DNA of 64,000 bases from contig OX459099.1 of NCBI GenBank assembly GCA_949775045.1, positions 5,067,067 to 5,131,066 of the forward strand. The letters run 5' to 3'. Shown here piece by piece: positions 1 through 64,000 of this stretch. The translations under genes were made by a program, and so were the position numbers. Under the pieces are notes generated by a model. It was given only the letters and a program-made list of their open reading frames with translations. It was not told where the DNA came from and did not search any database. Numbering within the stretch: the first letter of the stretch is position 1; each line of letters starts with the position of its first letter. The stretch comes from Metridium senile (lineage: Eukaryota > Cnidaria > Anthozoa > Actiniaria > Metridiidae).

Positions 1-1563
1 TCTTGATCGATTGTTTCACAGACTCATCAGGGCAGCAGCTGGTATCACTACGACTACAGGAGGATCACTGAAACCAATGATGTCGGTCAGTGAGCGTCCA
101 TGTACTAATCGATAGGCAATAAAATAAAATTTGTAACGCCTAAAAACTGAGTCAACTTTACTGACGTTTCGAGCTTTAGCCTTTCGTCATAGCTGTGTTA
201 CTCCGATGAAAGGCTAAAGCTCGAAACGTCAGTACAGTTAAGTATCATTTTTCACAAATGGAAACCAGCGAGTAAACTAGTATAGGCTGCATCGGTGTTT
301 GATATAAACGATAGGTAATATAAATGGAAACTAGCGAGTAAACTAGTATAGGCTGCATCGGTGTTTGATATAAACGATAGGTAATATAAATGGAAACCAG
401 CGAATAAACTAGTATAGGCTGCGTCAGTGTTTGATAGAAACGATAGGTAATATAATGGAATTTGTAACACCGTGAAAAATGCTAACTTAACTTTACTGAC
501 GTTTCGAGCTGACGTTTACTCCGACGAAGCGCTTAAGCTCGAAACGTCAGTAAAGTTTAGTCAACCGATTTTTTACGACGTTTATACAAATTTTATTATA
601 GTACCTATCACAACTTCACTCATAATTGGTTGTAATTCTTATATTGCAGGCGTCGCTTCCTCAACGAGTTTGCTATGTTTCATGTATCGCAAGCCTATTG
701 GTCAAATGCTCATCCAATGAGAACCTAGACCCAGGCCTTTACCCGGCCGTGGCCGACTTTATCTTAAGAGATATTGAGAGCATCGCGGGCGCAGGTATGG
801 TTGAATACTGGAGTAATATGAATGATCAGCAGCAGCAACACTTAAGCATCACATGATCTTTATCATCATAATCGTGATCGTTATTGGTAACCAACGTCAT
901 CTTTATTGCCGTCGCCAAAACTGCATTTGATCGTTACAACCACCACAAGTACAATAATACAATACCGTATTTACTCGAATAAGCGCCGCCCCCGAATAAG
1001 CGCCGCACTTTCACTCTATAATGTTACTCTTGAACAGCATTGGAAATACATTTTTATCAAAAGCTATATTCTTCAGTTCAAATAATTATATTTTACCGCT
1101 CGCCCATTAAGGTATCTCCCCAATATATTGTTTGGTGTTGTTTCTCAACATATAGCCGGCTTATCGATATATGCATGTGTCTTTCTTCCAGGAGTTGACC
1201 ATGAAGCAACCTCAACTGAAACCTGCCTTCTTCTCTGTGAAACTCTCAACCTACTAAACAACTGCGCGCCTATAAACAACGTCACCTCGATTATACTGAA
1301 CTGTTTCCTTGAATATATCAAATCTACGGCGTCATTAGTACTTATACTAGCCTCCGTACCAGCCTCCTGTCGTGCGCTCGCCAATATTGGGTACATGGTG
1401 GCCGTGCTGGAGACTGGGATAGAGGAAGTTTTCGCCAGGCATTCCCCGAAGGTAGATGTTGCTGGTAGAGGTTCTGATTGGGGCTGGAGCCAAGTCTTAC
1501 CGGGGTTTTCAATTCCTGAACTTTCACAGGACTCGCTTATTGATGGTAGGTTGAGGGTACTGA

Positions 1564-1596
<33 letters not shown>

Positions 1597-3741
1597 GATA
1601 ACGATGATGATGGCTGTGGTGGTGGTGTTGGCGATAATGATAGTGATGATGATGATGATGATGAAGAAAATGGTGGCGATGATGCTAATTATAACGATGA
1701 TAATGAAGATGATGACGATGACTGAGGATAGGTATGATAATGAAGTTGTTGGTGTTGGCGATGATGATATTGATGATGGCACTGATGATTATGTTGATGA
1801 TTATGATGATGATGATACTGATGATGATGATGATATTGATGATAACCGGCAATGATTACTGATGATGATGATGATGATGATGATGACGACGACGACGACG
1901 ACGACGACGGTGATGATGATGATGATATATTAACAAGCGTCCATCCCATTCCACACTCAGTCTATTGCACGTTTCTTGATAGAATGTATCAACCAATCAG
2001 CTAACCTGACACTGTATGCCTATGTACTACTAAGACTATCTCAGTGTCAAAGTGCAAACCAAGAAATGGCCGTCCTCTCCGATCTCGTCTCATGGTGTGC
2101 TCGCTTTAAAATCACGTAAGTCATTTATTATCACGTGTTATCGCCAAAAGTACCGAAGGGGAGGGGTGGTTGGAAGTTACTTATCCGAACTGGTCTATTT
2201 TAATACCCACAATCCTATGCAAAATAATATGTGTCATGGTGATTTGCAAACTCTTCTCGCCTTCTCCCTTCCTAGTACAACTGTCTATGGGGGTATTTTT
2301 TTTGTGTGAAATATTTTGCTAAGGAAGACATATTTGTTCTCCTTTAACAAAGAAAACATTGAAGCAAGCCAGTAAGGTCTCTCGATCTCATTTCAGTAAA
2401 GAAACCGAGTACAAGGTGACGTTATTCTGGCACAAGATACTACAACTCTCTCTACGCCAAGCTGATTTCTCAACCTCACCCTTAAATGACGTTGCTAAGC
2501 AGTTGTCCTTCTTAGCAACCAATCTACATCAGTTGGGAGAAGATAAGGATTCATCAGGTCTCTTGGGTGCCATTGGATTTGGAAAGAAATCGTGTTACTC
2601 TGTTAAGTAAGTTCATACATTTCACTTTTTACTCGGGCTTCCGTGTACGGAAAAGCCCGAGTCTAAAAATACAAACTGTTCTTTTTTATCGTCGTCGTAC
2701 GTCGTCGTCTTGGTCCTCAAATTGAAGGGTCAGGTCCCAGGCGTTCCTAGGAACATTTGATCACGTGATGACATGTCACAATTTAAATACAATGACATCA
2801 TTTCTCATTTGAAGCCCGAGTGATCGCCTAGATGGCGTCTAGTTTATATAAATAAACTGTTTCTAAATTGGCTGGGATGATCACAAGACTAAGGTTCCAA
2901 GTCGAGACTGAACTTGATTCTTTTATTTTTTCAAGGCCAACCTCGACTTGAGACCATTGTTTTGTGATCATCAAGCGAATTCGGGAAAGGTATATTGGTA
3001 TATCAATATTCGGTAACAGGGTTAAAACCTTGGGAATCCATTTTAGTAATTGTTTCTTGTTTTGTTTGTCAATATTCAGTTTCAGATTCATAACACGTGT
3101 TCTTGGAGCGTTTATTCTTGCCCAGCTTCCCTCTAACGCTCTGTTAAGACTGGAACCGAAAGCACCAGGCTATGTCCGTGAGCCAAGTCGAGTGAGTGGT
3201 CTTTTCTTTACATTATTAGATTGATTGACAGATTGATTGGTTTGATTGACGGATTGATTGGTTTGATTGACTGATTGATTGATGGATGGATTGATTGATT
3301 GACAGATTGATGAGTGGATGGATTGATTGACTGATTAACTGATTGCGGGACTGATTTATTGGTTGCTTGGTTGATGGATTGATTAATTGATTGACAGATT
3401 GATCAATTAATGGGTGAATTGATTGATTGATTGACTGGCTGACGTACTGACATATAAACAGATTGACTGATTTAATAATCAATCGACTGATTGTGTTTCA
3501 GAGCAAGCAACGCAACGAAAGTGGTCGTGTAGTCTCATCTACTAACGAAGCAGAGCTGGCTTTATCGTCAATCGAAAACCTCCGTTCTAACAAGCAATAT
3601 CATCTAGTATCAGGGCGTATCACTGAACTGTACTCGTTTATAGCCAACCCTTTACACTCACTTAGAGAAGGCCCTACGTTGGTAGCTAGACTGGCAGTGG
3701 ATTTATACCCCGGATGTACTGCCTTGAATATCATGAATTGA
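1..3741 (+). CDS. EPG5: EPG5-like autophagy tether, C-terminal seven exons (5' end outside window)
   Basis: Seven exons join in frame: <1-85, 650-794, 1192-1545, 1983-2115, 2397-2606, 3080-3191 and 3502-3741 (TGA stop). All junctions are GT-AG and the phases agree (0,1,1,2,2,0), giving about 425 C-terminal residues. The product is helical and leucine-rich with no membrane segment. The stretches GWSQVLPGFSIPEL, LTLYAYVLLRL, LFWHKILQLSL and LGEDKDSSGLLGAIGFGKK resemble the C-terminal part of EPG5, a large Rab7 effector that tethers autophagosomes to late endosomes and lysosomes. The family name is from memory of that region, not from a search. The exon structure is firmer than the name. The acceptor at 3079 has an alternative 6 bases downstream (exon start 3086) that keeps frame. 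Introns hold a palindromic repeat cluster, GAT tracts, two MITE-like hairpins and a GATT tract. Confidence 0.68.
120..600. repeat. Palindromic repeat cluster with three 66-bp tandem units, inside an EPG5-like intron
   Basis: Two imperfect hairpins (about 127-247 and 468-600) contain GACGTTTCGAGCTTTAGCC in opposite orientations. They flank three tandem 66-bp units (about 258-455) carrying CTAGTATAGGCTGC. The same family recurs at 12757-12905 and 27247-27500, so it is a dispersed MITE-like repeat. Confidence 0.75.
1562..1928. repeat. (GAT)n-type microsatellite, intronic
   Basis: Degenerate GAT/GGT trinucleotide tract in the EPG5-like intron. Long open frames here are low-complexity and not genes. 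Confidence 0.9.
2630..2822. mobile_element. MITE-like hairpin, ACTCGGGCTT termini
   Basis: Begins ACTCGGGCTTCCGTG with an immediate short hairpin (AAAAGCCCGAGT) and ends AAGCCCGAGT, about 193 bp. Intronic; no coding capacity. Confidence 0.5.
2876..2973. mobile_element. Short inverted-repeat element (TGATCACAA / TTGTGATCA)
   Basis: Ends are inverted copies of TGATCACAA. The interior holds an inverted pair of a CAAGTCGAG motif that is also seen at 13125-13200. Intronic. Confidence 0.5.
3216..3482. repeat. (GATT)n-type microsatellite, intronic
   Basis: Degenerate GATT/GACT tetranucleotide tract just before the last EPG5-like exon. Confidence 0.9.
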
Positions 3742-3755
3742 TTTTAGACTATTTA

Positions 3756-3761
3756 AATAAA
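3756..3761 (+). terminator. polyadenylation signal of the EPG5-like gene
   Basis: AATAAA lies 15 bases after the TGA stop, which would give a very short 3' UTR. A-rich sequence follows. Confidence 0.5.
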
Positions 3762-4490
3762 CTATTGGAGGAATTGAGCATTTAAAAGGTCCAAAAGCAA
3801 ACAATAGAAGAAAAAAACGAAACAAACCCAAACAATTGAATATAGGCAAACAAACAGGCGAATACAAACAAACGAACGTATATGTTAACTGAAAGAGAAT
3901 CAAATCACAACACTTAATGCCAATCAAAACAAACAACAAACAGAATTAATAGAAACCCTAAACAATACCAATCAAAACAACAAACAACAAACAAACAGAA
4001 TAAACAGAATAGATAGAGACAAACGAAATGCCAAAATTTACTAGTTAAAAAGAAACAATTAACAATAAAAATAAATTCTATTTCGCGAAAAAACGTTTAG
4101 AAAATAAAACTTTACTTTGCCTTTTGTTGGGAAAGTAGTCATAGAAACAGAGACGGTGATAAAGTATGTTAGAAAAAAATCGTCTTAAATATACAATGAC
4201 GTCATAAATATACATCATTTTAGCAAGTAAAAAAATAAGATTTTTTCAGCTATGTAGTTTCTAGTTTTAGAAAAAAATGTGTTGAAGTCATGACTGTTGG
4301 AACAACAACTATAAAACGATATAGAAAGAAAGGCTAATAGAAGGTACTGGATTTTTTTACTTTTAGTTAGAAAAGTTGGAAAGTTTTCTATTTCTTCAAG
4401 AAATAAAGAATGTTGATAAATATCAATGCATAAGATATATAAATGTTTGTAAAGATGTTTGTTTTAATAGGATCATCTTCTCCAACTGAA
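3762..4490. other. A-rich intergenic stretch
   Basis: A- and AAAC-rich sequence with no convincing open frame, repeat boundary or RNA gene that I could see. Confidence 0.6.
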
Positions 4491-4491
4491 A

Positions 4492-4663
4492 CAGGGGCAT
4501 ATCTAGGGGCTGGGGGTATCCCTGGTGGCACCGGACACTCCCCTAGCGCCGCAATTGCCCCTATTTTATTTACGACATTTATAGACCGGACACCCTGTGA
4601 CCCCTTAACAGCCCTTCATTTGCAATTGGGACACCCCATGACAAATTTATTGATCCGCCCCTG
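4492..4663. mobile_element. Non-autonomous element, CAGGGGC termini (hAT-like guess)
   Basis: Starts CAGGGGCATATCTAG and ends GATCCGCCCCTG. A related copy in the opposite orientation lies at 40247-40391, and a lone CAGGGGCGGATCTAG end lies near 31229. Assignment to the hAT group rests only on the style of the ends. Confidence 0.55.
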
Positions 4664-4739
4664 CATGTGAAGGAATCATGTAAATCACACTGCACTTCTC
4701 CAGTCCGTCTAAACGCGTGACATTCTACACCACACAAAA

Positions 4740-5013
4740 ATATGGTTCACAGAGAATTTCATAGAATATTCATAGAGTTTTCACAGTGTTTCTAGGTATT
4801 TCATATGATTCACAGAGAATTTCATAGGATATTCATAGAGTTTTCACAGTGTTTCTAGGTATTTCATATAATTTTCATGGGTTTTCATAGGATATTCATA
4901 GAGTTTTCAGTGTTTCTAGGTATTTCATATGATTCACAGAGAATTTCATAGGATATTCATAGAGTTTTCACAGTGTTTCTAGGTATTTCATATGATTCAC
5001 AGAGAATTTCAGG
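4740..5013. repeat. 63-bp satellite, left part (about five units)
   Basis: Tandem units containing GGATATTCATAGAGTTTTC and TTTCTAGGTATTTCATATG. The array is interrupted at 5013 by the Ngaro-type element and resumes at 10462. Confidence 0.9.
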
Positions 5014-5097
5014 ATTCTGACTACACTACACAAGACATTTGTAAGATAGTTTATTAGGATTCTTTCGCCAGTCAGGAGTAATATGACAAACAACCTA
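5014..5097 (-). repeat. Ngaro split repeat B2
   Basis: 84 bp starting ATTCTGACTACACTACACAA in plus orientation. It matches B1 with one mismatch (AGGAGTA against AGGACTA) and forms the outer end of the element. Confidence 0.85.
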
Positions 5098-5372
5098 CTA
5101 ATATACACTATATTATACACTATAATTGCATTACCCAACTAGTTGATGTAAAAACTGCCAGATACGAAAAACCGCTAAACCACGTAAAAAACCACCCTAG
5201 GGATGTGGCCAAAAAACCGTGGAAAGTTGCGGAAACGTAGTCCCCGACCTAATGCAGAATTACAGAGCAACCTTCGCTCTCCGGGGGTTAGAGAGTGTCA
5301 CATATTAACGATTGTTAAAACTATGTAAAAAACTTACAAGGATTGCCAAGGTCAAGAATTCTCCCAAGATCA

Positions 5373-5556
5373 AAAACGAAGAAAACTGTGCCGGCGTGAA
5401 GCCTGACTAGCCTAGATGGTTAAACTCTGTTACACGTGCCCATATATACTCACTACCCATGAGCCTTTGCTCATACCCAGGCCCCTTTAACCGTGCCGGC
5501 AGAATATCAATTTCTGACAGCAACGCTCCTTCGTCGCTGATTGTCAGAAACTCCAT
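5373..5556 (-). repeat. Ngaro split repeat A2
   Basis: 184 bp ending CAGAAACTCCAT in plus orientation, identical by eye to A1 at 10278-10461 and abutting B1. Confidence 0.88.
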
Positions 5557-5640
5557 ATTCTGACTACACTACACAAGACATTTGTAAGATAGTTTATTAG
5601 GATTCTTTCGCCAGTCAGGACTAATATGACAAACAACCTA
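5557..5640 (-). repeat. Ngaro split repeat B1
   Basis: 84-bp copy of B2, directly adjacent to A2, between the recombinase ORF and A2. Confidence 0.85.
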
Positions 5641-5698
5641 GAAGACAAAGAAAGGGGAACAAATAAGTTAAACATACATAAGTTTATTGCAAATTTTT

Positions 5699-6757
5699 TT
5701 AAAGTCCAAGGCTTTTTGACACTGAAGCTCTAGAACTAATGTTATCCATAACATAGCCGTCCTTGGCCGAGGCAGACTTCCACCGTCCGTGCCTCTGGAA
5801 CACCCTGTCCCCAATACCAGCATTCGCTGCTGCAGTGGCCCCCCCGGCCCTTAGGGAATGTGTACTAAACGTGCGGATATCAGGAACGATAGATTTAAAA
5901 CAAGATTTAAAGGCTTCCCGTATAGTAGAATAACTAATGGGCTTATTGCTCCCAACCAAACGTTGACCCGTGCCAGTCTTACTAATAGGTCGGAACAAAA
6001 ACTCCTCAGAAAAACTATCGATATGAGCTAAACCTAGATACGTTTCGAGGATAGAAACAGGACACGACTGAGAACCAGTTAGCCTAGAGATAACAACCTC
6101 ATCGCCGAGGCGAAGTTGGTCGGTCTTACTCGATTCTACTGTGATAATAATACCATTATCAATGAAACGAATGTTGTTCCTCTTAATATTCAAGACCTCC
6201 TCGATACGGAAAAACCCCGCAAAAGCTAGCACAAACACACAAACGTTACGCAAGCATAACAAATTATTTAAATCAGAGTGAATAACTAAATTTTGAAGGT
6301 GTGCAGCCGTAAGGGGCATCTTCCTGTTGTTACGGTGTCTGCCAAAAAATCTGGAAGCAGCATCGCGAACAGCGACCACGACCGGATGACGCGTGGGGGA
6401 GTCGAAGCCAGCCAAAGAATGAGCCCACTGGATGGCGTAGAATGCTGAGTCAATGGTTGAGGCGGAATTTGCGGTATCCATCAAGGACTGCAGGTACAGA
6501 GCAACATCTAAGGGGCTGGCTGGGAGGACTTCCATGTGCTCGTAACAGGCTGCGAAACGTTTCCAGCGAAGAAAAGCTCTTTTATAAGAATTAGTGGTTC
6601 CCTCTGCTCTTGATGACAGAACCGTTGCCTTTAGACGCTCGAGGCTGTCTTGAAGACGCTCGTCATCCCAACTCTTCCCCTCTGCCCATATGCCTTTGTT
6701 GAAAATGTCTGCAAAACAAATAAACACATGCAATGAGTAGAACCAGAAAATCAGCAC
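5699..6757 (-). CDS. Tyrosine recombinase (integrase) of the Ngaro-type element
   Basis: Open frame of about 350 codons. The N-terminal half (SYKRAFLRWKRFA, LYLQSLMDTANSASTIDSA) has the SAM-like core-binding form of phage-type integrases. The catalytic half shows the expected residues in order: Arg in FFRIEEVLNIKR, His-x-x-Arg in THSLRAGGA, then HGRW, and the tyrosine nucleophile in DGYVMDN. It would cut and rejoin a circular DNA intermediate into the target. There is no ATG at the frame's start (the first codon read is GTG). On the coding strand TTTGTTTTGCAG ends at 6709, which looks like a 3' splice site, so this domain may be a downstream exon. Unlike gag and pol, it has no interruption. 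Confidence 0.88.
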   Translation of the reverse strand: MLIFWFYSLHVFICFADIFNKGIWAEGKSWDDERLQDSLERLKATVLSSRAEGTTNSYKRAFLRWKRFAACYEHMEVLPASPLDVALYLQSLMDTANSASTIDSAFYAIQWAHSLAGFDSPTRHPVVVAVRDAASRFFGRHRNNRKMPLTAAHLQNLVIHSDLNNLLCLRNVCVFVLAFAGFFRIEEVLNIKRNNIRFIDNGIIITVESSKTDQLRLGDEVVISRLTGSQSCPVSILETYLGLAHIDSFSEEFLFRPISKTGTGQRLVGSNKPISYSTIREAFKSCFKSIVPDIRTFSTHSLRAGGATAAANAGIGDRVFQRHGRWKSASAKDGYVMDNISSRASVSKSLGL

Positions 6758-6859
6758 CGTAGCTAACCATCCCAGAACAATGCAAAGCTACCTAACCCGC
6801 ATTTTTACCATAGCCTAAAACGGCCATCATAGTGAGGGCACACGGGGCCTTTACACTCA

Positions 6860-7100
6860 CTCACTTCACAAGCCGACAAGGCTGTAAGTGTCCGTAGCCA
6901 AAGAGGCCCTGCTCATTCTCAGCCGACAAGGCTCTGAGCTCACAAAGACCAACCTGGTCATGCGTGCACCGCCGCCCGCTGGGCTAGGTCCAACAAGACC
7001 AGATACAAACCAATATGACCTACAGCACGCACAACTGTAACCACACTGGTCTAAGCTCAAATCCAGCTCAAGGAGCTCTGCATCACCGTGACCGACAGGG
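6860..7100 (-). other. Non-coding linker between pol and recombinase in the Ngaro-type element
   Basis: Contains repeated AGCCGACAAGGCT-type and related short inverted motifs and no supportable frame. It may be an intron or an untranslated region of the element. Confidence 0.35.
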
Positions 7101-7358
7101 TCGAGTGCCTACTGCATGTGCCCATTCTGCTGTATCCATTTAGAACTCATGAAGCTCTTGCATACCTAAGCAAACCGGAAGAAAAAAAGAACAACAACAA
7201 CATAAAATCATGATAACAATAGAAAAATAGACACCAAACGTATCAATGGGATAACGACGACATTGAAATAGGAAAATTTCTTTATTAGCGATCCGTCATA
7301 TTTCAAAACAAAAACAAAAATTATTGTGGTATACAAAGTATAAAGCACACTTCTCCCC

Positions 7359-9473
7359 TTAATGTGCTGCGCAACTACAACTGGCACAAAAATCTCCCGA
7401 TAGTCCTCGTCTTGGAGGGACTGAAAAGTCAATAAATAACGCTAGGACCGGAGCACGGTTAGGATTGGAGTTAAGGAGATTATTCTTGGCCTTCCCAATG
7501 ACAAACACATCCGAGAAGGGGGGAAGGACCACCCAGTCATGCACAAAGGGATTCCAATGGACCCCGTCGTGACATAGCAAAGTCCAGTAATAAGAAGACC
7601 TCCATAGTGGTACAAGTAGGGAACCACGTGCGTTACACAACCTCATGTGCGCGATACTTTTGCCAATAAGCGAGATGGGGGAACCACCCAATTAACGTCG
7701 TAGTGCCAATTCTGCAGTAACGCATCAACAGCTTCAGTACCAGGTTGAAAAAATCTTGAGTTAAATCTAGTGAGTTTTGTGTTGTAGAAACAAGCGAAAC
7801 GGTCAATGGTATGAGGGCCCCACAAACTGTCCAAGTAGACAAATACTTCCTCTTTGACCGTATAATCATCAAAATCAATAATTTTGCTTATGCTATCAGC
7901 CGTGCAGTTCAAGTCCCTTGGGATCCAAACTGGGGAAACACATACCTTGTTTGTGCTGCGAAGCACAAAAATTTCTAATGCTAAATCCTGTAGCTCTCTA
8001 ACTTTGCTACCGCACTCAATGATAGAAACAACGTTCTGATTGTCTGAGTACCACGCCACATGGCTGTTTTTCACCTGCTCAATGTACGACGATAACGCCA
8101 ACTTAACAGCTGCTAGCTCCCTCCAAGTGGACGACTTTGCACACTCAGCTTCAGACCAATTTGCCTGAAAAATACGATTGTCAAAGTTAACGTGCGCTCC
8201 GCATCCGGAGCCCGATGCGTCTGAATAGACTACTTTCACCGGTACGGTGCAACTCTTCCAAAATGGAATGCCATTAAGTGACTTCAGATTAGATCTCCAA
8301 AAAAGGAGTTCGCGTTGGGCTGGACCGTCAAGAACAACCAAGGAATTCCAGTTTCCCCTGCTGTTGACAACAAAATGTAAGTAACGAGACATAATTCGCG
8401 TGACAGAACCACAACAAATACTCAAGGAAATAATGCATCCTACAATAGAAGCAACACACTTGACACGGCATACATAAACGCATGACGTGTTGTCAATACT
8501 ATCACACATTTTATCCAATAAATTCTGTAACTTATCAATCCTTCTCTGAGAGGCCTGTATAACCCCTGCATTGGAGTCGATTACGCAACCCAGCCAAGTA
8601 ATCCTGGACAACGGTGACCACGAGGATTTCTCTTCATTTAGAACAAATCCAAGATCCGCTAACGTAGTGCGGACGGTAGAACTGAATGAAGAACAACGAT
8701 CAAAATCGCCCGAGGCTCCAATACCGTCGTCCAAGTACACCACCATAGGAATGCCTTGGGCTCGCCAGTGACAAACAACAGGCCTAAGCAGCTTGGTGAA
8801 GATATACGGAGCTGAGGATAAACCAAACGGTAGAATTGTGAAATGAAAAATCTAGGATGAGTACAATTATTCAAACACCAACTGAACGAGAGAAATTGAC
8901 GGTGTTCCGGAAAAATATCCAAATGATGGTAGCCGGACTTAAGATCAAAGGTGAAAAACAAATCACCAGGCTTGGACATTTCACGTAAGGTAGCCAAATC
9001 CTCACACTTGAATTTCTGCTTATAGATAAATAAGTTAATGTGTCGTAAGTCTAGAATCAATCTTTTCTTTCCACACGATTGCACTGACACAGACAAAGGA
9101 TTGAGAATAACGGGCCTTTCATAAACTTCTTCCACTCGAGAATCCGATAACAAATCCAAAATGGCTTCGTCAACAAAAGTAGCATGTTCAAACGCAGAGT
9201 TATTGTTATTCTTAACAAAAGGCGTAGGACTTGTGATGAAAGGAATCTTATAACCTTGTTCTATTGTCTGTAGAATGAATTCACTAGCATGAATAGCATT
9301 TCATTGAGCAATTGCTTTTTTAAGTCGCCCTTTAACGGACTTGCACACAAAGGAATCTAAGTCACTTTCGCAATATGCAAAATATTCGGTTTGTAAATTA
9401 TCGTTCATAACATCCAAAATGAAAACGTCATCTTCACAAATTGAAGAGTCAAGTTCAATGGATTCGGGGTCTT
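7359..9473 (-). pseudogene. Reverse transcriptase-RNase H of the Ngaro-type element, interrupted
   Basis: Reading down the minus strand: an N-terminal segment after gag, then the RT fingers/palm (LILDLRHIN; FTFDLKSGYHHLDIFPEH), FHFTILPFGLSSAPYIFTKL in another frame, and the catalytic YLDD box in MVVYLDDGIG near 8735. RNase H follows with SDASGSG, WRELAAV, YSDNQNV and NCTADSI, the DEDD residues typical of this group, and then the short C-terminal region found after RNase H in DIRS-like pol. Breaks: an in-frame TGA near 9303 where a tryptophan is likely, a one-base shift in a T-run near 8850, and a one-base shift in a C-run near 7675. Family membership is clear; this copy is not intact as read. 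Confidence 0.88.
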
Positions 9474-10244
9474 CTACAGTAGAATAAATGTGTAGCTTAC
9501 CTTCATCCTCTTGTCATTTCTTACCCTGATACGAATGCGACTGATTGGCATAACTAGTAGCACTTGCTTCGGGACAAGAAGCTCTCCAATGACCAAAGCG
9601 GCCACAAGCAAAACAAGAACCCGGCTTTTTCCAGGCTTGAGGAAAACGATTCTGCACATTCTGCACGCCCGAGGAGACGGGTTGGGGTAACCTTGAAACC
9701 TAAACTTAGGTGGGATAGACTGCTTTTTGGCCTTTTTCTTAGCAGCTTCGGCTTTGGACGCTTTCTCGGCTCTTTCCTCCGCCCTGCGAATTTTCTTCTC
9801 GTCGGCTTCGTCTTTTGCCAACTCGTGCTGCTCGTATTCAGCGGCCGTTCTCCATCCAAACTCAGACTGGTCAGCCAACAAAACCAATTTCTGCCTGTCT
9901 TCGATGAGAGCAATACCTTCGTCTAGAGATTCGATCGCCTTCGCAGGATTCTTTGCGTTGATTGAGTCTTTGGTCTCTTCTAAAGCTACCTCCAGTTTCG
10001 CGTTGAATTTGTACTGGATCTCGTTTCCTTTTCGTTTGAAAACCTTGTGCTCATTAGTTTTGATTCTCTTGATTTCCCGCGTTTGGAGATCGTTCGCTTC
10101 GGCGTGGGCTCTTTTTAGCTGATCAACGGTCTTATTCAAGGTTACAGCAAGACGATCAAAGAGTTTTTCGTTATTCTCAGCAATAGAGGACGTGATAAGG
10201 TCAGTGATTTCTTTGCCCACTTGTGGTTCGGTATCAGAAGGCAT
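9474..10244 (-). pseudogene. Gag-like protein of the Ngaro-type element, frameshifted before its zinc knuckle
   Basis: The frame starts at an ATG at 10244 and encodes a lysine/glutamate-rich, helical protein with a long coiled-coil-like charged region. In a neighbouring frame, just past a shift near 9680-9690, there is a CCHC zinc knuckle, CFACGRFGHWRASC, the nucleic-acid-binding motif of many Gags. The zinc-knuckle frame is the same frame as RT but is separated from it by a TGA near 9515. The written ORF therefore ends in a wrong-frame tail. Confidence 0.75.
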
Positions 10245-10277
10245 CGTAGTTGTAGCCGAAAAAATGAGTAGTCAAAT

Positions 10278-10461
10278 AAAACGAAGAAAACTGTGCCGGC
10301 GTGAAGCCTGACTAGCCTAGATGGTTAAACTCTGTTACACGTGCCCATATATACTCACTACCCATGAGCCTTTGCTCATACCCAGGCCCCTTTAACCGTG
10401 CCGGCAGAATATCAATTTCTGACAGCAACGCTCCTTCGTCGCTGATTGTCAGAAACTCCAT
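10278..10461 (-). repeat. Ngaro split repeat A1
   Basis: 184-bp copy of A2 at the gag-proximal end, directly followed by satellite sequence at 10462. Confidence 0.88.
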
Positions 10462-11290
10462 ATATTCATAGAGTTTTCACAGTGTTTCTAGGTATTTCAT
10501 ATGATTCACAGAGAATTTCATAGGATATTCATAGAGTTTTCACAGGGTTTCTAGGTATTTCATATGATTCACAGAGAATTTCATAGGATATTCATAGAGT
10601 TTTCACAGTGTTTCTAGGTATTTCATATGATTCACAGAGAATTTCATAGGATATTCATAGAGTTTTCACAGTGTTTCTAGGTATTTCATATGATTCACAG
10701 AGAATTTCATAGGATATTCATAGAGTTTTCACAGTGTTTCTAGGTATTTCATATGATTCACAGAGAATTTCATAGGATATTCATAGAGTTTTCACAGTGT
10801 TTCTAGGTATTTCATATGATTCACAGAGAATTTCATAGGATATTCATAGAGTTTTCACAGTGTTTCTAGGTATTTCATATGATTCACAGAGAATTTCATA
10901 GGATATTCATAGAGTTTTCACAGTGTTTCTAGGTATTTCATATGATTCACAGAGAATTTCATAGGATATTCATAGAGTTTTCACAGTGTTTCTAGGTATT
11001 TCATATGATTCACAGAGAATTTCATAGGATATTCATAGAGTTTTCACAGTGTTTCTAGGTATTTCATATGATTCACAGAGAATTTCATAGGATATTCATA
11101 GAGTTTTCACAGGGTTTCTAGGTATTTCATATGATTCACAAAGAATTTCATAGGATATTCATAGAGTTTTCACAGTGTTTCTAGGTATTTCATATGATTT
11201 TCATGGGTTTTCATAGGGTATTCTAAGATTTTTCACAGGGTTTACATAAGTATTTCATATGATTTTCATTGGATTTTAATAGGGGTTTCA
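10462..11290. repeat. 63-bp satellite, right part (about twelve units)
   Basis: GGATATTCATAGAG recurs every 63 bases from 10523 to 11153. The last units are degenerate, with TTTTCATGGG variants up to about 11280. Continuous with the left part before the Ngaro insertion. Confidence 0.92.
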
Positions 11291-12096
11291 AAACGTTTTT
11301 TTTTATTTTGTTACTACTTTCTCAAAAAGGCCTAGTTATGTTCAAACGTCGTACTTCACATGTTCCGAATCTAATGCAAATGAATTTACCCTGATAATTA
11401 TATTCGGCACTTGTGATATGTGACAACATTCTTGTAATCAGATTTAGTAAAGTAAAGGCTTTCTACAGAGGGTGGCCAAGGGTGGGTCGTCATCACGTTT
11501 CACGAATCGATATTTATGATATTCACTAGCCTTCTCCGCAGACAACTTTTTTCACTTTTGGGCTTCCTTTTTGGAGAAGCGAGCCGAAGAGAGACTGGGA
11601 CTGGGAGCGAAAAAAATGAGGGGGGGGAGGTCTCTTCCGCTCGTCCCTCACTCTCGGCCCCAATCCTTCTCTCGGAAATCCCACAGGAAACCCAAAGGAA
11701 TCCCAAAAGAGAAAAAGGAGTAGCCTTCACGCATCACGTACAAATTTAAGTCTCGTTCAACATAGGCTAAGTTTACACGGTACCGGACGAATGTTTGACC
11801 GATCAAAAAAACATCCGCTTAGGGGTTCCGTTCACACGGGACCACGCTAAACGAGCAATAATTTGGACGCCTAACCGATCAAATATTCGTCTGAACAGAG
11901 CGAAAATATTGATCGGTTCCGTGTGTACAGCATGTCCAGGACAATCTTTTAACCGGTCAAAAATTAATCCGGTATCGTGTAAACCTAGCCATAGTATTCA
12001 TGTGTAACAACTAAATTGTTCGTTATTTTTACGAATCGCGCACTTATTTTAGCCTAAATCACGCGTTACCCCTTGGCCAACCTCTACAGACTAAAT
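11291..12096. repeat. Intergenic stretch with two degenerate MITEs
   Basis: About 11527-11728 begins TAGCCTTCTCCGCAGAC and ends AGGAGTAGCCT, related to 13799-13972. About 11766-11993 has inverted ends of GGCTA(A/G)GTTTACACG. No gene seen. Confidence 0.5.
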
Positions 12097-12247
12097 TTGC
12101 GTCCACACGAATCCGCGTATCCGGAGGATTCAAGTAAAAGTATGTGATTTCGGTGACCGGATTCAATGGATTCGTGTGGACGATAGGCCGATTCGCATCA
12201 AAAAGTATGCGGTTTCAAAAGTATCCGGATCCGTGTAAACGGGGTCT
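12097..12247. mobile_element. MITE, CCGGATCCGTGTAAACG end family
   Basis: Inverted ends around GTCCACACGAATCC and GGATCCGTGTAAACG. A second copy of the same family in the opposite orientation is at 42768-42962, inside a polycystin intron. Confidence 0.65.
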
Positions 12248-12756
12248 AAATACTTTTGTTATAGTATATACTATAGAATAAAGAGCGAACGCATGGTTGA
12301 TTCCCATTGTCTTACGTGCATTTTCCTAACAATAAATGATGTAACCCTTTATATTATTCTACTTCTTCAACACATAAGAGCTATTTTGGACTATTCTTTC
12401 GTGCATTGAAAATGCACTGTATTTTGAATGCATAATCATTCATTATACATACCATGGTTGAGTTTTATTCAACTACAGCGTTTGTTTTGTACCTACTATT
12501 AAGACTTTTCTAGTTTCATGAAGTTAAGTATCTGGATAAGAAAGCCTTCATCAATCCGTCTTCTCAAGTAAAGGTACAACTTATTCTTCTGTTCATAATG
12601 ATTTTCTTGTATCTATATTCTGTTGTACTCTCACTGGTTTCTGAAATTAAAAGCGGCGTACATGCGCAACACAGCCGACTGAGCTATAGACGTAGAGCAA
12701 ACTGGAAAGATACAATCCACACACGAATCTCTAATTATTCATAACATTAATTTTAA

Positions 12757-12905
12757 ATGGCAACTAGCGAGTAAACTAGTATAGGCTGCGTCGGTCTTTG
12801 ATATAAACGGTAGGTAATATAATGAAATTTGTAACACCGTAAAAAATGTTGACTTTACTAACTTTACTGACGTTTCGAGCTTTAGCTCTTCGTCGGAGTT
12901 GGTTT
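12757..12905. repeat. Copy of the GACGTTTCGAGC palindromic repeat family
   Basis: Shares CTAGTATAGGCTGCGTCGG, TGATATAAACGGTAGGTAAT and TTTACTGACGTTTCGAGC with 120-600 and 27247-27500; truncated copy. Confidence 0.7.
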
Positions 12906-13108
12906 CGGGCGAGTTGACCGTAATTCGTAATTGAATATTAACAAAGTGAAGACTTCGAAGCAGTTCAAGCTACGTTGGTTTCGGTAATAATAACAAATCA
13001 TATTTTATTGAGCGCTAATTCCCCATGGTTCAACTGCGCTTTACAAATGTAAATGGAAAAGTTTGGGAAACATTAACTACTACTTTAATTTGATAGACCT
13101 TTTTACAG

Positions 13109-13427
13109 TTCCGTTCATTGTTCCAAGTCGAGGTTCGCGTTGTTGCGCATAGCAAAACTATAATTTATCATGCTCAGCAACGTGAACCTCGACTTGGAAC
13201 TATCTTTTTTTTTTTTTTTTTTAACAGATTTTATTAATGATTCATAATATATACATTTGTTTTTCCACTATTATTTACAACTACATATTAACAATAATAT
13301 TTTCTAATTCATGTTATTTAAATAAGTGGTTATGTATCATTACTTCAGAATATAAATTGTTATATATATTATTATTTCAGAAAAATATACTTGGAACTAT
13401 CATTCGTGGTCACTGAACGGAACTGTG
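13109..13427. mobile_element. MITE with ACAGTTCCGTTCA terminal inverted repeats
   Basis: Left end ACAGTTCCGTTCA, right end TGAACGGAACTGT. Inside is a second hairpin pair of GTTCCAAGTCGAGGTTC and a poly-T run. Confidence 0.7.
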
Positions 13428-13498
13428 AAATAGGACTATTGATCGACTTTATGTAATTTCTATTTTTAATTTATTTAAACAATAGAGTAGTTGAATCG

Positions 13499-13642
13499 AG
13501 GGCATTATGCTGTGATAGTTGCCCGTGGAAACTGGACGTTCAGAAAAACAAAATAGTCGCCCGAGAACGTTCGAGGATAACTATTTGTTTTGAGGAACAT
13601 CTAGTTTCCAAGGGCAACTATCACAGCATAATGCCCGAGATT
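13499..13642. mobile_element. MITE hairpin, GGGCATTATGCTGTGATAG ends
   Basis: The two ends are inverted copies of GGGCATTATGCTGTGATAG. A diverged copy of one end follows at about 13709-13757. Confidence 0.75.
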
Positions 13643-13798
13643 TTAACTGCTCTATTGTTTTTATTATTCAACAACAAAATTTTCCGAAGCGGACGAAAAG
13701 CTCAGCGGGCACTATGCCCTGATAGTATCCCTCCGCGGTGGGAGCTATCACGTCACAATGAGAGCGGAGGAAAATTTGTTGTTGAATTATAATAATAA

Positions 13799-13972
13799 TT
13801 AGCCTCCTCTGCATGCAACTCTTGACTCTGGGCTTCCTTTGTTGACTCTGCGCTTCCTGTGGCGGAACAAATGGTGGGGGAGGGGGTCCATTCCTCTCCG
13901 GTTCGCATGATAAAGGAAACCCAGCAGGGGACAAAGGAAACCCAGCAGGGTTGCATGCGGAGGAGGCTAAAT
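13799..13972. mobile_element. MITE hairpin, TTAGCCTCCTC termini
   Basis: Left TTAGCCTCCTCTGCATGCAAC pairs with right GTTGCATGCGGAGGAGGCTAA. Open frames on both strands here are shadows of the hairpin. Confidence 0.75.
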
Positions 13973-15295
13973 AATAATAATATAATAAAAAATACTATAA
14001 TAGTAGTAATATATTTATATTTATATGGCGCATATTCCAAAGAGTTATGTTCATATGCGTCTAAAATATAGTAGTACTATTCTTAAAAATACAACTAAAT
14101 AATCAATTGATGTCCTAAAATGCAATAATGAATAATATATATACTATTGAGATTATTAAAAAGCTAATAATAATAATAATAATAATATTAATATTAATAT
14201 ACTAATTAACGAATATTAATACAGTAAAAACCAGCATATAAGAACAAATTAGTGGGTTAAGAACACCCAGCCTGAATTTTGGCGTTTTAAGAGCGTTCCT
14301 CTGAGAATATCGACCATAGGTGTGCAAAATGCCCAGAAACCGAATTTCTCATACTTTGCTCAAAGATAGCCCTCGATGTCCGTATCACAGAAATAATAGT
14401 GAAAGTTTCAACAGATTGTTATTTTAGGAGAAATTCGACATTTTAGGTTTGAAGGCTTGATAAGGCGATTTCCCGGCATCACACGTACTCCGCGAGAAAT
14501 GCATTTTCGAAGTGTAAACAAAATTGAATTTCGTAACTGTATAGCTCTTTTAAAAGATCGATAAACACTTGTTATTTCAGCAGTAAAATTATTGTTTTTT
14601 ATTTAGAATTGAAAATTTAATGGAATTTTGAATTTGACCTAAATTTAGTCGATTTTCAATGCCTGAAAATAGCACAAATTGAGGAGTCAAAAAACCAACT
14701 TGTTACATGACTTTATGAAATAAACAAATGTTCCTGTGAAAGAGCATCCTTTTAGCTTTTAGAAAATGTAAAAACATTTTTGGGCTACTAGAATTTCGAC
14801 ATTCTAGAGCTCCTCGAAAAGGCATTGTGGACGCTAAAAATAGCATGTGTCACGGTGACGTGCGTGACATCGTGACACACAAACGTCTGATTAATTATGC
14901 TAATAAAAACATTTCAATGGATTTCTGTCACAATTTTAATGCATTTTAACCCTTTTTATTTCTTTAGAACAATATTTTGTATATATAGACATTTTATATA
15001 ATTTTTGATACTTTTATTTTAGTATTTTATTTGTTAGGCATTGCCAAGTCCTCATTTCGTTTTGAGTAACATTACTAAATTAAGAAACGAAGCAATTCCG
15101 TAGAATTGAGGCTTCAAATATACACTATATCTATACTTAAATATGTCTATAGTTAAAAACATTGGTAAAGTTTTTGAATTGAAATGAAATTAAAAGCAGC
15201 GCTGTGCTGTAAAAATAATTAGCTAAATATATGTGCATAAATTTAATTCATTGTTCTGCTTCAATGATTTGAGCGTGACCTTTTATTTATAGTAT

Positions 15296-16012
15296 CACTA
15301 AAAGTGTGCAATATTTTGTACTATTTGCCACTAAATAGTGTTGATTAAACAATAGAGAGCAAAAGAATAACAAAAAAAAAACATATAAAAAAAAAACGCA
15401 AAAAAAAAAAGAGAATTGAAGATAAAAGATAAACAATTAACTGAAAAGAACAACAATGTCCAGAGAAATAACGAAAATATGAAAATATAATAACGCATAA
15501 TCGATCACCAAAGCTTGGTGAATGTCCGCAGGCATAATGCCCTAAAAACAAAGCTAATTTCACCATACCGTAAGTCCTCTAAAAGCCACGTGGGGGCTTT
15601 TTATTTCAAGCTCGTTAGAGAGGGGGCGGTTAAAGGAGAGGGGGGCAGTTAAAGGAGTGGGGGGGCTTAATAGAGGGGAGGGGCTTATTAATTTGACCGG
15701 AAATTTAGATGATGATGTTTTTTTAATCAAAATACAGTAGACAATCTGGAATAAAAACAAGTCATACATCACAAAAAATTGAAGAGTAGACCTAAGAAAC
15801 TAAAACACATGAGGTTTAAGATCATACAGCTGAAAATAAGGAACAAGATTTTGTTTTTTGTTCCGTCAGTGAACTGACAAGTATTAGATAGAGCTACTAC
15901 GGTAGAGTGATAACACTAAAAGTGTGCAACATAAATACTACTAAATACTGCTAAATTATGCAAATTCTTTTGTTCTCTATTGTTTAATCAACACTATTTA
16001 GTGGTAAATTAC
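15296..16012. mobile_element. Private insertion in the left arm with CACTAAAAGTGTGCAA ends
   Basis: CACTAAAAGTGTGCAATA begins at 15296 and again at about 15916. A segment around GTTGATTAAACAATAGAG (15340-15365) is inverted at about 15965-16006, enclosing about 600 bp with A-runs. Related to the compact element at 25073-25195. Confidence 0.55.
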
Positions 16013-16020
16013 GGTGGCCC

Positions 16021-16165
16021 ATAAATGTCACGGCAAAACTTTATTACTCACGGCAAATCTTTTATTATTCACGACAAATCTGTTATTATTCACGGCAAAT
16101 CTTTTATTATTCACGACAAATCTGTTATTATTCACGGCAAAACTTTCAGTTACTAACGGCAAAAC
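16021..16165. repeat. Minisatellite TTATTATTCACGGCAAATC, left arm
   Basis: About six units of roughly 21 bp. A shorter set of about three units occurs in the right arm at 22678-22756, so unit number has diverged between the arms. Confidence 0.75.
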
Positions 16166-16830
16166 TTACGAAAACAAAACTGAAGCTGCGGCATTCCTGT
16201 GTAAAATTCAAGATAGCGGATGAAGTAGTAACGTTAGTCTACCTCGCAGCCGTTCTTAGTGTCGGGCTTCCTGGGGTAATGAAGTAGATGATCACGGCTC
16301 GAAAGTAGTTATCACCCCCTCTATGGCAACATTATTGACATTCCGTATTTTATAGCAACAAAATGATATTCGATATTTTATAGATCCTTTTGAAATATGG
16401 GAAAGAACGGAGTTATGGTTGTTTAAAAAATTCCGATCATAACTGTAAACATTGTATTGACACGCGTGCGGTTGTCAGTATGGTAATCACAATGCAACGG
16501 GTGACCAGGAAATATGTATTGTTAATTCTAGAATAATGGTTTGGAACGTGTGTTCTTGTTAGCTTATTGTTTCTGAAAGTAAATAGAAAAACAATTTTAA
16601 AATTCTTTCTATTCAAATTAGATTATAAAAAGTGAGTTAGTTTGTAGTACTTCAATTTCAACTCCATTAGATATATCAGAACATTTTTAAAATTATTTTC
16701 ACTGTATGGTTATAAAAAGAGGATCTTATTTAAAAACAAAGTAACTAGGCTAGTGTCGTTTTAGTTCGTCTTGAAGTCGCAAAGCGTGCGCTCCAACCAG
16801 TTTATTCGCGGAAAACATTTAACCTTGAAT

Positions 16831-17280
16831 ATGTCCGAAAATCAAATTCAAGTGGAAGTTAAAATCGTTAGAGGGAAAACAAAAATTCTCATACGAAATC
16901 AGAATGAAAATCGGGCCACAAGCAAGTCATCTGTTACTAAATCTCTGACTGTTGATGAATGGAAAGAACTTAAGAGATCAGCTCAGGCCATCGACAAACA
17001 ACTACTGAAATCGAGCACCAGCAGAAATACACTCCAATTACCAGTGCTGCATTCGGAGCCTAGTAATGCTAAAGAAAAAATGGATATCATTCAAAGTTCA
17101 TTGCCTGATGCAACCCCACTGGTTGATGTTACCAATATATGTAATGATGTAGAATGCAACACTGCCGATCTGTCAAAAGTTGATCTTCCTAGCATCCAGA
17201 CTTTTGACGAAGAAAGTACTAAAGCTGTTGCAGAGCTTCTTAACATTTTACAGGAAATCAAGTATCCTCAAGGGTGGTAG
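16831..17280 (+). CDS. Uncharacterised palindrome-arm protein B, left copy
   Basis: The frame opens at 16771, but the first ATG is at 16831, giving 149 residues. The start is a basic, beta-like segment (QIQVEVKIVRGKTKILIRN) followed by Ser/Thr-rich sequence containing LTVDEWKELKRSAQAID, and the end is helical (ESTKAVAELLNILQEIK). I do not recognise the family. Further coding-like sequence follows at 17334-17694 in other frames, so the gene may be spliced or decayed. An identical copy lies in the other arm at 20958-21407, so the arms have kept it unchanged. It is transcribed toward the palindrome centre and faces the zinc-finger gene. Confidence 0.55.
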   Translation: MSENQIQVEVKIVRGKTKILIRNQNENRATSKSSVTKSLTVDEWKELKRSAQAIDKQLLKSSTSRNTLQLPVLHSEPSNAKEKMDIIQSSLPDATPLVDVTNICNDVECNTADLSKVDLPSIQTFDEESTKAVAELLNILQEIKYPQGW

Positions 17281-17333
17281 ATGGTTTCCATACTTAATCA
17301 TATATTTAAAACTGCTCGAAGGAGCTACTCATT

Positions 17334-17694
17334 CGACAACTCAACCGAAAGTGCTCAGTCATAGCTGCCCATAAGTACAAAGAAAAAGAAACTCACTTTG
17401 ATCAAGAAAGAATGAATGACACAGAAGGGAAATTTATCATGAATCCAAACTGTAAGAAACATTATATCATTATCAATGATAACGAAGAGGTCATTTATGA
17501 TGCAGAAAGAGAATTAACCGTTTAATTACCTGGTCAGGACAAAACCTGAAAAAGGAGCAAAATCACCACGTGTTGGATACTATTGTCAGAATACCGAATG
17601 TCATTTACGTCTAGCACAAAATTTGAAAGCAGAATGCTGTTATTGCAAGGACAATTTCTTTGAATGCAGTTGCTACTATGGGATGGATCAGTAA
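17334..17694 (+). pseudogene. Cysteine-rich coding segment downstream of protein B, left copy
   Basis: Two overlapping frames read as protein. One starts near 17334 (RQLNRKCSVIAAHKYKEK) and stops near 17525. The other ends at a TAA at 17692-17694 and contains VGYYCQNTECHL and ECCYCKDNFFECSCYY. The cysteine pairs suggest a small zinc-binding domain. They could be later exons of protein B, or remnants split by a frameshift. The mirror copy is at about 20544-20904. Confidence 0.4.
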
Positions 17695-17829
17695 TATAGG
17701 AGTGTTCTCTCCTTTTGGTTCATAACATCATTTATATATATGTTTGACTTAAGTGTCGTAAATAAAAGGGTACCAGTATGAGCTATTTATAGCTTTCCTT
17801 ACTCGAGTGCGTTTTAATTGAAGGTTGTA

Positions 17830-17930
17830 AATGAATAGATGAATAAATGGATGGATGGATGAATGAATGAATAAATGAAATATCAGATAAATATGCAACT
17901 AAATGAATGAATGAATAAATGAAAGACTAG
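17830..17930. repeat. (GAAT)n-type tract, left arm
   Basis: GAATGAATGAATAAATG-type tract, mirrored in the right arm at about 20315-20410. Confidence 0.8.
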
Positions 17931-18360
17931 AATAATTTGTAGACAAATTAATTAAATAATAACAATAAAATAAAATAGATCAGCTGAGATGCATCTTTAA
18001 ATACATTTTCCATTTTTTAATCCTAGCCCTCTTTTGTTTGTTTTTCAGTGTCAAAAGAATGAATTTTAAACACAGTCCCATTTTTTGGCTTGTCGTATTT
18101 TTTATTTATTTTTAAATAAAATTGTCAATCTTAATCTTAACGCCTAACTGTTGTTGTTATAAGTTATCGTAGCGTTTATTACTGACACGTGTTAACCGTC
18201 AATAATAGTGTAACATAAACATATTCGAACGGCAATGATTAATAATGGTAAACTATTATTGTGTATGATTGTTTGAAGCTAAGAATTGTCAACATTTCGA
18301 TTTCTATATCGTCACATATTATTAACGTATAGCGTAAATATGTGTGTGCTTTTTTAACAA

Positions 18361-19002
18361 TTACTCCATTGAATCCGTTTCGTTGCTCTCCTTGCTATTA
18401 TCTTCTAAATATTGTGGAATAATTAAATCATTCAATAAAAATTTTCTTTGGTGAATAGCAAGTTTTGTTGCTTCAAGCCACTCATAGTCTCCAGTGTCCA
18501 ACAGTTCATTTCTGGTTTTCATGATCTTTTGAAAATAGAAGTCTCTTTTCATTGCGTGCAACCACTCCAACTTTTCCGTCAAGATATTTCTTAGTTCTTT
18601 TCTTACAATCGGAAGCATTCTATTATAAGCAATTTGTTTGGCATTTTCTTCCGTTGCACCATCAGATTGAAGCTTTTCGACTATTTCTCTTCTTTCTTCC
18701 TTGTGTTCAGCAATAGCTTCATCTATTAGAGATTGCCAGTACCATGGATGTTCAGAATCATCGGATTCGGATTCGGTGTCTGGCTCACTTTCACTACTGG
18801 AATCAGATTCGCTATTATCGTCATCAGCTGATATATCTTGAGAACTTCCAACATTACTACAATCGTCCTCAGTACTACTCTCAACGGCATAACTATCCAT
18901 GTTATCAGTCATTTTACACGAGTTGTTTTCTAAATGACGCCTCAAATTAAATGATCTTGAAAACACTTTACAACAATATGGGCACTGTTTCGAGCTAAAC
19001 AT
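18361..19002 (-). CDS. Zinc-finger acidic protein A, left palindrome copy
   Basis: 213 residues from a clear ATG near the palindrome centre. Residues 7-29 form a single finger (CPYCCKVFSRSFNLRRHLENNSC, spacing C-x2-C-x12-H-x5-C, a CCHC variant of the C2H2 fold). A Ser/Asp/Glu-rich acidic stretch follows (about 45-90), then a highly charged helical C-terminal half containing WYWQSLIDEAIAEHKEER and LEWLHAMKRDFYFQK. This layout suits a DNA-binding or chromatin factor; no function is known to me. It differs from the right-arm copy by three extra residues (a 9-bp indel in the tail). It is transcribed outward from the shared central region, divergent from its twin at 19245-19877. Confidence 0.75.
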   Translation of the reverse strand: MFSSKQCPYCCKVFSRSFNLRRHLENNSCKMTDNMDSYAVESSTEDDCSNVGSSQDISADDDNSESDSSSESEPDTESESDDSEHPWYWQSLIDEAIAEHKEERREIVEKLQSDGATEENAKQIAYNRMLPIVRKELRNILTEKLEWLHAMKRDFYFQKIMKTRNELLDTGDYEWLEATKLAIHQRKFLLNDLIIPQYLEDNSKESNETDSME

Positions 19003-19028
19003 GTATACTCACCACAAGTTAATTGCTA

Positions 19029-19218
19029 AATGAGCAAAATGAGCATTATGAGCAGTATAAATGAGCAAATATGAGCTACCCTGAGCACAGGAGCAGCTTG
19101 AGCAAACAAGCATAAAAGCTTACTCAAAAGTACTCGTTCCTTTGCTCAAGCTGCTCCTGTGCTCAGGGTAGCTCATATTTGCTCATTTATACTGCTCATA
19201 ATGCTCATTTTGCTCATT
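19029..19218. promoter_or_regulatory. Central GAGC-repeat region of the palindrome
   Basis: Left of the 34-bp spacer there are eight GAGC motifs (seven as TGAGC), mostly 8-10 bp apart. The right side carries the complementary series. They lie between the two divergent zinc-finger genes. Near-helical spacing suggests protein binding sites or a bidirectional promoter (inference). Confidence 0.45.
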
Positions 19219-19244
19219 TAGCAATTAACTTGTGGTGAGTATAC

Positions 19245-19877
19245 ATGTTTAGCTCGAAACAGTGCCCATATTGTTGTAAAGTGTTTTCAAGATCATTTAA
19301 TTTGAGGCGTCATTTAGAAAACAACTCGTGTAAAATGACTGATAACATGGATAGTTATGCCGTTGAGAGTAGTACTGAGGACGATTGTAGTAATGTTGGA
19401 AGTTCTCAAGATATATCAGCTGATGACGATAATAGCGAATCTGATTCCAGTAGTGAAAGTGAGCCAGACACCGAATCCGAATCCGATGATTCTGAACATC
19501 CATGGTACTGGCAATCTCTAATAGATGAAGCTATTGCTGAACACAAGGAAGAAAGAAGAGAAATAGTCGAAAAGCTTCAATCTGATGGTGCAACGGAAGA
19601 AAATGCCAAACAAATTGCTTATAATAGAATGCTTCCGATTGTAAGAAAAGAACTAAGAAATATCTTGACGGAAAAGTTGGAGTGGTTGCACGCAATGAAA
19701 AGAGACTTCTATTTTCAAAAGATCATGAAAACCAGAAATGAACTGTTGGACACTGGAGACTATGAGTGGCTTGAAGCAACAAAACTTGCTATTCACCAAA
19801 GAAAATTTTTATTGAATGATTTAATTATTCCACAATATTTAGAAGATAATAGCAAGGAAACGGATTCAATGGAGTAA
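19245..19877 (+). CDS. Zinc-finger acidic protein A, right palindrome copy
   Basis: 210 residues, the same protein as the left copy except that the C-terminus reads NSKETDSME in place of NSKESNETDSME. Finger, acidic region and helical half are unchanged, so both copies remain open after duplication. It starts 242 bp from its divergent twin, and the two share the central GAGC-repeat region as a possible bidirectional promoter. Confidence 0.75.
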   Translation: MFSSKQCPYCCKVFSRSFNLRRHLENNSCKMTDNMDSYAVESSTEDDCSNVGSSQDISADDDNSESDSSSESEPDTESESDDSEHPWYWQSLIDEAIAEHKEERREIVEKLQSDGATEENAKQIAYNRMLPIVRKELRNILTEKLEWLHAMKRDFYFQKIMKTRNELLDTGDYEWLEATKLAIHQRKFLLNDLIIPQYLEDNSKETDSME

Positions 19878-20543
19878 TTGTTAAAAAAGCACACACATAT
19901 TTACGCTATACGTTAATAATATGTGACGATATAGAAATCGAAATGTTGACAATTCTTAGCTTCAAACAATCATACACAATAATAGTTTACCATTATTAAT
20001 CATTGCCGTTCGAATATGTTTATGTTACACTATTATTGACGGTTAACACGTGTCAGTAATAAACGCTACGATAACTTATAACAACAACAGTTAGGCGTTA
20101 AGATTAAGATTGACAATTTTATTTAAAAATAAATAAAAAATACGACAAGCTAAAAAATGGGACTGTGTTTAAAATTCATTCTTTTGACACTGAAAAACAA
20201 ACAAAAGAGGGCTAGGATTAAAAAATGGAAAATGTATTTAAAGATGCATCTCAGCTGATCTATTTTATTTTATTGTTATTATTTAATTAATTTGTCTACA
20301 AATTATTCTAGTCTTTCATTTATTCATTCATTCATTTAGTTGCATATTTATCTGATATTTCATTTATTCATTCATTCATCCATCCATCCATTTATTCATC
20401 TATTCATTTACAACCTTCAATTAAAACGCACTCGAGTAAGGAAAGCTATAAATAGCTCATACTGGTACCCTTTTATTTACGACACTTAAGTCAAACATAT
20501 ATATAAATGATGTTATGAACCAAAAGGAGAGAACACTCCTATA

Positions 20544-20904
20544 TTACTGATCCATCCCATAGTAGCAACTGCATTCAAAGAAATTGTCCTTGCAATAACA
20601 GCATTCTGCTTTCAAATTTTGTGCTAGACGTAAATGACATTCGGTATTCTGACAATAGTATCCAACACGTGGTGATTTTGCTCCTTTTTCAGGTTTTGTC
20701 CTGACCAGGTAATTAAACGGTTAATTCTCTTTCTGCATCATAAATGACCTCTTCGTTATCATTGATAATGATATAATGTTTCTTACAGTTTGGATTCATG
20801 ATAAATTTCCCTTCTGTGTCATTCATTCTTTCTTGATCAAAGTGAGTTTCTTTTTCTTTGTACTTATGGGCAGCTATGACTGAGCACTTTCGGTTGAGTT
20901 GTCG
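20544..20904 (-). pseudogene. Cysteine-rich coding segment downstream of protein B, right copy
   Basis: Mirror of 17334-17694 with the same two-frame arrangement. The shared break shows that either the frame change predates the duplication or it reflects a real intron. Confidence 0.4.
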
Positions 20905-20957
20905 AATGAGTAGCTCCTTCGAGCAGTTTTAAATATATGATTAAGTATGGAAACCAT

Positions 20958-21407
20958 CTACCACCCTTGAGGATACTTGATTTCCTGTAAAATGTTAAGA
21001 AGCTCTGCAACAGCTTTAGTACTTTCTTCGTCAAAAGTCTGGATGCTAGGAAGATCAACTTTTGACAGGTCGGCAGTGTTGCATTCTACATCATTACATA
21101 TATTGGTAACATCAACCAGTGGGGTTGCATCAGGCAATGAACTTTGAATGATATCCATTTTTTCTTTAGCATTACTAGGCTCCGAATGCAGCACTGGTAA
21201 TTGGAGTGTATTTCTGCTGGTGCTCGATTTCAGTAGTTGTTTGTCGATGGCCTGAGCTGATCTCTTAAGTTCTTTCCATTCATCAACAGTCAGAGATTTA
21301 GTAACAGATGACTTGCTTGTGGCCCGATTTTCATTCTGATTTCGTATGAGAATTTTTGTTTTCCCTCTAACGATTTTAACTTCCACTTGAATTTGATTTT
21401 CGGACAT
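20958..21407 (-). CDS. Uncharacterised palindrome-arm protein B, right copy
   Basis: Residue-for-residue copy of the left-arm protein B, with the first ATG at 21407. It faces the right zinc-finger gene, so each arm has one convergent gene pair. Cysteine-rich downstream sequence is present at about 20544-20904. Confidence 0.55.
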   Translation of the reverse strand: MSENQIQVEVKIVRGKTKILIRNQNENRATSKSSVTKSLTVDEWKELKRSAQAIDKQLLKSSTSRNTLQLPVLHSEPSNAKEKMDIIQSSLPDATPLVDVTNICNDVECNTADLSKVDLPSIQTFDEESTKAVAELLNILQEIKYPQGW

Positions 21408-22677
21408 ATTCAAGGTTAAATGTTTTCCGCGAATAAACTGGTTGGAGCGCACGCTTTGCGACTTCAAGACGAACTAAAACGACACTAGCCTAGTTACTTT
21501 GTTTTTAAATAAGATCCTCTTTTTATAACCATACAGTGAAAATAATTTTAAAAATGTTCTGATATATCTAATGGAGTTGAAATTGAAGTACTACAAACTA
21601 ACTCACTTTTTATAATCTAATTTGAATAGAAAGAATTTTAAAATTGTTTTTCTATTTACTTTCAGAAACAATAAGCTAACAAGAACACACGTTCCAAACC
21701 ATTATTCTAGAATTAACAATACATATTTCCTGGTCACCCGTTGCATTGTGATTACCATACTGACAACCGCACGCGTGTCAATACAATGTTTACAGTTATG
21801 ATCGGAATTTTTTAAACAACCATAACTCCGTTCTTTCCCATATTTCAAAAGGATCTATAAAATATCGAATATCATTTTGTTGCTATAAAATACGGAATGT
21901 CAATAATGTTGCCATAGAGGGGGTGATAACTACTCTCGAATCTTTGTTTTATAGAGGATACGGGTATGAAAAAGTTTTCCATATGTTCAGAACGCAACTT
22001 AAGATAAACATGGGTCCAATTAGCACACTAAAAGAAAGCTGTAGCAGTACAAACTGCAATGTAACATTGAGTTCGAATCGCAAAAACTAAGAAACGCTAC
22101 AATGTCAATTTGTAAAAGCGATGAACTGATAAGCATTGACCTGGGCGTAGTGTGGGACTTAAAAATGTGAAAGAATAACCGAAACATTAAAAAGAAGGAT
22201 GAAAAAGTGGAAAATATAATTAGATATATAATAAAACGAGTAATGTAAATAGATGAATGAAGTAATATGGAAAATGAAAAACAAAAAAATTGGGCATGGA
22301 TGGTGGAATATAGAATAATTGGAGAAAAAAAGAACCAGTAATAAAAAATATGATAAAAAATATAAATAAAAACAAAGAAGAAATATATGGGTAAATGGGT
22401 TAAATAGAATAAAAAATCAAAAAAAGTATTTTAAAAGACACTCATGAAATAAGCGGGGATGCATGGGAGGGAGAAGAGGAATGGCGAAAATACGACCGAA
22501 AAAGGTGAACTATTATTGCTTTAAAAGCACGAAAAACAAGGATGGCATGGAGGAATATATGAAAAGGAAATGATGTGTGGTAATGATATAAATTTGGTGT
22601 AAAAAATATAAAGTAAACAATAAAAAAATAGATATGTAAATAAATGCATGAATAGATGAATAAATAAATGATATGCC

Positions 22678-22756
22678 ACGAGCAATAAAAGATTTGCCGT
22701 GAATAATAAAAGATTTGCCGTGAATAATAAAAGATTTGCCGTGACATTTATGGGCC
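22678..22756. repeat. Minisatellite, right arm
   Basis: Complement of the left-arm minisatellite, with about three units (AATAAAAGATTTGCCGTG) next to GACATTTATGGGCCACCGG. Confidence 0.7.
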
Positions 22757-25072
22757 ACCGGTACCGTAGTAAATAGTACAAAGTATTGCACACTTTTAGT
22801 GTTTGTACTGTACCAGATACTATAAATAAAAGGTCACGCTCAAATTATTGAAGCAGAACAATTAAATTTATGCACATATATTTAGCTAATTATTTTTACA
22901 GCACAGCGCTGCTTTTAATTTCATTTCAATTCAAAAACTTTACCAATGTATTTTAACTATAGACATATTTAAGTATAGATATAGTGTATATTTGAAGCCT
23001 TAATTCTACGGAATTGCTTCGTTTCTTAATTTAGTAATGTTACTCAAAACGAAATGAGGACTTGGCAATGCCTAACAAATAAAATACTAAAATAAAAGTA
23101 TCAAAAATTATATAAAATGTCTATATATACAAAATATTGTTCTAAAGAAATAAAAAGGGTTAAAATGCATTAAAATTGTGACAGAAATCCATTGAAATGT
23201 TTTTATTAGCATAATTAATCAGACGTTTGTGTGTCACGATGTCACGCACGTCACCGTGACACATGCTATTTTTAGTGTCCACAATGCCTTTTCGAGGAGC
23301 TCTAGAATGTCGAAATTCTAGTAGCCCAAAAATGTTTTTACATTTTCTAAAAGCTAAAAGGATGCTCTTTCACAGGAACATTTGTTTATTTCATAAAGTC
23401 ATGTAACAAGTTGGTTTTTTGACTCCTCAATTTGTGCTATTTTCAGGCATTGAAAATCGACTAAATTTAGGTCAAATTCAAAATTCCATTAAATTTTCAA
23501 TTCTAAATAAAAAACAATAATTTTACTGCTGAAATAACAAGTGTTCATCGATCTTTTAAAAGAGCTATACAGTTACGAAATTCAATTTTGTTTACACTTC
23601 GAAAATGCATTTCTCGCGGAGTACGTGTGATGCCGGGAAATCGCCTTATCAAGCCTTCAAACCTAAAATGTCGAATTTCTCCTAAAATAACAATCTGTTG
23701 AAACTTTCACTATTATTTCTGTGATACGGACATCGAGGGCTATCTTTGAGCAAAGTATGAGAAATTCGGTTTCTGGGCATTTTGCACACCTATGGTCGAT
23801 ATTCTCAGAGGAACGCTCTTAAGAGCGAGTCCGTGTGAAAACCATGCAAAATCGAAAAATGTGTCTACAACGGGTATCACCGATTTCTTTCATTTTTGGC
23901 CGAGATATGTATTTTAGTGTAAATATTAACTGTGTGCAATATAAAACAAAAATATTAAATTCTCTAGAAGATATCGAGGTTTAAGGGAATGTAGTCAGAC
24001 AAACGATAAAAATTGCTTGAAATTTACACCAACTTTACAAATCAATTTCTCTAAAAATATAGCTTTTTTCTTACCTGGAATTCGTACAGACCTACTACAA
24101 CATATAATAAATACAACGACAGTATCAAAGTATCAAAAGATTTATTTAAAGAAAATATTTGCTTATTTACATATCAGGCTATGAAATCTACATTTTGAGT
24201 ATGCATTCTTAACAATTCGATATACAAGATCCGGCAACTTTTTAAAACCACAAAGTTTGACTTTTATGTACAACTGATAATGGTTAACAAATACAAAGAA
24301 AAAAAATTCTGTAAAGTTTTTTAAAACTTAAAAGGGTGAAGAGATACAGTATCACGAATTTCGCGTTTTTACACGTATCCAATTATAAGACTAATGACCA
24401 TTTGCGACTAAAAAAGCCGATAAGTTTTAAAATACTTACCTAAAAACAACAGCTAATGTAGTAGGGCGATTTAAGAAGTCATAAATGTACAATGGTTCCC
24501 GGTCGTTAACCATTTTAGAGTTAACTTTCAGAAAAGCATGTTATTATGACATAAAAAATGGAATGAAATAATAGTGATAATAACAATAAAATAAAATAAT
24601 GCCGGCCCAACAGAGATCGTAAAGTGAGTTAGCGATTCTCTTCTGTCAAACAAATTGCCTATTAAAATATTTGCATACTAATGTCAGTGAAAACAAATTT
24701 TAGCCTAACGATGTATTCTATGGGTATCAGAACGTTAAAACTAAATAAATGTATATTTTTTGGACCAGCTATTCTATTTGAAATAATATTTTTTACCTAG
24801 CTGTTTTTTTGTTCACATTGTCAGTTGTTTATAGTAATTATCACTAGACTAGACCAATTATGTTTGATTGACGGAAGAGAATCGCTTCACAGTCGTTTGG
24901 CGGGAATGGCAAGTATTTTAATACTTAAAAATCGATGGTAATCCAGATTCATCTTATTCACTCTCTAGATATCTCAACGTAAAAAAGAAACGGCTCAATT
25001 CAAAACTCTTCAATACTAATTGTCAATATATATAGTGTTCAATGAAAATTCCTTTAAACGATAGAGTACAAA

Positions 25073-25195
25073 CACTAAAAGTGTGCAACATAAATACCAC
25101 TAAATACTGCTAAATTATGCAAATTCCTTTGTTCTCTATTGTTTAATCAACACTATTTAGTGGTAAATAGTACAAAATGTTGCACACTTTTAGTG
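25073..25195. mobile_element. 123-bp MITE, CACTAAAAGTGTGCAACA termini
   Basis: Left CACTAAAAGTGTGCAACAT and right ATGTTGCACACTTTTAGTG are perfect inverted repeats. It shares its interior with the left-arm insertion at 15296-16012. Confidence 0.8.
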
Positions 25196-25267
25196 GTTGT
25201 ACTCTATAATAAACTATTTAGTATTTTTAATTTCACCGAAACTCAGATGGGATCGAAAATGCAACCC

Positions 25268-25600
25268 TTACTTAGATGTAACAATACCTTGACCAATTTT
25301 GCATAACATTCCCCATGTTTCGAACATCTCTTGAGAAATACACTTTGCATGTCCACCTCTGACAGGCTTTTGTTTAGAATCGTGTGGGGGATGCTTACAG
25401 ACTTGACTGGGACGCCAGCCTAAACCAAAGTGGTCTCTATGCAGCGGACATATTGTCATATCATCTGTATTTTCAGTTTGAAAAACACCAGCCCTTAAAA
25501 GAAAAAGTTCCCACTCGTACTTCACATCTTTGGAAGAAGTTTTTAAACAGCCAAGTAGATGGGTGCAGATAATCCTTGTACAAGATTTTAAAGGTAGCAA
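25268..25600 (-). CDS. Cys/His-domain protein fragment in the TTAA element
   Basis: The open frame is about 110 codons and begins at a TTG; no ATG opens it. Its core, MTICPLHRDHFGLGWRPSQ, is followed by C-x2-PPH, HAKC and a helix around ISQEMFETWG. The C-P-x-H-R...G-x-W-R...C pattern resembles a Cys/His module I recall from many large uncharacterised proteins of marine animals. It looks like one exon of a larger gene. Its position between transposon ends suggests the module is cargo or part of the element's own protein. Confidence 0.45.
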   Translation of the reverse strand: MLPLKSCTRIICTHLLGCLKTSSKDVKYEWELFLLRAGVFQTENTDDMTICPLHRDHFGLGWRPSQVCKHPPHDSKQKPVRGGHAKCISQEMFETWGMLCKIGQGIVTSK

Positions 25601-26370
25601 AACCCAATATTTGTTTCACGACTTTTTATTCAACTTAAAGTACTAATAAGATAATGTGCTAAACGTGGGCAGAATATTGGTGCAGGAAACAAACCTGAAA
25701 GGAAATACGAGGCCGTAAAACTTTAGGTATATTTTATGCAAATTTTGACCGTTTTTAGGGTAAAATACTCAAATGGTTGTAACTTTAAGCCTTTTTAATT
25801 TAAAGCCAAAAACATTCACCAAAGTAATAAGTTAACTAAGATGTACAATTGAGGTAAGTTTGAAGAAAATCGGTGATGTACGGTGTAGACTGGTCTGCAT
25901 GGTTTTCACGCGGACTCGCTCTTAAGTACCATGTAAATAAGAACACAATCAGCCTGAAAAATTAAAAAGTGTTCTTATATATTAAACTGTAGCAGACTCC
26001 AAGCCTGACCTGACAATAATTTATTTTCTACTGTTTTGATACTATTATTGCAGTCAAGATTTTTTAAATAACATTTTTGAACTTACACATTGATATCATC
26101 TATATGTATTGGTAGTCTATATAGTAATATATATTTTAGAAACATTTATTTTAAGAACACCTTAAGAACACCTTCAGGCTGATTTTTCAGTAAACACCCG
26201 TTAAATAAGAACAAAAACAGCCTGAACTCTAAAAATGGGTGTTCTTATATGCGGGTTTTTACTGTATTAAAACCGATGTGATATTAGGAATAATAATTAA
26301 TTTAATTACAATGTGATTTTAAAAAGCTAATTTAAAATGAGTCATTTTGTCTTTAATCGTCTCTGGAAGA

Positions 26371-26515
26371 ATACCCTGGGTTCCAGAGGCTCTAGAGGGG
26401 ATTGGGGCGAGACCCCCGGCGGGGAGGCGAAAGGCGGAGAGAGCTCTCTCCGCCTTTCGCCTCCCCGCCGGGGGTCTCGCCCCAATCCTCTCTAGAGCCT
26501 CTGGAACCCAGGGTA
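26371..26515. mobile_element. GC-rich near-perfect 145-bp hairpin with 8-bp target duplication
   Basis: Arms of about 72 bp pair with one mismatch around GAGAGCTCTC, with ends TACCCTGGG and CCCAGGGTA. CTGGAAGA flanks both sides (26363-26370 and 26516-26523), an 8-bp target-site duplication as made by hAT-type transposases. The open frames on both strands are hairpin shadows. Confidence 0.8.
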
Positions 26516-26639
26516 CTGGAAGAGTGTTCGACAATATAATATGTATATAGACAACAAGATAAGAGTTATGTATAGATATAAAAATTATATAAACAGCATT
26601 TTATATTTCTTCAAGTCTTCAAGTTTACAATAACAACTA

Positions 26640-26730
26640 TTCGCCGAAATCGAAGTGAATATCGGTGAATAATAACCGAGACGGAGTCGAGGCTATTTTA
26701 TTCACCGATATCCCTTGAGCCTAAGGGGGA
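26640..26730. repeat. Short inverted repeat, GAATATCGGTGAATAA / TTATTCACCGATATC
   Basis: Imperfect palindrome in an AT-rich region; likely a dispersed repeat remnant. Confidence 0.45.
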
Positions 26731-27246
26731 TTATTGTTTTAGTATAAATACAAAATTCTCATTTTAAAAAGTAAAAATATCCAGCTTTTTTTGAAGAAAC
26801 ACTGTTCATTTCTTACTTCCTAAACGTTTATATCAAACACCGATGCAGCCTATTTCAATTTACTCACTAGTTTCCATTCTTAAACGCTGTAAATGACTGT
26901 CGAAAAATAGATTGAATTTCTCGTCCAATCACCGCGCGCGATTTTCTATATTCACTTATTCACATGTATATGTACACTTATTTACACACCAGCCCCATAT
27001 AGTAAAGAAGAGCTTACAATTGATGAAAACTGTACTTAGCAATACAGAAAAACACTAGGATATGTTGTATGCGTAACCAAAATTCCTTTTGGTAGTACAA
27101 TCGCCGCTCACGGTTCACTCCGTCAACCTTTTTTGAAATATGTTTCTGTATGGTTTCTGTCACCAACGATACACAAATAATCAATATCAAAGACCCACAG
27201 TCCTCTTCGGTCGTATAATCGCCATTCACTCCGTCAACTATTTTTG

Positions 27247-27500
27247 AAATAATAGGTAATATAATAGGTAATATAATGAAATTTGTAACACCGTAAAAAA
27301 TGTTGACTTAACTTTACTGACGTTCCGAGCTTTAGCCCTTTGTCGGAGTAAAAGGACCGACGAAGGGCTAAAGCTCGAAACGTCAGTAAAGTTGAGTCAA
27401 CATTTTTTACGGTGTTACAAATTTCATTATATTGCCTATCATTTATATCAAACACCGACGCAGCCTATACTAGTTTACTCGCTAGTTTCCATTTATATTT
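27247..27500. mobile_element. Full hairpin copy of the GACGTTTCGAGC repeat family
   Basis: Roughly 85-95 bp arms (TGAAATTTGTAACACCGTAA through TTTAGCCC) pair almost perfectly, and a tail carries CTATACTAGTTTACTCGC. This is the best-preserved copy of the family seen at 120-600 and 12757-12905. Confidence 0.8.
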
Positions 27501-27526
27501 TTGAAATAAGTGTATGTATATTAATA

Positions 27527-27642
27527 ATGGTAATTGGACTGAGTGAAGTCCAATTCGGTTTGTAAACACACTCGAGTGAACGAAAGTCCGATTTGTTTAT
27601 CACGAGTATGATTACGACACGAAGTTCAATTACCAATTAATC
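27527..27642. mobile_element. Hairpin element, TGGTAATTGGACT ends
   Basis: TGGTAATTGGACTGAGTGAA pairs with the complementary series ending AGTTCAATTACCA. Similar in style to the element at 58749-58890. Confidence 0.45.
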
Positions 27643-28377
27643 ATAACTATTACTGTTCCAGAGAAAAATTATTAAAAATATTAATTCATTAACATTAATC
27701 CTCCATTTTTGAAATTACGTCCATTTTTTAAAGAGTTTACTGTTGCTATAGTGATTTGTATCAATTCAGTGATTGGTGAATTAATCTGAAAGCAGTAAAA
27801 TCATTGGTTCATAAAACTGTCCAATAACAACTGTCTGATTACAAAAACAACATTGATTAGTGGGAAATAGAGCAGTCTGTCAACCAACCAATCAGATTTG
27901 AGGAAATTGTAATATATAGTGATTAATTAAATAATTGTATTTATTTATTTTTTTCTGGTGTTCAAACATCGACCCCCCCTCGATGCCCCACAATAAGTAT
28001 CGTGTCGCTACTCACAAATACCACTCGCTCACCCTTGATAGATTTGTTATTCATCAGTAGTATCAAATAGTTCAGTTGACAGGGTTACTTCATATATTAA
28101 TGTCAAGGTCTTAACTATAATTGGCGTATTAAAACGGTCGCGACAGGTGACTTTTAAATCGCATTATTTAATACTATTAATTTTGATATATGTATATCGT
28201 CTTATTGGTGATCTGTATTGTATGTTTGAAGCAGACCTAACTAATCATGGTTAAAAGAGGCAAACTTCCAAGGTCACAAAAGGATACTAGGTTAGTTGAA
28301 GTCAATGAGTTAAAACTGATACACTAAGTACAACTATTAAAATATGTACGGTACTAGCGGTTACACTAGCATATTTG

Positions 28378-28562
28378 TTGTCCACAATAGCGGCGATTTT
28401 ATTGGCGATTTTATCGCAGCTTTGTCGGCGAAACTTTGAACATGCTCGAAATTTAGTGCAAAGATGCGATCTTTCTTCGCCTAAATTTCTTGTCTATTCT
28501 ATCGGAATTGCAGCGACAAAGATGCGATAAAATCGCAATTGAAATCACCGCTCTTGTTGAGC
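28378..28562. mobile_element. MITE-like hairpin with GCGATTTTATCGC motifs
   Basis: The ends carry ACAATAGCGGCGATTTTAT and its diverged complement. Internal repeats of GCGATAAAATCGC. Confidence 0.5.
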
Positions 28563-28599
28563 TACAAATTTGATAGTAGTTTAACTGAGGAAGCAATTG

Positions 28600-29000
28600 G
28601 AGTAACAAGGTAAACTAGCGGTTAAACTAGTGTGGAATGCGGTATTACTAAGGTTGCAATTGGAGTAGAAATGTACGATAACTAGCGGTCAAATTGGTTA
28701 AACTAGTGTGGAATGCGTCGGTGTTCGTAAGAAAGCAATTGAAGTGAAACTAGAGTGATTTTCCCGTCGTCCGTGAAAACATAGTACGTACGCATAATAC
28801 ACGATATTACCTGTTGGTAGTTAGAACTACTAATTACACTATCTATACTAGACTAGAGTGGCCTTAAAGCATTGTAGCATGAAAAGGAATTTGATTTTTA
28901 AAATTACTGAATAGACTATGACGATCAGTGAATTTGTTATAACAGGTTATAAAAGTCAAGGCAAAACTGCTTTTGCGCCTCTTTCTTTCTAAACCTCAGA
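28600..29000. other. AT-rich intergenic stretch
   Basis: Contains short repeats of AACTAGCGGT(C/T)AAA and nothing I can support as a gene. Confidence 0.5.
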
Positions 29001-29050
29001 ACGTTTGTTTTTTTGTTTTCTTTCTTGTTTGTTTATAATTTTGTTGTTGT

Positions 29051-29370
29051 TGTTTGTTTGTTTGTTTGTTTGTTTGTTTGTTTGTTTGTTTGTTTGTTTG
29101 TTTGTTTGTTTGTTTGTTTGTTTGTTTGTTTGTTTGTTTGTTTGTTTGTCTTTTTGCCTTTTTGTCTTTTTGTCTTTTTGTCTTTTTGTCTTTTTGTCTT
29201 TTTGTCTTTTTGTCTTTTTGTCTTTTTGTCTTTTTGTTTGTCTGTATGTTTGTTTGGTTGGTTGTTTTTTCTGTTTCAGTTTGTTCGTTTGTCTGTTTTC
29301 AGCCGGGTTTTGTTTTAGCTTGTTTGGTTGGTTGGTTGGTTGGTTGGTTAGTTGGTTGGTTGGTTATTTG
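29051..29370. repeat. Compound microsatellite (TTTG)n-(TCTTTTTG)n-(TTGG)n
   Basis: TTTG tetranucleotide up to about 29148, then an 8-bp unit TCTTTTTG up to about 29236, then TTGG near 29318-29365. Phe/Cys/Leu-rich frames here are artefacts. Confidence 0.95.
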
Positions 29371-29379
29371 TTTCAGTTT

Positions 29380-31225
29380 GTTCGTTCGTTTAATTGTTCG
29401 CTAGTGCATCTGCTGTTTTTATTGGTTAAGCTTGCATTCAAGTTTTTAGTTCATCTGTTTTTTATTTCAATAATTGACATAACTACATATTTTAATTCAT
29501 GCTGATACATATCGGCTTTTTACTTTAACAAATGTCTTATTTTGGAGAAAAAGAAATTTCAATTATCAGTTGAAAACTGATCAAATTGCGACGTGAAACA
29601 AATTAATTTGAAATCTTCGATCAATTGTGTTATTTTTGCTCGACATGCAGCCAAAACTTCTTCATAAATGTTTAATTGTTGTTCGTAGCATCTAACACCT
29701 CCAAACAACAATCACAAAATCGTTTAATTTGTATATTACTGAGCCGTTTTCATAATAGAAGGGGAGAAATCACTGTGTTTGGATGTTTTCTATGACTGAA
29801 AACTTTGCTGGTGCGAAAACGGGATGAACGTCTTTTTAGACAAAAAATTCGTCCGATATTGTAAAATTCACATCTTAGACGCCGATATGTCCGTCGGGAC
29901 GATGTGTCCGTTGGGATGATTTGTTCGTCAAAAGAATTGGTGATATATATCAATTTAGAGTCGGATTTTTCTTAATTGTGCTTTACTTGTCGAGAGTTTT
30001 TTTGATACAAGTTTTTTTTTTAACACAGTTACGGTTAAACTATATATAAAAAAACCCAGATACTTTGGCAAATACCTACTAAAATTTATTTAAAAAAATT
30101 GAGGATAATTCGCATGGAACGTGCGCTAAGAAACATATAATTATTAAATACATTATTGTTGGCAAGCGACACAAAATTCATGCGAATTTATTTCATCTAT
30201 AGTTCAATATTTTAAAGCATAAATATTTGATGTGATTATTAATTTTATTTCGAAAGCGAATTGATAAAAAAAAACAAAATAAAAATAAGAGACAAATATT
30301 ATTTTGAACTGATTTACAATCTTTCTATCGACTGTAAAATCCAAATCTCGTTGCATTGACATGGCGTAACTATAGCGACAGTTGTAGAGCACAAACGTTT
30401 ATAATTACAAAATCATTATCAATACATAGTCGACTTTACTTTTCTCTTTAAAATGGCGATTGAAAACTGTCATATTCTACAACTAAAGTCAATCTTGTGT
30501 TCAGTGAAAAATTATCAGAAAATCTTTCAAGTACTTTGTTGTGTACCTAAACTTTGAAATGACCTAATTTTATTCCTATTGTCATTCAAATTTAGTCTTT
30601 AAAATTCGTGAAACTTCTTAATTAAAGAAAGCGTTAATATTCTAATACAGCTAGAGTCGATTTTATCGCGTGGTTTAGATATTAAATCTATCTATAACTG
30701 GTCTGATAACTTGGCCTTTGTGAGTCGTGTTGCTCATTCTAGGTTTGGATTGACTTGACAATGTATAAATGTACGATATATTTTCTAAAGTGCAAACAAC
30801 TTGTACCTAATTTTGTATTTGCTGTTTATTTTAGAGCGGAACAGTTGTGTCAATTCATGATGTTCTTGTAATTACGTACTATATGTGATTAATAGTTTAA
30901 CAAAAATTGTTATTACCTTGGGATATTTCAGGAAAGAAACGCAAAGATGAAAATTGTTGTCGATTGAAATGACATTACTTGAGGTAAGAGAGAGAGAAAT
31001 ATTTATTGTTATTATTTTTATTTATTTTGCCATACCGCAATTATCTACATGTTCACAGTATATATATATTTTCCTTTACAAATATATTTTCCTAGCTTTC
31101 AATATGGCAAGGGGGCCTCTTGAAACAATCAGGTTTATATATATAAGCAGGGAATTGATATAAAGTTAAAATATTATATTTTTCGTTTCCTTTTCAATTT
31201 CTTATGAATTCTTTTTAATGACACA
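29380..31225. other. AT-rich intergenic sequence without a recognisable gene
   Basis: Only short frames. Weak inverted motifs around 29870-29940 (GATATGTCCGTCGGGACG). Nothing else supportable. Confidence 0.5.
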
Positions 31226-31480
31226 AGCAGGGGCGGATCTAGACCAAAAGCTAGTCCAGTATTTAGATCACTGCTCTGTAAAATTGAGAAGTCGACGGTG
31301 AAATCTGAAAATCTGACTGGTTTACTACTGATTATCGCCATTATCACCCAAAACATGAAAGGAAGGAAGGAAGGAAGGAAGAGGGCCACAAGTTCATTAG
31401 TACTTTGTACTATTAAGTGCTTTAACCCTCGTTAAAAAAAAGTATCTACCTATCCGGGGAGGGGGGGGGGGGGGGGGGTG

Positions 31481-31735
31481 TACGTTCCGCAGGTACCTTT
31501 AAACCCTGGCCCTATGTAAGACATCAGAATCCTAACAATACGTACCCTATTCAAGACAAATTGGTAAAAAGTAGACCCTTTCCAATGGTTATTCCTTTGA
31601 CACATATTGACACCCTGTGTAAGACATAGTACATTTAGAAAGTGCCACCCTATTTAAGACAAATTAGGCTAAATTGTATACCCTATTCAAGACGCCAAGG
31701 CAAAAAACCATACCCTATTTGGCGGAACGTCCCTG
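31481..31735. mobile_element. MITE-like element, GTACGTTCCGC / GGCGGAACGT ends
   Basis: The interior holds several diverged ACCCTATTCAAGACAAATT units. A long G-run (31457-31480) adjoins the left end. Confidence 0.5.
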
Positions 31736-32019
31736 TAAGGGGGTTCCCCTCCACCATCCGAATATCATCATTAGGTCATGATCATCAACATCAACATCAT
31801 CAACGTCGTCGTCAGCAAAACCACCACCATCCTCATCAAGAGTTTTTCATTCCATTCTATGGATTACCATTATTTTAATTACCAAAGTGAAAAACATGTT
31901 TCTCATGTTATTACTAATTTAAGCCCGCATCTGCTCACTTCAAATAAAGACCGTTTTTGTTAGATTAGCTGAAAAAATACTGAAAGCTTTCAAATCCTTT
32001 CAAATCCTAGTTTTCAATT

Positions 32020-32182
32020 CATCGCTCACGATTGCCGGATCGCTGAAAATGAAGCCAACGATCGTCGGCGATTATATAGAAACACGTTTCAGCGATCGAG
32101 CGATCGGATTTGCATTGTGTGCAGAAAAATTGTATAATCGCTGGCATCAATTTCAGCGATCCGGCGATCGTGAGCAATCATA
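32020..32182. mobile_element. MITE hairpin, ATCGCTCACGATTG ends
   Basis: Left ATCGCTCACGATTGCCGGAT and right ATCCGGCGATCGTGAGCAAT pair. CAGCGAT/ATCGCTG motifs inside. Confidence 0.65.
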
Positions 32183-32199
32183 TGGTAACTAGCCTTTAG

Positions 32200-34480
32200 T
32201 GCTACATTTGTATACAAAATAGCCCATAGCCCAATCTGCATAGCCCAAATTACACAAAGACATTTTACCATGGCTATCCGTTAATCGATTATTTATTGAT
32301 TAAAAACTAAACCATTGTCAATAGTAGTTGGCACGATTTTAGTATTGTATCTCATAGTGACTATTTCATTTATTTTAAGCATAAAAATCCCCCTTCCCCC
32401 CCTTCCCCCCGTATCAATGTTGGTGTGAAATGATAACGCATTGACAGTTCAACCACATAAGCACCAAACAATGACAGTGGCTCTCTCCTCAACATTGCGA
32501 AGGGGGGTTGGGGGAGTAATTGAATTTCAGCAGTACTAAAATTACTTTATCAAATTCGTGCCAACACTAGCTTTTGTCAATGATTGTAGCTCGTGTAATT
32601 ACCTGCACTTTCGTGATTGTGATAAGTCACTGGGCCGTTCAACTTGACTCTTCCCTTGTTTAATTGTTTGTTTGTCATTTCGATTGTCAAGATTTTCAAT
32701 CACAAGTAATCTCATATACATATACTACCACGAAGGATTCACTTCCAAAACGTCAGTAAGTAACACTCTCTTTTAACGATATTCAAGTTACCATCTTTTT
32801 CTCAAAGAAGGATTCACTTCCAAAACGTCAATAAGCTGTAGTCAGTTTATACGGAAACATCATTTATACTCAAAACATCATTTAATAACACTCTTTGGGT
32901 GCTTACCATTTGTACAACAAAAAAAACCGACAATTTCGGTTGGACAACAAATGCAACAGTCAATTTTTCGGTATTTCCAACCGAAAAAGTGGTCAACCTT
33001 TCAGGCTTGCCTTGCCATTCCGGTTGGTATAAACCAACTGGAATTGTCTGAACCATTAAGGAATTTCTCGGAATTTCACAGGCCAAGTTCTCGAATTCGC
33101 ACGTTCAGTTGATAGGTGTACATAGTTGGTTTGAACTGTTCCATTACAATCATTCTTGTCTCGGTTTCATCAACCGGTTTTAGTTCTGGACAATTAGAAA
33201 ACACCCTTTGTTTTACGTGTAAAAGGTGCCATTTTTAGCGCTCATTCTTTCTCACTTTGGCAATTAGGCGGGATTAATAGATCTTCAAAAAGTCAAATGA
33301 GGATTAAGATTTGGAATGATAAGTTATCTTTGGGTAAGGAGAGTATTCAATTATGAAAATAAATCTACAATCAAGTTGAAGATTGAATTTTTTTTTGCGA
33401 AGAACTGTATAAAATTCATCATGATTACTAAAGATTTAATTATACATGGTATTAGTTACATCGAAATTGGATGCCAAAACCTGTTTTTCATACTTTTTTT
33501 TCATAAATTTATAGAATTGTATTATTAAGTTTTCTAAATTTCTTTTTTAGGCTACATTTTGAAATATCTATTTATCCCTTTTTATACTTTTTTCATATAA
33601 ATAGTAAACAAACAAAACTTAAACGAAAAATGGAAAAATATAGTTAATGCTTTGACTGTATAAAACCATAAAACATTAACAACATATTTTGAATTTATGA
33701 TATAAACAACAATTTATTTTCTGAAGTAAGATTAATGATATTAAAATTACCATTTAAGAAAATACACCACAGACTTCAATTTAACATACATGTAAAAAAT
33801 AATAAAAAATATATATTACCATTTATTTTAATAACATTTCAATTAGAAAATATTATTGTTAAATGTAAATATAAGTGGCAGAATAAGGAAATGTAATAAT
33901 TATGTTTTTACAATAAACATTAATATAAGTGCGAGTCGAAGTTGCGAGGCATCAAGCCTTATTTTAAAGACAGGGAAAAAAATAATATTTATGTACGTGA
34001 ATATTAATAAAGCATCTGTTTTAAAAAAGGTACAGTTAGGACAGTTCTTATTAGTTGAATCTGACAGTTTTTATTCTTACCGCAAGCTGTGTTTTGCAAA
34101 GGTAATTTCAAAAGTAATTCAGTACACTTTCCATACAAATTTGGCTGCACGTTTTAGAGTAGAACAATCAACTCACTTTAATGAATGAAAAATTGTTTTG
34201 GCTAAGAAGAAATACTTATCTTGAACTATTATTATTATTTAGAATAGAAACTAACGCAAGAATATGACGTTTCGGAGTCACCTTGACTCCATTTTCAAGG
34301 CTTTAATTACGTAAAGGTTTGACATATTCGCTTAAATATACAAAATATACAATAGGATTGAAATAAAATAAATATATATTATTATCATTACCAAGTTCTC
34401 GTCAATATTATTGAAGTAAAGACCTATCTTTTTAGTAAGGCATTTGCCTGTTATAATCAGGTAAGTATTATAGATACTAG
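32200..34480. other. AT-rich intergenic sequence
   Basis: Two GGATTCACTTCCAAAACGTCA copies (about 32736 and 32808) and scattered inverted CCGAAA/TTTCGG motifs at 32920-33060. No supportable gene. Confidence 0.5.
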
Positions 34481-34490
34481 ATTTTTACTA

Positions 34491-34754
34491 CCGAGTAAAA
34501 CCCCGCGTATAAGAACCTAGATTTTTCCAAGTCAGCCTGAACAGGTTCTTATATAAATGGTGCTTGACTTGAAATCAGGCTATCTAGATTCTATTAGCAT
34601 CACTCACTTCATCATTATACAACACCTTTCTTCCTATTTTATTTACATACAGGTCAATGTTTTTGCACATGGCTCTCTTTTTACAAAGAAACAAGTGAAC
34701 ATTTCAGCCTGACAGGTTCTTAAATTTTAGGTTCTTTTACGCGGGGTTTTATTG
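34491..34754. mobile_element. Solo relative of the CAGTAAAACC outer element
   Basis: GAGTAAAACCCCGCGTATAA and its complement ending TTTTACGCGGGGTTTTATTG, with internal CAGCCTGA motifs as in 25926-26264. Confidence 0.65.
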
Positions 34755-34923
34755 TATTATATTTTATCATATTTTATCACACAAGGTTTTCTTGGATTTT
34801 TATTACTTATTGTGTATTTGATCTCGATATATGCAACAATTGTATGTAAACATTTTATGTGCTGTTAATTTTTTTAAAGGCGCATTTCATCAGTATACCC
34901 ATGTTAATTTGCGCCTAATAAGA

Positions 34924-34927
34924 AATA

Positions 34928-34973
<46 letters not shown>

Positions 34974-35735
34974 TCAAGTATTTTTCATCATATTCATATG
35001 AGAATTTGCGCGTTATAAATAATAAATTATTAATAGGAAAAAATATATATATATATATTTGCATTATACTAGTTTGATTACGATACTAATAAAATATACC
35101 AGTAGTGAAGTATAGCTATCTATAATCAATGAAAAGGATGTAATCCTGCTTATGATAATTCATATTTTGGGAGAAATAGATATTTTTATGAAAAGTTATG
35201 CTGATGATGACAATGATGGTGATAATGATGATGACAATGGTGGCAATTATGATGTTGCTGATAATGGTGATAATGATAATGGTGATGACGACGATGATGA
35301 TGATGCAAATGATAGTTATATATGATGATGATAATAGTGATGATGATAATAATAATGATAATGATGACTGTAATTATATATGATGATGATGGTAATGATG
35401 ATGATGATAAAAATGATGATAATAATGATAATGATGATAATAATGATAATAATGATAATGATAATTGTAATTATAATTATATACGATGATGATGGTTATG
35501 ATGATGATGATAAAAATGATGATAATAATGATAGTGATGATTGTAATTATAATTATATATGATGATGATGGTAATGATGATGATGATAAAAATGATGATA
35601 ATAATGATAGTGATGATTGTAATTATAATTATATATGATGATGATGGTAATGATGATGATGATAAAAATAATGATAATGATGATAATAATGATAATAATG
35701 ATTGTAATTATAATAATGATGATAAATATACTGAC
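34924..35735. repeat. (TTA)n tract and (GAT)n-type minisatellite
   Basis: TTA tract at 34926-34973. From about 35195, GAT-rich sequence with a repeated block GATTGTAATTATAATTATATA every 95-110 bp. Confidence 0.85.
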
Positions 35736-35959
35736 TAAATGTTAATAATTGCAATAATAATAAGAAGAAGAAGAACGAGAAGTATTAGTTGACAAACACA
35801 CCTGCTTATTTCCTTCACAAATTAATTATTATTTTAGCAAATTACTCAATTCATCGCGGAAATCCCGCTATCAATTAAATTTAAAATATAACTCTGCCTT
35901 TAAATGTGACCAAATAACACATCCAATTAATTACATTTGAAAGCATTAATTAAACGTTA

Positions 35960-36154
35960 CAGTGCGAATCAAAAAACCGTGGGCACCTAGAAATAGTGAA
36001 CAACTCACAAACAACTCTAACTACAAAACGTTTATCATACTACACATCAGTCAACTGACTTATTGCGGTGATATAGTTGTTTCTGTGTTGTTCAACGAAC
36101 AATAAACGCTTTCTATAATGTTTCTGAATGCCCACGTTTTTTTGATTCGCACTG
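35960..36154. mobile_element. 195-bp Tc1/mariner-like MITE
   Basis: Ends CAGTGCGAATCAAAAAA and TTTTTTTGATTCGCACTG, flanked by TA on both sides (35958-35959 and 36155-36156). Inner pairs CGTGGGCA/TGCCCACG. No coding capacity. Confidence 0.8.
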
Positions 36155-36274
36155 TAATATTCTTAATTATAATTCAGTCTGCGTAGTTTTTTTCGTGTCG
36201 AACTTCAACTGTGCAAATTATATATTTTTAAATTAATATTTTATAAAGGCAGTTTCTAGCTTACAAAGTTATTA

Positions 36275-36740
36275 CGGGGTCTGAATGGGGTTAACTGGGC
36301 TAAAAAATTAACTGTTAACTGATATTTCTTTGTTTTTAATTAATTAATTTGAAAATGGATATTTATTTCCCATTCAGAGGGTCCTGAAGGGGTAAATTGG
36401 GAATTGGGATTTGCCTTTTTTCGAGGCTGGGAATTGGGATTTGCCCATTGGGATTGGGATTTGTCCATTGGGATTGGGATTTGTCCATAGGATTTGGCTA
36501 TTTCTTGTCCATTCGTTTTCTCTTTAGATGCTAAAATAATGAGTAATTTGCAACATTTTACGTCGTTTTAGTAGACTAGAAGAGAAAATCGAACTATCTT
36601 GGGCTTCCTGAGGTTAGTATTCAATTTGGGCTTCCTGTGGTTAATGTTTGGGCTTCCTGTGGTAATTGGGATTTTGATAAAAAATTGATTGGGAATTGGG
36701 ATTGGATACCCCCCTTCAGGACCCTCCATTCAGACCCTGT
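36275..36740. repeat. Nested inverted-repeat element with TTGGGATTTG minisatellite
   Basis: Outer pair GGGTCTGAATGG/CCATTCAGACCC. Inner pair GAGGGTCCTGAAGGGG and CCCTTCAGGACCCTC. The core has (GGGATTGGGATTTGTCCATT)-type repeats. A related fragment in reverse orientation is at 53268-53480. Confidence 0.65.
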
Positions 36741-37915
36741 TATTAGCAATTAATTTTAGTTGACAAAGAATAACAATCGATCTTTGCGGGACGTTTTATT
36801 TTTTTACTTTTATTAGCTTTTTATACTTGAGAAATAAAAGTTACCCTTAGAAACGCTTTGTAGCCTTGCGGAATTTCGTGGTGAGAACAAAACAATTTTT
36901 CGTGATTACTTAGTTTGTGGGGTATTTGGTTGTGTCATGGCCCCATGTGAAAATAATTAAAAAATATAATTAAAGAGAGAAATGTTATTGGTGAAAGTTA
37001 AAAATTGTAATGAGCACAATATTGTACGTCAACACAGCGTAATGCCCTTAAAATGTTATTTGCACACTAGTTGGAAGTAATGTAATAATTGTCAAAATGA
37101 AATCAATGATGAAATAGCCGATTGAAGTCCGATCATGATATGCAACCGTCATCATCATCATCATCATTATCATCTTAAAGTGCACCTACTACCCATGGGT
37201 TTTTAATTTTAACTAATTCTTAAAAGTATTTAAAAACGTTGTGAGGTATTTTTTTCATTAAAATTTGTTTTTGGTATTGTTTTTTGTTAATTGTTGAAAG
37301 TACGTTATGTGTGGTCCGCTACGGCGTCATTAAAAAAGGGAGACTGGGCCGTGTGTGACGTCACCGCAGGCCATCTTTGGTTCCTTAGTGCACGAAAATG
37401 CAGTAAACATACTTAAATTAATTAATACATCTTAAATTATCGTCATTTTTGTTATTATCATGCACTCTCTTCGCCGTTACTTATCATCATGCTCATCATA
37501 TCATCATTTTCTTATCGTCATCATCATCATTCTCGTCCCCAGAGCACCTCAGTCCTTCATACCTCCTTTTGGTGGAAGGAGGTGGGAGAGCGAATGACCG
37601 ATGTGCTCTGGGAACGAACATGTCATTATCACCATCATTAATATTTATCATTATTATTATTATTATTATTTATTTATTTAATTCATCTCCACTTTATATA
37701 AATACAGTTTTTGTGTACAGTGTAGTATAAAAGATCATATAAATGACTAATAATAATATTAACGTATATATACATATGGAAAATACAAATATATTATATA
37801 CAATGAAACAATGATATAGGTATAAAAAGTATATAATTATATATATAACAAGCATGTAACAATTATTGTTGTCTTTATCGTTTTAAAAAAGCATTTTATT
37901 TCCAATGTTTTTCAG
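36741..37915. other. Upstream flank of the polycystin-like gene
   Basis: AT-rich, with CAT/ATT tracts (37150-37175 and 37490-37680) and an inverted GGAGGT/AGAGCAC pair around 37535-37615. Promoter not identifiable. Confidence 0.4.
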
Positions 37916-37924
37916 CGATAAACC

Positions 37925-61390
<23,466 letters not shown>

Positions 61391-61721
61391 AAAACTAAAA
61401 GAAACTATAAAACTGGCAAAAAACGACAAATGGCGGATTGTCGTCATAAGGAGGTTTTGGCGCCTTTCGTTATATGACTGTTAGTCCAGGTTTACCTAGC
61501 CTGAGAAACAGACTTTCTTTCGCTCCTCTTCCCCCAGCGAAACTAACGTCTGTAAAGCGACCCGAAAAATTAATTTTTAAAGATATTCCGATCGGTTGCC
61601 GGAATCAAAAATGACCGACACAAGAAATAATTTTAAACCGTAATTCTAGTTTTTCACAAAATTATAATGTTAAAATAGTATTTTATTATTACGATAACTG
61701 AAAAGGTTTTTAGGACTAAGG

Positions 61722-62096
61722 CCCTGTTTATGTGAGCCCGGGACGAAGAGTTATCACTTTTACTCGGGACAACTTTGCCGTCGGTTTATATGGCGTATCA
61801 CTGCCCGGGATAACTGCCGTTTGTTTACGTGGTTAACGTGGTTAACGTATCCCTACTTACCGAGACAACCCTTCGTACCGGGATAGGATGCGTTACATCC
61901 GTTTTTTTACCCGTAATAACGGGTTATTATGGGTAAAAAAAAACAGGATGTAACGCATGCTATACCGGGACGTCATGTAAATGGTTTGCTGAGTATTATA
62001 CAGACATGTATGAAAAGTTATCCCAACCCGAGTAACTCGGCTAGGCAAGTTATCTCTTCGTTCCGGGATAACGTTTTCCATATAAACAGGTCCTTA
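61722..62096. mobile_element. 375-bp MITE, AAGG(C/A)CCTGTTTAT ends
   Basis: Left AAGGCCCTGTTTATGTG and right CATATAAACAGGTCCTT are inverted. Inner repeats of CCCGGGA/TCCCGG and a GGATG(C/T)(G/A)TTACATC palindrome around 61887-61960. Lies between the two tail-to-tail genes. Confidence 0.78.
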
Positions 62097-62146
62097 TAAA
62101 ATAGTCTAGATTTTTATAAAAAGTATTAAATTGAAATAGTTTAGAT

Positions 62147-62152
62147 TTTATT
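62147..62152 (-). terminator. Candidate polyadenylation signal of the DHX40-like gene
   Basis: AATAAA on the minus strand, about 140 bases beyond the stop codon. Confidence 0.45.
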
Positions 62153-62292
62153 AGAAAAAAATAAATAAATAAATTATAAATACTTACAAACATTTCAAAT
62201 TCATTATTATATATTTGAAAATATTGATCAGTCATTTACATTCCTTTTGATAATTACTAGTCGATTACAGTCCTTACCAGCCAAACATGACG

Positions 62293-63051
62293 TCATGTAT
62301 TGCCTGTCCGAGCACGTTTTCTTTCGAGATACCGCTGTTTTGCTGCCGCGATACTATCTTCAGAATTTCTCTTTGAGAGGGATAAACTGCTCTTGTTTTC
62401 TGCAAAAAATACATAACCCTGTATGATAATTTTGCGACATTTTTTATCTAAAATTCAGTATGCCGAACATCCTTGTCCAACGTTTTTAAAATCATTATTA
62501 TATTTACACCTAGTTGCAAGAATGTTGTCACACGAAAAAAGAACATTAGTAATTTAGAAGAAAGGAATAACACAAGCAAGAGTTCAGCTTGAGTGATCTT
62601 CTTTTGTCTTTTTTCCTTTCCCACTAAATTACAAAAGTCAGGACAACGTTCTTGCAATATAAAATACCTATTCTTCTAACGCGTTGCCAATTCAAATCGT
62701 TTATGAATGATTATTTTTGATATCACGAAGAAATGTTTGAAACTCAAGCTTCTGATTCCCAGAGGTTTTGAATTGGGTGGAAACCTACATAGCAACACAT
62801 TAGTAGATTAGATCTATTGACCTTATGGACAGCGGTTTTTGAAACAGCTTTATAAACTGGGCAGCTATGTTTACCTTGTTTGATACCATTATTATCGGTT
62901 TGTTCATCGAGGTCTTCAACTGTAGAAACGGATTCACTGGCTACTGTAACACGATCGTCCGCTGACCATCCTGATAGTGTGTACGCGTCTATCTCGTGTA
63001 ATCGAGGAAGTAAATCTTTTACCCACTCGTAACGAATCTGGAATGACAATA

Positions 63052-63108
<57 letters not shown>

Positions 63109-63862
63109 ATGATGATGATGATATGATGATGATGATGATGATGATGATGACGATAACACTAGTGATTGCGAGAACTGTGATAGCGACATCAATGGCGATG
63201 ATATTAATGTTGTTGCTGCTACTGATAATGAAGAACATGATAGCGTCATAATGATAGTGTTTGTCATATCATAAAATTACATACCGGGCATACTGTCCTG
63301 ACATATATCTTGGATGTCCAGATAATATCATGATATATAATCCAGTCTAATTGATCCTCGCAGCCAAAGAGCTAACCAAAAAGAAAATCACTATAATCAA
63401 TCAATTCCAACCTATCTAAATGATGGTAATCATGTTAAAACGCACAAATGTCATGAAGTAATCTTCAATTGCTCGTAATGCATGTGAGATCAGAGTGTTT
63501 TACAGTCGACAGTTTACTACTCTGTCAACAACACAACAGGATATTTAACGTCCACTTTATAGGGTTGGAGTGAAAAAAGGACCCACTCCAGCTTCATGCC
63601 GTTGTCTGAGAAGACAGGATCTTTTACGTCCACTTTATAGTGTAGGAGTGAAAAAGACGGGACCTCCAGCTTCACGCCGCTGTCAGAGAAGACAGGATCT
63701 TTAACGTCCACTTAAGGACCCACTCCAACTTCACGCCGTTGTCAGAAAAGAAGATGCATTGAGAGAGTGGAAAATGATGTGATACTAACCGTTGATGAAG
63801 GGTGGATATGTACAATGGTGCCGTGGCCATCCATTGTGCGAAACCCAGAACCAGACGTACTT
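62293..63862 (-). CDS. DHX40: DEAH-box RNA helicase, DHX40-like, last four exons (5' part outside window)
   Basis: Minus-strand exons 63862-63790, 63371-63285, 63037-62875 and 62399-62293 (TGA) join in phase. The reading HIHPSSTLFG, then LDWIIYHDIIWTSKIYVRTV and RYEWVKDLLPRLHEIDAY, is the OB-fold region that closes DEAH-box helicases. The last exon ends AAAKQRYLERKRAR, like the end of DHX40. The helicase core lies off the window. DEAH proteins unwind or remodel RNA using ATP. Membership of the DEAH group is firm; DHX40 is my best match from memory. The first base of the first visible exon completes a split codon. The gene is tail-to-tail with the polycystin-like gene, 0.9 kb apart. Confidence 0.75.
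63050..63150. repeat. (GAT)n microsatellite
   Basis: Near-pure GAT tract next to a DHX40-like exon acceptor. Confidence 0.95.
63535..63745. repeat. About 78-bp tandem repeat, three units
   Basis: Units run from AGGATCTTTAACGTCCACTT to TTGTCAGAGAAGAC, with the third shortened. Their complement shares GGACGTTAAAGATCC with the SINE tail at 39580-39595. Confidence 0.8.
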
Positions 63863-64000
63863 CTAATAGAAAATAAATATGCTATGATAATATTATCTTG
63901 CTTATAAAAATTCAGCTTCAACTTTATTATTTCTTACCTCAACTTATCAACATAATCTATAATTATCAACAACAATTTATAATCATCTACATAATACCAG

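What the first reader, a model, noticed from the sequence alone, without database searches (positions are those of the whole stretch)
14291..23818. A 9.5-kb TTAA-flanked palindromic element with two copies of the same convergent gene pair
Seen: inverted arms around a 34-bp spacer, each encoding the same zinc-finger protein and the same second protein, with TTAA at both outer edges and GAGCG ends. Known: long terminal inverted repeats normally hold non-coding ends, and foldback elements rarely carry duplicated genes. Inference: a new type of long-palindrome DNA element, possibly a head-to-head dimer. Private insertions and a 9-bp indel between the arms argue against a simple assembly artefact.
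Basis: partly seen in the sequence, partly recalled or inferred. Interest (0 to 1): 0.92.

Follow-up and report, generated by a model that had tools for sequence, protein, structure and literature searches.

The report
Palindromic satellite of a Polinton transposon
The palindrome is real but is a separate 5.6-kb mobile element, present in many copies in this animal genome, that shares its ends with a large virus-like transposon (Polinton) and keeps its two gene-bearing halves nearly identical to each other.

Summary
The palindrome is real; its boundaries were misread. 14287-23822 holds two nested elements. The TTAA edges belong to a 3.9-kb multicopy element (Kolobok-like ends). Ten fetched copies lack the centre; six show the exact empty site. 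The palindrome is 16304-21934, with 6-bp TSD CTCGAA and ends AGTAGT...ACTACT. In this 389-Mb genome, 30 of 41 scored zinc-finger-gene matches form 15 head-to-head pairs. Of 17 examined loci with both ends, 16 have exact 6-bp TSDs, all different. Each arm encodes a C2H2 protein and a PC4-like protein; 10 of 12 complete copies also keep a 92-aa Cys-rich ORF. Within these 12, arms differ by 0-4 substitutions, copies by up to 67, and 3 of 4 ORF defects are in both arms: arms copy each other. The 16-bp end motif (66 hits, reversed control 0) also bounds two elements (18.0 and 24.3 kb) with intact pPolB frames; one has TSD ATTAAT and a 191-bp identical end. Best reading: a non-autonomous, gene-bearing palindromic satellite of a Polinton, replicated and integrated in trans, its arms equalised during replication (inferred). 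Some diverged relatives (35%, 62-66%) are also head-to-head pairs; others are unpaired.

The parts
14287..14290 (.). TTAA, left TSD of the 3.9-kb host element
   Evidence: same edges in the fetched copies
14291..16297 (.). left part of the 3.9-kb TTAA host element (1-kb TIR 14291-15326, MITE and 21-bp repeats to 16167)
16298..16303 (.). left copy of the 6-bp TSD CTCGAA of the palindromic element
   Evidence: empty site GGCTCGAATC in 6 of 10 host copies
16304..19106 (.). left arm of the palindromic element
16304..16664 (.). Polinton-like end: 361 bp aligned to the right end (97.0%) and first 243 bp to the left end (94.6%, first 191 bp identical) of the C8 pPolB-bearing element
16831..17280 (+). 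PC4-like ORF, 149 aa (left arm)
   Evidence: Pfam PC4 E=0.026, below cut-off
17412..17525 (+). remnant (37 aa) of the Cys-rich ORF that is 92 aa in 10 of 12 complete copies
18361..19002 (-). C2H2 zinc-finger protein, 213 aa (left arm)
19003..19106 (.). left half of the centre: 8 GAGC motifs (TGAGCA array) between the ZF start and the spacer
19107..19139 (.). spacer (loop) of the palindrome
   Evidence: nearly the same 33-36-bp spacer in all 12 complete copies, in either orientation
19140..21934 (.). right arm of the palindromic element
19245..19877 (+). C2H2 zinc-finger protein, 210 aa (right arm, lacks 9 bp in frame)
20713..20826 (-). remnant of the Cys-rich ORF, truncated at the same point as in the left arm
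20958..21407 (-). PC4-like ORF, 149 aa (right arm)
21574..21934 (.). Polinton-like end of the right arm (mirror of 16304-16664)
   Evidence: the alignment itself was made on the left arm
21935..21940 (.). right copy of the 6-bp TSD CTCGAA
21941..23818 (.). right part of the 3.9-kb TTAA host element
23819..23822 (.). TTAA, right TSD of the host element, shared with the neighbouring 2.1-kb element

Best explanation
16304-21934 is one copy of a family of non-autonomous palindromic mobile elements that use the ends, and by inference the replication and integration proteins, of a Polinton/Maverick in the same genome. Shown: own 6-bp TSDs, ends identical to those of a pPolB-bearing element, many near-identical palindromic copies, conserved ORFs, and arms far more alike within a copy than between subfamilies. 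Inferred: the Polinton's pPolB copies the element from its ends; the displaced single strand snaps back into a 2.8-kb duplex with the 33-36-nt spacer as loop; copying around the loop regenerates both arms from one strand, so the arms are equalised each round; the Polinton integrase inserts it. The PC4-like (single-strand-binding type) and zinc-finger proteins would assist, the finger perhaps binding the GAGC array at the centre.
For: Empty site and TSD in the window copy. 16 of 17 two-ended loci have exact 6-bp TSDs. Integrases of the rve type in Polinton-like viruses typically make 6-bp TSDs (PMC12220804, passages). The end motif AGTAGTWAKCACCCCC has 66 hits against 0 for the reversed control. 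Two of 25 facing pairs enclose intact pPolB frames and a third pPolB lies 10 kb from a single end; these three have the highest single-match scores among the 22 pPolB places found; 0.12 were expected within 25 kb of an end, P=2e-4. The C8 element's ends match, including 191 identical bases, and it has TSD ATTAAT. Arm differences are 0-4 substitutions per 2.8 kb against 18-67 between subfamilies. Three of four ORF defects seen in the 12 complete copies are in both arms. Variable sites: ZF ORF 1.1%, PC4-like ORF 2.7%, outer non-coding 8.7%. Ten pairs of diverged relatives are also head to head, 5 with equal scores.
Against: No direct evidence of replication, expression or an extrachromosomal form. 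Integrase and capsid genes of the 18- and 24-kb elements were not examined; only pPolB and, for one, two 600-base ends were. Chromosomal gene conversion could equalise arms as well. The PC4 call is weak (E 0.026; single-sequence model pLDDT 35). The 12 copies fall into about six groups and within groups copies differ by only 0-4, so the contrast does not rest on 12 independent copies. One ORF defect (L031, right PC4-like ORF, 143 aa) is in one arm only. Many diverged ZF matches are unpaired: by my count 13 of 27 at 62-67% identity, all 23 at 41-42%, and one 75% pair points the other way.
Confidence: 0.77

Rival explanations
1. The arms are kept alike by ordinary arm-to-arm gene conversion in the chromosome after insertion, as in mammalian Y palindromes (recalled), and transposition is by Polinton machinery without any snap-back step.
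For: Arms are near identical in every complete copy; conversion needs no special replication.
Against: Copy-specific single-arm changes persist (window 9-bp indel and 2 substitutions, L042 and L043 4 each), while subfamily-specific changes are in both arms, so equalisation looks tied to transposition rather than continuous. This is weak evidence.
Confidence: 0.3
2. Each subfamily's palindrome arose anew by inverted dimerisation of a monomer (for example abortive gap repair), so the arms are alike because each dimer is young.
For: Would give identical arms and different subfamilies. Unpaired diverged relatives exist.
Against: All 12 complete copies share nearly the same 33-36-bp spacer. The 8 fetched single-ZF copies (of 11) are truncated or centre-deleted palindromes that keep part of the second arm, only about 21 bp of it in L036. 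No intact monomer was seen; three single-ZF places were not fetched.
Confidence: 0.12
3. Assembly artefact: single arms folded back by the assembler or by hairpin reads.
For: L031 has flanks that are palindromic for 1139 of 1139 bases, as a fold-back would give.
Against: The other two-ended loci have exact 6-bp TSDs (16 of 17); the window copy sits at a proven empty site; arms carry private substitutions in 7 of 12 copies.
Confidence: 0.04
4. One TTAA-flanked 9.5-kb Kolobok-like long-palindrome transposon.
For: TTAA edges and 5'-RR ends fit Kolobok (PMC9587614, parts 1-2 of 6 of the text).
Against: Ten outer-element copies lack the palindrome, and the palindrome sits at other sites with 6-bp TSDs.
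Confidence: 0.01

Closest known systems
Polinton/Maverick self-synthesising transposons
   Same: 6-bp TSD; 5'-AG...CT-3' ends (end rule recalled); ends shared with pPolB-bearing elements of 18.0 and 24.3 kb in the same genome
   Different: 5.6 kb, no pPolB, integrase or capsid ORF found; whole element is an inverted repeat with duplicated genes
Non-autonomous deletion derivatives and MITEs of DNA transposons
   Same: Depends on machinery in trans (inferred); carries the partner's ends
   Different: Bears its own constrained genes, for which no match was listed at the three pPolB places that have these ends (150 of 291 candidates scored); palindromic layout that recurs in some relatives at 35% and 62-66% identity
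Symmetric (panhandle/snap-back) defective genomes of protein-primed replicons such as adenovirus (recalled, not looked up)
   Same: Inverted end duplications that replicate by self-annealing
   Different: Here a stable, inherited genomic family with conserved genes
Foldback elements and Galileo/Tetris of Drosophila (search listing only)
   Same: Very long inverted repeats
   Different: No duplicated conserved genes known to me; different ends and TSD (recalled)
Kolobok (for the 3.9-kb host element)
   Same: TTAA TSD, 5'-GA...TC-3' ends (RR/YY)
   Different: No transposase ORF seen in the host element copy examined

Membership tests
Polinton/Maverick | 6-bp target site duplication | tested here: met
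   16 of 17 loci with both ends, window included
Polinton/Maverick | 5'-AG...CT-3' termini and TIRs | tested here: met
   AGTAGT...ACTACT; the inverted repeat is the whole arm; the AG rule is recalled
Polinton/Maverick | ends shared with a pPolB-bearing element in the same genome | tested here: met
Polinton/Maverick | encodes protein-primed DNA polymerase B | tested here: not met
   ATG ORFs of 55 aa or more in the left arm: PC4-like, ZF and one 68-aa ORF antisense to ZF; no pPolB by Pfam. So it is not an autonomous Polinton
Polinton/Maverick | encodes rve integrase or capsid proteins | tested here: not met
   same ORF list and Pfam scans
Polinton/Maverick (the C8 and C1 partner elements) | rve integrase | not tested
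   only pPolB and, for C8, two 600-base ends were examined
Kolobok (outer 3.9-kb element) | TTAA TSD and 5'-RR/YY-3' ends | tested here: met
   definition from PMC9587614
Kolobok (outer 3.9-kb element) | DDD/E transposase | tested here: not met
   longest stop-to-stop ORF in copy L013 is 140 aa; at most a non-autonomous relative
piggyBac (outer element) | TTAA with 5'-CC ends (recalled) | tested here: not met
   ends are GAGCG
PC4 coactivator family (149-aa ORF) | Pfam PF02229 over its cut-off | tested here: inconclusive
   14.5 bits against cut-off 25; homologue P0014 14.7 bits; model unreliable

The most novel reading that the evidence does not exclude
A distinct class of genetic parasite: a hairpin-replicating satellite of an animal Polinton, analogous to a virophage or satellite virus. 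Its replicating form is a self-complementary strand, its genome is palindromic by necessity, and it carries its own zinc-finger, PC4-like and Cys-rich genes; the head-to-head layout recurs in some relatives at 35% and 62-66% identity, though others are unpaired.
Probability: 0.37. Interest if true: 0.95.

Novelty: new variant of a known kind. Interest (0 to 1): 0.86.

Why it matters
It ties a gene-bearing palindromic element to a Polinton by identical ends and offers a natural test of how protein-primed transposons replicate in animals. If replication passes through a snap-back strand, arms must be equalised at each transposition, which is what the copies look like. It would also be a satellite parasite on a virus-like transposon, with a conserved two- or three-gene cargo of unknown role. 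Practically, assembly can fold such palindromes (L031 looks like one such case), so the class may be missed elsewhere.

Tried and rejected
Kolobok/TTAA reading of the whole 9.5 kb: rejected by the empty sites. A 4-bp TCGA TSD for the palindrome, my first reading: replaced by 6-bp CTCGAA once other copies were seen. Viral origin in known viral contigs: no relative in viral contigs (end pattern) or genome contigs. Fold of the ZF protein's C-terminal domain: confident helical bundle (residues 87-200, block means of pLDDT 95 or more in most blocks) but no match at E<=0.001 in PDB or BFVD. The single-sequence model of the PC4-like protein is unusable (pLDDT 35). Folding of 501 bases at the element's left edge showed nothing beyond shuffles. 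Rfam (gathering threshold) and tRNA scans found nothing. Rows dropped: PC4 dN/dS pairs involving L030 are an artefact (the script fell back to the ZF ORF); L039 (interrupted) and L050 (fetched later) were not in the 12-copy arm comparison; one of the 15 pairs (C4:17422664) was not fetched.
Full report
What is in the window. Outer arms 14291-15295/23818-22801 align with 4 substitutions and three gaps, and core arms 16299-19106/21939-19140 with 3 substitutions, the 9-bp indel and a 1-base alignment gap. Two ORFs are repeated in each core arm: a 149-aa protein with a sub-threshold PC4 match and a 213/210-aa C2H2 protein. TTAA and GAGCG lie at both outer edges.

Two elements, not one. A search of the window's own genome (G000, 389 Mb, 169 contigs) with the first 621 bases listed 40 matches, 40 of 156 candidates being scored. 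I fetched 11 places. Ten of the 11 contain a 3.9-kb element that equals window 14287-16298 joined to 21937-23822 and lacks the gene-bearing palindrome; two of the ten carry other insertions (L010, L017). At the junction six of the ten read GGCTCGAATC and four read GGCGGCGAATC. The window reads GGCTCGAA-[AGTAGT...ACTACT]-CTCGAATC. So the palindrome is an insertion at 16304-21934 with a 6-bp duplication CTCGAA.

The palindrome is a genome-wide family. The ZF gene gave 41 matches (40 of 109 candidates scored); 30 form 15 head-to-head pairs and 11 are single. I have 14 of the 15 pairs, counting the window, and 8 of the 11 singles. Of L030-L050 (21 loci), 16 show both ends and 15 of these have exact 6-bp TSDs; with the window that is 16 of 17, all 16 different. 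The exception, L031, has flanks palindromic over 1139 of 1139 bases and is probably an assembly fold-back. The eight singles are truncated or centre-deleted palindromes that keep part of the second arm, in L036 only about 21 bp.

Arms copy each other. In 12 complete copies the two arms differ by 0, 1, 2 or 4 substitutions over 2.8 kb, whereas copies of different groups differ by 18-67; within groups copies differ by 0-4. There are about six groups. All 12 share nearly the same 33-36-bp spacer. Defects are mostly shared by both arms: the 92-aa Cys-rich ORF is cut to 37 aa in both arms of the window copy and to 74 aa in both arms of L030, and is intact in 20 of 24 arms. L030 lacks the 149-aa PC4-like ORF in both arms; 21 of 24 arms keep it; L031 has a 143-aa version in one arm only. 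The ZF ORF is open (210-213 aa) in 24 of 24.

Genes are constrained. Among six group representatives 1.1% of ZF ORF sites vary, 2.7% of the PC4-like ORF, 3.7% of the stretch between them, and 8.7% of the outer non-coding 527 bp. ZF dN/dS is 0-0.44 in 14 of 15 pairs and undefined in one (no synonymous change), on only 1-6 changes per pair. The ZF protein has a confident helical C-terminal bundle without a known fold. It belongs to a family of 69 profile hits, two of them named from Exaiptasia diaphana, so the host is probably a cnidarian (inference). Eight GAGC motifs lie in each 104-bp half of the centre, against a mean of 0.3 and a maximum of 4 in 10,000 mononucleotide shuffles.

Link to a Polinton. 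6-bp TSDs are typical of rve integrases of Polinton-like elements (PMC12220804, passages). The genome search found 22 distinct places with pPolB (PF03175) in stop-free frames of 1099-1473 aa, a lower bound, as 90 of 226 candidates were scored (places counted). The end motif AGTAGTWAKCACCCCC occurs 66 times; read backwards, 0 times. The 66 make 25 facing pairs under 30 kb and 16 single ends. Two pairs enclose a pPolB gene (18.0 kb on C8, 24.3 kb on C1), and a third pPolB lies 10 kb from a single end on C2. These three have the highest single-match pPolB scores; 0.12 were expected within 25 kb of an end, P=2e-4. The other 19 pPolB places have no such end within 25 kb. The C8 element has TSD ATTAAT. 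Its left end is identical to the window palindrome for 191 bp and aligned for 257 bp (94.6%), and its right end aligns over 363 bp (97.0%).

Layout in diverged relatives. The ZF protein searched by six-frame translation gave 150 scored matches of 291 candidates. Ten further pairs, seven at 62-66% and three at 35% identity, are also divergent (-/+) within about 3 kb, 5 with equal scores in both members (typed, counted). Against this, by my count 13 of 27 matches at 62-67% and all 23 at 41-42% are unpaired, and one pair at 75% (C2:2486930/2488233) points the other way, tail to tail.

How it works. Shown: mobility by TSD, ends shared with a pPolB-bearing element, palindrome as the common form of this family, arm equalisation. 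Inferred: replication by the partner's pPolB from each end, snap-back of the displaced strand, copying round the loop, and integration by the partner's integrase. I put identity as a Polinton-dependent palindromic satellite at about 0.85, and the snap-back mechanism at about 0.5; 0.77 is for the combined statement with the mechanism marked as inference.

Known work. Eight paper searches were run. None of the listed titles and abstract openings describes a palindromic gene-bearing Polinton satellite. That is a statement about these open-access searches only. PMC9587614 was read in part (parts 1-2 of 6 plus passages). PMC6004289, PMC2836005, PMC6431247 and PMC12220804 were seen as passages.

Noticed in passing
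14291-16297 and 21941-23818; L009-L017, L019: A multicopy 3.9-kb TTAA element with 1-kb TIRs and no long ORF; 40 end matches scored of 156 candidates in the genome.
   Followed up: partly
23819-25925: A 2.1-kb TTAA element with TIR GAGCGAGTCCGYGTGAAAACC shares the same TTAA and the GAGCG start with the host element; it carries a 115-aa Cys/His-containing ORF (25268-25615) without Pfam match.
   Followed up: partly
14222-14246 and 26240-26264: Inverted ends CAGTAAAAACC next to TA suggest that both TTAA elements sit inside an older mariner-like element.
   Followed up: no
25061-25207, 15296-16009, 22771-22823: A MITE (TIR ACAAACACTAAAAGTGTGCAA) in the 2.1-kb neighbour and, in different states, in both halves of the host element.
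   Followed up: partly
L031 (C14:3448360-3456360): Flanks of this palindrome copy are themselves palindromic, 1139 of 1139 bases; probable assembly fold-back.
   Followed up: no
G000, 22 pPolB places: Several Polinton families with stop-free pPolB frames up to 1473 aa, twelve of them of 1467-1473 aa, suggesting recent activity.
   Followed up: no
C10:15733518-15735095 and C10:15748780-15749403: A 66%-identical ZF gene lies 14 kb from a pPolB gene; could be an autonomous element carrying the ZF gene, or nesting.
   Followed up: no
G000, 23 places such as C13:8722605 and C5:7679015: 41-42%-identical ZF relatives, mostly in frames of about 190-207 aa with many equal scores, apparently unpaired.
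   Followed up: no
L017 3784-8282: An insertion of about 4.5 kb in a host-element copy with ~100-bp TIRs and two long ORFs that resemble a YqaJ-type nuclease and a THAP-DDE transposase (recalled, not scanned).
   Followed up: no
5702-9300: DIRS-like element: tyrosine recombinase (PF00589) and reverse transcriptase (PF00078) on the minus strand.
   Followed up: no
43303-61390: Polycystin-1-like gene (REJ, PLAT, polycystin channel domains).
   Followed up: no
26372-26515: A 144-bp near-perfect palindrome (98.6%) with G+C-rich arms.
   Followed up: no
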